Shown piece after piece: positions 1 through 64,000 of a stretch of 64,000 nucleotides of DNA (its first letter is position 1; the number at the start of each line of letters is the position of its first letter). The stretch comes from Sulfurimonas denitrificans DSM 1251. GTDB lineage: Bacteria; Campylobacterota; Campylobacteria; Campylobacterales; Sulfurimonadaceae. Where the stretch lies: contig NC_007575.1 of NCBI RefSeq assembly GCF_000012965.1, positions 1,488,001 through 1,552,000 of the forward strand, read 5' to 3'. The position numbers and the translations under genes are program-made. The notes beneath the pieces were generated by a model. That model saw nothing but the letters and a program-made list of their open reading frames with translations. It did not search any database and had not been told where the DNA came from.

Positions 1-417
1 TTTGAGTCCACTAAACTCTTCTAGTATCGGCACACAAATCTCTTCTGTAACACCTGGATAAACAGTAGATTCATAAATAACTATATCACCCTCTTTAAGC
101 ACTTCACCAACACTCTGAGTTGATCTTATGATGGGAGTTAAATCTGGCTGATTGGTCTGATCTATTGGGGTTGGGACAGTTACTATATAAATGTTAGAGT
201 CTTTGATATCTTCAATGTTTAAAGTAACTTTCATACCATTATCAAGAGATGATTTAATTTGAGTTTGTGAGAGCTCTAATGTTCTATCAAACCCACTATT
301 TAGCTCATCTACTCTTGATTTATTTATATCAAACCCAACCACTTCATACTTTTTACTAAATGCATGAGCCAATGGAAGCCCAACATAGCCAAGTCCTATA
401 ATACATATCTTGCTCAT
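1..417 (-). CDS. Nucleotide-sugar dehydrogenase (UDP-glucose/GDP-mannose dehydrogenase family), N-terminal part
   Basis: The gene runs off the left edge; 139 N-terminal residues are present. They open with MSKICIIGLGYVGLPLA, the GxGYVGLP dinucleotide-binding motif of this family, and go on to a VPTPID segment and a YESTVYPG segment, both typical of the NAD-binding domain. Members oxidise UDP- or GDP-sugars twice to uronic acids for surface polysaccharides. The wording of the motifs is closest to the UDP-N-acetyl-hexosamine dehydrogenases (TviB/WbpA type), but the catalytic cysteine lies outside the window, so the substrate is not decided. It is separated from hypA by about 140 AT-rich bases and does not appear to be part of the hydrogenase operon. 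Confidence 0.85.
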   Translation of the reverse strand, partial: MSKICIIGLGYVGLPLAHAFSKKYEVVGFDINKSRVDELNSGFDRTLELSQTQIKSSLDNGMKVTLNIEDIKDSNIYIVTVPTPIDQTNQPDLTPIIRSTQSVGEVLKEGDIVIYESTVYPGVTEEICVPILEEFSGLK

Positions 418-555
418 ATACTCTGGAATGCTCCTTATTTATTGGACACAAGTTCACTCACTTAACACTCATCTATTTTAAGCTTTTGATTATATCTTTT
501 TTCAAATTATTTGGCGAAATATCTCCAAAATAACTCTCTTTTTTTTTAAAAATTT

Positions 556-897
556 CTACTCAAGCTCTAATTGCATCAGGTACATATCTTCTCCATCAAG
601 AACTCTTAAATCTGCACTTTTGCATTTTGGGCAGAGGTACTCGATGCCCTCTATCGTTGCCTCATTTAAACAGCTATTGCACTTTATGATAACTGGTTGA
701 ATGTTTATGATAAACTCAGCCTCTTCGCAGATAGTTTTCTCTTTGAAAGTCTCAAATGCAGTTCTTAGTAGTTCAGGTTCAACCCCGCTCATAACGCCTA
801 TTTTTATAACAACCTTGGTTACTTTTGTAGCACTGTTTTTTGAAGCGTTCTCTTCACATGAGTCTAAAAGTGATTGGACTATACTATATTCATGCAT
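556..897 (-). CDS. hypA: Hydrogenase maturation nickel metallochaperone HypA
   Basis: This 113-residue protein is the usual HypA length. It begins MHEYSI; the His2 region at the N-terminus binds nickel in the family. A zinc site is formed by two CxxC pairs in the C-terminal half (CNSC and CPKC). HypA works with HypB to insert nickel into the large subunit of [NiFe] hydrogenase. It is the last gene of the hyp operon, downstream of hypX with a short gap. I see no clear intrinsic terminator after it, only an A/T-rich stretch. Confidence 0.95.
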   Translation of the reverse strand: MHEYSIVQSLLDSCEENASKNSATKVTKVVIKIGVMSGVEPELLRTAFETFKEKTICEEAEFIINIQPVIIKCNSCLNEATIEGIEYLCPKCKSADLRVLDGEDMYLMQLELE

Positions 898-940
898 TAT
901 TATTATTCCTTGATTTTATTTTGTCACGCACTAGTGCCTC

Positions 941-2581
941 TTATTTTAGTCTTTTAGGTGTTTCAATGGAACACACTTTATAGACAAAATCATATCTTAG
1001 TTTATGAAAAGAGCTATCTTTATCCCAAAACTCTGGATACATGATTTTCAACTCTTGCTCTTTTTTCTGCTCTATCATATAACCATTTTTAGACAAAAAA
1101 TCCTCTTTATCATATAAAAAATCACTATATTTATCGCCGTCTTCGCATAATTTTTGAGCAAACTCATCTAAAGAATCAAAGTAGTTATTCTCTTCAAAAA
1201 CTTCATCAATCATACCGATTTTCTTAGCTTTGTTTGCACTTAGAGGTAGGCACTTTGTTAAAAGCTCATCAGCTTTTACTTTACCAACTCTTTTTTCTAG
1301 CGTATAGGTGTGGTATTCGCTACCGCTAAGCCCCAAAGTTTTATAGTGCGGATTTAAAACGACTCCTTCTCGTGCAACGGCGTAATCACATGCAAGAGCC
1401 AAAAAAACTCCACCTGCCCCTGCATTTTTGCCTAAAGACGCAACCGTGACAACATCATCTGCAAAAAGTATTGATTTTACGACATCATTCATAGCGTTGA
1501 TGTTACTCCAACCATCTTCCCCCTGCTTTTTGGAGTCTTGGAGTATGTTTAGATGAATCCCGTTGCTAAAAAAATCCGCTCCGCCCATCAGAACTACAAC
1601 CTTGCAGCTCTCCCTTAGATACTCAAACGCATATTTTAGCCTTATGCACTGCTCAGAGTGCATGGCGCCATTGTGAAAATTAAAGTACAAATACCCAACT
1701 TCACCCATCACTTTAGAGCTTATCTCATGAAAAGTGATCTCTCCGACTTCACTAATCAAAGGTATTCGCACCTCTTTAACACCCTTTATCTTCTCTTTTA
1801 AAATATAGGTCGAGGGGAGTTTAAACTTTCCTACTTCTAACATGTGGCTTATCCAAAGAGCGCCATCAATAGTTCCAACACAAACCGCACCATCTCTTTT
1901 TGCGATTATCTCCTTTGGCTCTCCTTTTAAACTACTCTCTTGCCACGCACCAAAAAGATAGCACTCAACTCCCAAAAATTCATCCTTAACACCAGGGTAA
2001 CTATCGCTTACATGTATCTTTTTTATAATCTCTTTTGTAGTCTCTTTTTGCCAATCAATAGCTCTCTCTTGTTGAGTAAGATACGGATGTATAGGCGATT
2101 TTAACTGAGGAGTAGGTTTATAATCTTTATCATGTAGATTTTTTAGAAAAATTTTAAGAGCTTTTGAAGCGGCAGATGCTACTTCATTTCTATATATGGA
2201 AGCCTTGTAACTCTCTCGCATAAGAAATCTGACTTCTGCGTAAATATCTCCGCCATCAAGCTCTTCGTTTGCTCTAAGGATTACGACTCCCCACTCTTTT
2301 TTATCCTCTTTGAGGGCATGGTCTAGCGAATTATGCCCTCTGTCGCCTCTGATACCGGGATGAAGTATGTAAGTCGGAGTGTTTAAAAAAATCTCACATG
2401 GGAGATACTTTTTCAAGTAAGGACAAAAGATAATATCTGGCGCAAACTCTTCAACACTCTGCATCATCGCCTCATTGCTTATCGCATACTGCACAGAAAC
2501 CTCGTGATTCATATCTTGAAGCTCACAAAACACTCTTTGGGTAAGAGAGTTAAATGCCGATACGATTAGAAGTATTTTCAT
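941..2581 (-). CDS. hypX: HypX/HoxX, CO-ligand synthesis protein for [NiFe] hydrogenase
   Basis: This 546-residue protein has two domains. The N-terminal part (about 1-270) resembles formyl-tetrahydrofolate hydrolase/transferase domains, including an HPG motif and a GGDIYAE segment. The C-terminal part (about 285-490) is a crotonase-like fold with the oxyanion-type segments LMGGADFFSNGIHL and KNAGAGGVFLALACD. HypX takes a formyl group from formyl-tetrahydrofolate and releases CO for the active-site iron, a route known from aerobically growing hydrogen oxidisers such as Aquifex and Cupriavidus. Its place between hypE and hypA, 4 bases after hypE, supports this. Many related anaerobes lack the gene, so it points to hydrogen use with some oxygen present. 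Confidence 0.92.
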   Translation of the reverse strand: MKILLIVSAFNSLTQRVFCELQDMNHEVSVQYAISNEAMMQSVEEFAPDIIFCPYLKKYLPCEIFLNTPTYILHPGIRGDRGHNSLDHALKEDKKEWGVVILRANEELDGGDIYAEVRFLMRESYKASIYRNEVASAASKALKIFLKNLHDKDYKPTPQLKSPIHPYLTQQERAIDWQKETTKEIIKKIHVSDSYPGVKDEFLGVECYLFGAWQESSLKGEPKEIIAKRDGAVCVGTIDGALWISHMLEVGKFKLPSTYILKEKIKGVKEVRIPLISEVGEITFHEISSKVMGEVGYLYFNFHNGAMHSEQCIRLKYAFEYLRESCKVVVLMGGADFFSNGIHLNILQDSKKQGEDGWSNINAMNDVVKSILFADDVVTVASLGKNAGAGGVFLALACDYAVAREGVVLNPHYKTLGLSGSEYHTYTLEKRVGKVKADELLTKCLPLSANKAKKIGMIDEVFEENNYFDSLDEFAQKLCEDGDKYSDFLYDKEDFLSKNGYMIEQKKEQELKIMYPEFWDKDSSFHKLRYDFVYKVCSIETPKRLK

Positions 2582-2585
2582 CTCT

Positions 2586-3584
2586 TTAGCAGATTCTAGG
2601 AAGCAGTTCGCCGCTTGGAGTGTCTAAAAATCTTGAAGTTCCCCAACTGCTGTTTAAAACCACTTTTTTGGGATGCGTATCCGTCACTTTGGCGATAATT
2701 GTGGCTCTTGAACAGCTCTCAAATGTTTTTAAAATCTCCACCGCTCTTGGTGCATCTTCATGGTTTACCGCCAATACAAAAGTACCCTCATTGGCTAAAG
2801 ATGCTGCTTCAAAACCCAGCATCTCGCAGATACCTTTTACCTCATCGCTAACTGGAATACTCTCCTCTTCAACCTCGATGCAGACATTTGACTGTCTTGA
2901 CCACTCGTTTAAAACCGCACTTACTCCGCCTCTTGTCGCATCTCTCATGGCTGTTATCTTTATGCCTGCATCCAACAGAGCCTTCACCTGAGGATAAAGC
3001 GACTCGCAATCGCTTTTGAGTGAACTGCTCATCTCAATACCCTCACGAGCAACAAAAATAGCCGCCCCGTGACAGCCGACATCACGGTTTATGATGATGA
3101 CATCATCCTTAGTTATGTTGTTGGAGCTGATGCCTTTTTTTATAACTTCGCCTATTCCGCTAGTGTTTATGAAAATCTTATCGACACTTCCACGAGGCAC
3201 AACTTTAGTATCGCCACTCACAACAATAGCCCCGTTAATCTCAAGCTCTTTTTTCATACTTCGCACAATACGCTCAAGCTCTCTAGTCTCAAAACCCTCT
3301 TCGATGATAACACTACATGTCAAATACTTCGGCTTCGCACCCATCATTGCAAGATCGTTACATGTACCGCAGACTGCCAGCTTGCCGATGTCTGCACCCG
3401 CAAAAAAAAGAGGCGAAACCGTAAAACTGTCAGTAGAAAATGCCAACTCTCCGTTATGGATGATGGCCGCATCTTCGCTTTTGTCAAGTATCTCATTTTT
3501 AAAGGCTTTATAAAAAACCTTAGAGATAAGTTCATTGTTCTCTTCTCCGCCGTTGCCGCATGCCAGGCTTATTGTTTTAGTCAT
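2586..3584 (-). CDS. hypE: Hydrogenase maturation protein HypE
   Basis: This 332-residue member of the PurM/ThiL-like ATPases dehydrates the thiocarboxamide formed by HypF into a thiocyanate, the source of the cyanide ligands of the Ni-Fe centre. The protein ends in PRIC, the conserved C-terminal cysteine that carries the carbamoyl/cyano group. The N-terminal part contains the nucleotide-binding segments DDAAII-like and GDTKVVPRG. The ATG directly follows the stop of the upstream KAP NTPase gene (TAGATG), and an AGGA ribosome-binding site lies inside that gene's end, so the two are likely translationally coupled. In most hyp operons hypE follows hypD directly; here two genes sit between them. 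Confidence 0.96.
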   Translation of the reverse strand: MTKTISLACGNGGEENNELISKVFYKAFKNEILDKSEDAAIIHNGELAFSTDSFTVSPLFFAGADIGKLAVCGTCNDLAMMGAKPKYLTCSVIIEEGFETRELERIVRSMKKELEINGAIVVSGDTKVVPRGSVDKIFINTSGIGEVIKKGISSNNITKDDVIIINRDVGCHGAAIFVAREGIEMSSSLKSDCESLYPQVKALLDAGIKITAMRDATRGGVSAVLNEWSRQSNVCIEVEEESIPVSDEVKGICEMLGFEAASLANEGTFVLAVNHEDAPRAVEILKTFESCSRATIIAKVTDTHPKKVVLNSSWGTSRFLDTPSGELLPRIC

Positions 3585-4934
3585 CTATAATATTCCTGTT
3601 TCGATAAAATTATTTATTTCATTTAAAATATCAACTTCAGCCTGATTATTACTTTCTCTGTGTATATCTATGTTAAAATAATTCATAAAATGTAAACTTT
3701 TAATTAATGATTCATTACTATTTATAAAATCTAATAGTATTGTCCCATAATCAGCTTCTTTGGATTTTGTCCCATTATTCTTTTCATATAACAAAGCTTC
3801 TGTCTTAAGATTTTCTATAACCTTTTGATTATATATCATCTTGCTATCTGAGATATAAGCCATAATCTCAGTAGATAAATATTCAACATCACTCTTAATT
3901 CTTGAATTTGTTGCATCTTTATAATTAGATTCATGTCTCTCTATTTCACCAAACTTATATTGAAATGTTTTGCTAATATCCTCTTTATCTAATGTAGCTA
4001 CAAATATATGATGATTGAGTATAAAATTTATATTTACTAAAATAAAATATTCTAAATAAAAGGGTGTACAAACTCTATGTTTACTATACCATTCTAAAAC
4101 ATTATCTAAAACTTGTATTAAAATTCTTGCATTAACAATTCCAACTTTACAAAAAGTATTTTTCAAAACTATTTCAATTTTTTCTTCATCTCGTGTTTCA
4201 GAATCATTTTTTAAAGATTTATATTTCTCCTCTTTAAAAATCATGTCAAACAGCTCTTCACATGTAGGATTAAACATAAGATATTTTGAAACAGTTTTTT
4301 CTTTTACGGTTGTAAAAATTTCCTTCTCTTTTCCTTCAAATACATCACTGTTTAATATGATTACTACTTTGCATTTAAAATTAAGAGTTAATTGAGTAAT
4401 AAAGCCGAATAAGTCATTTAAATCTATCTCTTTTGATTTTCTTTCAAAATCATCGAAACAAACGACTCCGCCATCATTTAAAAATTCTCCAGCTTTTGTA
4501 AACTTATCATCATCTATTAAATTTTCTACTTCCTTAAACACTTTTCCTGAATCAAATTTTACCGCTCCTGCTGTAACTGCAGTAACAACCGTAGAAAATA
4601 TTGAACCCATTTTTTTTCCGTAAGATAAGGATGTAGAGCACATCTTACTCACAATATCAGCATCGCCAATCACACTGTTATAAGCATTCATAAACAAGTC
4701 CATCTCTATTGATTCTATATTTGTTTTACCATAAAGACTCACATAAGAATAAGCTTTCTTCTTATTTTTTTGTTCTTTTTTTAAGCTTGTTTCTATTTCA
4801 TTTTGCCAAAAATGGGTTTTACCACTACCCCATTTTCCAGAAATCATTATCACGTTACCATTATTGTTTTTGTTTAGTAAATAGGCATCATCTTTGTCAA
4901 CTAAATAGTTTTTTAATTTTTCTGTATTCTTCAA
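3585..4934 (-). CDS. KAP-family P-loop NTPase inserted in the hyp operon
   Basis: The 449-residue protein has a Walker A motif GKWGSGKT at residues 33-40, a Walker B motif VVCFDDFER at about 157-165, and a sensor-like strand VIILNSD near 191-197. A mildly hydrophobic segment (about 108-125) lies between Walker A and B. An insertion there that can contact membranes is a hallmark of KAP NTPases, the family that includes the F-plasmid phage-exclusion protein PifA. The start is TTG, supported by a good AAGGA six bases upstream, and it overlaps the stop of the small upstream gene (TTGA). The gene is more AT-rich and Asn/Lys-rich than the hyp genes, which suggests acquisition. No hydrogenase role is known. 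A defence or membrane-stress role is inference only. Confidence 0.8.
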   Translation of the reverse strand: MKNTEKLKNYLVDKDDAYLLNKNNNGNVIMISGKWGSGKTHFWQNEIETSLKKEQKNKKKAYSYVSLYGKTNIESIEMDLFMNAYNSVIGDADIVSKMCSTSLSYGKKMGSIFSTVVTAVTAGAVKFDSGKVFKEVENLIDDDKFTKAGEFLNDGGVVCFDDFERKSKEIDLNDLFGFITQLTLNFKCKVVIILNSDVFEGKEKEIFTTVKEKTVSKYLMFNPTCEELFDMIFKEEKYKSLKNDSETRDEEKIEIVLKNTFCKVGIVNARILIQVLDNVLEWYSKHRVCTPFYLEYFILVNINFILNHHIFVATLDKEDISKTFQYKFGEIERHESNYKDATNSRIKSDVEYLSTEIMAYISDSKMIYNQKVIENLKTEALLYEKNNGTKSKEADYGTILLDFINSNESLIKSLHFMNYFNIDIHRESNNQAEVDILNEINNFIETGIL

Positions 4935-5158
4935 TTATTATCCTTCAAATCTATTTTTCCCGTCTCTATAAACAGCTTACAAAAGTTTTCCCAATCATGC
5001 AAGTAAATTCCATTATCGCCATCTAACAGCAAACAAGTTGTACCTCTCGCACTCTCTTTCCAAAAAGTGTAAAATGGTAAATTTTTAATATCACTTTCTA
5101 ACACATATCTTTCATTATTAATATGTACACTCAATCCGAAGTAGGTTTTTTCTTTCAT
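4931..5158 (-). CDS. Small hypothetical protein paired with the KAP NTPase
   Basis: About 75 residues beginning MKEKTYFGLSVHINNERY. An ATG 18 bases further upstream (5176) would give 81 residues but overlaps hypD. I prefer the ATG at 5158 because it falls two bases after the hypD stop and has a GGGA twelve bases upstream, though the ribosome-binding site is weak either way. I recognise no family. The protein looks like a small soluble alpha/beta domain without membrane segments or cysteine motifs. Its stop overlaps the TTG start of the KAP NTPase gene, so the two are probably co-translated and may act together. Confidence 0.65.
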   Translation of the reverse strand: MKEKTYFGLSVHINNERYVLESDIKNLPFYTFWKESARGTTCLLLDGDNGIYLHDWENFCKLFIETGKIDLKDNN

Positions 5159-5159
5159 T

Positions 5160-6302
5160 TTATACCAAATTCCCATACTTATAATAAGCCGCGCAAGCCC
5201 CCTCGCTGCTTACCATACAGCTTCCTATCGGTGAAGTCGGTTTACATGCAGTTCCAAAAATAGTACACTCTGGAGGGCTTGCCATGCCTCTTAAAATGTC
5301 TCCGCAGATGCAGAGTTTATGGTCTTCTATCTCGCCGATTGGCAAGACATCTTTGTAGATAACCTCTGCATCATACTCTTTAAATTCAAGCTTTAGTTTT
5401 AGTCCGCTTTTTGGTATGTTTCCCAAACCTCGCCACTTAAAGAGGTCTGCTTTGTCAAAATATCTACTCATAAGCTCTTGTGCTTTTAGATTTCCATCGT
5501 AAGTTACTAGCCTTTTGTACTCTATCTCAAGCTCACATCTGCCCTCTATAAACTGTTTTACCACCATGCTAATCGCCTGCATGACATCAACCGGCTCAAA
5601 TCCTGCGACAACTACTGGACGATTGTAGTCTCTTGGGAACTCTTCATAGATTTTGCTTCCGCTTATAACGCTTACATGTGAGGGTCCTAAAAATGCATCA
5701 ATTTTGTTGTTGTAACTATCTACATGTATATCTCTGGAGTCTATAAGCTCACGCATTACTTCGGGAACAGTTACGTGGTTTATGTGAAAGTAGATATTTT
5801 TAATGCCCATTTTTATAACCGCGTCAAGAAGTGCTGCCGTCATTGGAGTGGTCGTCTCAAAACCTATAGCAAAAAAGATGATTTTTTTAGTCGGATTCTC
5901 TTTTGCGATTTTTAGGCACTCTAAAGGAGAGTAAACAAAACGAACATCAGCACCTCTGCTTCTTGCATCTTGAAGGCTTCCGTTGCTTCCTGGGACTTTT
6001 ATCATATCGCCTAGAGTCACAAGTATAACTTCCGGCTGCATACTTAAAACATAAGCGTGATCAATTCTCTCTTTTGGCATGATGCAAACAGGACAACCGG
6101 GACCATGGATAAACTTGATGTTTGATGGTAGTAGTTGAGGAAGTCCGTACTTCATAATGGTATGCGTATGTCCACCGCAGACTTCCATGATATTTATGGG
6201 GTTTTTAAGCTTTGCTGCATCTTCGTTTATGATTTTTGCATAAGCTTTTATGGTGTCAGCGTCTCTAAAATCATCATATAAATTTTTAAGTTCTAGCTCC
6301 AT
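5160..6302 (-). CDS. hypD: Hydrogenase maturation protein HypD
   Basis: This is a 380-residue iron-sulfur protein that, with HypC, forms the scaffold on which Fe(CN)2CO is assembled. Visible family motifs include MEVCGGHTH, the HGPGCPVC segment with its redox cysteines, GFETTTPMTA, and a C-terminal cluster region with several cysteines (CICGDILRG, PECTIFG). I chose the ATG at 6302 rather than the in-frame ATG at 6329. It has a strong GAGG eight bases upstream, it lies just after the hypC stop, and the upstream ATG would overlap hypC. The downstream neighbour is the small unknown gene rather than hypE. Confidence 0.96.
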   Translation of the reverse strand: MELELKNLYDDFRDADTIKAYAKIINEDAAKLKNPINIMEVCGGHTHTIMKYGLPQLLPSNIKFIHGPGCPVCIMPKERIDHAYVLSMQPEVILVTLGDMIKVPGSNGSLQDARSRGADVRFVYSPLECLKIAKENPTKKIIFFAIGFETTTPMTAALLDAVIKMGIKNIYFHINHVTVPEVMRELIDSRDIHVDSYNNKIDAFLGPSHVSVISGSKIYEEFPRDYNRPVVVAGFEPVDVMQAISMVVKQFIEGRCELEIEYKRLVTYDGNLKAQELMSRYFDKADLFKWRGLGNIPKSGLKLKLEFKEYDAEVIYKDVLPIGEIEDHKLCICGDILRGMASPPECTIFGTACKPTSPIGSCMVSSEGACAAYYKYGNLV

Positions 6303-6303
6303 G

Positions 6304-6594
6304 TTAGTTTCCTCTGCTTGGACACTCATCTGCTTCTAAAATTGCCAACTGCCTATCTTCTTCATTCATAGCATCTATAATTTCTCTATAAAGTGCCAAA
6401 CTATCAAGCGCCTCTGCTTCATCAATCTTATTCATCACAAAACCGATATGCAGAAGTACATAATCGCCTATACTAATCTCCTCTTCACTCATAAGCGACA
6501 AAGAGGCTTCTCTTTGCACGCCCATAGTATCGACTGTTGCCACTTCATTTTCTCTATCGATTTTTACTACTTTTGATGGTATTGAAAGGCACAT
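6304..6594 (-). CDS. hypC: Hydrogenase assembly chaperone HypC
   Basis: The 96-residue protein begins MCLSIPSKVV. The conserved Cys2 binds HypD and the large-subunit precursor and helps shuttle the Fe(CN)2CO unit. Length and the small beta-barrel pattern (for example ATVDTMGVQREASL and GDYVLLHIGFVMNKID) match HypC/HupF/HybG. The start overlaps the hypB stop by one base (TAATG), and hypD follows at once. Confidence 0.96.
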   Translation of the reverse strand: MCLSIPSKVVKIDRENEVATVDTMGVQREASLSLMSEEEISIGDYVLLHIGFVMNKIDEAEALDSLALYREIIDAMNEEDRQLAILEADECPSRGN

Positions 6595-7394
6595 TATCTC
6601 ATCTCCATTTTAAACTTAATCCAAGAAGCAACTCTCTTGATACTCTCTTCATCTTTGGTGCTCACTTCAAGTATGTCAACACTCGGCTTTAGCTTTCTTG
6701 CCATCTCTTTCTCTTTTTGCATGTCATACTCAAAATATGGGAGCAGGTCTGTTTTGGTAAAAAGAATCAAATCAGCTTGGCGAAACATAACAGGATATTT
6801 TGCGATCTTGTCTTCGCCCTCTGGAATACTTACTAGAACTATGTTTAAGTGACTTCCTACATCATAACTAGCAGGACAAACTAAGTTTCCTACATTCTCC
6901 ACAAAACAGACATCCACACTATCTAAGTCCATGTGATGAAGAGCTTTATGAACCATAAACGCATCCAAATGACAAGCTGAGCCTGTTTGAATCTGATGTG
7001 CTTCTATCCCTTTAGCCTTTAGTCTATCGGCATCACGGCTAGTCTCAAGGTCTCCCTCAATTACACTAAATTTAAAATCAGCAACATCAACTAAAGCCTC
7101 TAGGAGTGCAGTTTTTCCGCTTCCAGGAGAGCTCATAAGGTTTATAGACAAAACATTATGCGAGTTGAAATGCGCTCTATTGTGCCCAGCTTCGTGATCA
7201 TTTTTATCTAATATTTTTGAAATTATTGAAATCGTTTTTGGATCATTTAACTGCGGATTGTCATGCAGATGTTTATGAGACCCATGGTGTTCGTCTCCAT
7301 GATGATGTTCGTGATGAGAATCTTCATGGTGGTGATGTTCGTGAGAGTGACTCTCTCTTTGTTCTACTATAGAACAACCGCAATCTTTACACAT
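6594..7394 (-). CDS. hypB: Hydrogenase nickel incorporation GTPase HypB
   Basis: This 266-residue GTPase delivers nickel together with HypA. The N-terminal CxxCGC-type motif (MCKDCGCS) is the high-affinity nickel site. It is followed by a histidine-rich stretch (about residues 16-47), which in relatives stores nickel or zinc. The G1 motif SSPGSGKT is at about 88-95, and FTKTDLLP matches the later guanine-recognition NKxD-type position. The ATG has an AAGGA eight bases upstream. It is the first gene after a 281-base leader with its own likely promoter. Confidence 0.96.
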   Translation of the reverse strand: MCKDCGCSIVEQRESHSHEHHHHEDSHHEHHHGDEHHGSHKHLHDNPQLNDPKTISIISKILDKNDHEAGHNRAHFNSHNVLSINLMSSPGSGKTALLEALVDVADFKFSVIEGDLETSRDADRLKAKGIEAHQIQTGSACHLDAFMVHKALHHMDLDSVDVCFVENVGNLVCPASYDVGSHLNIVLVSIPEGEDKIAKYPVMFRQADLILFTKTDLLPYFEYDMQKEKEMARKLKPSVDILEVSTKDEESIKRVASWIKFKMEMR

Positions 7395-7409
7395 ATTTTA
7401 TATCCTTAA

Positions 7410-7600
7410 TTTTTTTTACACCCTCAAGGGGTACCTAGTAAAATGGAGGAATCTCTTCATCTGTTTATTGTGGTATCAGAAGTATGCCCCCAATGGCGAC
7501 TAAATTCTGATACCTACGCTCATATCTCAAGGGCACTTTACTCAGGCGCATTTAGTTTGTTTTAAAAAAAACCATCAGCACCCGTGCCTCTTTTATCCTA
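7410..7600 (-). ncRNA. Structured leader RNA candidate upstream of hypB
   Basis: The 281-base gap between hypF and hypB is richer in GC than other spacers here and contains helices that read best as minus-strand RNA. The arms at 7472-7481 and 7505-7514 form a perfect 10-bp hairpin (GGTATCAGAA with TTCTGATACC). Bases 7515-7519 can pair with 7546-7550 only if a G-U pair is allowed on the minus-strand RNA. Bases 7531-7535 can pair with 7584-7588. A TATAAT at 7642-7647 would start a transcript of roughly 240 nt before hypB. I do not recognise a known riboswitch class. Function is unknown; a metal- or cofactor-sensing leader is a guess. Confidence 0.4.
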
Positions 7601-7641
7601 AAAAAAATATTTCTCTATCATTATTCTGAATAGGCATTCAT

Positions 7642-7647
7642 ATTATA
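7642..7647 (-). promoter_or_regulatory. Candidate -10 element for the hypB operon
   Basis: Read on the minus strand this is a perfect TATAAT, preceded by an A-rich run, about 250 bases before the hypB start codon. Campylobacterota promoters usually show a strong -10 and a weak -35, as seen here. It would make hypB and the genes after it partly independent of hypF. Confidence 0.45.
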
Positions 7648-7675
7648 TGTTTTTAATATAAATCTAATATAAATT

Positions 7676-9904
7676 TTATATTTTTTTATTATATGATAAA
7701 ACATAATAAGCTTGCCCCAAAGCAATGCCACCATCATTAATAGCGCTCTGGCGTTGGTAATAGTGTTTGATTTTCTCCTCTTTTAACTCTTTACATGTAA
7801 GCTCAAGAAGTGTTTTGTTTTGAAACACTCCTCCGCTTAAAATCACTTCTAGTTTTTCGATTTTTGAAATGTCTAAGATGATTTTTATAAGCGTGTTTAT
7901 AAATGTAGAGATTAACTCTTTTTTATCTGGCTTATTCTTTAACATGTACTCTACTATTTTCATATCAATCACGCCGTTTTCTACTATATAATCAAAACAT
8001 TTTTTTATGCTTTTATCATAATAGCTCTCACACAAAAGTCCGCTCTCGCCCTCATAACTTATTGTCTGAGCGATATTTGAAAATGAAGCGATAGCATCAA
8101 AGAGCCTTCCCACCGATGAGCTTTTTGGTGCGTTTAGATTTTTCAGATAGCTTTGATGCAGCATTTTTATCTCTACATGTGAAAAAGATTTTACAACATC
8201 TAGTTCAAGTTTTAAAACCTCTTCTAAAGAGAGTTCATCAAAAAGCATACTAAGTGCTACTCGTCTAGGCTCTTTTATGGCTCTCTCACCACCTAAGAGT
8301 TTAATCTGTTTGAAACTGTATTTGCGTTCATCTCCTACAAAAATCTCTCCGCCCCAAAGTGTGCTATCATCGCCGTAGCCAGTTCCATCAAAACTAAACC
8401 CGACATAATCTCCGCTAAGACCAAATTCCGCCTTACAAGCGTAAATATGAGCCAAATGATGCCCGATTTCTACCAACTTTTTGTTCTGTTTTTTAGCCCA
8501 TTTTGTCGTTTCATAGTTTGGGTGTCTATCATGAACTATAATATCTGGTTCAAAGTCGTAAAACCTTTTAAAACTCTCTAGTGTTCTCTCAAAAAACCCA
8601 AAAGCTTCCAAAGAGTTTAAATCTCCGATATGAGGAGAGAGTATAATATTGTCATCCATTACAAAAGCTACAGAGTTTTTTTGATTTGCTCCGACTGCTA
8701 AAATCATATTTTGACTCTTAAATGGGAGTTTTATTACCTTTGGAGCGTATCCTCTTGATAGCCTTAAAACCTGCATATTTTCATCTACAACTTGAACTAA
8801 ACTATCATCAACTCCATTAATTATCTCTCGCTCAAAATCTAGCGTAAATTCAACAAAGGGGAGCTTTTTAAAGATATCTTCTGCTTTTATGATGATAGGC
8901 TCATCACCAAGGTTTGCACTAGTGGCAACTATTGGATTTTGCAGATGAGCAAAGAGAAGATGATGAAGAGCAGTGTAAGGTAAAAAACAGCCGATTCTAT
9001 CGATGTTTGGAGCTAAAAGAGATGAGATATGATTACATGTACGCTTTTTTAGTATAACTATGGGAGCTTCTTTACATGTCAAAAGTTGTTCCTCTTTCTC
9101 GCTTACCTCTGCGAGAGCCTTTATCTGCTGTAAATCTTTGCACATGATGGCAAAAGGCTTTGTCGGTCTATGTTTAAACTCTCTTAAGTTTTTTAGAGCC
9201 TCATCACTATTTGCATCACAGACTATATGAAAGCCGCCTATACCTTTGATGGCTAGAATTTTTCCGTTCTTTATAAGAGATGCGACCTTTTCAATAATGT
9301 TTTTTTTATCTATTTCTACTTTTTGATTCCCCTTAAAAAGAGACAAAGAGGGTCCACACTCATTACATGAAATCGGCTGCGCATGGTATCTTCTGTCATG
9401 TGGGTTTTCGTACGCTTCTTTGCACTCACTACACATCTCAAACACATCCATAGAACTATTTTTTCTATCATATGGGACACTCTTTATAATGGAGTATCTA
9501 GGTCCGCAGTTTGTACAGTTTGTTGCAAAGTAGTTGTGGTATCTACCCTCTTTTTTCACATCATCCAAGCACTCTTTACATGTGGCTATATCACTGGAGA
9601 TTAAAGCTGTTTTTTGATTTATTGAATTTTGTGAGCTTTGCACTATTTTAAAACTTTTTTCTTGCAGAGGTTTTATATCTTTAGTAACAATGGTATCAAT
9701 TCTAGCTAGCGGTGGGAGTTTTAGACTAAGAGAGGCATTAAACACATTTAGCTGTTGTTCCCTCCCCTCTACTTCTATCTCTACACCACTCTGGCTGTTT
9801 TTTACAAAGCCTACTAGGTCTAACTCTAATGCCATTTTATAGACAAAAGGGCGAAATCCAACACCTTGAACCTGCCCTTTTATACTATAAGCAACTCTTT
9901 TCAA
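7676..9904 (-). CDS. hypF: Carbamoyltransferase HypF
   Basis: This 742-residue enzyme activates carbamoyl phosphate and transfers the carbamoyl group to the HypE C-terminal cysteine, the first step of cyanide ligand synthesis. Domains in order: acylphosphatase-like (1-90, GQVQGVGFRPFVY), two zinc fingers with CxxC pairs at 109/112, 130/133, 158/161 and 180/183, a YrdC-like domain (about 200-380), and a Kae1-like domain with HHLAH, SFDGTGYGDD and LSGGVFQN motifs. The start is TTG and overlaps the hydE stop (TTGA), so it is likely translationally coupled to hydE. Confidence 0.96.
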   Translation of the reverse strand: MKRVAYSIKGQVQGVGFRPFVYKMALELDLVGFVKNSQSGVEIEVEGREQQLNVFNASLSLKLPPLARIDTIVTKDIKPLQEKSFKIVQSSQNSINQKTALISSDIATCKECLDDVKKEGRYHNYFATNCTNCGPRYSIIKSVPYDRKNSSMDVFEMCSECKEAYENPHDRRYHAQPISCNECGPSLSLFKGNQKVEIDKKNIIEKVASLIKNGKILAIKGIGGFHIVCDANSDEALKNLREFKHRPTKPFAIMCKDLQQIKALAEVSEKEEQLLTCKEAPIVILKKRTCNHISSLLAPNIDRIGCFLPYTALHHLLFAHLQNPIVATSANLGDEPIIIKAEDIFKKLPFVEFTLDFEREIINGVDDSLVQVVDENMQVLRLSRGYAPKVIKLPFKSQNMILAVGANQKNSVAFVMDDNIILSPHIGDLNSLEAFGFFERTLESFKRFYDFEPDIIVHDRHPNYETTKWAKKQNKKLVEIGHHLAHIYACKAEFGLSGDYVGFSFDGTGYGDDSTLWGGEIFVGDERKYSFKQIKLLGGERAIKEPRRVALSMLFDELSLEEVLKLELDVVKSFSHVEIKMLHQSYLKNLNAPKSSSVGRLFDAIASFSNIAQTISYEGESGLLCESYYDKSIKKCFDYIVENGVIDMKIVEYMLKNKPDKKELISTFINTLIKIILDISKIEKLEVILSGGVFQNKTLLELTCKELKEEKIKHYYQRQSAINDGGIALGQAYYVLSYNKKI

Positions 9905-11571
9905 AAAAGCTCATTTCCACCATACAAGATATTTCTGCCATCAATAGGCAACTCTTTGTTAAAGAATAAATTATGATTTACTGAGACCTCTTTTGAGAGT
10001 TTGCTAAAGATAGGTCTATTTTGAAGAAGCGAGCCTGTAGCAACCACTGCATCACTCTTCATCTCCTCTTTTATCTCATCAAGGGTAGATGAGAGAAACT
10101 CTACAAAACTCTCTATAACTCCATAACTAAGGGTTAGTTTATCAACTTTTGCAAGTTTAAAACTCATAGCAGTTCTGATGCACATAAGAGGATCTAAGTA
10201 AACTTTTGAGCCAACTCTTTTTAGTTTATAGTCTATTCTGGGACCTTTTGTACCTAAAAACAGAGTTGCATTCTCCTCTATAGCTTTTGCAGCTATTGAT
10301 AGGTTTGCCTCTTTTGAGTAACCCAAAACTATGGACACTATGCCCCATAATTTATAAACATTGAGCTCTTTTTCGTCAAAAACTATTTCCGATATCTCTG
10401 CAAAATGTTCAGGATCGCTGTTTTTAAAGTTTTTCACTAACTTCTCACCGCTCTCATTAGTAGCCATTATTGCTTTGAGTAGCTCTTTCATGGAGTCAAA
10501 TTTAAACTCAAATGAGAGATACTCAATTGTTCCAAATTTTTTAGAGTAGATTAAAATATTGTTGTGGTACTCTTTGCTTATATTTATACCAGCTACAGTT
10601 TTATCCTCTAAACCATGCTCTTTTATAACTGAGAAAAAAGCACCCAGATGAGGAATCAAACCTTTTTTCTCTTCCAAATTTTCATAAGGGAGACCTTTTT
10701 GACCGCTAAGTATTGCCAAATGATTATCGCCAACTACAATCTCTATTGGCTCTTGCTCTATTGCGCCTTTTACTAACTCAAATACTCTCTCATGTAAAAT
10801 CTTCTCTTTTGTTATAAAAATAAGGTTAATTCCCACTTTATGAAGTTCGCAAAGCAGAAGATGTAAAATAAAATCATCGGGCAATTTAAAACGAATAAGT
10901 TCACTCTCTATATCTTCAAAATCCATCTTAAATTTGATATTTGTTTTTAGCCTTACAAAAGGTTTCTCAATTGCTCCAATAGCGGCTATTTCACTATTTG
11001 TAGCGTTTGTGTAGTGCGCTATTGTTGATAAATCATAACTGATAATATCAAACTCTTTATCACTACACACTTTGCCTATTTTTCCAACAAAAACTCTTCC
11101 ATAAAATGTATCTATACCAACTACCAAACCTTCATTAACTGCTTTGGCAATCTCTGTTATCTGCTCTTTATAGCTCTTTTTTTCTCCATCTAAACCATAT
11201 CCACAAACTTCACATTCATGAAAAATATTGTAGTAGTTCTCGTCTGTCTCATCCATAACTTCAGCCAAACACTTGGGGCAAAATGGCATTGAGAGTTTTG
11301 AAGTTTCATCAAGAGTAGAGCTCTCTGTGGGCATCTCATCAACCACTACAGCGTCAGTTGCATGTAAAAATATAGAGTGCGGAAGTTCTAATGAGAGCCT
11401 CTGAGCAAACGCTCCTAACTCATCACTATCTTCTGATTTTACATACAAGAGCAACTCGTCTCTATTTTTTACTAGAGTAGAGTCTAGTAAAAATAGTTTT
11501 AGAGTTCTTAGGATTATCTTCTCATAAATTAAAGAGGATGAGAGATACCTAAATGAAAATTTCAATATCAT
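9901..11571 (-). CDS. hydE: HydE, HypF-like hydrogenase accessory protein lacking HypF catalytic motifs
   Basis: The 556-residue protein sits after hydD, as hydE does in Wolinella and Helicobacter, where its role is poorly known. Read beside HypF it shows the same order of parts. There is an N-terminal region, a zinc finger with CxxC at 98/101 and 120/123, and a YrdC-like stretch (NEGLVVGIDTFYGRVFVG, later EKPFVRLK). A Kae1-like C-terminus has ATGSLLQNRPIF where HypF has LSGGVFQNKTLL. The HypF HHLAH metal motif corresponds to PHLGA and the FDGTGYG motif is not kept. It is therefore probably a non-catalytic HypF paralogue. Its start overlaps the hydD stop (ATGA). Confidence 0.8.
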   Translation of the reverse strand: MILKFSFRYLSSSLIYEKIILRTLKLFLLDSTLVKNRDELLLYVKSEDSDELGAFAQRLSLELPHSIFLHATDAVVVDEMPTESSTLDETSKLSMPFCPKCLAEVMDETDENYYNIFHECEVCGYGLDGEKKSYKEQITEIAKAVNEGLVVGIDTFYGRVFVGKIGKVCSDKEFDIISYDLSTIAHYTNATNSEIAAIGAIEKPFVRLKTNIKFKMDFEDIESELIRFKLPDDFILHLLLCELHKVGINLIFITKEKILHERVFELVKGAIEQEPIEIVVGDNHLAILSGQKGLPYENLEEKKGLIPHLGAFFSVIKEHGLEDKTVAGINISKEYHNNILIYSKKFGTIEYLSFEFKFDSMKELLKAIMATNESGEKLVKNFKNSDPEHFAEISEIVFDEKELNVYKLWGIVSIVLGYSKEANLSIAAKAIEENATLFLGTKGPRIDYKLKRVGSKVYLDPLMCIRTAMSFKLAKVDKLTLSYGVIESFVEFLSSTLDEIKEEMKSDAVVATGSLLQNRPIFSKLSKEVSVNHNLFFNKELPIDGRNILYGGNELF

Positions 11572-12113
11572 AAAACGCCCTTTATGTATGTATATTTTGA
11601 AGCTTCTTCTAAAGTTATATCGCTTTTTATCGAAGCGCTCACTCCAAAATCTTCTATGTATTTTATAATTACTCTCTCCATTAGCACCGCAGCTTTTAAA
11701 ACTTCATCAGTCATGCTAAAGGTGCTGTTTTCCCCTATCACAAAAGGGATAACTCCTACTATTTTAGTTGGAGGCAAATCTCCTAACATCTCTATCATCT
11801 GCAGAGTTTGGAGCATTTCAACTTCATGAGCACTTCCATTCCAAGTTATAAAATCTGGAACATCGTTAAAATCAAAACTATAAACATCCCCAATCTTTGC
11901 ATCGGCAACATTAACGCAATCAATAAGCAAAACAGCATCATACTGAGTGATAATTGGTATCAATCTTTGAGCCAATGTCCCACCATCAAGAATATCAACT
12001 GTATGCTCATCTGAGCTAAATTCATACTTCTCATCAAGGAAATTTGCTAAATGAGCACCTATCCCCTCATCGCCAAAGAGGATATTGCCTATACCTAATA
12101 TTAAAATCTTCAA
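11568..12113 (-). CDS. hydD: Hydrogenase maturation endopeptidase HydD
   Basis: The 181-residue protein belongs to the HyaD/HybD/HupD peptidases (family M52), which cut the C-terminal tail from the nickel-loaded large subunit. Motifs: LGIGNILFGDEGIG with the metal-binding Glu, LLIDCVN with the conserved Asp, and SAHEVEMLQ with the conserved His. Its natural substrate is HydB, whose precursor has a 23-residue tail after the DPCxxCxxH motif. The first gene after the inverted-repeat element that separates it from hydC. Confidence 0.93.
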   Translation of the reverse strand: MKILILGIGNILFGDEGIGAHLANFLDEKYEFSSDEHTVDILDGGTLAQRLIPIITQYDAVLLIDCVNVADAKIGDVYSFDFNDVPDFITWNGSAHEVEMLQTLQMIEMLGDLPPTKIVGVIPFVIGENSTFSMTDEVLKAAVLMERVIIKYIEDFGVSASIKSDITLEEASKYTYIKGVL

Positions 12114-12163
12114 TAAGAGTCCTTATTATGACTAACTGATTCTAAGCACTTTTCATAAAAATG

Positions 12164-12267
12164 CATAAAGCACAGTGTCGTTCTCGAAAAACAAAGTTTT
12201 TCGTAGCTTTATGGGGTTGTAGGGACATTTGTCCCTGGCATTAAAATGGACTAGTCCGTTTTAATGC
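12164..12267. repeat. Intergenic element of nested inverted repeats between hydC and hydD
   Basis: About 100 bases hold four inverted repeats in a row. CATAAAGC (12164-12171) pairs with GCTTTATG (12206-12213). Inside it, CGAAAAAC (12185-12192) pairs with GTTTTTCG (12196-12203). GGGAC (12222-12226) pairs with GTCCC (12231-12235). A 30-base near-perfect palindrome follows at 12238-12267, with one T-G mismatch. The arrangement resembles REP- or MITE-like intergenic elements and could also act as an RNA processing or partial termination site between the structural and accessory genes. I did not find another full copy in this window. Confidence 0.6.
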
Positions 12268-12280
12268 ATAACATCAGTGT

Positions 12281-12982
12281 CTAGTGTTTTCTTTTCCATC
12301 TATATCCACTAAATATAGAGTCAACCGTTCCCTCTTTTCCATAAACAGCGTTAAAAACAACCATATAGATGTGTCCAACTATGAAAAGAATAACTCCCCA
12401 CATAAGTACATGGTGCAGCTCTCTAATAGCAGCCATACCGCCAAACATAGCTTCAACATATCTCATGCTACCATAAAGCGCTCCACCTATACCATCATGA
12501 TAGTTATGAACGTACAAGATAAGACCAGTTAATATCAGACCGCTTGTAGCTATATAAAATATCAAATATGCCATCAACTGAACAACATTATATGCGCCAG
12601 TTAGTTTAGGATGCTTTGTTAAAAAGAGATAGTAACCTACCTGACTCATCCAATTTTTAAGATTAAATAAATCTCTAAAAGAGGTAATCTCCATTTTATC
12701 TTTTGCAGAAAAAAAGAAATAGTACGTCTTTCCTATAAACATGGAAATCATAATAAATCCAAACACCTGATGCACCGCTCTATACTCTGCATTTATAAAA
12801 TTTGTAGGCTCGGCATTTACTGCTGGAATTATATATGGAACTGAGAGATAAAACCCAGTTATAATCAAAACAGTTATACTAAGAACTCTTATCCAGTGGT
12901 GCCATCTATAAAATGTAGTAAACTCTAACTCCATCTGAATATGCTCATCTACATCTTTTTCTTTCTTTTTAATACTTTGCAT
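12281..12982 (-). CDS. hydC: [NiFe] hydrogenase cytochrome b subunit HydC
   Basis: The 233-residue membrane protein has several transmembrane helices with the histidine pattern of group-1 hydrogenase cytochrome b subunits (YRWHHWIRVLS, YRAVHQVFGF, ELHHVLMWGVILFIVGHIY). It anchors HydAB to the cytoplasmic membrane and passes electrons to menaquinone. I chose the ATG at 12982 because it has a strong AAGGGAG upstream; an in-frame start 30 bases earlier would overlap hydB. It is the third gene of hydABC. Confidence 0.94.
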   Translation of the reverse strand: MQSIKKKEKDVDEHIQMELEFTTFYRWHHWIRVLSITVLIITGFYLSVPYIIPAVNAEPTNFINAEYRAVHQVFGFIMISMFIGKTYYFFFSAKDKMEITSFRDLFNLKNWMSQVGYYLFLTKHPKLTGAYNVVQLMAYLIFYIATSGLILTGLILYVHNYHDGIGGALYGSMRYVEAMFGGMAAIRELHHVLMWGVILFIVGHIYMVVFNAVYGKEGTVDSIFSGYRWKRKH

Positions 12983-12992
12983 AATGGCTCCC

Positions 12993-14726
12993 TTAAATAG
13001 TGCATCCGCCATAAAGCGGGTCCACCTTATACTGGCTTAGTATTTTGCCTTTTGTATCCATTACATGTACTGCACATGCGATACACGGATCATAAGAATG
13101 AATAATTCTAATTATCTCTATTGGCTGTGTTAAATCCTCTATTTTTAGACCGATTAAGTCAGCTTCATAAGGTCCTTTTGCACCTTTAGAGTCCATTGGT
13201 CCTGCATTCCAAGTTGATGGAACTACTGCTTGATAGTTTTCAACAACACCATTTTTAATTCTAATCCAGTGACTAAGCATTCCACGAGGTACATCACCCA
13301 TACCTCTTCCTTTGTACTCTCTGTTTTTGTCTATAGTGTAAGTTGCACAAGTCTCTTGGTCAACTTTGAGATTTTCTATTAAGTTATTAAAAGCAACTAG
13401 AGCGTTATCTGCAATTAGTTTTGCCTGCAACATTCGCCCTGCTGTTCTTCCAAGTGTTGAAAAAAGAGCAGCTGCTGGAACACCTGTTTTAGCTAAGAAA
13501 TCATTTACTACTTTTACTGTTTTTTTGTTTCCTTTTGCATAACCGACTAACATACATGCTAAAGGACCAACTTCCATAGGCTCACCTTTATATCTTGGCG
13601 ATTTAATCCAGCTGTACTTCTCTTTTTCATTTATCATTTTAGAGCTAATCATTTTTCCATCAGGTCCAACAGTATCGCCATCTACAAAACCAGTATAGTT
13701 TGGATTTGTTGTTCCATCATAAGGGTGTTGCGGTGCATCATCTTTATACCATGAGTGAGTTGCTTCTTCAGTTATCATATCTTCATCAATCTCAAATACT
13801 TTACTAAGATCCCCGTTCATGATAACGCCACTCTCAAAAAGATAATCATTTCTGCCAACCATCATGTCTTGATGTGCCATAAAGTTTTTAACACCCATAG
13901 GTTTCATAACAGAAGGCTCAGTTTTGTACATCTCTGCCGCCATTACGATATCTGCATAGTAAGCATTATTTACAAAGTCTGCAATAGTCTGATATTTAAC
14001 TAAATACTCACCCATTCTAGCAGGGTTAAGAATATCCATAACACAAGTAACTCCACCTACTGCCAAACTCTGAGGATGTGGATTTTTACCACCAAAGATT
14101 GCCATCATCTGCGCTATTATTCTTTGAATTTCAAGAGCTTTTAAGTAGTGCGAAAGTGCAATAAGATTTTGTTCAGGTGTAAATCTAAATGTTTTATGCC
14201 CCCAATATGCGTTAGCAAAAGGTCCAAGTCCTTGAGGATTTTTAGCAAATTTTGCAATTTTTTCTTTTACTTTTTTAAGCTCATTCTCACCAGTTCCGAT
14301 TGGATTGTCACTATATTTAAAAGCTAATTTACTAGCCTTTTCTTCATCCGCAGAGAGTGCTGAGACTATATCAACCCAGTCAACACCATGTAGATGATAA
14401 AAATGCACAACATGGTCATGCATAAAAAGTGCCGCATTCATCAAAGTTCTTACAAGTTCTGCATTGTAAGGAATTTTAATTCCCAGTGCATCCTCTACTG
14501 CCATTGTGCTCTTTAGATAGTGGGAGTAGGTACAAACTCCACAAATTCTCTGCATCATAAGCGGTATATTTCTTGGATCCCTACCTTTGGCGATTACCTC
14601 TAAACCTCTCCATAGAGTTGAAGATACAAATGCGTCTTGAACAACTCCATCATCTCCAACTATTACCTCAGCTCTTAGATGCCCTTCTATCCTTGTTATT
14701 GGATCTACTATTACTCTTTTTGACAT
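12993..14726 (-). CDS. hydB: [NiFe] hydrogenase large subunit HydB (membrane-bound uptake type)
   Basis: The 577-residue catalytic subunit carries the Ni-Fe centre. The L1 motif RICGVCTYSH is at about 60-69 and the L2 motif DPCIACAVH ends at about 554. The 23 residues after that His are the tail removed by HydD during maturation. Sequence style and the neighbours hydA and hydC place it with group-1 periplasm-facing uptake hydrogenases. With HydA it oxidises H2 outside the membrane and feeds the quinone pool through HydC. Confidence 0.97.
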   Translation of the reverse strand: MSKRVIVDPITRIEGHLRAEVIVGDDGVVQDAFVSSTLWRGLEVIAKGRDPRNIPLMMQRICGVCTYSHYLKSTMAVEDALGIKIPYNAELVRTLMNAALFMHDHVVHFYHLHGVDWVDIVSALSADEEKASKLAFKYSDNPIGTGENELKKVKEKIAKFAKNPQGLGPFANAYWGHKTFRFTPEQNLIALSHYLKALEIQRIIAQMMAIFGGKNPHPQSLAVGGVTCVMDILNPARMGEYLVKYQTIADFVNNAYYADIVMAAEMYKTEPSVMKPMGVKNFMAHQDMMVGRNDYLFESGVIMNGDLSKVFEIDEDMITEEATHSWYKDDAPQHPYDGTTNPNYTGFVDGDTVGPDGKMISSKMINEKEKYSWIKSPRYKGEPMEVGPLACMLVGYAKGNKKTVKVVNDFLAKTGVPAAALFSTLGRTAGRMLQAKLIADNALVAFNNLIENLKVDQETCATYTIDKNREYKGRGMGDVPRGMLSHWIRIKNGVVENYQAVVPSTWNAGPMDSKGAKGPYEADLIGLKIEDLTQPIEIIRIIHSYDPCIACAVHVMDTKGKILSQYKVDPLYGGCTI

Positions 14727-14735
14727 GTAATCTCC

Positions 14736-15887
14736 CTATTCTTTTGGTTTTTTAACTAATGATATAGCAGCATGAGCAGCTATTCCAATTGCAGTAACAG
14801 TTAAAATTCCAACACCAATTTTATCCGCTGTTGCATCAGCACCTAATCCACCAAATACTGTATGATAAAGTCTATCTCCAAGCGGTTCGTGAACAATTCC
14901 CATTTTGTCCCAAAAGTCAGGTTCACTACATCCCATACAGCCATGTCCTGCTTGAACTGGCCAAGATGTACCTTGATTAAACTTCTGTTTTGAGCAGTTG
15001 TTAAATGTATATGGTCCTTTACATCCTACTTTATAGAGACAATAACCATTTTTCGCACCCTCATCACCAAACTGCTCTACAAACTCACCAGCATCAAATC
15101 GCCCTCTTCTCTCACAAGCGTCATGGATTCTAAGTCCATAAGCCCATTTTGGTCTATTGTAAACATCGAGTGCAGGAAGAGTTCCATATAGGATAAAATG
15201 TAGAAGTGTTCCAACAATGTTGCTCTCACTAGGTGGGCATCCAGGAACATTTATTACAGTTTTATTTGTAATATTGCTAAGCGCTGTAGCATTTGTTGGA
15301 TTTGGATATGCTGCTTGAACACCTCCAAAAGATGAACATGAACCTATTGCAAAAATAGCAGCAGCATCTGCACATGCTTCTTGCGCACTCTCTTGCCCTG
15401 TTTTACCATGAGCTCCAATAGTTAAAAAGTAATCACTCTCTGCGTGAGGTATGCCACCCTCTACCATCAAGATATATCTACCTTTATACTTCTGCATAGC
15501 GTTATGAAGATTTTGTTCAGCTTGCCAGCCAGCTGCTGCCATAATCGTTTCATGATACTCTAGTGAAATATAGTCAAATATAAGAGAGTCTATACTAGGA
15601 GTAGCAGAGCGTAGCAATGACTCACTACACCCTGTACACTCCGCCATGTGTAACCAAACTAACGGTAGCCTATCAGCTATTTCAGCTGCTTGTGCAACTA
15701 GTGGGGTAAAACTAGCAGGCAACATCAACATAGATGTCATAGCCCCTGCCCAAGTCATAAACTCTCTTCTTGAAAAGCCCTTCTCTTCAATCAGTTTTGA
15801 TATTGATACTTCATCATCAAGTTTTGGTAAATTTGACAATTCGTCAAGCCTTGAAGACAACTTATCAAACAGACTACTATTTTCCAT
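14736..15887 (-). CDS. hydA: [NiFe] hydrogenase small subunit HydA with Tat signal
   Basis: The 383-residue iron-sulfur subunit has a Tat signal with SRREFMTWAG at about 39-48, which exports the folded HydAB complex. The mature part begins around LPLVWLHMAECTGCSES, with cysteines for the proximal cluster, followed by GSCSSFGG, NVPGCPPS and the distal cluster region rich in Cys and His. A C-terminal hydrophobic helix (about 358-377) anchors the subunit next to HydC. It is the first gene of the operon. The region upstream carries a TetR-type palindrome. Confidence 0.96.
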   Translation of the reverse strand: MENSSLFDKLSSRLDELSNLPKLDDEVSISKLIEEKGFSRREFMTWAGAMTSMLMLPASFTPLVAQAAEIADRLPLVWLHMAECTGCSESLLRSATPSIDSLIFDYISLEYHETIMAAAGWQAEQNLHNAMQKYKGRYILMVEGGIPHAESDYFLTIGAHGKTGQESAQEACADAAAIFAIGSCSSFGGVQAAYPNPTNATALSNITNKTVINVPGCPPSESNIVGTLLHFILYGTLPALDVYNRPKWAYGLRIHDACERRGRFDAGEFVEQFGDEGAKNGYCLYKVGCKGPYTFNNCSKQKFNQGTSWPVQAGHGCMGCSEPDFWDKMGIVHEPLGDRLYHTVFGGLGADATADKIGVGILTVTAIGIAAHAAISLVKKPKE

Positions 15888-15920
15888 GATACACTCCCTA
15901 AATTTTAGTTATATCCACAA

Positions 15921-15936
15921 AATGAATACTCATTCA
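15921..15936. promoter_or_regulatory. TetR-type operator candidate in the hydA promoter region
   Basis: The sequence AATGAATACTCATTCA forms an inverted repeat (AATGA, four bases, TCATT on the other strand). It resembles the operator I recall for the Bacillus TetR-family regulator FadR. It lies about 35-50 bases before the hydA start codon, where a bound repressor could block transcription. The nearest TetR-family gene, two genes upstream at 18131-18721, is a natural candidate regulator. This is inference from pattern only. Confidence 0.45.
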
Positions 15937-16000
15937 GTAATAGTATATGAAAAAAACTTAAATGAAAATTAATCTCTTAAATATAATTATTTTTTATATG

Positions 16001-17254
16001 TCAATGGGTAGTACAGACCGAACAAACATCAAAACTTTTAAAAACTAGTTCAGCAATTTTTACATCACTTAAACCAACCATAGCTCTTTGTGATACACCA
16101 TGATTCTCTCTTGTTCCACCACTTAGATTCCACTGCGTTGGAGTAATAATCTCATAGTTTTTTATAATTCCGCTCTCAAGCTCCACCCTGTGTATAAGAG
16201 TTCCTCTAGCAGCTTCAACAGCACTATAGCCGCTTCCGCTTAATTTTGAAATATCTATAGATGGCTCTATATATGATGGCTGAGATAAATCTATCTTTTT
16301 TATCAACCCTCTTGAGTGTTCTAAAAGTTGTGATATCTCATAAATCCTTGCTAAGATTCTACTAAAGATACTATCGCCATATTTTTTATGAACATCTATG
16401 ATAAGTGGAGTTTTATTTATCATAGCACGAGAGAGCGGTCCTACTTCATAATACTTATCTTTAAAACTCACATTTTTTGCAAATGAAGATGTAATTTGAG
16501 ACTCTTTTACATCCACAAGAGAGATATTATGAGTCACTTTTGTTTTTACTGATTTACCTTTTTTAAAAAAACTATTTTCTCCAAAAGAGATAAATCTATC
16601 ATAGCTCTTTCCATATCCCAAAAGTTCTGAGTTTTTTATCTCATCTAATATCTCTGTGAGATCCCCATCATAAAGACTATTTGCATCTTCAGTTTTTAAA
16701 AAAACTTCACTCTCTACTTTTAGAAGATTTTGCTCTACAAATTTAAGTGTTTGAGCTATGTAGTGTTGGACTTTTATGAGGTCTATCTCTGTTATCTCAC
16801 AAGCTACTCCGCCTACTATCGCGTAAGAGGTGTGTGGATATTGACCTCCAATAACTGCTATAGCTTTGCTCATAAGCTGCGATGGGTAAGTTGCTTTTAA
16901 TATCTGCTGTTTTTTTCCAAACAGAGGGTAAAGAGTAAGATAGAACCATTTAAAGTGATTTTGAATAAGCTCAAAATTTAGCGTAAGCTCTCTTATGATT
17001 TTTGCTTTATCTGAGAGTATAAGATTATCATAACAGCTCTCTAGCGCCTGTACTGTTGCCATAAGATGAGCATGTCCACATATTCCGCATACTCTTGGGT
17101 TTATCACAAGTGCGTCAAAGGCTCTTTTGCCTTTTAATATATTCTCTATATTTCTAGTTGACATAAACTCAACATCTACAAAATCAATTTTATTCTCTTT
17201 GAAGTTGAAGTTTAGTTTGGCTTCTCCCTCTATCTTCTCTATAATTTTAATCAT
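16001..17254 (-). CDS. [NiFe] hydrogenase large subunit, cytoplasmic HupUV/group-2-like
   Basis: The 417-residue protein has L1 RVCGICGHAH at about 54-63 and ends exactly at the L2 motif, DVCSVCTTH, with no C-terminal tail. Large subunits without a tail do not need a maturation protease; this is a feature of H2-sensing hydrogenases (HoxC/HupV). The usual proline of DPCxxCxxH is replaced by valine. It overlaps the small-subunit gene by 8 bases. With no signal peptide on the partner, the enzyme should be cytoplasmic. It could sense H2 or reduce a soluble acceptor; the sequence does not decide which. Confidence 0.85.
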   Translation of the reverse strand: MIKIIEKIEGEAKLNFNFKENKIDFVDVEFMSTRNIENILKGKRAFDALVINPRVCGICGHAHLMATVQALESCYDNLILSDKAKIIRELTLNFELIQNHFKWFYLTLYPLFGKKQQILKATYPSQLMSKAIAVIGGQYPHTSYAIVGGVACEITEIDLIKVQHYIAQTLKFVEQNLLKVESEVFLKTEDANSLYDGDLTEILDEIKNSELLGYGKSYDRFISFGENSFFKKGKSVKTKVTHNISLVDVKESQITSSFAKNVSFKDKYYEVGPLSRAMINKTPLIIDVHKKYGDSIFSRILARIYEISQLLEHSRGLIKKIDLSQPSYIEPSIDISKLSGSGYSAVEAARGTLIHRVELESGIIKNYEIITPTQWNLSGGTRENHGVSQRAMVGLSDVKIAELVFKSFDVCSVCTTH

Positions 17255-18128
17255 CTAATATCTTCTTTTGAAATCTATCAATTTTAAACGCCTTGGTAAT
17301 ACCTGCTAGAGTAAGATAAACTCTTTTATTAACCCCAAGGGGAAGATGCTCAGGTATCGCCATATTTTTTTTAGTATTAAAGAGGTTATCTCTTGGAAAA
17401 GATGGCTCTGTACAACCAAAACATGGAACTCCTGCTCTGGTTTTTGAGTTTACTTCATTCCAGAGTATTTTATTGCAGCTTCCGTGAGTAAAGGGCGCTT
17501 GACACCCATGGTCGTAAAACATACAACCCTCAAGCTCTCCAAATTTATGGTTATCAACCTTATACTCAAAATACTCATTTCTTGTACAGCCATTATGCAC
17601 TGTATAAGCATAAAACTCTTTTGGTCTTAAAAAATTATCAACTCTTAAGAGAACGCTTTTTTTAATTGCATAAAGAGTGTTTACCAAAACTTCGGGGTGA
17701 ATGGGGCAGCCTGAGATAGATATGGTTTTATCTAGAAAATCTGAAAAATTATGAAGTGCTCTATCTTGATCAAAGTGCATTCCTGCTGTATCTTTATAAT
17801 CACTCTCCCTAAAAATCCCCCCAAAAGTAGCACACGTACCAACCGTTAGAATTTTTTGAACTCTTTTAGAGTAGTTTTTTATTATCTCAAAGATTGGAAC
17901 TCCACCTCTTTGAAACTCCTCTGAAATAGCACCCTCAATAATCAAAACTTCACATTCAATCTCGTTTGAAACTATCTCTTGTAATGAATACTTTGAATCT
18001 ATAACAGGATGATAGATAAACTCAAAGTCATCTAAAAACTGCTCCATATGCGGATAATTTAAAAATGAGTGTGTATTGCCATTACATGTAATTGCACTAA
18101 GCCATAAAATCCTCATTTTCTTTTCCAT
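17247..18128 (-). CDS. [NiFe] hydrogenase small subunit, cytoplasmic HupUV/group-2-like
   Basis: About 293 residues with no Tat signal. The N-terminal segment LSAITCNGNTHSFLN matches the proximal-cluster start of group-2 hydrogenases. GTCATFGG, SGCPIHPE, NGCTRNEYF and PCFGCTEPSFP supply further cluster cysteines. I chose the ATG at 18128, which has GGAG five bases upstream; an ATG at 18143 would overlap the tetR gene by 13 bases. It follows the tetR stop within a few bases, so the regulator and this hydrogenase are likely one transcription unit. Confidence 0.88.
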   Translation of the reverse strand: MEKKMRILWLSAITCNGNTHSFLNYPHMEQFLDDFEFIYHPVIDSKYSLQEIVSNEIECEVLIIEGAISEEFQRGGVPIFEIIKNYSKRVQKILTVGTCATFGGIFRESDYKDTAGMHFDQDRALHNFSDFLDKTISISGCPIHPEVLVNTLYAIKKSVLLRVDNFLRPKEFYAYTVHNGCTRNEYFEYKVDNHKFGELEGCMFYDHGCQAPFTHGSCNKILWNEVNSKTRAGVPCFGCTEPSFPRDNLFNTKKNMAIPEHLPLGVNKRVYLTLAGITKAFKIDRFQKKILDD

Positions 18129-18130
18129 AA

Positions 18131-18721
18131 CTACTCCGAGCACAAGGCTTTGTATATGTTAAAAGATATATCATCTACATATTCATTTAAATCTTTTGGC
18201 AAAATATTTTCACCATTTAAAAAAACCATTCCACCAAGATAACCCATAAAAAGTCCAAAAGCACTGAAAAAATCCTGCTCTCTTAAATCTCCACATTTAA
18301 CGCCCTCTTCAAAGTAAATCATAATTTCAGTTACAAACTCATTTACGCAGAGCATCCCCTCGCAACTATCTTTAAAAACTTCACGGTTTGAGAGATATAT
18401 GCGTAAAAAGTAGTCTATCATCTCAGGTTTTAGGGAGGCAGTTTTAAAATAAATCTCGATTATTTTTCTTGTTTTTTCTTTAGTTGATATATCTTGTTCA
18501 TTAATCTCTCTTAATTGTTGACCCAGATATACAGAGATATATTTTATAATTTCTCTAGCAAGAATATCTTTTGATTTAAAATAGTTATACATGTTGCCAA
18601 CACTCATCTTCAAAGAAGCAGCAATATCTGGGATAGTAGTAGTATAAAACCCTTTTGAAGCAAAGAGTTCCAACGCTGCTTGCATTATAAGTTCTTTTTT
18701 ATTCTCTTTTTTCTTAAGCAA
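18131..18721 (-). CDS. TetR/AcrR-family transcriptional regulator
   Basis: The 196-residue protein has an N-terminal helix-turn-helix (about 12-58; FYTTTIPDIAASLKMSVGNMYNYFKSKDIL) of the TetR family and a divergent C-terminal ligand domain. It lies between the RND pump gene upstream and the second hydrogenase downstream. It could govern either, its own gene (inverted repeat at 18766-18791), or hydA (palindrome at 15921). Close coupling to the hydrogenase small-subunit gene favours a hydrogenase link, while TetR genes next to RND pumps commonly control the pump. The ligand is unknown. Confidence 0.9.
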   Translation of the reverse strand: MLKKKENKKELIMQAALELFASKGFYTTTIPDIAASLKMSVGNMYNYFKSKDILAREIIKYISVYLGQQLREINEQDISTKEKTRKIIEIYFKTASLKPEMIDYFLRIYLSNREVFKDSCEGMLCVNEFVTEIMIYFEEGVKCGDLREQDFFSAFGLFMGYLGGMVFLNGENILPKDLNEYVDDISFNIYKALCSE

Positions 18722-18765
18722 TTCCCTCTCCTGTATTAAGAGTAAATTATACTATAAAGCGATTT

Positions 18766-18791
18766 TAATAGTAATGAAGAGTGTACTATTA
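18766..18791. promoter_or_regulatory. Inverted repeat upstream of tetR, possible autoregulatory operator
   Basis: TAATAGTA (18766-18773) and TACTATTA (18784-18791) form a perfect 8-bp inverted repeat with a 10-base spacer, 45-70 bases before the tetR start. Arm spacing suits a dimeric TetR-family protein. Its sequence differs from the palindrome in front of hydA, so the same protein need not bind both. Confidence 0.4.
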
Positions 18792-18881
18792 TTAGATTAA
18801 ACTATTCAAAATCATATTTACACTTTTTAATTTTGCTTCGTTTTACAATTAGAACAATTTAATATAACTTAATTTTATCTC

Positions 18882-21800
18882 TTAAGCTATCATCTTTGTT
18901 TCATAAAACTTTCTAAGCCATATATCAAGTGGGCTTATTATCTTATACATCACTGGAACAACCAAGAGTGTTAAAAACATTGAACTCAATAGCCCACCTA
19001 TGATAGAGATTGCCATAGGTGCTTTGATTTCACTGCCAAGTCCAGAACTAATTGCTAAAGGTAGCATTGCAAAGACCATTGCAAGAGTAGTCATAAGGAT
19101 TGGGCGGACTCTTTTGCGTCCAGCTTCAAGGAGAGCTTCATCCGTACCTTTGCCATGCTCTTGTGCGTGGTTTGCAAAGTCAACTAGTAAAACCGCATTT
19201 TTTCCAACCATTCCCATAAGAAGCATAAATCCAATCATTACAAAAAGAGAAAATTGCAGACCTGAGATATAAAGAGCCAATATCACGCCTATGATACTAA
19301 GAGGAAGTGCAACCATTATTATCAGTGGTTGGATAAGTGATTCGTATAAGATTGCAAGTATGATAAACATCAAAATAACACTAAGACCAATCGCCACTCC
19401 AAACGCATCTGCGGTTTTGCCCATCTCTTCAGCAAATCCTGTAAATCTATACTCTACACCTGAGGGTAAAAGTGAATCTATCTTCTCTTTTGTATATTCA
19501 ATAGAGCTACCTAAATCAAGCCCAAATAAATCAGCAAAGATTGTAACTTCTCTTTGTCTATCAAAGTGGTTTATCGCTCCAAGAGCGTATGAGTCTTTAA
19601 ACTCAACCAAACCATCAAGATAGATTAGTTTGCCATCTTTTGTTCTTACATGTAGCTTTTTTATATCAGCAATTGAGACTCTGCTCTCATCGCTAAATCT
19701 AAGCGTTATATTGTACTGTTTGCCGCTCTCTTCAAAGTATGAAATTTCCAAATCACTTGAGAATGCAATCGCTATAGCTTCTGCAATTTGTGAAGCCATA
19801 ACACCATAAAGTGAAGCATTTTCTCTTAATATATTTATGTCAATCTGCTGTTTTTGGTCATCCAAATCTGTATCTATGTCCATAAATCCATCTTTTTTGC
19901 GTAGATGCTCAATAAGATTTTCTTTACCACGCTCTAAATCTTCAAAAGAATCAGATTTTAAAACTATCTGATAAGGAACACTCGCTCCTGCACCTTTTAT
20001 ATTTGGTATCTCTGAAGCAGTTATTAACATATCGGCTTTAAAAGGTTCTAGATTTTTTCTAAACTCTTGAATAATTTGTTCTTGTTTTAACTCTCTTTTA
20101 TCTTTTGGGGTAAGCTTTATGTAGATGAGCGCTTTATGTTTCTCTTTTGTGGTGTTATAACCCACACTTAGAGTTGTGTACTCAACATTAGGATTTTTTC
20201 TAACCAAATCTTCAACTGTTTTTGATTTTTTTACCATCTCTTCAAGTGAAATCGAGGCATCAGCTTTGATTTTTATCTCAAACTCTGATTTATCCTCTTT
20301 TGGTATAAAATCCATACCTATTTTTGGAAAGAGGCTAAGAGAAGCAAAAAATAGTAAAAAGACTCCAAAAAGAACCAAATACTTAAACCTTAAAACCTTT
20401 TTTAGTATAGCTTCATAAAGGCGCTCTATTGCTCTAAAGAACGGCTCAGTCATGTTGTAGAACTTACTCTCATCTTTACGTAAAACTCTAGCGCTCAAGC
20501 TTGGAATGAAGCTTAGTGCTATAGTGTAAGAGATGATGATAGCAAATCCGACCGTCATAGCAAAACTCTCAAAAAACTTTCCAACAATCCCGCTCATAAA
20601 CGACACAGGAACAAATACAGCAAGAAGCATGGCAGAGATTGCTAGGATTGTAAAAGCCATCTCTTTTGTGCCCTCATACGCTGCTTCATATTTTCCTAAG
20701 CCCTCTTCCATCTTTTTATATATGTTCTCAATTACAACAATAGCGTCATCTATAATTATTCCGATTGCTAAAGTAAGTCCTATCAGCGTCATCTTATTTA
20801 GCTCAAATCCCATGTAGTCCATCAAAGCAAATGTGCCAAAAATAGAAGATGGGATAGTAAGTGCTGAGACTAGCGTAATTGTAAGATTTCTTAAAAAAAT
20901 AAAAACAATAATTGAAGCTAAAATCGCACCATAAATAAGGTCAAATTCAACGTCACTTAGAGAATTAACGATAAATGTAGATGTGTCATTTAAAACCTCA
21001 ACTCCAAACTTATCTCCTGCCATTACTTGAAGACTCGGAACAATTTTCTTTACATGTTCTATTATCTCTATAGTATTTGTCCCTGAAATTTTTTGAACTT
21101 CAAGCATAACACCCTCAACTCCATTATATGAAGCGTAACTTTTTGCATCACTCAAAGAGTCTTCAACAGCTGCTATATCTCTTAGCTTTATGTTGTCTTT
21201 TATCTTTATATCTTTGAGCTCATCAATACTTAGAGCATCAGCTTTTGTCTTTAAAATAAACTCTTTAGTTTTAGTTATAAGCTTACCACCGCCGATTTTT
21301 ACATTTTCTTCTGTGATTGCGTTGTTTAGCTCTGCTATGGTAATCTCATATTTGTTAAGAGCTTGTGGATTTGGAAATATCTTTATCTCTCTATCTCTAA
21401 ATCCGATGATATTTATAGCACCAACATCATTAATCTTCTGCACTGCTGGTTTTACCTTCTCGTCTGCAAAGAGCATTAGGTTTTGAAGAGTGTCTGATTT
21501 TGCTGTTAAAAATATGTTTATAATAGATGCCCCACCAATATCTAGTTTACTGACAAGGGGTACCTCAGCATCGCTTGGAAGCCTGATGGAAGCAACTTTA
21601 TCACGAACATCGTTTGTAGCTTCATCGATATTTCGTTCTAAAAAAAACTTCACAGTTACAATGCTAACACCATCGCTGCTACTTGAAATTACGCTATCAA
21701 TCCCGCCAATTCTTGAGATTGCCTCTTCGACTTTATCTGTTATCTGCGACTCTATTGTTGAGGCTTCTGCTCCTGCATAGTTTGTCTGAATGGTTACTAT

Positions 21801-21923
21801 TGGAAAATCGACATTTGGAAAGAGGGCTGAGGGCATTGCTTTGAAACTCATATACCCAAAAATAACGAGTGTAAGAACATACATAAGTGTCGAAATTGGT
21901 CTTTTGATTGATAGTTTGTACAT
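18882..21923 (-). CDS. RND-family efflux pump inner-membrane transporter (HAE1/AcrB type)
   Basis: The 1013-residue protein matches the usual length of proton-driven multidrug RND pumps. It opens with a first membrane helix (KRPISTLMYVLTLVIFGY), has the large periplasmic loops, and the TM4 segment IGIIIDDAIVVIENI with the paired aspartates of proton transfer. A second set of helices follows near the C-terminus (MMGMVGKNAVLLVDFAN-like). It forms a tripartite pump with the adaptor and outer-membrane channel encoded just upstream. Substrates cannot be told from the sequence. Confidence 0.93.
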   Translation of the reverse strand: MYKLSIKRPISTLMYVLTLVIFGYMSFKAMPSALFPNVDFPIVTIQTNYAGAEASTIESQITDKVEEAISRIGGIDSVISSSSDGVSIVTVKFFLERNIDEATNDVRDKVASIRLPSDAEVPLVSKLDIGGASIINIFLTAKSDTLQNLMLFADEKVKPAVQKINDVGAINIIGFRDREIKIFPNPQALNKYEITIAELNNAITEENVKIGGGKLITKTKEFILKTKADALSIDELKDIKIKDNIKLRDIAAVEDSLSDAKSYASYNGVEGVMLEVQKISGTNTIEIIEHVKKIVPSLQVMAGDKFGVEVLNDTSTFIVNSLSDVEFDLIYGAILASIIVFIFLRNLTITLVSALTIPSSIFGTFALMDYMGFELNKMTLIGLTLAIGIIIDDAIVVIENIYKKMEEGLGKYEAAYEGTKEMAFTILAISAMLLAVFVPVSFMSGIVGKFFESFAMTVGFAIIISYTIALSFIPSLSARVLRKDESKFYNMTEPFFRAIERLYEAILKKVLRFKYLVLFGVFLLFFASLSLFPKIGMDFIPKEDKSEFEIKIKADASISLEEMVKKSKTVEDLVRKNPNVEYTTLSVGYNTTKEKHKALIYIKLTPKDKRELKQEQIIQEFRKNLEPFKADMLITASEIPNIKGAGASVPYQIVLKSDSFEDLERGKENLIEHLRKKDGFMDIDTDLDDQKQQIDINILRENASLYGVMASQIAEAIAIAFSSDLEISYFEESGKQYNITLRFSDESRVSIADIKKLHVRTKDGKLIYLDGLVEFKDSYALGAINHFDRQREVTIFADLFGLDLGSSIEYTKEKIDSLLPSGVEYRFTGFAEEMGKTADAFGVAIGLSVILMFIILAILYESLIQPLIIMVALPLSIIGVILALYISGLQFSLFVMIGFMLLMGMVGKNAVLLVDFANHAQEHGKGTDEALLEAGRKRVRPILMTTLAMVFAMLPLAISSGLGSEIKAPMAISIIGGLLSSMFLTLLVVPVMYKIISPLDIWLRKFYETKMIA

Positions 21924-21927
21924 GTAA

Positions 21928-22680
21928 CTACTTTTTTGAGTCTGTTAGAATATAGCCATCGCCAAAGAGTCCAACTAAAAACTCTTTAACCTCAACTTCA
22001 GCTATGAGTTTTCGGTTTTGCTCATTTACATGTGGATATATTTTTGAGATAACTCCTGAGTATTCTCTCACATCTCCATCTATCTTATACTTAAACGTCT
22101 GATCAACTTTAACTATGCTCCAATACTTTTGATCAAATTCAAGGATGAGTTTTCTTCTCTCTTGGCTCTGAATTTTAAACACACTCTTTGGCTGCATCTC
22201 CGTTACCACATCTCCAACTTCTGCATTTTTTTCATAAATAACACCATCAAATGGGGCATAAAGAGCTGTTTTTTTATAAAGAGCCTCTCTGTATGTTAAA
22301 TTTGCTTTTGCGCTTTGGAGTGAAGTTTTTGCACTCTCATACGCAAGTGCAAATTTATCAAACCTAGCTTCATCAACAAGATGTTTGACTTTTTCTTCTC
22401 TTTCATAATCTCTTTGGGCGTATTTTAGAGTAACTTCTGCTTTGTCAACATCAGCTTTTGCGAGACTCAAAAGCGCACGTGAATCTTCATTGTAAAGTTC
22501 TGCCAATAGAGCGCCTTTTTTAACTCTGCTTGAGACATCAACATCCATCTTTTTTATTACTCCTCCAGCATTAAAAGCTAGAGTTGCATCTTGGATTGCT
22601 TTTACAAAAAAACTAGCATAAACCTCTTGTGCAGATAGATTAAACGCTAAAAGCAGTAGTGCTAAGTATATTTTTCTCAC
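21928..22680 (-). CDS. RND efflux periplasmic adaptor (membrane fusion protein)
   Basis: The 250-residue protein is short for an adaptor (usually 350-400). It has a signal peptide, a split lipoyl-like domain (AFNAGGVIKKMDVDVSSRVKKGALLAEL and DGVIYEKNAEVGDVV regions) and a helical hairpin (about 70-130) between them. It bridges the pump and the TolC-like channel. The start is GTG, overlapping the channel gene stop (GTGA). The shortness reflects a reduced membrane-proximal domain. Confidence 0.88.
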   Translation of the reverse strand: MRKIYLALLLLAFNLSAQEVYASFFVKAIQDATLAFNAGGVIKKMDVDVSSRVKKGALLAELYNEDSRALLSLAKADVDKAEVTLKYAQRDYEREEKVKHLVDEARFDKFALAYESAKTSLQSAKANLTYREALYKKTALYAPFDGVIYEKNAEVGDVVTEMQPKSVFKIQSQERRKLILEFDQKYWSIVKVDQTFKYKIDGDVREYSGVISKIYPHVNEQNRKLIAEVEVKEFLVGLFGDGYILTDSKK

Positions 22681-23903
22681 TCTATAAACTCCTCTATTTT
22701 TTTACCACTGTAAAAGTAGTAGATTGCATAAGCTATTTGAAGTTCGTTTAACGAACTCTCATAAATAGCTTTTGCTTCTGTTTTAGCACTCAGCCCATCA
22801 AGATAAGTCACATAATCAACAACTCTAGCCTTGTACTTCTCATCTATTGTAGCAAATGCACTACTTGAGGCAACTGAAGAACTCTTTGCACTCTTTATCT
22901 TTAACTTCTGACTCTTAATCCTTTGAAGCGCTATCTCCTGCTCTACTTTTTGCTCATTTGTGAGGTATTTTATCTCCTCATTTAGAGCTTTTGCATTTAG
23001 AATAAGAGCCTCTCTTGCTTTGCCTGAAGCGCTGTTATCATAGATGGTCATATTTAAACTTATCATTGCTACATTTTGTTTATCTATTGCAAGAGGATTG
23101 TTTGGCGTTGTAGTTCCATACTCATACTTAGTATAGATATCTTCTAACTTTATATTTGGGTAGTAGATAGCATCTTGTGCCTCTGCACCCTTTTTTATAG
23201 CTCTCTCTTGATATGTTAACGACTTTATAGAGTCACTCTGCTCATACTCCAAAGAGGCAACCTCTTTAAAATTTGATACCTCAAGAGTATCTATGCTTTT
23301 GCCAACTTTTAATTCTAGATATTTTTTAACGCTTATCATCTCAAAGTTAAGAGACTCTATCTCATAGCTACTTTTATCAAAAGCAGCCTGAAGTCGTTGT
23401 ACATCATCTTGTGTCGCTAACCTTGCCTCATAAAACTGCTTAACTCTTTGTAACTGCTCACCTAAAGAGGCTTTTGCATCAAGCAGAGCTTTCATGCGGG
23501 ATTTTAGACTTAAGATAGTGTAAAAATTCTTTGTGATTTCAAGAGATAGGCTCTCTTTTGTAGATAACTCATCGTGAGCAGTTGATAAAAGTTCATTTTT
23601 TGCTTTGTCATGTAGTGCAGATTTAAGACCGCCATCATAGATATCTACTTCAAATTTGCCATAAAGAGCATAAGTCTCTTCTATCTGAAAAAGAGATGCG
23701 TCACTTATATTTCTGTATGAAGCGCCTATGCCTATCTTTGGATAGTAAGCACTTTTTTTTGAAGCAACTTCACTCTCTTTTGCGTTTTTTATATATTTTT
23801 TTGATTCTAAAATGGAGTTATTTTGATGTGCAAATTCTAAGATATCTTTTAAACTCTCTGCATGTATAAACATTGGCAGGAGTAAAAAAAGTGCTTTTTT
23901 CAT
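22677..23903 (-). CDS. TolC-family outer-membrane efflux protein
   Basis: The 408-residue protein has a signal peptide ending near FIHA and long helical repeats with periodic Leu/Ala/Lys typical of outer-membrane efflux channels, in two halves. It should form the trimeric exit duct for the RND pump genes that follow. Its start overlaps the ridA stop (ATGA), so it belongs to the same operon. Confidence 0.9.
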   Translation of the reverse strand: MKKALFLLLPMFIHAESLKDILEFAHQNNSILESKKYIKNAKESEVASKKSAYYPKIGIGASYRNISDASLFQIEETYALYGKFEVDIYDGGLKSALHDKAKNELLSTAHDELSTKESLSLEITKNFYTILSLKSRMKALLDAKASLGEQLQRVKQFYEARLATQDDVQRLQAAFDKSSYEIESLNFEMISVKKYLELKVGKSIDTLEVSNFKEVASLEYEQSDSIKSLTYQERAIKKGAEAQDAIYYPNIKLEDIYTKYEYGTTTPNNPLAIDKQNVAMISLNMTIYDNSASGKAREALILNAKALNEEIKYLTNEQKVEQEIALQRIKSQKLKIKSAKSSSVASSSAFATIDEKYKARVVDYVTYLDGLSAKTEAKAIYESSLNELQIAYAIYYFYSGKKIEEFIE

Positions 23904-24274
23904 TTTACAAGTGCTACTGCGTCTATCTCAACAAGAGCATTTTTTGGCAACGTTTTAACCGCTACAGTTGAGCGAGATGGTTTATGAGAGCCAAAAGCCT
24001 CTGCGTATATCTCGTTTACAGTTGCAAAATCATCCATAGAAGCTAAAAATATTGTAGTTTTTATAACACTTGACATTGAAGCTCCAGCTTCTTCTAAAAC
24101 AGCTTGTAAGTTTTTTAAAACCTGTTTTGTCTGTACTACTACATCATCCTCAAGCATAACGCCCTCAGCTGTAAGTGCAATCTGTCCAGATGTAAAAACC
24201 ATTCCATTTGCGACAACTGCTTGTGAATATGGACCTATTGCCGATGGCGCTCTGTTTGTTTGTACGAATTTCAT
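23900..24274 (-). CDS. ridA: RidA-family enamine/imine deaminase
   Basis: The 124-residue protein belongs to the RidA/YjgF family, which hydrolyses reactive 2-aminoacrylate and related imines. The motifs APSAIGPYSQAV, VFTSGQIAL, and the C-terminal SRSTVAVKTLPKNALVEIDA with the catalytic Arg and Glu are present. The ATG at 24274 is supported by AAGGAG six bases upstream; a longer in-frame start would add ten residues atypical of the family and overlap the upstream gene. Confidence 0.93.
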   Translation of the reverse strand: MKFVQTNRAPSAIGPYSQAVVANGMVFTSGQIALTAEGVMLEDDVVVQTKQVLKNLQAVLEEAGASMSSVIKTTIFLASMDDFATVNEIYAEAFGSHKPSRSTVAVKTLPKNALVEIDAVALVK

Positions 24275-24284
24275 ATATATCTCC

Positions 24285-24677
24285 TTAATCTTTTTTTGCT
24301 TCATCTACTTCATTTAAGAGCTCATTAAAACCCTCAAAACTTCTATAACCTATTGTTGTATAGATTATCTCCCCTTTATAATTCAAAAAATAGTGGCGGG
24401 GAACAGGCTTTGTCTCTAAGTGAGAAGGAATGTCGTCTATGTCTCTTGAGAGATAAATCAGAACATACTTCTTTTTTAGCTTTTTTAAGACATCCTCGCG
24501 AGATAAAATCTCATTTTCAAATTTCTCGCAATATTTACAATACTCAGAACCTAAAAAAAGATAAACATCCTTCTTTTGCGCTTTTGCTTGGCTTAGGGCT
24601 GCTTCATAGTCGCTTGGCCAGTTAAAATTAGCACTCAGTGTAGCTATTAGCATAACTATTGATAATAAAAATTTCAT
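24285..24677 (-). CDS. Periplasmic thioredoxin-like protein
   Basis: The 130-residue protein has a signal peptide (about 1-16) and a thioredoxin fold with the redox motif CKYC in FLGSEYCKYCEKF. It resembles thioredoxin_7-type disulfide reductases that act on periplasmic or sulfur-metabolism proteins. The specific substrate is unknown. It lies 10 bases before ridA and 9 bases after dapE. Confidence 0.82.
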   Translation of the reverse strand: MKFLLSIVMLIATLSANFNWPSDYEAALSQAKAQKKDVYLFLGSEYCKYCEKFENEILSREDVLKKLKKKYVLIYLSRDIDDIPSHLETKPVPRHYFLNYKGEIIYTTIGYRSFEGFNELLNEVDEAKKD

Positions 24678-24686
24678 TTTCTATCC

Positions 24687-25784
24687 TTATTTCCACGTAT
24701 CTATAAGATGCTTAAAAACTTCATAAAGTTTCTTAACCTCATCTTTTGTGGTTCGCTCATTTATAGCGTGAATTGTATCATTTATTACGCCAAATTCTAT
24801 AACGTCTATGCCAAGCGGAGCCATATGTCTTGCGTCTGAAGTTCCCCCAGCGGTTGAGTGTTTTGGTTTTATGCCACTGATTTGCTCAATGGAGGCATCA
24901 ATATTTTTAACAAGCTTTGTTTTAGTATCTGTTTTAAAAGGATAAGAGCCTTGAGTAAGGCGCAAATCATAATCTAAATCTTCTAAGTTTTTCTCAACAA
25001 ACTCTCTAATCTCTTTTTGAGAAGTAAGAGTAGTATTTCTTACATTAAACATCATCTTAAGTTCATTTGGAGTTACATTTGTAACCTGCATCCCAGCTCT
25101 AATATCTGTTATAACAAATTTGCTTGGAGAAAAAAACTCATCACCGTTATCCAAATCTACACCAGCCATATTTGCAAGTTTTGGTGCGATTAGATTTATA
25201 GGGTTTATAGATTTTTCGGGGTATGCGGCGTGTCCTTGCTTCCCTCTTAGAGTTATATAGCCATTGATTGAACCTCTGCGCCCTACTTTTATAGCATCAC
25301 CAAAAACCATCTCACATGTAGGCTCTGCAACAACTGCAAAATCTGGGAGCATACTTTTATCCCTAAGGTAGTTTAAAACCTCGATTGTGCCGTATGTTCC
25401 CTCTCCCTCTTCGTCTGAAGTTAGTAGTAAGGATAGAGTTCCATTAAAATGTTTAGTATCTTTTATAGCTTGAACAAATGCTGCGACGCCACTCTTCATA
25501 TCTTGCGCACCACGTCCATATATATAACCATCTCTCTCTGTTGCAATATATGGGTCGCTATCCCATCCATCACCAGCAGGAACAACATCTACATGTCCAG
25601 CGAAACAGAGGTGATCTCCTTGTGAGAATTTTTTATATAAAAAGAGGTTTTTAACACCCTCAACATCAACTCTAATCGCTTCAAAATCATCTAAATAGTT
25701 TTGTATAAAATCTAAAAGTCCGCCATCATCTGGAGTTTGGCTCTTTGCGCTTATCATAAATTTAAAAAGTTCAATTGTTTTCAT
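24687..25784 (-). CDS. dapE: Succinyl-diaminopimelate desuccinylase
   Basis: The 365-residue M20-family metallopeptidase-like enzyme produces LL-diaminopimelate for lysine and peptidoglycan synthesis. Metal-site motifs are visible: CFAGHVDVVPAGDGW (His/Asp), GRGAQDMKSG (Asp), LTSDEEGEGTYG (Glu pair), and EFGVINDTIHAINE (His) near the C-terminus. Length matches DapE. Confidence 0.95.
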   Translation of the reverse strand: MKTIELFKFMISAKSQTPDDGGLLDFIQNYLDDFEAIRVDVEGVKNLFLYKKFSQGDHLCFAGHVDVVPAGDGWDSDPYIATERDGYIYGRGAQDMKSGVAAFVQAIKDTKHFNGTLSLLLTSDEEGEGTYGTIEVLNYLRDKSMLPDFAVVAEPTCEMVFGDAIKVGRRGSINGYITLRGKQGHAAYPEKSINPINLIAPKLANMAGVDLDNGDEFFSPSKFVITDIRAGMQVTNVTPNELKMMFNVRNTTLTSQKEIREFVEKNLEDLDYDLRLTQGSYPFKTDTKTKLVKNIDASIEQISGIKPKHSTAGGTSDARHMAPLGIDVIEFGVINDTIHAINERTTKDEVKKLYEVFKHLIDTWK

Positions 25785-25844
25785 ATCTACCTAACTCTTT
25801 TTTTAAAGTGTTAATTATACTGTTTTTTTGCATTCTCTATTAAG

Positions 25845-28800
25845 CTATTCCCAATCATCTAGTATAAATTTTTTTGGCTCATTTATCTCTGGCGTTGTCT
25901 CTTTTTTTGGCTCTGCTTTGCTTAATTGTTCTTCAAACTTCAGCTCCAAACCGTTGCTAGTCATCACAAAACCATCTACTCTTATCTTGCCCTCATGAAT
26001 CTTTTTATGATGCTCTTTACATAAAGGGATGAGATTATGTTTTGTGTTTTTATGAAAATGTCCGATAAAACCATCTTCATCTGCTAAAGATTTATGTTTT
26101 ATGTGATGCACATCTTCTGCCATATCGCCACAAATTACGCATTTTGTAACATATAACTCTTTATTGTACTTTGAGCTTTTTTTCTTAACGAGCAGCTCCA
26201 GTTCATCAAAATCTTTAGCCAATCTTTTTCTAATGCTGTTTGCAATATCTAAAAAATCACTATCCATGTGAAGCGATTTTGCAAACTCCAAACCATAGAT
26301 ACTACTCCCGCTTCCACTCTGAAGAACTCTGTTGAAGAGCAGTTTGTCCTCTACTTCATCATACTCAACACTAAGATGCAAATCCACTACATTTTTCAAA
26401 GCTCTTATCTCTTTCATAGTTGAGAGTTGATGAAGATGTGTTGCAAAAAGAAAGATTGAGCGCAGTTTTGAGAGCTTTATGATTGCACTTGAAACTATGG
26501 CAACTCCAGAGAGAGTCTCAGTTCCATGACTTATCTCATCTCCTAAAATCAAAGAGCGCAGAGTTGCACGATTGAAGATGTTTTTAAGTTCAAGCATCTC
26601 AACTGCAAATGTGGATAACCCTTTTGCCAGATTGTCTCTTGAGACTATTCTTGTAAAAAGAGAGTCAAAGAGTGAAAATCTCATAGCTGAAGCACTTACA
26701 TAAAAACCAGCCTGTGCCATCAGTGTTGCCAAACCAATACTTTTCATAAGTGAAGATTTACCGCTTGAGTTTATCCCATAAAGCAGTACACCATTTATCT
26801 CATGTCCATCATGAACACTCAAATCAAGCATAACTGTTTTTGGATGAGGCAGGTCAAGATATGCGCGATTTCCCATAACTACATCATTTACAACATATAT
26901 ACCGCTTCTCTCTTGTATCTCTATGAGTGGATGGCGGAGTTGCATGATTTGGATAAAGTTCTCTTCACGCTCAACTTCAACAATGGTTGGTCTTGAGTGT
27001 TTATACATCTGTGCAACTTTTGATGAGCTCACACCAACATCCAAGTCAGCTACATAACTTATAATTCTGTCAAAAAGAAGAGCGTAACGTTTTTCGTAAA
27101 GAGTCTGCAACTGTATAAATCTCTCTTTTGCCAAAACCACAATTTTACGGCGGTTTTTCATAATCAAATCAGAGAGATTATCAGTAAAGGCAGAGGTTAT
27201 TTTTACATTGTTTGTTAGTTTTTTAACACTAAATTTTTTAAAATCTTCATCTTTATAAAACTCTTTTTCTATCATAGAAAATCTATTTTTGCTAAGAGAG
27301 ATATAATAACCCTCTTTCTCTAAAAGACCGAGTGCTACATTTGAGCTATTTGAGTTTGAGTTACCAACAAGAAGCTCAATTTTTGCCATAATATCTTCAA
27401 ACGCAATAAGCATAGTTTGGTTCTCTTTGACTAAAGTATCAATCGCCTCATCTACACCATTCATAAGAAAGTTTTCATCAACACTATTTGTAGTAAAACG
27501 TCTTGAAACATCCAAATCTACGCTCTTTGAAATATCTCTTAAAAATTCATCAACTTCGCTCTCACTAAATGGCGTCTTTTGTATCTTGTGCTTCTTTGCA
27601 TACCCAACCAACTCTTTTACGCTAAGCATTGAGTCATATATATGGTTCATCTCAAAAGGGTGAAGCCTCCCAAGGTAGAGCCTTCTTGATAACCTCTCTA
27701 AGTCATAAATCCCACGCATAACTTCATCTAAATATCTTACATGTAAAGAGACTTTATCTATGAGGTTATAGCGACGTTCAAGCTCCTCTTTTTGTATGAT
27801 AGGGTTTAAGAGTCTCTCTTTTAAAAGTCTGCGCCCGATTGCCGTAGCGCTCTTATCAAGGAGCTTTAAGAGTGTAAACTCATTTCTATCTTTTGATATT
27901 ACGCCCATCTGCTCTAAGGCGCTATTTCCAAGGTACATGTAGCGTCTGTTATCTATGATTTTTGGTAAGTCAAGTTTTTGAACTATATGTATATCATGCT
28001 CAATTACAAAATGGATAAGAGTAGCCAAAGATTCGCTTATCATTGGGCTTCTCTCTAAGTCGAGATGCTCAATAGCTGAGAGAAGAGATTTTATCTGATA
28101 AACCTCGCAAAAGAGCCTGTTTTGAAACTCTACACGAGGTCTTTGGTTATTTATGCTGTAGTGGTAGTGCTGGGCGATTTCAAGATATTGCATAGCGTGA
28201 CGCTGATCTTCAACTCCATCTAAAAATGTGACAACAATCTCAGAGGTGCGATAAACATTTAAAAGATTGAAAATTTCATCTAACGCATAAGATGGGTCTT
28301 CACTTGTTCCATGACTCTCATAAAGCCAAGTTTTGCCTGTTGTTACGTCTATGGCGCTATATCCGACTTCATAAATATCTCTATGTTTGTCAATCAAAAT
28401 CGAGACTATGTAGTTATCATCATTATCAACTATATAATCAAAATTAGTTCCTGGAGAGACTATTTGAGAGATATAGCGACTTATTTTTGGGGGAGTTCCC
28501 CTCTGCTTTACAACGATAACTGTATATTTCTGCTCTGCGATTAAACGGCTTAAATATCTATCAAACGATAGTGCTGGAACACCTGCTAAGAGAGGATTTC
28601 TATCACTGTTTTCTACTATGTTCTTATTTTTTTTAGTGAGTTGGATATTTAGGAGTTCTGCTATCTCTTTGGCTTTACCAACCTGCTCTTCATCATTATT
28701 TACTTCATAAACTTCAAAAAAAGTTCCAATCTCTATAAAAACGACTGTATCTTTTCCATATTTTTTTTCAAAATATCTTTGCAACTCAAAGTATGTCTGC

Positions 28801-28853
28801 GTTAGTAATTTATCTTTATTGTTTAAAATAGAGTCTATATCTGATGAGAACAT
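25845..28853 (-). CDS. MutS mismatch-recognition protein fused to an HNH endonuclease (MutS7 type)
   Basis: The 1002-residue protein starts with a mismatch-binding domain containing the Phe-x-Glu motif (GTFFEVYE, F45/E47). Connector and lever domains follow, then an ATPase with Walker [10 protein letters not shown] (693-701), STFAVEM (747-753) and Walker B LILGDEI (768-774). The C-terminus adds an HNH nuclease: CxxC at 905/908, HH at 916-917, N940 and HH at 948-949. This fusion is the MutS7 class reported from Campylobacterota, giant viruses and octocoral mitochondria. The nuclease presumably replaces MutL/MutH-type nicking. Confidence 0.93.
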
Positions 28854-28997
28854 TGATTACTTTTATGTTGTATTTTTAAGATAAAGATTATATCACAAAG
28901 AGTATTTAATATTTTAGAAGGTGAGTGACAACGCTATTTTAGATAAAAATAAAATAAAAAATTTAGGTATTTTAAAGGCAGTTATTATTTAAAAAAG

Positions 28998-29087
28998 TGG
29001 TGGACGAGGAGGGATTTGAACCCTCGGTACAGTTACCCGTACGCATCCTTAGCAGGGATGTGGTTTCAGCCGCTCACCCACTCGTCC
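28998..29087 (-). tRNA. tRNA-Ser (anticodon GCU)
   Basis: The minus strand folds as a serine tRNA with a 7-bp acceptor stem (29081-29087 with 29002-29008), a long variable arm and a T-loop GTTCAAATC. The anticodon loop CTGCTAA contains GCT, reading AGC/AGU. CCA is encoded at 28998-29000. The discriminator base appears to be A rather than the G common in serine tRNAs. Confidence 0.95.
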
Positions 29088-29148
29088 ATTTGAAGACCGA
29101 GATTATAATCATATATACATAATATAGAGCTTAAGTAAGCCAAATGTT

Positions 29149-29832
29149 TTAAATTTGCTCTAATATTCTTCTTATTACTTCTGCTGGATTTTTAGAGTTA
29201 TAGATTGGGCGACCTACTACTATAAAATCTACATGTGCATTTTTTGCAAATGCTACATCAGCTACTCTTTGTTGATCACCTGAATCTTCTCCAAAAGGAC
29301 GAATCCCAGGGGTGAGTGTCATAAAATCTCTATTTGTAATGTTTTTTATAGAACTGCTCTCATAAGCTGAACATACCACTCCATCAAGCCCGCTCTCGTA
29401 AGCATCTTTTGCAAACTGATCAGCTTTTTTTGAGATGCTATCTCCATATATTTTGCCAAACTCATCTTCATTGAATGAGGTAAGAGCAGTAACTGCCAGA
29501 ACTATTGGGCGCTTTTCATATCGCTCAAGTCTAACCATAACCTCTCTCATCGCTCTTTTTCCAGCACTCGCATGAACATTGAACATATCAACACCAAGAG
29601 AGATGATAGACTCTGCCGCATCAGCCATTGTGTTTGGTATGTCATATAGTTTTAGATCTAAAAATATTTTAAAATCAGGGTTTATTTTTTTGATATCTTT
29701 TAAAAAATCTTCGCCATCTCTTATGTAAGAGCGCAAACCCACTTTTAACCAAACGTCATAATCTTTTATCTTGCCAATAAGTTCTAAATTTTCCTCTTTA
29801 GTTGGCAAATCAAGGGCTACACAAAGTTGCAT
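29149..29832 (-). CDS. pyrF: Orotidine 5'-phosphate decarboxylase
   Basis: The 227-residue enzyme makes UMP in the last step of pyrimidine synthesis. The catalytic motif DLKLYDIPNTM, with the Asp-Lys-x-x-Asp network, is present. LTPGIRPFG and VVGRPIYNSKNPAE match the phosphate-binding loops. Length is typical for the bacterial short form. It stands alone, downstream on the minus strand of a 326-base spacer. Confidence 0.96.
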   Translation of the reverse strand: MQLCVALDLPTKEENLELIGKIKDYDVWLKVGLRSYIRDGEDFLKDIKKINPDFKIFLDLKLYDIPNTMADAAESIISLGVDMFNVHASAGKRAMREVMVRLERYEKRPIVLAVTALTSFNEDEFGKIYGDSISKKADQFAKDAYESGLDGVVCSAYESSSIKNITNRDFMTLTPGIRPFGEDSGDQQRVADVAFAKNAHVDFIVVGRPIYNSKNPAEVIRRILEQI

Positions 29833-30158
29833 TGCTTCTCTTTTTTATTCTATTTTATATGAAATTATAACATTTTTCCAATAGATATAAAATCCAAAGC
29901 GTGCTATTTTGCACCATTTTGTATAACGTTTAACTTATGCTCCCTCAAAGGGTTTTTAAAGTTAGTAGTTATTAATTTTCTTCAATTTTTTTATGACACC
30001 TAACACCGATAAGAGTTTTACTAAAAACATTGTGTTGTAGTTTTTCTTGGCAAAACCAAATAGTAATACTATAATATACACTTTGGACTCTGCATATACT
30101 ATATTTTTAGATTTTGGTTGTTAAGATTATTTTATTCTACACTTTAGGGGAAATATAT
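29833..30158. other. Divergent intergenic region between pyrF and the DUF488 gene
   Basis: These 326 AT-rich bases separate divergent genes. They hold at least one TATAAT on the plus strand (30070-30075), which may serve the DUF488 gene, and promoter elements for pyrF must lie near the left end. I see no gene, RNA or repeat. Confidence 0.4.
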
Positions 30159-30521
30159 ATGACTATTTTACTCAAAAGAGCTTATGAAGCTGCGGAAGAG
30201 CATGATGGATTTAGGATTTTGGTAGATAGAATTTGGCCAAGAGGAGTAAGTAAAGATTTTGCCAACATTGATTTTTGGGCAAAAGATGTTACACCAACTA
30301 CCTCTCTTAGAAAATGGTTCTCCCATGACCCACTAAAATGGGAAGAGTTTAAAAAAAACTATATAGCAGAGCTGGAAAATGCTCCTGATGCGGTGGATGA
30401 GTTTTTGCATCTGCTAAGAGAACATGAAAATGTTACTTTTGTGTATGGCGCAAAAGATACAAAACATACTCATGCACTCATACTCCAAGAGTACATTCAA
30501 AACAGATTAGAAGAGTCATAG
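30159..30521 (+). CDS. DUF488 family protein (YeaO-like)
   Basis: The 120-residue protein shows the signature of the DUF488/YeaO family: RILVDRIWPRGVSK near the N-terminus, WFSHDPLKWEEF in the middle and VTFVYGAKDTKHTHA near the end. The biochemical function is not established. I chose the ATG at 30159, preceded by AGGGG eight bases away; an upstream start would add 15 hydrophobic residues not typical of the family. A single-gene unit convergent with the methyltransferase. Confidence 0.88.
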   Translation: MTILLKRAYEAAEEHDGFRILVDRIWPRGVSKDFANIDFWAKDVTPTTSLRKWFSHDPLKWEEFKKNYIAELENAPDAVDEFLHLLREHENVTFVYGAKDTKHTHALILQEYIQNRLEES

Positions 30522-30562
30522 AAGTACTCTTTAAAACTTTAGAAAAATTGTTGTGTTCAAAA

Positions 30563-31168
30563 TTATTTTGTAGCAGTAAGTAAAAAAACTCCATACTCTT
30601 TATGCGGTTTTTTAATTCTATTTACTTCTACACACTCTATATCTTTAAACCCACAGCTCTTTACTATGTTGCAGAGCTTAGTTGTGTCAAAACCAAAGTG
30701 AAATACTCCACTGTTATCTGAGTGAAAGCTTCCATCTTCAAGTTCAAGGTCTGCAATAGCAATAAACCCGCCATCTTCTATATTTTTATATATTGTTGAG
30801 AAAAAAGAGTCTAAATTTTCTATGTGATGAAGCGTCATAGAGCTTATAAGTCCATCAAAATTTCTATCTAATGGCAATGCGATTATATCTTGGTGGAGCG
30901 CCTCAATACTTAGTTCAGGGGTGTTTTTAGCCTTAAGCTCTTCTAACATACTAAATGATGTATCTACTCCGTAAACTTTCTTTACATGTAGTGCTATCTC
31001 AAAGCCTAAAAGTCCAGTTCCAGTACCAAAATCCAGAAGTTCCATATCACTATTAAGAGCAATTTTTTCTAAAATAGCCCCGCCAACTGTTTTTGTATTA
31101 GTATTGCTATTTTTATCCCAATTTTTTGCTTTATCTTTGAAGTTGTCATTTGGCATTTTTTCTGACAC
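30563..31168 (-). CDS. Class I SAM-dependent methyltransferase
   Basis: The 201-residue protein has the SAM-binding motif LLDFGTGTGLLGFEIA (about 39-54), an acidic strand end (VYGVD) and the post-II segment FDGLISSMTLHHIE common in UbiE-like small-molecule methyltransferases. The substrate is unknown. It starts one base after the stop of the long unknown gene upstream, so the two are cotranscribed. Confidence 0.85.
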   Translation of the reverse strand: MSEKMPNDNFKDKAKNWDKNSNTNTKTVGGAILEKIALNSDMELLDFGTGTGLLGFEIALHVKKVYGVDTSFSMLEELKAKNTPELSIEALHQDIIALPLDRNFDGLISSMTLHHIENLDSFFSTIYKNIEDGGFIAIADLELEDGSFHSDNSGVFHFGFDTTKLCNIVKSCGFKDIECVEVNRIKKPHKEYGVFLLTATK

Positions 31169-32686
31169 TTAATTTAACCCCTCTAAAAGTATCTTTTTAG
31201 AAGTTAAGGCTTTTACTAGAGAGTTTGTTATTGAAAAAAACGCATCCTCATTTTGCTCAAGAATTTTCTCTTCTCTCTTCTCTTGTCTAGTTAGTGCGTC
31301 TATCTCTCTTTTTACATTGTTGTATCGATGTAAATCAGCCTTATTTATCATTTTTGAAAGTAATTTATTATGCTCTTCTCTTTTGAGTTGCATCTCTAGC
31401 CTTATATCTTTTATATCACTTTTTAAACGCTCTTTCTCCTGCTCATTTTTTGATAAATATAACGAATCTGTATAAAGATTTAATTTTTTTGCTAAGTAAG
31501 CTATCTCCAGAGAAATCTTATCACTCTCTTTTGTTATGATACTTTTATATTCCATAGGAGAGAGACCATTTACATAGAGATCATTTATGCTATCTTGAAG
31601 CTCCTCTTTTTTATTAAGTATGCTATCTATAGATTGATCTGTTTTGATATATATTTTAACTATAGACATCATAGAAGAGACACTCCATTTTAGACCATTT
31701 TCAGCCTCTATCTCTGGAACTTTATACTTCTGAGAATCTATAACAATAACATTTAGTGAGTAATATTTTAAAAAATTAATCATATATTTGTTTGAAGCAC
31801 TAATCTCAGAGAGTATCATGTTTGCTATATATCCAAACACTTCTTTAAAGTGTATTCTAAAAATATATCCAGAGAAGCCCTTAAAAAACTCTTGATTATG
31901 CTCAAACAATCTCTCTAAATGTTCAATTATGATGGATTGTATATAAGAGAATACGTACTTCTCATAAGTCACATTGTCTATTTTTTTCTCAAGCATATAT
32001 ATCTCAACAAACTGTTCTGCAACTTCATAAAAAAAGTTCTTATATTCATCTTTTGCAAAAAAGTTTTTATAAAATGAGATAAGATGCTCATCCTCTATAC
32101 CATTATATCTCTGGGCTATAGTGTTTTTTTCACTATCTGCTATTTCACGACAACTAGATGTGTCAAATATTTTTATAAAAATCTGACTATTTTTAATAAT
32201 AATGATATCGCTACTTTTAAGCTCAAGCGCTTCTCTTATCGCATATTTTAAAAGCTCTTTCTTATTTATCTCTTCATTTGTTATATGATTTACAAAGGAT
32301 TTTAGTTTAATCGTTATATCTTCATTTAGACAAATTAAATCTTTTTTATCATTATATTCATACTCTATACACTCACTATTTTCATCTATTATATTAAAAA
32401 TATACTCCAAATTTATACTATCTTTTGGTTCTATTTTATATGGGAAAAGTTTCATGCGGAGCTGTGATGATGAAATCTTAAAAAGCACATTGCCAAGTGA
32501 TTCAAAATGCTCTCTTAGCGCTTTTTTTATGGTTGCTTGTACCGTTAGCGTGTCTATGGTTTCATCATCGAGATGTTCATTTAAATATGAAAATAACTTT
32601 TCATTATGTTCATCATTCCAAACAAAATGGATAGATGGTTCACCAACTATTGTTTTTAAGTATAATTTTAGTTTAGATAATATCAT
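31169..32686 (-). CDS. Hypothetical protein with C-terminal coiled coil
   Basis: About 505 residues from an ATG at 32686; a TTG at 32728 would add 14, and neither start has a convincing ribosome-binding site. I recognise no family. There is no signal peptide or membrane span. The C-terminal third (about 380-490) is rich in Glu/Lys/Leu heptads and is probably coiled coil. It is rich in Ile, Asn, Lys and Glu. The adjoining methyltransferase gene suggests a shared process, but nothing in the sequence names it. Confidence 0.7.
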   Translation of the reverse strand: MILSKLKLYLKTIVGEPSIHFVWNDEHNEKLFSYLNEHLDDETIDTLTVQATIKKALREHFESLGNVLFKISSSQLRMKLFPYKIEPKDSINLEYIFNIIDENSECIEYEYNDKKDLICLNEDITIKLKSFVNHITNEEINKKELLKYAIREALELKSSDIIIIKNSQIFIKIFDTSSCREIADSEKNTIAQRYNGIEDEHLISFYKNFFAKDEYKNFFYEVAEQFVEIYMLEKKIDNVTYEKYVFSYIQSIIIEHLERLFEHNQEFFKGFSGYIFRIHFKEVFGYIANMILSEISASNKYMINFLKYYSLNVIVIDSQKYKVPEIEAENGLKWSVSSMMSIVKIYIKTDQSIDSILNKKEELQDSINDLYVNGLSPMEYKSIITKESDKISLEIAYLAKKLNLYTDSLYLSKNEQEKERLKSDIKDIRLEMQLKREEHNKLLSKMINKADLHRYNNVKREIDALTRQEKREEKILEQNEDAFFSITNSLVKALTSKKILLEGLN

Positions 32687-33098
32687 ATTTTTAAAGTTAG
32701 CTCTTTTATAAAAGTTTTTTTTAAGCAATTCTACTGTTTAAAATTTAAACGCAACTTATAAAATTGATATTTTTTTCAAACTAGAATTGTTAATGTTTTT
32801 ATTTGTTTTCTAAAATTATTATTTCTTCTCTATTATTAAAAAATTGTTTTCTGTGCCGTTTTTTAGCCACAAATCAAAAAAATTAACTGAGACTCTTCTT
32901 TTAAAAAAACTCATAAAAAATATCTATTTTGTTATTTTGTCTAATCTTTTTACAACAACTACATTATTAAAATTTGATAAATCAGTAATGGCGCAGACAT
33001 CATAAATTAGCTAAAAGAGATAAATTTTTAGTGTATAGACTGTTTTTTATCGCTGGCTAAATAAATTAGCTATGGATTGAATAAAAAGAGGATTAAAT
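32687..33098. other. AT-rich intergenic region with a short direct repeat
   Basis: These roughly 410 bases are very AT-rich and hold no gene of usual length. The 12-mer ATAAATTAGCTA occurs twice, at 33002-33013 and 33061-33072. Promoters for the minus-strand gene to the left and for a short plus-strand transcript to the right are likely but not sharply defined. Confidence 0.35.
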
Positions 33099-33140
33099 AT
33101 GTGCCTATATGGCTTATTTTGTACTCTTTTAAGAGTATAA
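33099..33140 (+). CDS. Candidate micropeptide (13 residues)
   Basis: A 13-codon frame reading MCLYGLFCTLLRV is preceded by AGAGGA at a suitable distance from the ATG and ends just before an intrinsic-terminator-like hairpin on the same strand. It contains two cysteines. A good ribosome-binding site plus terminator suggests a short transcribed and translated unit, or a small RNA. The length is too short for any family assignment. Confidence 0.3.
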   Translation: MCLYGLFCTLLRV

Positions 33141-33170
33141 ATTCTACCTCTATAAAGAGGTGGAATTTTT
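33141..33170. terminator. Hairpin terminator, probably bidirectional, after acs
   Basis: ATTCTACCTC (33141-33150) pairs with GAGGTGGAAT (33157-33166) with one wobble around a TATAAA loop. On the plus strand it is followed by TTTTTAT, a typical intrinsic terminator. On the minus strand it lies 3 bases after the acs stop, followed by a weaker T-rich run, so it may end both transcripts. Confidence 0.6.
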
Positions 33171-35124
33171 ATAATCTACAAGATTGAACCGCTGATGCAA
33201 TTGTTGCTACAATTGATGGGTCTTCTAGCGTTGAGATATCTTGAGTAATCTCTTCTCCTTTTGCTATTGAGCGCAGGATTCTTCTCATAATTTTTCCAGA
33301 GCGAGTTTTTGGAAGTCCTACAACAAAAACTACATCATCACAAAGAGCGATGTTTCCTATCTCTTTTTGGATAACTTTATTGATAGCTTTTACCTCTTCA
33401 ACCTCATCCGCTATACCACTATCTGATTTTAAAACGATGTACGCAAAAATGCCCTCACCTTTTATCTCATGTGGTTTTCCTACAACTGCAACTTCTGCAA
33501 CATTAGGGTGTTTTTTGATAGCTGCTTCAACTTCAGCTGTTCCCATTCTATGACCTGAAACATTAATAACGTCATCAGTTCTACCTGTGATAGTGATATA
33601 ACCATCTTCATCATAAATAGCGCCATCACCTGTAAAATAAACTGGTTTGCCATCTTTTTTAACATCACCAAAATATGATTTTACAAATCTCTCTTCATCA
33701 CCCCAAACACCTCTAATCATAGCTGGCCAAGGACGAGTCACACACATAAGACCTTTTTCTCCTACTTCGGCTCTATTACCATTTTCATCTAAAATCTCTG
33801 CCATAATTCCTGGAAGCGGAAATGTTGCACAAGCTGGTTTTATAGGAGTAGCCCCTGGAAGTGGAGATACGATATGTCCACCCGTTTCTGTTTGCCAGTA
33901 AGTATCAACGATAGCACATTTGCTTCCACCAATAGCCTCATAGTACCATTTCCATGCTGGTGGATCGATTGGCTCTCCAACAGTTCCTAGTACTTTTAAG
34001 CTTGATAAATCATATTTTGCTGGTTCATTCTCACCTGTTTTATGCAGTACACGGATAGCAGTTGGAGCGGTATAGAACTGATTTACTTTATACTCTTCAA
34101 CCATTTTCCATGGACGACCAGCGTCTGGATAAGTTGGAACACCCTCAAACATAATTGTTGTAGCACCCATCGCAAGTGGTCCATAAACTATGTAAGTATG
34201 CCCTGTAATCCAACCAACATCGGCTGTACACCAGTAAGTATCGTTCTCTTTTACATCAAATACCCACTCCATAGTCATCTGCGCCCAGAGGATGTATCCT
34301 GCTGAGTTGTGTTGAACACCTTTTGGCTTTCCAGTACTTCCTGACGTATAAAGAAGGAAAAGCGGGTCTTCAGAGTCCATAACTTCTGGTTCGCACTTTC
34401 CACTTTGATGCTTTATTAGCTCATTGTAAGAGTAATCACGACCTGCAACCCAAGTAACATCTTCTCCATTTCTCTCAACAACTAAAACTTTTTTCACTGG
34501 AGTCTCGCCGCGAAGCGCCTCATCTACAACTGGCTTTAACATGTAAGGCTTATCTTTTCTATATGCACCATCAGCAGTGATGACAACTTTTGCCCCTGCA
34601 TCTATAACTCTATCTTTTAGAGCTTCAGCAGAGAAACCACCAAATACGATAGAGTGAATAGCCCCTATTCTAGCACAAGCAAGCATTGCATAAGCAGCTT
34701 CAGGAATCATTGGCATATAGATGATAACTCTATCGCCTTTTTTTACGTCAAACTCATTTTTAAGTAGATTTGCAAACTTGTTTACGTTGTAGTAAAGTTC
34801 TAAGTATGTGATAATTTGCTTATCGCCTCTATCTCCTTCAAAAATAATCGCAGCTTTGTTTTTACGGCTTTTTAAGTGACGATCTATACATTGAACTGAA
34901 ACATTTAGTTTTCCACCCTCAAACCACTTTACAAATGGAAAATTACTCTCATTCATAACATTTGTAAAAGGCTGCATCCACTCTAGTTTCTCTTTTGCGT
35001 AACTCCCCCAAAATCCCTCATAATCCTCAAGTGCATACTCTTGCAAATCTTGATATTCACACATATTTTTAATTCTAGCACTCTTGCTAAACTCTTTATT
35101 TGGTTTAAAAACTTCTCTATTCAT
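33169..35124 (-). CDS. acs: Acetyl-CoA synthetase
   Basis: The 651-residue AMP-forming enzyme matches Acs in length and sequence. Motifs include the phosphate loop [34 protein letters not shown], and the C-terminal [11 protein letters not shown], whose lysine is the acetylation site in the family. It converts acetate to acetyl-CoA. It is the last gene of a run with a porin, DUF485 protein and ActP, which fits acetate scavenging. The start overlaps the exonuclease stop (ATGA). Confidence 0.97.
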
Positions 35125-35738
35125 TCTTTTTCCTTTGTTAATTTTAAATATATCATCGCTGTCATGATTGCATCATTTACAGCATTGTGCGCTCCCATAT
35201 TAGGTATGGAACAGTTTTTTAGGATTGTATCAAATCGTAAATCAATATTTCCTTGCGGAATTAATGAAATTGTTTTATCGAAATATATTTCAGATACTTC
35301 AATCATTTTATTTGGTAAATTTATACCAAGAAGAGGCTTTGTGTATCTGTTTATCATAGCTACATCAAACTCTAAATAATACCCAATAAGTGGTCTTGAA
35401 CCAATAAAATTTAAAAATTCTACAATACCCTCCTTTGTTGTTTTTGCATCTTTTAAGTCAAATGGTCTAATACCATGAATTTTGATGCTATTTGAACTTA
35501 TCTCTTTAGAATTTTGCAAAAAAACTTCAAATGTTTGAGATGTTAAAACTCTATTATCTTTTATTTTAACAGCTCCTATTGAAAGTATTTCATCAACTTT
35601 GGGATTTAATCCTGTTGTCTCTGTATCAAAAACAACATATTCCCCACTCTTATCATCATCAAACAAAAATTCAAATGCACTATCTTTTAGCTTTTTACGA
35701 TTTGCATTTTTTTTAAAATTTGTTATAAAAGAGAACAT
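35121..35738 (-). CDS. DnaQ-like 3'-5' exonuclease
   Basis: The 205-residue protein has the exonuclease motifs of the DEDDh family: [12 protein letters not shown] (Exo I), [15 protein letters not shown] (Exo II) and [13 protein letters not shown] (Exo III with His). It is like the epsilon subunit of DNA polymerase III but stands beside a DUF294/CBS protein and acs, an arrangement seen in acetate operons of other proteobacteria. It is probably not the replicative proofreading subunit. Confidence 0.88.
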
Positions 35739-35740
35739 TC

Positions 35741-37567
35741 TTAAACAACCATATTTAAGTGAAAATGGAAGCTCATAAATTTTTTAAACTTATTTATGAC
35801 TTTAAAACTATCTTTTAATAAATCTCTCTGGTTTTTCTCTAAATTCAGAGGATTTATATAGTTTGCTTCATCTATGTTTTTAGCCTCTAACATCGCTTTT
35901 AATCTTATTGAGCTTAGTGTGTCAAAACTCTCTATAAGTTCAGTTGCAAATGTTTTATCTACTACTCCAATGTTATTTAACTCTTTGATTCTCTCTACCG
36001 TATTTGTCTCTTTTATCTCATATTGAAGACAAAGTGTTCTTATGCCATGAACTAGGGCAAAAATACCACCTTTTTTAAGATCTAACTTGTCTTTACGCTC
36101 TTTTTGAAGCACAAATCCAGAGAAGAGAGATAGCGGTGTCTCAAAACTCAAAACTGCTTTTGCAATATGCGCTAAAACATCATCTCTTGAGTGAAAACTA
36201 CTATGGAGATACTCTTTTAATTCATCAAGCAGCGAGCAATCTCCCGCAATACATTTTGCATCTAAAAAAATACTCATATTTTTAACGCTCTCATCACTCA
36301 TATCATAAGTCCATTTTGTGATTAAATCTTTATATGCGCTTGAGTTTTTACGCCAAAACTCATTACTTACCATGACATCACCGCTGCATTTAGGAAATCC
36401 AAGCTCAAGAAGATATCCATTTAACCGCATCATCGGTTCATGAAAAAGTTCTACATCTACACTATTTTGAATGATAAGTGCATTATCTTGGTCACTCTTT
36501 AGAGTCTGCTCTTCTCGCCCTTCACTTCCCATAACTATAAGCGCACATTTCTCTCTAAGAGAAGGTTCTACACACATCTCAAAGAGTTTATTGTAGATTT
36601 TGTCATTTAGAGTTGCTATGAGTTTTGTGATGTATCTTACCTTTACACCCTTTGCTCTTAGGGTAATGATTAGACTTTTAAAATCATGCCCAAGTGCTTT
36701 TAAATCATCAATATTTTGTGCCTTGTCAATTTGAACAGCTACCAGATGGGAGTGACTTGCAAAATAGCTAAGCAGGTCTAACTGCTCCAAAATACCAACT
36801 ATTTTTTCACCATCAACAACTACCACTCTTTTTATTGCATTGTGCGTCATCATCAGAAGTGCATTAAATAAAAAATCATTTATATCTATGCTAATAATCT
36901 TTTTTGAAGATATTGAAGAGATTTTTTTACTCAAATCGTTGTCGCCTAAAAGCAGTTTTTTTCTCAAATCTGTATCTGTGACTATTGAGTAACTTTTCTG
37001 CTCTTTTACAAGTATTACTTTTGATTGAAGTTTTTCCTGTTTTATAAGAGCATTGTATATAGTCTCATCTTCTTCAACTATACATGCAGTATGAAGAAAA
37101 ATATCTGAAACTCTAGAGATAAGAAAAGGTGAGAGTTCACTTTGGGTATCGTAATCTTTTAACTGTTTATGACGAGTTATAAAGTCTTGCAAAAAATAGC
37201 CTTGAATCTCCTTATCCTGCATCAAATCAAGGAAATCTTCTTTCTTGATCTCATAACAGATAAGATCTTCATCAACAACAAACTTTGCTTTTGTCTTTCC
37301 ATATATAAGCGCATCTGCATCAAAACTATCTCCTGCTCCATAAACATTATGAATCTCCTCATCAATATACTCTGTAACAGAGCCTTTGATGATAATGTAA
37401 AAAGCTATAGAAGATATTGTAGGAGATACAAGAAGAGTTTGGTTTGGGTAGTAAGCTATGTCGATTTTTTTCATCAGTCCATCCATGGCATTAGAGCTTA
37501 GTAGCTCAAATGGATGGATTGACTCGATAAGTTTTCTTTGATCTAAAATACTCATTTTATTTTCCAA
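35741..37567 (-). CDS. cNMP-binding/CBS/DUF294 nucleotidyltransferase-like signalling protein
   Basis: The 608-residue protein has, in order, a cyclic-nucleotide-binding-like domain (about 15-125), two CBS domains (about 155-270), a DUF294 nucleotidyltransferase-like domain with GSEGREEQTLKSDQDNALI (about 350) and a DUF294 C-terminal domain. The GS...D.D pattern resembles GlnD-type nucleotidyltransferases. In many bacteria such a gene lies by actP and acs and probably tunes acetate use. The target is unknown. Confidence 0.88.
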   Translation of the reverse strand: MENKMSILDQRKLIESIHPFELLSSNAMDGLMKKIDIAYYPNQTLLVSPTISSIAFYIIIKGSVTEYIDEEIHNVYGAGDSFDADALIYGKTKAKFVVDEDLICYEIKKEDFLDLMQDKEIQGYFLQDFITRHKQLKDYDTQSELSPFLISRVSDIFLHTACIVEEDETIYNALIKQEKLQSKVILVKEQKSYSIVTDTDLRKKLLLGDNDLSKKISSISSKKIISIDINDFLFNALLMMTHNAIKRVVVVDGEKIVGILEQLDLLSYFASHSHLVAVQIDKAQNIDDLKALGHDFKSLIITLRAKGVKVRYITKLIATLNDKIYNKLFEMCVEPSLREKCALIVMGSEGREEQTLKSDQDNALIIQNSVDVELFHEPMMRLNGYLLELGFPKCSGDVMVSNEFWRKNSSAYKDLITKWTYDMSDESVKNMSIFLDAKCIAGDCSLLDELKEYLHSSFHSRDDVLAHIAKAVLSFETPLSLFSGFVLQKERKDKLDLKKGGIFALVHGIRTLCLQYEIKETNTVERIKELNNIGVVDKTFATELIESFDTLSSIRLKAMLEAKNIDEANYINPLNLEKNQRDLLKDSFKVINKFKKFMSFHFHLNMVV

Positions 37568-37599
37568 ATACTTAAAAATACTCTCTCACAAGAGAGAGA

Positions 37600-39264
37600 T
37601 TAATGACTACTTGCACCCTCCGCACCGATACCAGTTTGCGCTCTGATAAACTGAGCATCAAATCTCTCTTGCTCATCTTTAGCATCTTGAGATTTATCTG
37701 TAACTGAGAAGAACCACGTAGCGATAAATGCAACAGATACAGAGAACAGAGCTGGATACTTATAAGGGAAAATTGCTTGTGCATTATGCATAATATCAAC
37801 CCAAACAACTGGACTAAGTATCACAAGTATAACCGCACTAGCAAGACCTAATGTTCCACCAATTACAGCACCGCGAGTTGTAAGTTTTCTCCAGTACATT
37901 GAGAGTACAAGAATTGGAAAGTTTGCAGATGCAGCGATTGCAAACGCAAGACCAACAACAAACGCAATATTTTGATTCTCAAACGCAATTCCCATAAAAA
38001 TAGCAACTACACCAAGAGCAACTGTCGCTATTTTAGAAACTCTCATCTCTGTCATAGAGTCAACTCTGCCTTTTCTAAATACAGAAGCGTAAAGGTCATG
38101 GCTGATTGCAGATGCACCAGCTAGTGTAAGACCAGAAACAACCGCTAAGATAGTAGCAAACGCAACTGCTGAAATAAATCCTAAGAAGAAGTCTCCGCCC
38201 ACTGCATGACTTAAGTGAATTGCCGCCATGTTGCTACCACCTAAAATTGGTGAGCCGCCACTTGCTGCATCTTTAACAACATCAAGGTATTGAGGATTTT
38301 TAAATACCATAACGATAGCACCAAAACCGATGATAAAAGTTAAAATATAGAAATACCCGATAAATCCAGTCGCATAAAATACTGATTTTCTTGCCTCTTT
38401 TGCATCACTTACAGTAAAAAATCTCATAAGGATATGTGGAAGACCAGCTGTTCCAAACATTAAAGCAACTGCTAGAGAGATAGCAGAAATAGGGTCACTC
38501 ACAAGTCCACCTGGGCTCATGATTTCAATACCTTTGAGCTCTGTTGCATGTGAAAACAGTGCGCCAAAACTAAAGTCATAGTGTGCCATAACAGCTATTG
38601 CCATAAATGAAGCACCTGAGAGAAGTAAAAATGCTTTAATAATTTGTACCCAAGTAGTTGCAAGCATACCGCCAAATACAACGTAAAGAATCATCAAAAT
38701 ACCAACTAAAATAACTGCCATCTCATAAGAGAGTCCAAAAAGAAGTTGGATTAATTTTCCAGAACCTACCATTTGAGCGATAAGATAGAGAACAACTGTT
38801 GCAATTGAGCCTGAAGCTGCAAGTGTACGAATTGGTGTCTGCTTTAATCTATATGAAGCAACGTCAGCAAATGTATATTTTCCTAAGTTACGAAGTGGCT
38901 CTGCAATCATAAATAAAATTATTGGCCAACCAACTAAAAACCCAATAGAGTAGATAAGACCATCGTACCCTTTCATATATACAAGACCAGAAATTCCCAA
39001 GAATGACGCAGCTGACATGTAATCACCTGCGATTGCCATACCATTTTGAAAACCTGTAATTCCACCACCTGCTGTATAGAAATCTTTAGCACTCTTAGTA
39101 CGCTTTGCGGCCCAATAAGTGATACCTAAAGTTCCCGCAACAAATATAAGAAACATAACTATTGCAGAGACATTAAGATCTTGTTTTTGTACCTGACCAG
39201 TAATTGCGTCTGAAGCAAAAACAGCAATAAAACCAAGAATTAAGAAAGTAAGTATTCTATTCAT
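37600..39264 (-). CDS. actP: Acetate permease ActP (sodium:solute symporter)
   Basis: The 554-residue membrane protein belongs to the solute:sodium symporter family and matches ActP in length. Features: [22 protein letters not shown] near the N-terminus, [14 protein letters not shown], and multiple transmembrane helices. It has an N-terminal hydrophobic leader followed by a first loop before the second helix. The upstream DUF485 gene, overlapping by one base, is the usual YjcH-type partner. It takes up acetate for Acs. Confidence 0.94.
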
Positions 39265-39578
39265 TAGTTCTCCTTTATTGAATTTTTAATTTTATTGTTT
39301 AAATCATCAAATTCGCCATTTGCTCGCTTAGTATAAATACCAGTCAAAACAAACGCAAAAATAATAACCGCCATCCCAATAGGAATACCAATAGTTGTTA
39401 CCGAATCCGAAGAGATTGGCGTACCTAAAAATGATGGGTCAAATGCTATTGTTAATATAAAAGCAAAATAGACAGCCAACATCCAGATAGATAGCTTTAC
39501 AGCAAAGCCATTTCTCTTAGAAATCAGCTCTTTATAGTTAGGATCGTTTTTTATTTTTTCAATCGTTTCTTTGTTCAT
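39264..39578 (-). CDS. DUF485 family membrane protein (YjcH-like)
   Basis: The 104-residue protein has two membrane helices (about 28-50 and 62-85) after the motif [16 protein letters not shown], the DUF485 signature. It nearly always precedes actP and is thought to support the permease. Its stop overlaps the actP start. Confidence 0.92.
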
Positions 39579-39588
39579 CTATTTCTCC

Positions 39589-40941
39589 TTAGAAATTATA
39601 ATTTGCGATAAATCTGTACTCGTTCCAGCCAGTTTTACCAGCGTTACTCTCTGCAAATCCTCTTGGAAAATTTCCACGAAGACGAAGTTGTAAGTTTTTT
39701 ATAGCTTGTGGATTGTAGATAGCATCAAATCCTGCTTCATTTGCAGTTCTCTCTATGCCATATCCACTATTTTTATCCATATCAAACTCTGTGTAGTAAG
39801 CGGCTGTTGTTAAGTTTGCACCCATATCTTTAAAGTTATAAGCAGCTGCAACCTTACTTGCTGCTGTTCCAGCCATAAACATATGACGAGTTACCATACC
39901 TTGAGTATATGCGCTCATTCCACCCCATGGAGAAACAGTAGCATTTGCAAGACCACCAGCAGCTGCTTCAGCAGCGCTATTATCGCCTGTTTTAGAATAA
40001 GCAAAAGATAAATCAAGGTTTTCTATTTTAAAGCCAAGCTTTGCTGCTATATATGTACTATCTATCTCACCGCCAAACTCATCACCTACTGAATCCTCTT
40101 TTATAACTTGAACTCCAGCGTAAGGCTTAATCATATCTGTTATCAGACATTTCCATGAGAAATTTGCCTCACCATAAACCATATTCATAATATCATGCGC
40201 ATAATAATCCCAAAGGCTTAACTTTAGGTTCTCTACCCCTGTATATGTTATAGATGCCATTGTAATACCATCTGTTGAGTTGCCAAATGCGTAACTCCCT
40301 ACATTTCTAAAATCTCCAGTTTGATTTAAACTATCAACATAAGAGTATCCAGATGTAGCAGAAAGTAACTTATTTGCATTTGAGGCAGTTGGTGTTGCAC
40401 TATATGCTCTACCAAATGTTCCTTGAGCAAATTTTGTTACATGTCCTAGTGTTAATGTAGTGTTTGAAATATCTTTGTTTGTTAAAACATACGCCTCAAA
40501 AAGATTTGGTATCATTCTAGCATCATCGTCACCTAGCATTGGTGTTGATAACTTTTGACGTCCGCCTTTAAATGTAGTGTTTTGATATTTATACCCAAGG
40601 TATGCTTCTCCAAGCATTGTATAGTTATCATTATCTTGCCCAAGAAGTGTTTGATCTTCAATCTTTCTTGAGTCAATCTTATTTGTTGTATAAAATGCAG
40701 TACCCAAGCTAAAACCACTTAATGAAGCTGTTTCATACTTTAAATATCCACCAATAGCCGTTGAACCTCGGTGAGTTGTAGTTCCTGCACTCCCTTGATA
40801 CTCTCTATCTATGTAAAACATGCGAGCTTGTCCACTTACCTTACCTTCACTAAACATAGTGTTAATATCTTCTGCTGCATTAAGTGAAGCTGCCGATACA
40901 AAGCTAATAGCCACAATACTAAGTATTACCTGTTTTTTCAT
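39589..40941 (-). CDS. Outer-membrane porin (OprD-like, Campylobacterota type)
   Basis: The 450-residue protein has a signal peptide ending near SLNA, a mature start AEDINTMFSEGKVSGQARMF, alternating beta-strand segments with aromatic girdles, and a C-terminal Phe (IANYNF), all typical of outer-membrane porins. It is first in the acetate operon and could admit acetate or other small acids. The substrate is not proven by sequence. Confidence 0.85.
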   Translation of the reverse strand: MKKQVILSIVAISFVSAASLNAAEDINTMFSEGKVSGQARMFYIDREYQGSAGTTTHRGSTAIGGYLKYETASLSGFSLGTAFYTTNKIDSRKIEDQTLLGQDNDNYTMLGEAYLGYKYQNTTFKGGRQKLSTPMLGDDDARMIPNLFEAYVLTNKDISNTTLTLGHVTKFAQGTFGRAYSATPTASNANKLLSATSGYSYVDSLNQTGDFRNVGSYAFGNSTDGITMASITYTGVENLKLSLWDYYAHDIMNMVYGEANFSWKCLITDMIKPYAGVQVIKEDSVGDEFGGEIDSTYIAAKLGFKIENLDLSFAYSKTGDNSAAEAAAGGLANATVSPWGGMSAYTQGMVTRHMFMAGTAASKVAAAYNFKDMGANLTTAAYYTEFDMDKNSGYGIERTANEAGFDAIYNPQAIKNLQLRLRGNFPRGFAESNAGKTGWNEYRFIANYNF

Positions 40942-41116
40942 ACTTTTTCCTTTTTATAAATTAAACTCTCTAATCCTAAAATAAAAAAATAGCATGAACA
41001 TAGCATTGATAAAAAAAATTATTTTGAGATAAACTTATAAAAAAATATGTGTAAAAAAGTAACTTTTTTTAATATTTAATTTACCTTAAACAAATAAGCA
41101 TTCTATTTCTTTATCT

Positions 41117-41143
41117 TATAATCTAAATAAACTACATTATAAT
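41117..41143 (+). promoter_or_regulatory. Two TATAAT elements upstream of the PDC-sensor gene
   Basis: Perfect TATAAT hexamers lie at 41117-41122 and 41138-41143, 25-55 bases before the start codon, inside a very AT-rich 228-base divergent spacer shared with the porin. Either could serve as the -10 element. Confidence 0.4.
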
Positions 41144-41169
41144 CTTCACTAATATAGAAAATTTATGTA

Positions 41170-42048
41170 ATGGATAAAGTTATGAAAGAAGTTATAAATG
41201 CGTATAGAGCGCAAAAAATAAATGTTGACTCTTTTTTAAAAACATTTATAAAGAGTCTTCCTAAAAATTATATTGATCAATCTTTGAGTATTTTAAAACA
41301 GTATAGGTTTATACAGTTGATGTATGGTGTTGATTCAGAGTTCAAACAATCAACACCTGTTATCTCGAAAAAAGAGTCCGACTTATCTCAAATCGGAGGT
41401 AACAAGAGCCACTACTTCCTTAAACTTCAACTTGATGAAGATGATGTATATATCTCAAACCCATACATTCATCATAAAACAGGAAGAGCAAGTCTTAGTG
41501 TTGTTCACTTTATAGACTCAACCTACTATGTATTTGACGTTAATCTTATACATCTGTTGGAAGATTTAAAACTCATTGAGTACAACAGTTTTCACGATAA
41601 AATAAAACGCACTATATATTTCTTTGGCTCTACCATGTTGGCAATTGTTGCTATTGCACTAATTGTATATGGCGGTTATGTATTTTTTGCTCTAATATTC
41701 TCTTTGTCTAGTTCTGATTTTTTACATGATATATTCAAATCAATTATATCAATGACTTTAGGATTAGCCATTTATGACCTTGCAAAGCAGATTTTTGAGC
41801 ATGAAGTTATATATCAGTCATTTCATCAAACCGAGGATAAACAGTATAAAGTTTTAGGGAAGTTTTTAATCTCGATAATTATTGCACTATCTATTGAAAC
41901 GCTCATGGTGGTATTTAAAATTGCTCTTGATGATGCATCCAAAATGTTATCTGCATTTTATCTTTTAATAGGAACAACTATTATGTTAATAGGGCTTGGT
42001 TACTTTTATAGAACTATTCAAGAGTCAACGCCCAAGGATGATTGCTAA
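41170..42048 (+). CDS. Membrane protein with PDC/Cache-like sensor segment
   Basis: The 292-residue protein has a soluble N-terminal half and about four membrane helices (about 148-180, 188-205, 230-252, 258-282). The segment YISNPYIHHKTGRASLSVVHFI...YYVFDVNL (about 94-125) resembles the second half of a PDC/Cache sensor domain. No output domain is present. It is convergent with the response-regulator gene and overlaps its end by 4 bases. Function unknown; sensing of a small ligand or redox state is a guess. Confidence 0.72.
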   Translation: MDKVMKEVINAYRAQKINVDSFLKTFIKSLPKNYIDQSLSILKQYRFIQLMYGVDSEFKQSTPVISKKESDLSQIGGNKSHYFLKLQLDEDDVYISNPYIHHKTGRASLSVVHFIDSTYYVFDVNLIHLLEDLKLIEYNSFHDKIKRTIYFFGSTMLAIVAIALIVYGGYVFFALIFSLSSSDFLHDIFKSIISMTLGLAIYDLAKQIFEHEVIYQSFHQTEDKQYKVLGKFLISIIIALSIETLMVVFKIALDDASKMLSAFYLLIGTTIMLIGLGYFYRTIQESTPKDDC

Positions 42049-42701
42049 GGCTTGTCTATCATATAGCCCATGCCTCTGACATTGATTACAAAATCCTCTT
42101 TTAAATTTTTTTTGAGTCGATTAATTTCGGCTCTAATAGTTGCATTATCAACTATCTGCTCACTCCAAACATAGGTTTGAAACTGTTCAAAGTCAACTAT
42201 TCTACCTCTGTTTCTTGAGAGTAAATCTATTATCTGAGCTTGGCGTTTGGTTAGTATCTGAACCTCTTGATTAAAAAGAAGTGTGCTATTTTCTTGATCA
42301 TAACTATAGTTTTTACAAAGCCTTAAATGAACTCGTGGAACAACGCTTGAGAGCTTTATTCTATCAACTCGCAAAGATAGCTCTTTTAGATGAAAGGGCT
42401 TCTTTAAATAGTCATGACATCCAAGAGTATATGCACGTGAAATATCTTCAATATCAACCAATGCACTTATATAGATAACACTTACATGTATTTTAAGCTC
42501 ATGGATTTTCTCTAAAAAAGAGAGTCCATCAATCCCAGGAACGTTGATATCTAAAACAAGAAGATCATAAGAGTTCTCTTTTATTGCTTCGAGTGCCGCC
42601 AGTCCATTAAAAAAACTCTCTACATGATGACCCTCTGAGTCAAGGTATTCGCAGATTGATTCATTTAACATAACTTCATCTTCTAAAAGGAGTATCTTCA
42701 T
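42045..42701 (-). CDS. OmpR/PhoB-type response regulator
   Basis: The 218-residue protein has a receiver domain with acidic pocket (LLLEDE), phosphorylatable Asp51 (VLDINVPG), Ser79 and Lys101 (YLKKPF), and a C-terminal winged-helix DNA-binding domain. I chose the ATG at 42701, with GGGAG just upstream; it overlaps the kinase stop (TGATG), so kinase and regulator are translationally coupled. The target genes are unknown. Confidence 0.92.
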   Translation of the reverse strand: MKILLLEDEVMLNESICEYLDSEGHHVESFFNGLAALEAIKENSYDLLVLDINVPGIDGLSFLEKIHELKIHVSVIYISALVDIEDISRAYTLGCHDYLKKPFHLKELSLRVDRIKLSSVVPRVHLRLCKNYSYDQENSTLLFNQEVQILTKRQAQIIDLLSRNRGRIVDFEQFQTYVWSEQIVDNATIRAEINRLKKNLKEDFVINVRGMGYMIDKP

Positions 42702-43918
42702 CAATCTCCCATCGCTTTGAACTTATATCTAAATGTTGTTGAAGCCTCATCAGATGAGACGTTAATATTGACTCCCTCTGCATCGCATATACTCTTTACA
42801 AGTCTAAGTCCAAGTCCAAAACCATCTCTGCCCTTCTCTTCTCTATAATAAGCTTCAAAAACTTTATCTGTATCTTGAATCGTTTTTGATTTACTGCTCA
42901 CTATAAACTCTATATATGAGCCAATTTTTTTTAGTGACACCTCTACGCTCTCATTTGGTAGTGTATATTTTATTGCATTTGTAAGAGTATTATCTATGAT
43001 TCTTTGGAGTTTTGTCTCATTAAAATGGACATGTTTTTCATATTTTGGCGAATTGTAATTAAAAGTTATAAGAGAAAATTCTGCAACTTCTCTAAAAAAA
43101 TCTATCCTGCTGCTTAAAAAATTATTCAAATTTATTACACTCTTTGTGTACTCTACATGATCTTTTTTTACAAGATAACTCAAATCATCATAGATACTAA
43201 ATATATTTTTTGTAGCAGCCTCAATTTTTGAGAGTTGTCTATCTTTTGGGTTTTTCATAAGATATAGCTCAATACTTGTCAAAATAACGCTAAGAGGCGT
43301 GTTTGTTTCATGAACTGTATAACGCAGAAACTCTTTTTGTGACTTTAATAAATCTTGTGAAAATGTCTTCTCTTCTTCTAAGTTTTTATTTATCTCCAAA
43401 AGAGCTGCCGTTTTTTTCTTTACTCTCTCTTCAAGCCCAAGATTAAGCTCTTTTAAGTTCTTCTTTTGCTCATTGATTTTACTAACCATCTCATTTGCAT
43501 AACCAACCATCATCTTGAAATCTTGAAAAAATATACTCTTTGAATCTATGGTTTTTTCTTTATCAATAGCAGTTTTAAAAGCATCTAAAAATGTCTGTGT
43601 ATCTCTTTGAAGTAGTTTGTTAAAGAGTGTATTTAGACCTAAAAATATTGCAAATATTATAAAAGAGAGAGTCACTATTGCTAAGACTGTTTTTATTAGA
43701 AGTGCTTTTAACTTTTTTTGATTTTGCTTTAAAATAGTACTATCGGAAATAAGCGGGTTTTTTACTACATGGCTCTGTTCTAGCGCTATTTCATACTCTT
43801 TATAAAGCTCTTCAACAAGCAGTCCAACAAATACAAGAGTAAAGAAAAATACAACCAAAATAGTAAAGACATCTGCTTGCTTTATGCTGATATTTTGAAA
43901 TCGTGATTTTATTCTCAT
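42701..43918 (-). CDS. Sensor histidine kinase
   Basis: The 405-residue protein (ATG at 43918; a TTG at 43972 would add 18 residues with no ribosome-binding site) has two membrane helices (about 17-36 and 73-96) flanking a short periplasmic loop. A coiled-coil linker follows, then a phospho-acceptor segment YTVHETNTPLSVI (His203), an N-box DNTLTNAIKY and a G-box GFGLGLRLVK. The usual H-E-L-R/K-T-P is changed to HETNTP. It is partnered with the overlapping response regulator. Confidence 0.88.
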   Translation of the reverse strand: MRIKSRFQNISIKQADVFTILVVFFFTLVFVGLLVEELYKEYEIALEQSHVVKNPLISDSTILKQNQKKLKALLIKTVLAIVTLSFIIFAIFLGLNTLFNKLLQRDTQTFLDAFKTAIDKEKTIDSKSIFFQDFKMMVGYANEMVSKINEQKKNLKELNLGLEERVKKKTAALLEINKNLEEEKTFSQDLLKSQKEFLRYTVHETNTPLSVILTSIELYLMKNPKDRQLSKIEAATKNIFSIYDDLSYLVKKDHVEYTKSVINLNNFLSSRIDFFREVAEFSLITFNYNSPKYEKHVHFNETKLQRIIDNTLTNAIKYTLPNESVEVSLKKIGSYIEFIVSSKSKTIQDTDKVFEAYYREEKGRDGFGLGLRLVKSICDAEGVNINVSSDEASTTFRYKFKAMGD

Positions 43919-43997
43919 GAGTAGAATTATACACTTACTTATCTGATGTAATCCCACTAAAACTTTAAACAAAAATATCTGTTTAAAATACTTAGAC

Positions 43998-44003
43998 TAT
44001 AAT
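43998..44003 (+). promoter_or_regulatory. -10 element for the cyclophilin gene
   Basis: A perfect TATAAT lies 31 bases before the cyclophilin ATG, with a T-poor upstream region, and the ATG has AAAGG six bases upstream. The distance and motif suit a vegetative promoter. Confidence 0.5.
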
Positions 44004-44033
44004 TTCAAAAAAATATTTACATAAAGGTTATAC

Positions 44034-44534
44034 ATGTTTGGAAGAACTCTAAAAAAATACGACTTAAGCGCTGATGAATTAGCTAAACTCCAATGGGCAA
44101 AAATCACAACAAGTAAAGGAGATATCTGGATAAAACTTCTACCAGAAGAGGCTCCAAATACTGTTGCAAATTTTGCACACTTAGCGGAGTCAGGTTTTTA
44201 TAACAATCTCAATTTTCATCGTGTAATTCCAGGCTTTATGGCTCAAGGCGGTTGCCCAAGTGGAACAGGAACAGGCGGACCTGATTGGGCAATTCCTTGT
44301 GAAACAAAAACAAATGTTACAAAACACAAAAGAGGCGCACTATCTATGGCTCACGCTGGACCAAATACGGGTGGAAGTCAGTTTTTCATCACTTTTGTTG
44401 CTACTCCACATTTAGATGGTGTACACACTGTTTTTGGAGCAATCGAGAAAGATGACAATGAGAGTTTCTCTACGCTAGACAGCATAAAAGGTCAAGATAC
44501 GATTAGCTCAATTGAGATTTTTGAAACTCGTTAA
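44034..44534 (+). CDS. Peptidyl-prolyl cis-trans isomerase (cyclophilin type)
   Basis: The 166-residue protein has cyclophilin motifs FHRVIPGFMAQGG, with the catalytic Arg, Phe and Gln, SMAHAGPNTGGSQFFIT and HLDGVHTVFG. There is no signal peptide, so it is cytoplasmic. It catalyses proline isomerisation during folding. The promoter -10 is 31 bases upstream. Confidence 0.95.
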   Translation: MFGRTLKKYDLSADELAKLQWAKITTSKGDIWIKLLPEEAPNTVANFAHLAESGFYNNLNFHRVIPGFMAQGGCPSGTGTGGPDWAIPCETKTNVTKHKRGALSMAHAGPNTGGSQFFITFVATPHLDGVHTVFGAIEKDDNESFSTLDSIKGQDTISSIEIFETR

Positions 44535-44550
44535 TGAAAATATACTCCAA

Positions 44551-44571
44551 AGGGGCGATATTTTCGCCTCT
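44551..44571. other. Stable hairpin between cyclophilin gene and queH
   Basis: AGGGGCGA (44551-44558) pairs with TCGCCTCT (44564-44571) around a 5-base loop. On the plus strand it is followed by A-rich sequence rather than a T-run, so it is not a standard terminator. It ends 12 bases before queH and could influence that gene's translation or mRNA stability. Confidence 0.4.
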
Positions 44572-44583
44572 TAAAAAAACTGC

Positions 44584-45666
44584 ATGTTAGTACATATCTG
44601 TTGTAGTGTAGATTCACACTTTTTCTTAGAAAAACTCCAACATGACTATCCAAATGAAAAACTTATAGGTTTTTTTTATGACCCAAATATTCATCCATAC
44701 TCAGAATATCAACTCCGTCTTCTTGATGTAAAACGCTCATGCAAAAAACTAGGCATTGAACTCCTTGAGGGAGAGTATGATTTTGAAGCGTGGATGCAAG
44801 CTGTACGAGGTTTAGAAAATGAGCCTGAAAAAGGCAAAAGATGTGAAGTATGCTTTGATAAACGCTTTGATGTAAGTGCAAAAAAAGCTCTCCTGCTTGG
44901 AGAAAAAAGCATTACAACCACTCTGCTGGTTAGTCCACTAAAATCTCAAGAACAGCTTAAATTAAGCGGTGATAAATTTTTCAAAGAGCATGGTGTTGAG
45001 TTTATATTTTATGATTATAGAAAAGATGGCGGTACTGCACAGCAGAGCCGTGTTACAAAAGATGAGCAACTCTACCGCCAAGACTACTGCGGATGTATAT
45101 ATGGACTAACTATGCAGCGAGAGCAACAAGACCGCCTCATGGATGAGATGTTCTCTCACGTATCAAACCAAACTCAGCCCTCCAGCATTGAAGAGAGACT
45201 TGAGATGTATCATCAAAGAGATGAACTTGAAGATAAAGGTATAGCTTACAAAATTATAAGAGAGAAGTTTTTAAACTATCGCCAATTTAGTTTTAAACTA
45301 TATGAAAGCGGAGATAAAATCATCAACGCTTATGCTCTTTTTTACTCAACACTTCAACGAAAAAAAGCACAGGGAAATATAGAATTTAGCTCTAAAAATA
45401 TTCACTATTTTAATCGTGAAGAGATAAAATTTGTAACATTAGAGTTTTTCAACTCTACATGTAATTTTATGTACAAAAACACAAAAGAGCTTATATTTAA
45501 CCCTCCAAGCGTTAAAGAAGAGATGGCTTTTAGGGATACTTTACTCACTTCAAGTTACGATTTAAGCCCTATAATTATCGTTGATGAAATTCCAAAAACA
45601 AAGCTCTTTATAGAGCTTGATGCAAAAATTTATGAAGATGTCAGAGAAAAACTAATCATTATATAA
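44584..45666 (+). CDS. queH: Epoxyqueuosine reductase QueH
   Basis: The 360-residue protein carries the QueH (formerly DUF208) signature: ICCSVDS near the N-terminus with adjacent cysteines, CEVC in the middle and YRQDYCGCIYGL further on, cysteines that bind iron-sulfur. It converts epoxyqueuosine to queuosine in tRNA and is unrelated to QueG. The first 190 residues form the QueH domain; the extra C-terminal half (about 190-360) is an extension of unknown role, often seen in Campylobacterota. Confidence 0.88.
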   Translation: MLVHICCSVDSHFFLEKLQHDYPNEKLIGFFYDPNIHPYSEYQLRLLDVKRSCKKLGIELLEGEYDFEAWMQAVRGLENEPEKGKRCEVCFDKRFDVSAKKALLLGEKSITTTLLVSPLKSQEQLKLSGDKFFKEHGVEFIFYDYRKDGGTAQQSRVTKDEQLYRQDYCGCIYGLTMQREQQDRLMDEMFSHVSNQTQPSSIEERLEMYHQRDELEDKGIAYKIIREKFLNYRQFSFKLYESGDKIINAYALFYSTLQRKKAQGNIEFSSKNIHYFNREEIKFVTLEFFNSTCNFMYKNTKELIFNPPSVKEEMAFRDTLLTSSYDLSPIIIVDEIPKTKLFIELDAKIYEDVREKLIII

Positions 45667-45714
45667 TGTTTCTTTAGCTAAAATAGCCAAAATTATTATA
45701 AAGGCTGTTTGTAT

Positions 45715-46164
45715 ATGATTATGGACGTTATTGAAATTCAAAAAATTATTCCTCATCGCTACCCATTTTTACTTTTAGACAGAGTTACGCAAATTAAAGA
45801 GAATGAATCACTTATCGGTTATAAAAACATAACAATCGGAGACAACGTATTTCAAGGTCACTTTCCAGGTCATCCAATCTATCCAGGCGTTATGATTTTA
45901 GAAGGGATGGCGCAAGCTGGCGGCATACTTGCATTTAAAAGCATGGGCAACATGACTGAAGAAGAGGCCGCTTCCAAAGTTGTATATTTTATGAGTATTG
46001 ACAGAGCAAAATTTCGCGCTCCTGTAAAACCAGGAGACAGACTTGAGTACCGAATAAGTGTTATAAAAAATAAAGGTCAAATCTGGGTACTTGATGGCAA
46101 AGCTTATGTTGATGATGTTTTAGTTTCAGAAGCAGAACTAAAAGCTATGATTGTAGATAAATAA
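45715..46164 (+). CDS. fabZ: 3-hydroxyacyl-ACP dehydratase FabZ
   Basis: The 149-residue hot-dog fold enzyme dehydrates 3-hydroxyacyl-ACP in fatty acid synthesis. The motif [14 protein letters not shown] and the helix [20 protein letters not shown] with the catalytic His and Glu are visible. I chose the ATG at 45715, ten bases after AAGG; a TTG six bases earlier is possible. Its stop overlaps the lpxA start by one base, the usual fabZ-lpxA pair. Confidence 0.96.
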
Positions 46165-46949
46165 TGAGTAAAATTTCTCCACTAGCAATCATAGAAGATG
46201 GTGCAGTTATTGGGAAAGATGTTGAGATAGGAGCTTATTGTATTATCTCTTCTGACTCAACTATCGGCGATGGAACAAAGATAGAACAAAACAGCTGTAT
46301 TTACGGCAAAACAACTATAGGCAAAAATAATCATATTTTTTCACATGCAGTTATTGGCTCAGCTCCACAAGATCTTAAATTTGCTGGTGAAGATGTTGAA
46401 CTAATCATCGGCGATAACAATAAAATCAGAGAGTTTACACTCTTTAATCCTGGGACAAAAGGCGGTGGAGGAAAGACTATCATCGGCTCACACAATCTTT
46501 TTATGGGTTATGTTCACATAGGACACGATGTTATCATTGGAAACCACTGCATCTTGGCAAATGCTGCAACTCTTGCAGGGCACGTTGAGATGGGTGATTA
46601 TGCAGTAATTGGCGGAATGACTCCTATTCATCAGTTTGTTCATATCGGTGAATATGCTATGGTAGCTGGTGCATCAGCACTTGCTCAAGATGTACCTCCA
46701 TTTTGTATGGCAGAGGGAAATCGTGCAACACTTAGAGGACTTAACTTAACAGGTCTTAGAAGAAACATAGAGCGTGAAGAGATTGATGAGATAAAATCAG
46801 CCTACAAAGAGCTTTTTGAAGCAGGAAAACCTCTCAAAGATGTTGCAAATGAGATACTTGAACATACTTCAAGCCATCATGTACAATCTCTTTGTAATTT
46901 TGTTCTTAAAACTAAACGCGGTATTCCGTATGAAAGGAAACATCTATGA
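46164..46949 (+). CDS. lpxA: UDP-N-acetylglucosamine acyltransferase LpxA
   Basis: The 261-residue protein is a left-handed beta-helix built of hexapeptide repeats and performs the first step of lipid A synthesis. [15 protein letters not shown] includes the catalytic His region, and the C-terminal helical domain ([13 protein letters not shown]) is typical. It follows fabZ directly and overlaps clpX by 4 bases. Confidence 0.96.
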
Positions 46950-48190
46950 TAATAAGAACATGTAGCTTTTGTAATGCACTAGAGAGTGATGAAAACCCAC
47001 TAATCGCAGGGAGTGGTGTCTATATATGTAAAAATTGTGTTGTTTCTGCATATAAAATTATGTTTGGTGATGACAAATTTTTAAACTCATCTAAAGATGC
47101 TAATTTAACTGATGAAAACAGCACTCTTATGACTCCAAAAGAGCTAAATTTGTTTTTGGCTGATTATATTATTGGGCAAGAGAGAGCTAGAAAACTTCTA
47201 AGCGTAGCTGTATATAACCACTATAAAAGAATTTTCAAAACACATACAACAAAAGATGATGATACTGAAATAGCAAAATCAAACGTACTTCTTATAGGAC
47301 CAACTGGAAGCGGAAAAACACTTATGGCTCAAACAATTGCTAGAGTTTTAAATGTTCCTATTGCTATTGCTGATGCTACAAGTTTAACAGAAGCTGGATA
47401 TGTTGGAGAAGATGTTGAGAACATTTTAACAAAACTTCTTCAAGCAGCAGACGGAGACGTTGAGAGAGCACAAAGAGGAATAGTCTTCATAGATGAGATT
47501 GATAAAATTTCTCGTATGAGTGAAAACCGCTCTATTACCCGTGATGTATCTGGGGAGGGTGTTCAACAAGCTCTTTTAAAAATCATAGAGGGTGCTGTTG
47601 TAAATATTCCACCAAAAGGTGGAAGAAAACATCCAAATCAAGAGTTTATTGCGATTGACACAACAGGAATTTTGTTTATCTGTGGTGGTGCGTTTGATGG
47701 TCTTGATGAGATTTTAAAGAAAAAACAGGGTGAAAATGTTTTAGGTTTTGGTCATGAAAAGAAGAGCAAAAAAGAGCAAAAAATGAGTTATGATGCAGTT
47801 GAGCCTGATGATTTAGTAAATTATGGTCTTATTCCTGAGCTTGTTGGGCGTCTTCCAATTATTGCATCATTAAATGAGATTACAGAAGATGATATGGTTC
47901 GCATACTTACTGAACCTAAAAATTCAATTATCAAGCAATATAAAAAACTCTTCTCTATAGACAATGTTGAACTAAATTTTGAAGAAGATGCTCTAAGAGC
48001 AATTGCTACAAAATCTATAAAAAGAAAAACTGGTGCTCGTGGACTTCGTGCAATTTTAGAAGAGAATATGATAGATATTATGTATGAACTCCCAGAGTAT
48101 GGTGGCTATGAAGTTTTAGTAACAAAAGCCGTCATAGACAACGCTGAGGCTCCTGTCTATATCAAAAAGAACTCAAAACAAATTGCATAA
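46946..48190 (+). CDS. clpX: ATP-dependent Clp protease ATP-binding subunit ClpX
   Basis: The 414-residue unfoldase has an N-terminal C4 zinc-binding domain (CSFC and CKNC), Walker A GPTGSGKT, Walker [11 protein letters not shown], and the [11 protein letters not shown] sensor-2 segment. It unfolds substrates for ClpP. The gene overlaps lpxA (ATGA) and is followed by mreB after 9 bases. Confidence 0.97.
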
Positions 48191-48199
48191 GGTAAAATA

Positions 48200-49237
48200 A
48201 TGATATTTAACAAACTAATTGGTCTTTTTTCAAATGATTTATCCATCGACTTAGGAACAGCAAATACGATTGTAATTGCTAAAGGCAGAGGCATAATAAT
48301 AAATGAGCCCTCAGTAGTTGCTGTAAAAACTGGAAAGTTTGGACATCAAAGAGTTTTAGCAGTTGGTCATGAAGCAAAAGAGATGGTTGGCAAAACTCCT
48401 GGAAATATAAAAGCTATTCGTCCTATGCGTGATGGTGTCATAGCAGATTTTGATATGACTGAAAAAATGATTAGAAAATTTATCGAAAAAGCGCATGGAA
48501 GAAGCTCTCTTATAAGTCCTAGAATTATTATCTGTGTTCCTTATGGATTAACTCAAGTTGAGAGAAAAGCTGTACGTGAATCTGCTCTTAGCGCAGGTGC
48601 TCGTGAAGTTTTTCTTATAGAAGAGCCAATGGCTGCAGCAATTGGAGCTGGAATAGATATACGTGAACCTCAAGGAAACTTAGTCGTTGACATCGGTGGT
48701 GGTACTACAGAGATAGGTGTTGTCTCACTTGGTGGTTTAGTTCTCTCAAAATCAATTAGAACAGCAGGTGACAAGATCGATCAGGCAATTGTAAACTATG
48801 TAAGAAGAAAATATAATCTTTTAATAGGCGAGAGAATCGCTGAAGAGATAAAGATAAATATTGGAACAGCAGTTACCCTTGATGAAGAGCTAAAGATGGT
48901 AATTACTGGCAGAGATCAAGTTGAAGGGCTTTTAAGTTCTGTTGAGCTAACAAGTGAAGATGCTAGAGAAGCGATGAAAGAGCCTCTCAAAGAGGTTGCA
49001 GAAGCACTTCGTGACGTGCTAGAGCAGATGCCTCCAGATTTGGCAGGTGATATAGTAAATCATGGGATAATCTTAACAGGAGGTGGAGCACTTATCCGTC
49101 AACTAGATAAGTATCTCTCAGATATTATCAAAATCCCTGTATATGTTGCAGATGAGCCTCTGCTTGCTGTTGCAAGAGGAACTGGACGCGCATTAGAAGA
49201 GATAGATTTACTACAAGAACTTTTTGAAAATGAATAA
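48200..49237 (+). CDS. mreB: Rod shape-determining protein MreB
   Basis: The 345-residue bacterial actin has the phosphate-1 motif DLGTANTIV, phosphate-2 VDIGGGTTEIGV and adenosine motif LTGGGALI. It directs side-wall synthesis in rod- or curved-shaped cells. It is followed by mreC, which overlaps its last codons. Confidence 0.97.
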   Translation: MIFNKLIGLFSNDLSIDLGTANTIVIAKGRGIIINEPSVVAVKTGKFGHQRVLAVGHEAKEMVGKTPGNIKAIRPMRDGVIADFDMTEKMIRKFIEKAHGRSSLISPRIIICVPYGLTQVERKAVRESALSAGAREVFLIEEPMAAAIGAGIDIREPQGNLVVDIGGGTTEIGVVSLGGLVLSKSIRTAGDKIDQAIVNYVRRKYNLLIGERIAEEIKINIGTAVTLDEELKMVITGRDQVEGLLSSVELTSEDAREAMKEPLKEVAEALRDVLEQMPPDLAGDIVNHGIILTGGGALIRQLDKYLSDIIKIPVYVADEPLLAVARGTGRALEEIDLLQELFENE

Positions 49238-49991
49238 GGGGCTTCTTAGCTTTTTTTTAATCTTTACTGCACTCATAATGGGTGCACTCTATTATACTGA
49301 TGTTATACAATCTCCTTTTATATCTGTATTAAATAAAATCAAAACCAACTATCACACCTCTAGTGAATTTATAGAAATTCAAGTAAAAAAACACTTTTTT
49401 CAGGCAGAACATATCGTAGAACTTAGTGAAAAGGTAAAAAAATATGAAAATAATTGTCTTGTAATTGAGCAGTTGTCATACGATCTTAACAATCTTTTTT
49501 TAGAGAGTCACTCAGAGCTAAAAGTTGAACCAAATGTAGAGCTAGTTAGAACAATCTCATATCAAAAATTTGGCGATTTGAATAGAGTATGGCTTGAAAT
49601 AAACGATTATAACGCTTCAAAAATTCACGGTCTTGTATATAACAATCTTGTTGCTGGAATTGTTATCTCCCAAAATGGAAGACCGCTTGGGCTTTTAAAC
49701 AGCGATTTAAAAAGTTCTTATGCTGTTTATGTTGGAGAACAAAAAGCCCCAGGTATAGTTCATGGAAATAATTCAAACCATCTTATTGTAAAATTTATAC
49801 CTGCATGGTTTTTAATAAATAAAGGTGATAAAGTTATAACTTCTGGACTAGATGAGATTTTTTTTGAGGGTTTAGGTGTTGGTATTGTGGTCTCTGTTAC
49901 GAAATCGCAAGGGTATCAGAGTGCGGTTGTTGAACCTTTCTATAAAGCAAATGCTCCAAACTACTTTCATATGATTAAAAAAGTCAAATAA
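49230..49991 (+). CDS. mreC: Rod shape-determining protein MreC
   Basis: The 253-residue protein has an N-terminal membrane helix (about 3-22), a coiled-coil segment (about 50-90) and two beta-rich domains, matching the periplasmic MreC. I chose the ATG at 49230 within the mreB end; a TTG six bases earlier is possible. It links MreB to the cell-wall synthesis machinery. No mreD is seen directly downstream; carB follows. Confidence 0.9.
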   Translation: MNKGLLSFFLIFTALIMGALYYTDVIQSPFISVLNKIKTNYHTSSEFIEIQVKKHFFQAEHIVELSEKVKKYENNCLVIEQLSYDLNNLFLESHSELKVEPNVELVRTISYQKFGDLNRVWLEINDYNASKIHGLVYNNLVAGIVISQNGRPLGLLNSDLKSSYAVYVGEQKAPGIVHGNNSNHLIVKFIPAWFLINKGDKVITSGLDEIFFEGLGVGIVVSVTKSQGYQSAVVEPFYKANAPNYFHMIKKVK

Positions 49992-50018
49992 CTCATCAAA
50001 TTTTAAGTGCCCTTTACC

Positions 50019-50024
50019 TATAAT
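50019..50024 (+). promoter_or_regulatory. -10 element candidate for carB
   Basis: A TATAAT lies 37 bases before the carB ATG, in the 69-base gap after mreC. The ATG itself has AAAGG six bases upstream. carB may therefore have its own promoter. Confidence 0.4.
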
Positions 50025-50060
50025 AAACAAATTTTTATGTACAAATATTAAAGGTAAACA

Positions 50061-53000
50061 ATGCCAAAACGCACTGACATTCATACTATTTTACTTATTG
50101 GTTCAGGTCCGATTATTATCGGTCAAGCTTGTGAATTTGACTACTCTGGAACGCAAGCTGTTAAAACTCTAAAAGAGTTAGGTTACCGTGTGGTTCTTAT
50201 CAATTCAAATCCTGCAACTATTATGACAGACCCTGAATTTGCAGATAGAACATATATAGAGCCTATCAGAGAAGATATAATTGCTAAAATCATAAAAGAT
50301 GAAAAAGTTGATGCTGTTTTACCTACAATGGGTGGACAAACTGCACTTAATGTTGCCACTAGCATGTATAAAAAAGGTATGTTAGAGGGTGTGGAGTTCT
50401 TAGGTGCATCTCCAGAGGCTATTCATAAAGGTGAAGACCGCTCAGCTTTTAACAAAGCTATGATTAAAATAGGTATGGATTTACCAAAAAGCCGTAACGC
50501 TTATAGTGTTGAGGAGGCTTTGGAAGTTGCACTTGAGATAGGTTTTCCAGTTATAAGCAGAGCCTCGTTTACACTAGCTGGTGGCGGAAGCGGTGTGGCA
50601 TACAACATGGAAGAGTTCAAAATACTGGCACAAGAAGGTATCTCTGCATCTCCAGTTAGTGAAATAGAGATTATGGAGTCAATGCTCGGTTGGAAAGAGT
50701 ACGAGATGGAGGTTATCCGAGATAAAGCGGATAACTGTATTATCGTCTGCTCAATTGAGAATTTTGACCCAATGGGCGTTCACACTGGCGATAGCATAAC
50801 TGTTGCGCCTGCACTTACTCTAACAGATAAAGAGTACCAAAGAATGCGTGATGCCTCTTTTGATATTTTAAGAGAGATTGGTGTTGATACTGGTGGAAGT
50901 AACGTTCAATTTTCAATTGACCCTAAAACTGGACGTATGATTGTTATTGAGATGAACCCTCGTGTTTCTCGCTCTTCTGCTCTTGCTTCTAAAGCTACTG
51001 GCTATCCAATCGCAAAAGTAGCAACACTTTTAGCTGTTGGTTTTACTCTTGATGAAATTACAAACGACATTACAGGCACTCCTGCGTCATTTGAACCTGT
51101 AATTGACTATGTTGTTACAAAGATACCTCGCTTCACTTTTGAGAAATTCCCAGAAGCACAAAGCACTCTAAGCACAAGCATGAAGAGTGTTGGCGAAGTT
51201 ATGGCGATAGGGAGAACTTTTAAAGAATCTATCCAAAAAGCTCTATGTTCACTTGAGACTGGACTTTGTGGTTTTGACCCGATTGACGCTGATTTTGATT
51301 TTATTAAGCATGAAATTCGCCGTCCAAATGCAGATAGAATTTTATATGTTGCAGAGGGATTCCGTCGTGGAATGAGCATAGAAGAGATGTTTGACACATG
51401 TAATATAGACCCGTGGTTTTTGTATCAAATTGAAGAGATGATAAAAGTAGAATCAATCATTGATAAAAAAATATTAAGCGATGAGACATTTATGCGAAGT
51501 GTAAAAGTTGACGGTTTTTCAGATAAAAGAATAGCTCAATTAATAAGTCAAAAATCAGAAACAAAGATAACGGAAGATGATGTCTATAAAGCTAAAAAAA
51601 CTTTAGGCGTAAACTTAGAGTATAACGAGGTTGACACATGTGCTGCAGAGTTTGAAGCGCTTACTCCATACCTCTACTCAACGACTAACATAACAAAGCT
51701 TCCAAATGTAAAAAACAGAGTAAGCGAGGCGAAAAAAGTTCTAATTTTAGGCGGTGGACCTAACAGAATAGGACAAGGCATTGAGTTTGACTACTGTTGT
51801 GTTCATGCTGCATTTGCGCTCAAAGAGATGGGCATTGAGACTATCATGTACAACTGTAATCCTGAAACTGTATCAACAGATTATGATACTTCAGATGTAC
51901 TCTATTTTGAACCTATCGATTTTGAACATGTTAGAGAAGTCATTGAAAATGAGAAACCAGATGGTGTAATAGTCCATTTTGGCGGACAAACTCCTCTAAA
52001 GTTAGCAAATGCTCTTACTAAAATAGGAGCAAATATAGCTGGAACTCCATCACATGTAATTGATTTAGCAGAAGATAGAGAGCAGTTTTCCAACTTTGTA
52101 AACTCTCATGGATTAAAACAGCCTGCAAATGGTCTTGCTCGTACAAAAGATGAAGCTCATGATATAGCATTAAGACTTGGTTTTCCTGTTTTAGTTCGCC
52201 CATCTTATGTTCTTGGCGGGCGTGGCATGAGAATCGTCTATTCACAAGAAGAACTGCGCCAATATATGGACTTAGCTGTACTTGTTAGTAACGATGCTCC
52301 AGTACTTGTAGATAAATTTTTAGATCAGGCAATTGAACTTGATGTTGATGCAATTTGTGATGGCGTAGATGTTTACATCGGTTCTGTTATGCAGCATATT
52401 GAAGAAGCTGGTATTCACTCAGGGGACAGTGCATGCTCACTCCCTCCTGTCAGTCTCTCAAAAGAGCTAATAGATCAAGTTGAAGCACAGACAAAAACTA
52501 TAGCACTTGGTCTTGGTGTTCGTGGTCTCATGAATGTTCAGTACGCAATCTATCAAGATGAAATTTATCTCATAGAAGTAAATCCTAGAGCTAGTAGAAC
52601 TGTTCCTTTTGTTAGCAAGGCAACTGGTATGCCTCTTGCAAAAGTTGCAACTCGTGTAATGGTTGGAGAAACTCTAAAAAATGCTCTGAACTACTATGAC
52701 AAGTACAACATTGTTATGGAAGAAAATGGACTCTTAAAACCTCGATTAAAAGGTCATATCTCTGTTAAAGAGGCAGTATTTCCTTTCCATAAACTATATG
52801 GCGCAGATTTAGTTCTAGGACCTGAAATGAAATCAACTGGTGAAGTTATGGGCATTAGCTCTAACTTTGGAATCAGTTTTGCAAAGGCTCAAATAGCTGC
52901 TGGAAACAGAATTGTTACAGAGGGAACCTGCTTTTTATCTTTTGTAGATACAGATAAAAAATATGCTTCTGAAATCGCAAGCGCTCTTCATAGACATGGC

Positions 53001-53318
53001 TTTAAACTTCTTGCTACAAAAGGGACACAAGCATCAATTGAAGAAGCTGGGATTCCTTGTGAAGTAGTTTTAAAGATTTCGGAGGGTCGTCCAAATATTG
53101 AAGATAGCATGAAGAATGATGCAATCGATATGGCGATTAATACATCTGATAACAATACTTCAAAAAAAGATGCTATTGTTATTCGCCAAGAAGTTCTAAA
53201 GAGAAACATACCTTACTTTACAACACTAAGCGCAGCAAGAGCACTTATTTTAGCTCTTGATGAGATGAAAAATGACTCTTGGACTTCTTCAAGGGCTCTG
53301 CAAGATTTTTTAGCATAA
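50061..53318 (+). CDS. carB: Carbamoyl-phosphate synthase large subunit
   Basis: The 1085-residue enzyme has the two homologous ATP-grasp halves of CarB (for example [20 protein letters not shown] near 13-32 and [17 protein letters not shown] in the second half) and a C-terminal allosteric MGS-like domain. It makes carbamoyl phosphate for pyrimidines and arginine. The same metabolite is the substrate of HypF in cyanide ligand synthesis, so it also feeds hydrogenase maturation. Confidence 0.97.
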
Positions 53319-53321
53319 AAG

Positions 53322-53753
53322 ATGAGTGTAATACTTACCCAAACCGACACTACTGTCGGTTTTCTCTCACAAAATTCACGAGAATTGTATGAGATAAAAT
53401 CCCGCCCTCAAACAAAACCATTTATAAAAGTTTTTAGAGATTTTAAGAGTTTTATAAATGATTTTAAAAGGGTGCCAAATAGCAGAAAAAATTTAGTTCG
53501 CCGCTCAAAAAAAACATCATTTATTATTAATAACTTCTCATTTAGAGTAGCTCTTTTGCCTCTAAATTCTCAGATATTAAGAGATGCTCCATGGTTTTAT
53601 TCAACTTCTGCAAATAGAAGCGGCGAGAGATTTGATAGAGATTTTTGTGAATCAAAAGCTGATATAATAGTAGAAAACATAGAGCTCTTAGTTGAAAACG
53701 CCTCTTCAAAACTTCTAAGAATCAACTCTAAAAAACTAAGAAGGTTAAGATGA
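53322..53753 (+). CDS. Short Sua5/YciO/YrdC-family protein
   Basis: The 143-residue protein is much shorter than usual TsaC/YrdC proteins (about 190-200) but keeps the hallmark motifs QTDTTVGFLSQ, KSRPQTKPF with its Lys and Arg, and YSTSANRSGE. The fold makes threonylcarbamoyl-AMP for the t6A tRNA modification. It may be the organism's reduced TsaC. It begins 3 bases after carB and overlaps the next gene (ATGA). Confidence 0.75.
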   Translation: MSVILTQTDTTVGFLSQNSRELYEIKSRPQTKPFIKVFRDFKSFINDFKRVPNSRKNLVRRSKKTSFIINNFSFRVALLPLNSQILRDAPWFYSTSANRSGERFDRDFCESKADIIVENIELLVENASSKLLRINSKKLRRLR

Positions 53754-54190
53754 GCAAAGCATTTCAAGCACTATTGACAGGTATGTTTATCACTTTCATA
53801 CTAGATTTTTTTCTTTTTTTAGGAGTTTTGCTTCACTATATAGAATTTTATAAAATAGACCTCTATTACAATATTTTATTTGTAGATAACCAAAACTGGT
53901 ATCTATTTTTCTCACTCTCTATAATTTTTGGATGGATGGTTATCTATATAAAAAACTACAAAGTTTCTCTCATACCAATAGTCATAATATCTATATTTAC
54001 TTTTGTTACATTATTTGAAGATTTTGGTTATATGGTGGGAGAGATGATGTTTATGAAAGAAAACATTACTCTGCGTAGTGCAAAATTTACATATATAGGC
54101 AATATTATCTATGAGGGAAGAGAAGAGATTACTTTCTATCGTAGTGATATTTCTAAAATAGTAACTTTAAAGAAAAAGGATTTGATTTAA
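53750..54190 (+). CDS. Hypothetical membrane protein
   Basis: The 146-residue protein has about three membrane helices (about 6-30, 45-66 and 72-92) and a basic C-terminal tail. I recognise no family. It sits between the YrdC-like gene and the lipoprotein gene, sharing one base with the latter. Confidence 0.7.
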   Translation: MSKAFQALLTGMFITFILDFFLFLGVLLHYIEFYKIDLYYNILFVDNQNWYLFFSLSIIFGWMVIYIKNYKVSLIPIVIISIFTFVTLFEDFGYMVGEMMFMKENITLRSAKFTYIGNIIYEGREEITFYRSDISKIVTLKKKDLI

Positions 54191-54795
54191 TGAAACATAT
54201 ATACTCAATAACAAATGGTGTAGCACTTGGAAGTGCTGGTATAGCTATGATGAGCGTTCTAAGCGGATGTGAATCAAGCAGCCAACAACAAGAGCAGCAG
54301 CAAGGGCAACAACAACAGCAAGGGCAACAACAAAATAAATTTCTAGTCATTGAGCAACAAGCGGATGGAAAATATGTTGTGATTGAGGAGATGCCAACTG
54401 AGGGTCCAAGTAGAGCAATTATTCGTGAGTTAGATGCAAATGGAAATAAAACTGAGCGCTTTATGAGTGAAGAAGAGATGAAAGCTCTAGCAGAACAGGA
54501 GTATAAAAAAGTTCAAGATGGTACATCCGAGACACTAAGCAGTAACGAAGGAAGTGCTGGAATGGGACTAGCGGGAACTATCCTTGCAGTTGCTGCGGGT
54601 TCACTTTTGGGAAATATGATAGGAAATGCTTTGATGAATAACAAAAATTTTGCATCAAAATCATCCTCTGTAAATAAAAGCGCTTATTCTCGTCCAGCTA
54701 GTGGCGACTCAAAGAGTGGCTCATCCTCTGCTAAAAAGAGCTACTTTGGTGGCTCTAGCAGTTCAACACCTTCTAATCAATCATACGGGAGCTAA
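54190..54795 (+). CDS. UPF0323 family lipoprotein
   Basis: The 201-residue protein has a signal peptide with lipobox LSGC (Cys at about 27), then a glutamine-rich repeat (about 32-48), a conserved core with KFLVIEQQADGKYVVIEEMPTEGPSRA, a Gly-rich hydrophobic stretch (about 122-145), and a Ser-rich tail. This matches UPF0323 lipoproteins found in Helicobacter and Campylobacter. Function unknown, probably envelope-associated. The next gene follows after 3 bases. Confidence 0.85.
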   Translation: MKHIYSITNGVALGSAGIAMMSVLSGCESSSQQQEQQQGQQQQQGQQQNKFLVIEQQADGKYVVIEEMPTEGPSRAIIRELDANGNKTERFMSEEEMKALAEQEYKKVQDGTSETLSSNEGSAGMGLAGTILAVAAGSLLGNMIGNALMNNKNFASKSSSVNKSAYSRPASGDSKSGSSSAKKSYFGGSSSSTPSNQSYGS

Positions 54796-54798
54796 CTT

Positions 54799-55977
54799 TT
54801 GATAAATTTAACTAAAATCAAACCTCTAAAACCAGCACAACTAGAAGAGTTAGGATTTACATGGCATACTGATAGCGATGAGAGCAACTATATAAGTGAC
54901 ACTCTTGTAAACATAACACATGATGAAGCTGAGGCTTACTATGAAGCTGCAAATGAGATATATGACATGTACGCAAAAGCAGCCGAATATGTTATAGAAA
55001 ATAATCTTTTTTTTGAACTAGGGATTCCTTTTAATCTGATAGAGGCGATTAAGAAGAGTTGGGAAAATGATGTTCATTGGCATATCTACTCTAGATTTGA
55101 CTTCGCTGGAGGAGTTGATGGAGCGCAAATAAAACTCTTAGAGTTTAATGCAGACACACCAACATCACTCTTTGAGACCGCACTCTTACAGTGGGGTTTA
55201 CTAAAGAGCAACAATATGGACGAATCAGAGCAGTTCAACAATGTATATGAAGCTATAAAAGAGAATTTTAAGCGCCTTGTTACCCTTTTTGAAGATACAG
55301 AGCTTTTTGATGAGAGATATGATGGCTGGAAAATACTATTCTCTTCAATAGCTGGCAATGACGAGGAAGAGGCAACTACAAGGTTGCTTCAACAGATTGC
55401 GACAGACGCTGGATTTAATACTGGTTTTGAGTATCTTGGAGATGTTAAGTTTGATGAAGATGGAATCTATGATAGAGATGACAACCAGTATGAGTACTGG
55501 TTTAAACTCTACCCTTGGGAAGATATCGCAACTGATGAGCCTGAGCTTGCTACAATGCTAACAACTATTATGCAAAATCAAAGCGCAATCATATTAAACC
55601 CTGCATATACTCTTCTTTTTCAATCAAAAGGGATGTTGAAAATTTTATACGATCTTTTTCCTGATTCGCCTTATCTTCTAAAGAGCTCCTTTGAGCCTCT
55701 TAGAGGAGTAAAACAGGTTCAAAAAAGTGTTTTTGGAAGAGAGGGAGCAAACATAGCAATAATAGATATAGATGGAACAGTGCTTCAAGAGCAAGATGGT
55801 CCATATAAAAATCATAAAAAGATATATCAAGAGTATGTTGAACTAAACAGAGATTCTAGCGGAGCAAAATACCAAGCTGGAGTTTTCTTTGCTTATGAGG
55901 GAGCTGGAGTTGGTTTTAGAAAAGGAGATGAGATTTTAAACAATATGAGCAAATTTGTAGGGCATGTTTTAGTCTAA
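54799..55977 (+). CDS. Glutathionylspermidine synthase-like ATP-grasp protein
   Basis: The 392-residue protein resembles the glutathionylspermidine synthase preATP-grasp/ATP-grasp family: LLEFNADTPTSLFETA, later YLLKSSFEPLRGVKQVQKSVFGREGANI and a C-terminal FFAYEGAGVGFRKG. Family members near UPF0323-type lipoproteins are common and usually not true glutathionylspermidine synthases; the ligase substrates are unknown. The start is TTG with GGGAG seven bases upstream. Confidence 0.85.
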   Translation: MINLTKIKPLKPAQLEELGFTWHTDSDESNYISDTLVNITHDEAEAYYEAANEIYDMYAKAAEYVIENNLFFELGIPFNLIEAIKKSWENDVHWHIYSRFDFAGGVDGAQIKLLEFNADTPTSLFETALLQWGLLKSNNMDESEQFNNVYEAIKENFKRLVTLFEDTELFDERYDGWKILFSSIAGNDEEEATTRLLQQIATDAGFNTGFEYLGDVKFDEDGIYDRDDNQYEYWFKLYPWEDIATDEPELATMLTTIMQNQSAIILNPAYTLLFQSKGMLKILYDLFPDSPYLLKSSFEPLRGVKQVQKSVFGREGANIAIIDIDGTVLQEQDGPYKNHKKIYQEYVELNRDSSGAKYQAGVFFAYEGAGVGFRKGDEILNNMSKFVGHVLV

Positions 55978-55994
55978 ACATACCCATTTTTTTT
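55960..55994 (+). terminator. Intrinsic terminator after the ATP-grasp gene
   Basis: GGGCATGTTT (55960-55969) pairs with AAACATACCC (55976-55985) with one mismatch, followed by eight T (55987-55994). The stop codon of the upstream gene lies inside the hairpin. It ends the plus-strand run that converges on pgi. Confidence 0.75.
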
Positions 55995-55995
55995 C

Positions 55996-57204
55996 TTATC
56001 TACCTGTTTGGAGCTTCTCTTTAAGTATAACTTTTCCAGCCTCAACACCAGGTTGGTTATAAGCATCTATATACATAAACTTAGCACAAACAGAAGTAAG
56101 CAGTTCATACTCATACATAAGTGCTGCTATGCTTCTCTCGCTCACTCTATCTATCGTTATAACATCACATGGAATATCACCCAAATTTCTTATAGACTCT
56201 ATTGTCGCATCTGCTTGTTTGTTTATAAGATATGCGAACTCTATATTATCTATATAGTTTAACTCTTCTAGACCCCTTAGCTCAACTTGAGGAATTTTTA
56301 GGTTATTTTCAAAATCATTAACTTTTATAACAGTGACTGTCTTATCACGTCTCCCCTCAACAATGAGCTGTAAAAAAGAGTGCTGATCAATGGGGCCAAT
56401 AATTCCGATTGGAGTAAGTCCCTGTCTTGTAGAGTTTATATCAACTTTGCCCAAACTCTCACCCCAAAGTTGTATATACCAGTTATTAAAACCATCAAGT
56501 CTTGATGAATAAGAAAAAAGTACATTTATATTGAAACTGTTTTTATACTCTACAAAAAATCTAGCCTTCTTTACTATCCTCTCGTATGTATCTTCTTTGT
56601 TGAAAAATGAGTCATAAGCAGTTTTTGCACCAAATAAAAGCTCATCAATATCTATGCCAACAATAGCTAAAGGAAGAAGTCCAACAGCACTAAATACTGA
56701 GAATCTTCCACCTACATTTTTTGGTATCTCAAAACTTTTTATATTATTTGCTTTTGCATACTCATTTAACTTTGAATCACTCTCTGTTATTACAACGCTA
56801 TTATTTTTATCACATGTAACTAAAGAGTTTATATATTTAAAAATAGATACAGTCTCTATTGTAGTTCCAGACTTTGATATAACAATAAAGAGAGTATCTT
56901 CTAAATCTATATTTTTTATCTTTGATTGTATATCTATTGGGTCTGTTGTCTCTAAAAAGTGGAGCTTTTTTGTTAGATTTTTAGAGTATTTTAAAAATTT
57001 ATAGATTGCATAAGTTCCAAGCGTACTTCCACCTATTCCAATTACTACAATATTTTTTTGATTAACGCTTGAAGCGTACTCTTTTAGTGCAGAGGTCTCT
57101 TGATGAACAAGATTATAGTAACCTATATGTTCTCTCTCTGCTTGTATCTGAGTAAATACATCCTCATCTGAAATAGAGGGGTTAAAGTTGTGTTGATATT
57201 GCAT
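55996..57204 (-). CDS. pgi: Glucose-6-phosphate isomerase
   Basis: The 402-residue enzyme is of the shorter Campylobacterota type (the common form is about 550). It has GIGGSTLGTYAIYKFL, VISKSGTTIET and the C-terminal region with YNQPGVEAGK near the catalytic base. It interconverts glucose-6-phosphate and fructose-6-phosphate. It follows galU by 2 bases. Confidence 0.92.
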   Translation of the reverse strand: MQYQHNFNPSISDEDVFTQIQAEREHIGYYNLVHQETSALKEYASSVNQKNIVVIGIGGSTLGTYAIYKFLKYSKNLTKKLHFLETTDPIDIQSKIKNIDLEDTLFIVISKSGTTIETVSIFKYINSLVTCDKNNSVVITESDSKLNEYAKANNIKSFEIPKNVGGRFSVFSAVGLLPLAIVGIDIDELLFGAKTAYDSFFNKEDTYERIVKKARFFVEYKNSFNINVLFSYSSRLDGFNNWYIQLWGESLGKVDINSTRQGLTPIGIIGPIDQHSFLQLIVEGRRDKTVTVIKVNDFENNLKIPQVELRGLEELNYIDNIEFAYLINKQADATIESIRNLGDIPCDVITIDRVSERSIAALMYEYELLTSVCAKFMYIDAYNQPGVEAGKVILKEKLQTGR

Positions 57205-57206
57205 CT

Positions 57207-58046
57207 CTACTCTTGAGTTTTATTGTAAAAAAAGTTTGTAGCCTTTACAAAACCATCCACACTTCCACAATCAAATCTTTTTCCTTTAAATTTATATGCT
57301 ATTACTCCACCCGTTTTTGCTTGCGTTAAAAGTGCATCAGTTATCTGAATCTCTCCACCTTTTCCAGGTTTAGTATCTTCTAGAATATCAAAAATATCAG
57401 GTGTCAATATATATCTTCCAATTATCGCTAAGTTTGAAGGAGCATCTTTACTCTCTGGTTTTTCAACCATATTCGTTACTCTAATAACGCCATCTTCTTC
57501 TTCATGTCCCGCAATTACTCCATATTTATTACTATGTTCTAGCGGAATCTCTTCAACAGCTACAATAGAGCATCTATATTTTTCATACAATTTTACCATT
57601 TGTGTCAAAACAGCCTCACCATCATTATCACACAAGTCATCTGCTAAAATTACTGCAAAAGGTTCATCTCCAATAAGTGTTTGTCCTGTCCAAATAGCAT
57701 GACCCAACCCTTTCATTTCGCCTTGTCTTGTGTAACTGATAGTACAATTTTTAACAATATCACGTATCTCTTTCATCAGTATCTCTTTAGAAGTTCCATC
57801 TATCTGATGCTCAAGTTCAAACGATCTGTCAAAGTGATCTTCAATTGCTCTTTTTCCACGACCTGTTACTATTGCCATGGTATCTATTCCTGCTTCTCTA
57901 GCCTCTTCCACACCATATTGTAAAAGCGGTTTTGTAAGGATAGGAAGCATCTCTTTTGGGATTGCCTTTGTAGCTGGAAGGAACCTTGTTCCATAACCCG
58001 CTGCTGGGAAAAGGCATTTTCTTATTTTCATATTCTCTTTTGGCAT
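57207..58046 (-). CDS. galU: UTP-glucose-1-phosphate uridylyltransferase
   Basis: The 279-residue nucleotidyltransferase has the signature LFPAAGYGTRFLPATKAIPKEMLP, then LGHAIWTGQ and LADDLCDND. It makes UDP-glucose, a precursor of surface sugars. The ATG at 58046 has GAGG seven bases upstream. It lies between pglB and pgi, so this unit supplies and uses activated sugars. Confidence 0.94.
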   Translation of the reverse strand: MPKENMKIRKCLFPAAGYGTRFLPATKAIPKEMLPILTKPLLQYGVEEAREAGIDTMAIVTGRGKRAIEDHFDRSFELEHQIDGTSKEILMKEIRDIVKNCTISYTRQGEMKGLGHAIWTGQTLIGDEPFAVILADDLCDNDGEAVLTQMVKLYEKYRCSIVAVEEIPLEHSNKYGVIAGHEEEDGVIRVTNMVEKPESKDAPSNLAIIGRYILTPDIFDILEDTKPGKGGEIQITDALLTQAKTGGVIAYKFKGKRFDCGSVDGFVKATNFFYNKTQE

Positions 58047-58062
58047 ATTTTAGCCTCTATAA

Positions 58063-60162
58063 TTAAATTTTTAACTTATATACTTTTGCATGAGGGGTTA
58101 TAATAACCTCTTCGAATAGCATTTTATCATACTCTTGCAAAACAGATAACTGAATATACACAGAGTTGTAAGTTTTCTCATCAACAACTAAAAAAGTGTT
58201 GTAACTTGACATAAAAATTAGGTTTAATTCACCATTTGGATTTACAAGTTCTACCTCTTTTGTAAACTTCATATTTTTATCATAAGCACTCTGGATTACC
58301 CTTTTTATGGGCACTTTGTTGTTATTAATATTTACACTAAACTCTTTTAAATCGACTACTACACCCTGAGAAAGATTTAATATATTTTGTTCTTGCCTAA
58401 ACTGTTTTGTTGCGTAAAAAAAAGAGCGATTTTTCATATTTCCATTCATTAAATCAAGATTTGAGAAAATTTCAACAGTTGGGTATATATCTAGCATTCT
58501 ATGTGGAAGATAAAAGTAGATATCTCTTGTTTTTTTAGGAAGTTCAATCTCTCCTTCAAGAGAGAGTAAAAAGTCATTTGTATCACTAAAACCATACTCT
58601 TTTGTCATTTTTTCTATATTTGAAAACATCGTTGGATTTTTATCTTCAAAAGAGTTCTCACTATACTCAACATCAAGTCTGGCAAGTTTTGCTGATACAT
58701 CTTGAGGATTTGTAAGCATAAAACTAACAGGAAAATTTACATCTCCTCTATGTTTTCCCCCATCTATTAGAGTCTTTACATCGCTATAGTATCTTATTGG
58801 ATACCCATAATCCCACCATGCAACAACATAATCTTCTCTATTAGCTTTTCCTCTTAGCATATCTAGCACTTTTACCTCATCTGCATTAAAAACAGTTGGA
58901 ACTCTGTATGCCTCAATGTGAACTATGTTTGGAAGTAAAATGAGGAGTGTAAGAGCACTCATGGAGAAAACTTTGACTCTTCTATTTGGCATAAATCTAG
59001 CAATCTCGCTAATCAAAAAGGCGACTCCAAAGGCCAAGACTGGAACCGCATAGATAGTAAATCTAAGCCCTCCCACATAAGCTAAAAATCCAAGTCCAAT
59101 TAATGGAAGTCCAAAGAGCATCACTTTGTGTTTATATACCAGATAGATATATCCAATAATGGAAGCTAAAAATGTTATAACATGCCCGCTGATACGATTT
59201 GCGAAAGTTATAAAAGGTATATTTGCAGCCTCTCTAATTGTCTGCTTTACAGAGTAAAAGTGAAGCTTAAGACCCTCTTGTCCCACACTTATCGCATCTT
59301 TAAAGACATATCCACTAAGTTGTTCCCATATTGGATTAAACCCGCCAGAGACAAAAAACAGAACAATAGAGAACGCCAAAACTGAGTGCACATATCTATC
59401 ATACTTCTCTTGCTTATACATGTAAAAGGCTATTAGAACAAAAATGGCTCTTATATACCCCTCAAAACCAACCATTGCAAACATCATAATAGCTAGCAGT
59501 TTATAGTTGTAACTATTTTTTCTCTCATATAAAAGAGTGTAAAGAAGTATAAGAGCAAAAAATGCGCTCTCAAGCGAATAACTTTGTGGATACCACCATC
59601 TGTAAATTAAAATATCAACTGCTGTGATTAATAAATATTTATCTTGATTTGTTCTAACTGCCCAGATAATAGACCATAGCAAAAACATAGGAAGTACAAT
59701 GTTTAGCATGTCTGTATCATAGTAGCCTATCATAGTTCTATTGTAGTAACTATGAGCGATGCTAGCTAGAAGTGCAGCTATAAATCCCATCTCCAAATTA
59801 TCTATACTCTTAGCTATTAGAATTATAGGAATAACTATAAGTGAACCAAGAAAAACAGGCATAAAGAGGATAACGCTCTCAAAAGAAAAAGGCAAGATGT
59901 ATGCAAAAAGAGCGCTCAACTGTGATGCTGCAAGATCGACTGCAGAGAGATCGTTATCTTGATGAACTCCAGCTAAAATATCTCTAGCACCCTCTGCCCA
60001 GTAATAGCCATCATTTGTGTTTATCATAAGCTGAGCATTAAATCTAAAAGGCTCATAATCTACGAACTGATAAAACCAAATCATCCTAATTGCAACAGAA
60101 AAAAGAAAAGCTAAAGCTATATATAGAAGTGTAACTTTTGTCTCTTTTGTAAATGTTAGCAC
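58063..60162 (-). CDS. pglB: Oligosaccharyltransferase PglB (STT3 family)
   Basis: The 699-residue protein has an N-terminal membrane domain with NTNDGYYWAEGARD and YYDTDML (metal-binding Asp positions known in Campylobacter PglB), TIREA in the external loop, and the periplasmic catalytic motif WWDYGY. It transfers a lipid-linked glycan to Asn in D/E-x-N-x-S/T sequons. Most other pgl genes are not here, so it stands apart from a full glycosylation locus, next to galU. Confidence 0.93.
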   Translation of the reverse strand: MLTFTKETKVTLLYIALAFLFSVAIRMIWFYQFVDYEPFRFNAQLMINTNDGYYWAEGARDILAGVHQDNDLSAVDLAASQLSALFAYILPFSFESVILFMPVFLGSLIVIPIILIAKSIDNLEMGFIAALLASIAHSYYNRTMIGYYDTDMLNIVLPMFLLWSIIWAVRTNQDKYLLITAVDILIYRWWYPQSYSLESAFFALILLYTLLYERKNSYNYKLLAIMMFAMVGFEGYIRAIFVLIAFYMYKQEKYDRYVHSVLAFSIVLFFVSGGFNPIWEQLSGYVFKDAISVGQEGLKLHFYSVKQTIREAANIPFITFANRISGHVITFLASIIGYIYLVYKHKVMLFGLPLIGLGFLAYVGGLRFTIYAVPVLAFGVAFLISEIARFMPNRRVKVFSMSALTLLILLPNIVHIEAYRVPTVFNADEVKVLDMLRGKANREDYVVAWWDYGYPIRYYSDVKTLIDGGKHRGDVNFPVSFMLTNPQDVSAKLARLDVEYSENSFEDKNPTMFSNIEKMTKEYGFSDTNDFLLSLEGEIELPKKTRDIYFYLPHRMLDIYPTVEIFSNLDLMNGNMKNRSFFYATKQFRQEQNILNLSQGVVVDLKEFSVNINNNKVPIKRVIQSAYDKNMKFTKEVELVNPNGELNLIFMSSYNTFLVVDEKTYNSVYIQLSVLQEYDKMLFEEVIITPHAKVYKLKI

Positions 60163-60175
60163 ACTCTATCCTTGA

Positions 60176-61228
60176 TTATATTTCGTTATAAAGGCTATCT
60201 CTCTCAACAGGTATAAAACCACTGTTTTTTATAAGCGCTCTAAAATCTTCAAGCTTTACGCCATTTGCGCTCTTTGCCCCTGCTGCGGAGTTTATGGACT
60301 CTTTTTCTATCGTACCATCTAAATCATTTGCACCAAACTCTTGAGCAACGAGGGCTAAATTTACAGTTGAAGTAACCCAATATGCTTTTAAATTAGCAAC
60401 ATTATCTAAAACTATGCGGCTTATCGCCATAGTTTTTAATATCTCATTTGCAGTTATTGGCTCTTTTATATTTAAGTAGTTATTCTCAGTTTGATATACA
60501 AGTGGGATAAAGCAGTTAAAACCGCCTGTCTTGTCTTGAAGTTCTCTTATTCGCATCATATGATCTATGCGATGGGCACGACTCTCTATGTGCCCAAAGA
60601 GCATAGTAACATTGCTTTTTTTGCCTCTCTCATGCCATTTTCTATGAATCTCAAACCATTGATCAGATGTAACTTTACCCTTGCAGATAAAATCTCTTAC
60701 CTTCTCATCAAATATTTCAGCCCCGCCACCAGGCATTGAATCAACACCGTTTTCAACCATCAAATCAAGAATCTCATCATAACTTTTACCATATTGACGA
60801 GATAAAAAATCGACCTCAGCAGCAGTTAAAGCTTTTACATGTAGATGCGGATAAGCTGTTTTGATTTTTTTGAAAATCTCTAAGTACCAATCCATTCCAG
60901 TATTTGGATTATGAGCTGAAACTATATGAACCTCTGTTGCACCACGAGAGTCAATATCTTTAACAATTTCCATGATTTGATTATGCGTCATTGTGTATTG
61001 GTTTGGATTTTTTCTAGTTGCTGAGTATGCACAAAACTTGCAAACATCAGCGCAAACATTGGTAGGATTTATATGACGGTTAATATTGTAATAACTCTTT
61101 TTTCCATGCTTTTTTTTACGAATGGAATCTGCTAAATCCCCAAGTTCAAAAAAATCCATCTCATAAAGCAAGAGAGCTTCATCAAAGTCGATTCGCTCAC
61201 CTCTTGTAATCTTATCTCTTAAACTCAT
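60176..61228 (-). CDS. mqnE: Aminofutalosine synthase MqnE (radical SAM)
   Basis: The 350-residue radical-SAM enzyme has the cluster motif CADVCKFCAYS. Motifs such as YYNINRHINPTNVC, EVHIVSAHNP and PGGGAEIF match MqnE, which starts the futalosine pathway to menaquinone, the quinone reduced by the hydrogenase. MqnC is a close relative; the motif wording favours MqnE. It follows metK, the source of its S-adenosylmethionine, after 2 bases. Confidence 0.88.
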   Translation of the reverse strand: MSLRDKITRGERIDFDEALLLYEMDFFELGDLADSIRKKKHGKKSYYNINRHINPTNVCADVCKFCAYSATRKNPNQYTMTHNQIMEIVKDIDSRGATEVHIVSAHNPNTGMDWYLEIFKKIKTAYPHLHVKALTAAEVDFLSRQYGKSYDEILDLMVENGVDSMPGGGAEIFDEKVRDFICKGKVTSDQWFEIHRKWHERGKKSNVTMLFGHIESRAHRIDHMMRIRELQDKTGGFNCFIPLVYQTENNYLNIKEPITANEILKTMAISRIVLDNVANLKAYWVTSTVNLALVAQEFGANDLDGTIEKESINSAAGAKSANGVKLEDFRALIKNSGFIPVERDSLYNEI

Positions 61229-61230
61229 GA

Positions 61231-62430
61231 CTATTTTAATGCCTCAAATTTATCTAACTCATCTAACTTTTCCCACGGATAGTCACTTTGACCAACTTGT
61301 CCACGAGCCGCAACATCTGCATAAAGAAAGGTCTCTTTAGATGGATAATCAAGGGAAAATTTACGAGTAATCCAATTTGGAGTTAATGGAAAATTTTGTA
61401 GTACAAATTCTGAGAGTTTATCATCATCAACCCCTTTTATAGCCGTTCCATAAGTATCAACCGCAATAGAAGTAGGGCGTGCTACACCTATGGCATAAGA
61501 GATTTGAACAAGTGCTTTTTTTGCAAGTCCAGCAGCAACTATATGTTTAGCAATCCATCTAGCAGCGTAAAGCCCGCTTCTATCAACTTTTGTATAATCT
61601 TTTGAGCTCTGCGCTCCACCACCAATTGGTGCATATCCACCAAAACTGTCAACTATAAGTTTTCTTCCCGTAAGTCCAGAATCATGCAGTGATGAGTGAG
61701 AGACATACTTGCCAGTTGGGTTTATGTGGACAATACAATCATTTTTGTTATAAAGCTCACTTGGGAGTCCAGCTTCATCAATCAAACTTTGAATCAAGGT
61801 TCTAACTGTTTTTATATCCATAGTGTTTACACATGGAGCAGAGACTACAATAGTGTGAATTTTCTGTGGTTTACAATTCTCAAAATTCTCTTTTTTACCA
61901 TAATCCATAGTCACCTGAGTCTTTATATCAACACCCAATTTTGAAGGATTTTCTTTTGCAAAATTATAAACTTTCTCCATCAAAACTCTTGCATAAGTTA
62001 TAGCACTTGGCATATAGTTCCCAGTCTCAATGTCCGCATAACCAAACATAATTCCTTGATCCCCTGCTCCAACTTCACCATCTTCTTTATCAACACCTTG
62101 ATTTATATCTGGAGATTGGGAGTTTAGAAGAACTTGAAGCTCTACCTCTTCTGGGTGAAGACACTCCTCTTTTGTAAAGTATGGATTGCCATCATAACCG
62201 ATGCCAACAAGTGCGTCATGAACAATTTTTTTGTACTCTTCTGTTGTTACTCTAGTCTTTGAGGTAACTTCGCCACCAATAATTATATGTTTTCCAGCAA
62301 CAAAAACTTCTGACGCAACTCTTGATTTTGGATCACCAATAATGAGCCTATCAACTATGCTATCTGCAATAATATCCGCACACTTATCTGGATGTCCAGG
62401 GCTAACTACTTCACTCGTAAATAAATACAT
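61231..62430 (-). CDS. metK: S-adenosylmethionine synthetase
   Basis: The 399-residue enzyme makes SAM from methionine and ATP. It starts MYLFTSEVVSPGHPDK and has GAGDQGIMFGYA and GGGAQSSKDYTKVDRS. I chose the ATG at 62430, with AAGGA five bases upstream; a longer frame would add 33 residues over the end of the next gene and is not plausible. It is followed by mqnE. Confidence 0.96.
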   Translation of the reverse strand: MYLFTSEVVSPGHPDKCADIIADSIVDRLIIGDPKSRVASEVFVAGKHIIIGGEVTSKTRVTTEEYKKIVHDALVGIGYDGNPYFTKEECLHPEEVELQVLLNSQSPDINQGVDKEDGEVGAGDQGIMFGYADIETGNYMPSAITYARVLMEKVYNFAKENPSKLGVDIKTQVTMDYGKKENFENCKPQKIHTIVVSAPCVNTMDIKTVRTLIQSLIDEAGLPSELYNKNDCIVHINPTGKYVSHSSLHDSGLTGRKLIVDSFGGYAPIGGGAQSSKDYTKVDRSGLYAARWIAKHIVAAGLAKKALVQISYAIGVARPTSIAVDTYGTAIKGVDDDKLSEFVLQNFPLTPNWITRKFSLDYPSKETFLYADVAARGQVGQSDYPWEKLDELDKFEALK

Positions 62431-62507
62431 ACATTTCCTTGAATTATTATCAGCATACAGAGATGTCTCTTTGTACACTAGTTTGCAAAGCCCCTTTTGA
62501 TATTGAC

Positions 62508-64000
62508 CTAAAGGCCAGGTGCTCTCCACATTGAAGTCGTAATACTATCATCTACTAACTTTAATTGTACTGCATACGCTTTTTCAAACTTGATTTTTAT
62601 CTCATCATAAATTTTTTTATTTTCCATATTTGGCTCATATACTCTATCCCAGACAACTAGCTTTTTTGCCGCCTCTGTTATATCTTTGTATATTCCAATC
62701 CCAACTCCAGCAGCCATGGCACCGCCAAGCGCTGTTGCTTCTGTAACACGAGGAATTTTCACTCTACATCCAGTTACATCAGAGAGGATTTGAGGCCAAA
62801 GCAAACCCTTAGAAGCTCCTCCTGCAAAAACTATAGTATCAAGTTCTACGCCTGTAAAATCTCTAATTTTATCAAGATTTATGGATGAGACTATAGCGGC
62901 ATTTTCTTGCAAACTTCTAAACATAGAGGCTCGATTACAAAGTTCTGGGTTTATATTAAGGTTTAAAAAGCTTGGAGCCGCATGGTACCATTTACCATAC
63001 TTCATGGAGTCTGAAAATATAGGCAAAATTCCATAAGAGCCAACGGGAACCCTTGAAGCTTTTTCTTCTAGAAGTGCGTAAACGTCAACGCCCTTCTCTT
63101 TAGCTTCAAGCTTCTCCATGTCACAAAACGCATCTCTAAACCATCTCATAACAAGACCGCTAAAAAAGGTAATGCCTTCTGCTTGTGATTGATTTGAGAC
63201 TACATGTGGATTTACTCTTATGCCCATGTCAAGCGGCGGAGGCGTATTTTTATCTATATTTACAACCTGCTGCCAAAAAGAACCGCCTAAAATAGCGGCT
63301 TGTCCGACATCCACAACGCCTAAACCAGCTGAACCTAGCTGAACATCGCCGCCGCCCATAACCACTTTTGTATTTACCGACAATCCGCTCTCTTTTGATG
63401 CCTTGTCTGTAACGCTTCCCATAAGAGTTCCTACTTCTAAAACTTTTGGAAAAATATCGTCTTTTAAACCGACTTTTTTTGACATGTCACTTGCCCAATC
63501 ACGGTTTTTTAAAGAGAATATCCCGGTAGTTCCACCGTTACTAGGATCAGTTGCTATAACTCCACAAAGTCGTGCCAATATCCAGTCGCCTATCATGGAA
63601 ACTTTAGCTACTTTTTCGTACATGTCAGGTCTGTTGTTTTTAAGCCACATGATGCGAGGAAGCGCACCCAGAGCAAAAGTCTGTCCCGACTCTGCGTAAA
63701 ACTCCTCTTCAATTACTCCAAAATTCTCTTTTAAATAGCGTACCTCTTTGTCCGCTCTTGCGTCAACATTTGCAACTGCCCAAAGTTCATCTCCGTCTTT
63801 GTCGTAAAGCACTATCCCCTCGCGCATACTTGTAGCACTCAAAGCCGCTATATCATCTCCGCTTAGATTTGCACGCTCTAAAGAGTCTCTTATGCACTGA
63901 CATGTAAGAGTCCAGTTTGCTTTAAAATCAAAACTCATGGAGTTTGGTACGCCCTCTTCTTCCAAATGCGTCCACTCTTTTTGTGCAACACTTATCTGAT
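62508..64000 (-). CDS. lsrK: Autoinducer-2 kinase-like FGGY-family kinase (LsrK-like), N-terminus beyond window
   Basis: At least 497 residues are visible; the frame stays open to the right edge, where the residues ISVAQKEWTH match the N-terminal region of LsrK. Strong similarity to LsrK runs throughout, as I recall the E. coli protein: SMREGIVLYD, VVMGGGDVQLGSAGLGVV, RVNPHVV, MRWFRDAFC, WYHAAPSF, and a C-terminus ending APGL. LsrK phosphorylates the quorum signal AI-2 (DPD) for internalisation. The rest of the lsr operon is not in the window. A role on another sugar is possible. Confidence 0.85.
   Translation of the reverse strand, partial: QISVAQKEWTHLEEEGVPNSMSFDFKANWTLTCQCIRDSLERANLSGDDIAALSATSMREGIVLYDKDGDELWAVANVDARADKEVRYLKENFGVIEEEFYAESGQTFALGALPRIMWLKNNRPDMYEKVAKVSMIGDWILARLCGVIATDPSNGGTTGIFSLKNRDWASDMSKKVGLKDDIFPKVLEVGTLMGSVTDKASKESGLSVNTKVVMGGGDVQLGSAGLGVVDVGQAAILGGSFWQQVVNIDKNTPPPLDMGIRVNPHVVSNQSQAEGITFFSGLVMRWFRDAFCDMEKLEAKEKGVDVYALLEEKASRVPVGSYGILPIFSDSMKYGKWYHAAPSFLNLNINPELCNRASMFRSLQENAAIVSSINLDKIRDFTGVELDTIVFAGGASKGLLWPQILSDVTGCRVKIPRVTEATALGGAMAAGVGIGIYKDITEAAKKLVVWDRVYEPNMENKKIYDEIKIKFEKAYAVQLKLVDDSITTSMWRAPGL

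Follow-up and report, generated by a model that had tools for sequence, protein, structure and literature searches.

A candidate anti-phage NTPase gene at a recurrently occupied junction between hypD and hypE in Sulfurimonas denitrificans

The hydrogenase maturation operon of Sulfurimonas denitrificans DSM 1251 carries two additional genes between hypD and hypE, and the question was whether these form a two-gene defence system, serve hydrogenase maturation, or are cargo of another kind. The window analysed was a stretch of 64,000 nucleotides and is part of a genome of 2,201,561 bases on one contig. Genes were called as longest open reading frames and named partly by eye. Two primers published for Suden_1435 and Suden_1437 of S. 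denitrificans DSM 1251 (PMC4149538) have exact matches in it, which supports the assignment to this strain. The minus strand carries, in this order, hypB and hypC (together 6304–7394), hypD (6329–5160), a small gene (5158–4931; 75 aa, or 81 aa with an alternative start at 5176 that overlaps hypD), an NTPase gene with a TTG start (4934–3585; 449 aa, KAP-like and PDC-S49-like P-loop NTPase), hypE (3584–2586; AIRS and AIRS_C domains), a hypX-like gene (2581–941) and hypA (897–556). The last two genes were named by eye, and their order is the same in relatives. HypD is 93% identical to that of another genome (G244), whose hypD–hypE junction is empty; homology to this empty site continues to the last hypD codon and restarts at the hypE ATG.

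The first-pass annotation had described two genes at this place, tied together and to hypE by overlapping starts and stops and rich in A+T and in Asn and Lys, and these descriptions were borne out, the composition being measured on the NTPase gene. The small-gene stop and the NTPase start have TTGA in common, and the NTPase stop TAG directly abuts the hypE ATG. With a GC content of 0.26, the NTPase gene is the most AT-rich of the 46 open reading frames of at least 150 aa in the window (mean 0.356, sd 0.037), and its Asn plus Lys content of 20.3% is the highest among them (mean 12.9%). A consensus scan of the minus strand returned no promoter-like site from 6232 to 4502 and no terminator-like site within 3585–6329. 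Two promoter-like sites within the NTPase gene on the same strand were counted against a reading from the hyp transcript, at a total frequency of such sites that equals chance (18 found, 18.8 expected). Given the TTGA overlap and the passage from TAG to ATG into hypE, we infer that the guest genes are likely translated from the hyp transcript.

The spacing of hypD and hypE was compared across Sulfurimonas. hypD was found in 33 of 60 genomes (34 loci); here and below, genome counts refer to drawn samples in which many genomes are assemblies from metagenomes. The two genes had been held to be normally adjacent, which applies to only 15 of the 29 resolved junctions (at most 24 nt apart, often with an ATGA overlap); two further junctions measure 97 and 181 nt, and twelve hold inserts of 443–4909 nt. 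Five of the 34 loci stand outside this count: three with guests after hypD and hypE beyond reach (G004, G016, G236), one with opposite-strand genes after hypD and no hypE met (G240), and G035. In the same operons no insert was present between hypB and hypC (0 of 28) or between hypC and hypD (0 of 29), the control junctions being free of inserts in all loci read (Fisher p 1.2e-4 against hypD–hypE, relatedness among the genomes being ignored), and after hypE a single gap out of 25 exceeded 30 nt.

The guests are fitted closely into the operon. In the junctions inspected, homology to hypD lasts until that gene ends and homology to hypE is back at its start codon; in two loci (L014, L171) the NTPase gene starts in an ATGA overlap at the hypD stop, just as hypE does in empty sites. 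The 18 loci surveyed, of which three are open at the far end, contain 68 guests of at least 70 aa; all but one (67) run in the direction of the operon, and the lone opposite-strand guest (L115) resembles the reverse of a decayed gene. Gaps of 30 nt or less make up 55 of 82 in these loci, and in all 18 the insert has a lower GC content than hypD. Scans of 16 loci and of positions 1–14000 of the window detected no gene for tRNA or tmRNA.

Many of the guests are defence genes. Another Sulfurimonas (L111) does hold a true PifA homologue at this junction, of full length (E 8e-82, positions 12–718 of 720) and accompanied by a Fic-like gene. The remaining defence-related contents comprise a ParE-type toxin, PDC-M62AB (a Septu-like ATPase with its partner) and SoFic in L108; McrC, a McrB-like protein and an MNT-type nucleotidyltransferase in L110; McrC- and McrB-like proteins in L113; Fic-, McrC- and McrB-like proteins with a PDC-S02/DUF1016 (YhcG) nuclease in L114; a Fic-like protein, PDC-M62AB, a DUF1016-like protein and the helicase-nuclease PDC-S37/Hhe in L119; and a nucleotidyltransferase in L118. 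Guests that were not scanned were named by likeness to scanned ones, and the PDC families of PADLOC are candidate defence families. Since an aldo/keto reductase, CHAD, a histidine phosphatase, pyruvate kinase, VF530 and uncharacterised proteins are also among the guests, the site is not reserved for defence. PADLOC matches were obtained for 15 of 28 scanned guests at 1e-3 and for 12 at 1e-10, a fraction that is possibly too high because the guests were hand-picked, mostly by appearance, and that shows presence rather than rate. The 28 comprise 25 of the 68 counted guests and three from L122, all from genomes other than S. denitrificans. Ten ordinary genes of the window gave one match at 1e-3 (a ClpX-like AAA+ protein, 8.7e-10) and none at 1e-10. 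The same conserved flanks enclose differing defence genes in different genomes, which is the mark of a defence hot spot. The hypD–hypE junction is thus a hot spot within an operon that has repeatedly taken up foreign genes, many of them defence genes, and it is this site, rather than the gene pair, that is the notable feature of the locus.

For traces of how guests arrived, 19 junction intervals were examined. Two of them contain a stump of the hypE 5′ end: L110 (49 nt) and L014 (19 nt, which just reaches the score threshold yet lies in the expected place after the NTPase stop). Neither hypD 3′ ends nor, as a control, internal hypE segments occurred in any of the 19. The position of the stumps directly after the guests suggests homologous arrival anchored on one side, in two cases only, whereby the new DNA in L110 and L014 may have come in as a guest together with the start of hypE.

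The closest described counterparts are the Pseudomonas aeruginosa hot spots cDHS1 and cDHS2, in which, according to PMC10250203, conserved core genes flank variable immune systems with a GC content below that of the surroundings. The hyp junction shares the conserved flanks, the variable defence content and the lower GC. It differs from cDHS1 and cDHS2, which adjoin tRNA or tmRNA genes and of which cDHS1 has a median size of 26 kb (same source), in lying inside an operon, with no tRNA gene found, inserts of 0.4–4.9 kb, and guests that are co-directional and mostly abutting. Keyword searches of a collection of papers returned nothing on hypD–hypE as a defence island, on defence genes within housekeeping operons, on anti-phage hot spots within an operon between core genes, or on PDC-S49. 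Many defence genes have been found through defence islands, and genes nested singly in metabolic operons escape such a search. Alongside known systems, the hyp junction supplies a short set of candidates, namely the NTPase and the guests in L078, L116 and L122 that have no assignment, and it is also a natural setting for testing whether coupling to useful operons is what retains defence genes.

The NTPase matched Pfam KAP_NTPase (PF07693) with 26.8 bits, above the curated cut-off of 20. Its best named sequence relatives are PADLOC PDC-S49 (E 2.4e-26 and 5.8e-23) and phrog_4740 (E 9.7e-40, residues 18–369). The best PDC-S49 match covers residues 5–342 and profile positions 7–313 of 624, the 449-aa protein falling short of the full profile length; these models have 619–629 positions, whereas the proteins of the NTPase lineage have 406–449 aa and mostly end near F-[IV]-x-[ST]-G-[IV]-L. 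When the S. denitrificans NTPase was aligned with 22 relatives of 31–52% identity, Walker A (GKWGSGKT in S. denitrificans) followed G-x-W-[GD]-x-G-K-T throughout the 23 proteins, and Walker B (CFDDFER) followed C-[FI]-D-[DY]-F-E-R, the Y and the I each being a single exception, so that both motifs recognised earlier are present and conserved. The C-terminal tail, F-[IV]-x-[ST]-G-[IV]-L or more loosely F-[IV]-x-x-G-[IV]-L, is kept in most of the 23.

The lineage has the KAP_NTPase match and both Walker motifs in common with KAP P-loop NTPases such as PifA and Tmn. The hydrophobic insert between the Walker motifs that the first-pass annotation had likened to PifA did not hold up: similarity to PifA was confined to a 38-residue P-loop match (E 3.5e-5) and did not extend over the full length, and none of the 23 proteins reaches a mean Kyte-Doolittle hydropathy of 1.6 over 19 residues between Walker A and B, the best value for S. 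denitrificans being 1.36. PMC11846954 describes Tmn as a defence NTPase of the KAP family that has two transmembrane domains, and the transmembrane feature given there for KAP proteins after work of 2004, which may not be universal in KAP, was found in 0 of 23 members of the lineage. A PifA- or Tmn-like action through a transmembrane insert was considered and dropped, as the hydropathy of the insert does not support it. Elsewhere in the chain 12 of the 23 proteins reach 1.6, so solubility cannot be assumed; nine of these, S. denitrificans included, do so near residues 267–297. A hydrophobic helix at about 291–310 has a value of 1.60 in S. denitrificans (at residue 297) and up to 2.26 in relatives, and the NTPase may contact the membrane.

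An AlphaFold2 model of the NTPase (mean pLDDT 79.3) shows an AAA+-type core, a C-terminal part made up of helices, and a helix of low confidence between Walker A and B. Among solved structures it aligned best with TnsC (Z 12.7, 246 residues, rmsd 4.3), with Cdc6/Orc1 (Z 12.6, 229 residues, rmsd 4.2) and, as the best among defence proteins, with the RdrA ring (Z 11.5, 250 residues, rmsd 4.8). The core common to the model and RdrA (RADAR), ORC/Cdc6, TnsC and MuB, at 11–15% identity, would represent likeness of fold, with no likeness of function implied. No effector domain was found in the NTPase.

Searches of genome contigs gave 26 NTPase loci, 24 of them with Campylobacterota-type names. Matches were present in 9 of 60 relatives (own genome and fragments counted); in a sample of 200 genomes of the family, 14 matched at E 1e-20 and 9 had a full-length copy (own included). 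Genomic context was read for 25 full-length copies, namely the 23 of the alignment plus L171 and L172. Set aside were L028, L033 and L035 as cut or split, L039 as a remnant, L007 and L036–L038 as distant, and L026, which is identical in DNA to L003 though from another Sulfurospirillum genome. Four of the 25 lie at the hypD–hypE junction (S. denitrificans, L014, L034, L171) and seven, judged by neighbours, in a cobalamin operon before a cobQ-type gene; the downstream gene is visible in six of the seven, each time with the same 8-nt overlap, and in L017 it encodes CobQ-type domains. Three lie between addB- and addA-like genes, two after a thioredoxin gene (L003 by Pfam), two after a type III-type DNA methylase gene of restriction (L015 by Pfam), one before a pglX-type gene (PADLOC PglX, E 6.7e-250), one after ispG and one before rnhB. 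In the four remaining contexts, one copy adjoins an integrase-like gene and one transposase-like genes. A co-directional neighbour stands within 30 nt of the NTPase gene in 21 of 25 copies (all except L021, L022, L029 and L031), and in L019, L025 and L030 a gene of the opposite strand lies on one side.

More distant relatives were located on E. coli and Klebsiella replicons roughly 110 kb in size (with 131 plasmid records altogether), on one such replicon filed as Escherichia phage CMS-2020a, and on the Campylobacter phages CJIE4-1, CJIE4-2 and PC10; a search of IMG/VR gave one distant relative only. In the NTPase tree, copies from one operon type mostly cluster together, so the gene is also inherited in place. 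For the copies borne by hyp operons, at least two changes are forced by the starred branches, and a single clade was rejected (p-AU 0.025, in a test run after a first tree had been seen). The NTPase gene is thus a single gene that moves horizontally and has arrived at hyp more than once.

For the small protein, scans with Pfam, PADLOC, NCBIfam and PHROG were all empty, in agreement with the earlier statement that it has no recognised family. Pfam applied to 16 members returned six families, each in a single member (best E 0.019), a profile search of the PDB a best E of 0.86, and Foldseek against the PDB with the model a best E of 6. The AlphaFold2 model itself is confident (mean pLDDT 85.9). 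Compared with 49 chains, it gave Z 5.9 for a Ski-like (SnoN) fragment (65 residues, rmsd 2.3) and 3.0 for a GlnR chain; a viral library put an uncharacterised phage protein first (E 0.29), and its weak rows included helix-turn-helix and Bro-N proteins. These comparisons hint at a DNA-binding-like fold, a hint that was set aside from the reading of the locus.

Homologues of the small protein were accepted at E ≤5.8e-7, matches at 0.006–0.1, many with internal stops, being dropped. Of 397 genomes sampled from the class, 36 have one, as do 5 of the 200 sampled from the family (own included), and all five family copies are at the hyp locus: in S. denitrificans, in L034 (genome G561), in G124 after a Mks/JetC-like gene set and before an uncharacterised gene and hypE, in G434 before an uncharacterised gene and hypE with an opposite-strand gene in place of hypD, and as a broken copy in G012. 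In the genus g11 the gene was found in 28 of 48 genomes, directly after purM in 22 of 23 loci read. By names given by eye, it is near relaxase-like genes in L101 and L045, follows a HigBA-like pair in L043, and forms a C-terminal fusion beside restriction and CBASS-like genes in G143. The small proteins borne by hyp operons form one clade (support 96/91), for which a single arrival at hyp suffices. A link to the PurM/HypE (AIRS) superfamily, suggested by the purM adjacency in g11 and by HypE having the same two domains, is no more than a lead, as the small gene at hyp adjoins hypD, the NTPase gene or other guests rather than hypE. Matches in 58 plasmid records of E. coli, Salmonella and others (51% over 38 residues, always less than 80% of the query) were discarded as chance or remnant; the one record examined has no annotated gene there and an adjoining IS26.

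Whether the two genes belong together was judged from their joint and separate occurrence. A functional pair, for instance one in which the small protein serves a defence NTPase as sensor, inhibitor or antitoxin, would fit the order hypD–small gene–NTPase–hypE in two genera (S. denitrificans and Sulfuricurvum LH_M14, G561), whose NTPases belong to different lineages, the fusion of the small domain within the defence-rich region of G143, and a co-occurrence above chance in the family sample (2 of 200 genomes, hypergeometric p 0.017). Both of these co-occurrences are at hyp, however, and none recurs as a unit elsewhere; the excess is accounted for by the shared hot spot, since 5 of 5 small genes and 4 of 9 full-length NTPases are located there. 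Moreover, each gene is found at the junction alone, the NTPase in L171 (genome G582, hypD–NTPase–hypE) and the small gene in G124, G434 and, as a remnant, G012. Among 25 NTPase loci besides the window (3.9–13.3 kb searched), a small-protein match was present in L034 only, and in Sulfurospirillum diekertiae both genes exist but far apart (L026; L043, genome G173). With the pair rare, the genes separable, 24 NTPase loci devoid of the small gene and the two trees in disagreement, the undescribed two-gene system proposed earlier is unsupported and a functional pair appears unlikely. At the junction the 75-aa gene is a guest in its own right and not an obligate partner of the NTPase.

A role of both proteins as accessories of hydrogenase maturation, also raised by the first-pass annotation, would agree with their location inside the hyp operon in coupled frames and with the confinement of the small gene to hyp loci in the family genomes that carry it. 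Against this, 15 of 29 related operons have nothing between hypD and hypE, and outside the family the small gene adjoins purM or mobile-looking stretches; the occurrence of the same NTPase family in cob, addBA, trx and restriction contexts makes such a role highly improbable. Alternatively, the guests could be neutral or decaying cargo that reaches a tolerant junction and stays while its frames and coupling do no harm. Remnants such as the broken small gene of G012 and the fragment resembling McrC in the same genome, the hypE stumps in L110 and L014, the NTPase fragment in L039 and split NTPase in L035, and the many metabolic guests are in line with this. The conservation of the Walker motifs and most of the C-terminal tail in the 22 relatives argues, however, that the NTPase is under selection as a protein, and we give neutrality little credence as an account of the locus.

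We regard it as probable that the NTPase is a single-gene candidate anti-phage NTPase residing in the hypD–hypE in-operon hot spot and expressed together with the hyp genes. What stands of the earlier proposal of a cargo defence module using a host operon is the cargo, as the NTPase gene is patchy, occurs in unrelated operons and has other defence genes at the same junction; the two-gene module finds no support. In most of its operons no known defence gene adjoins the NTPase, which was counted against a defence function. For an NTPase of this kind whose site is also occupied by PifA, McrBC and Septu-like systems, the reading as a single-gene defence sensor is favoured. By its fold and kin, the protein would sense phage or plasmid; on infection it might oligomerise in a nucleotide-driven manner and stop the infected cell, the step from sensing to arrest of the phage being modelled on relatives. 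Its production most likely relies on the hyp transcript, through the overlapping and abutting frames, and its 3′ end in turn probably supplies hypE with a ribosome-binding site.

More tentatively, and with rather less confidence than for this locus, single-gene defence NTPases may nest generally in housekeeping operons. They would sit between a stop and the next start, borrow transcription and coupled translation, and use their own conserved 3′ codons to return a ribosome-binding site to the gene that follows, with the effect that their loss or silencing tends to harm the host operon; hypD–hypE would be a docking place for many such genes, which would enter by recombination with a one-sided anchor in hypE or hypD. 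In S. denitrificans the final codons of the NTPase gene (3585–3602), which encode the conserved E-T-G-I-L tail, contain AGGA in the E-T-G-I part, 9 nt before the hypE start codon, and this is likely the ribosome-binding site of hypE, which the guest would thereby hand back. Such motifs could also come from ordinary codon use, and the three add copies have none. AGGG is found at the same place before hypE in L034 and L171, and in five of six cob copies AGGA stands 10 nt before the cobQ start.

At the hypD–hypE junctions L014, with a copy of the KAP-like NTPase gene, and L110, with McrC, McrB-like and MNT-type nucleotidyltransferase guests, a stump of the hypE 5′ end was located directly after the guest gene (L014:7233-7251 and L110:11685-11733), and intact hypE was present farther along, beyond the stump, in both loci. 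The junction of another Sulfurimonas (G021) was occupied by a full-length PifA homologue (L111:2155-4203; E 8e-82 against PADLOC PifA), adjoined by a Fic-like gene. In G124, from a related genus, an Mks/JetC-like condensin gene set, preceded by a PIN-type toxin–antitoxin-like pair, was found between hypD and hypE (L122 and L124; both named by eye, JetC match at E 3.4e-5). The hyp-junction guests at L078:816-1493 (226 aa), L116:1761-3749 (663 aa) and L122:12641-13204 (188 aa) had no PADLOC match, and such Pfam scans as were run on them gave none either; judged by their company, they are candidate undescribed defence genes.

Broken copies of the NTPase gene were observed in other operons. Upstream of an addA-like gene, only its first 62 codons were left (L039:6001-6189), which suggests loss at the addB–addA junction, and in a cobalamin-type operon it was split into two overlapping frames (L035:6001-7187), probably by a frameshift or as a pseudogene.

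Homologues of the 75-aa small protein were located directly 3′ of purM in 22 of the 23 loci read from one genus (g11; L135-L157). AIRS and AIRS_C domains are common to PurM and HypE; set beside this location, the sharing is either a coincidence or a lead. In G143, whose genome holds three copies of the small domain, a 223-aa protein encoded in a defence-rich stretch (L042:1045-1716) carries it at the C-terminus, behind a Cys-containing N-terminal part.
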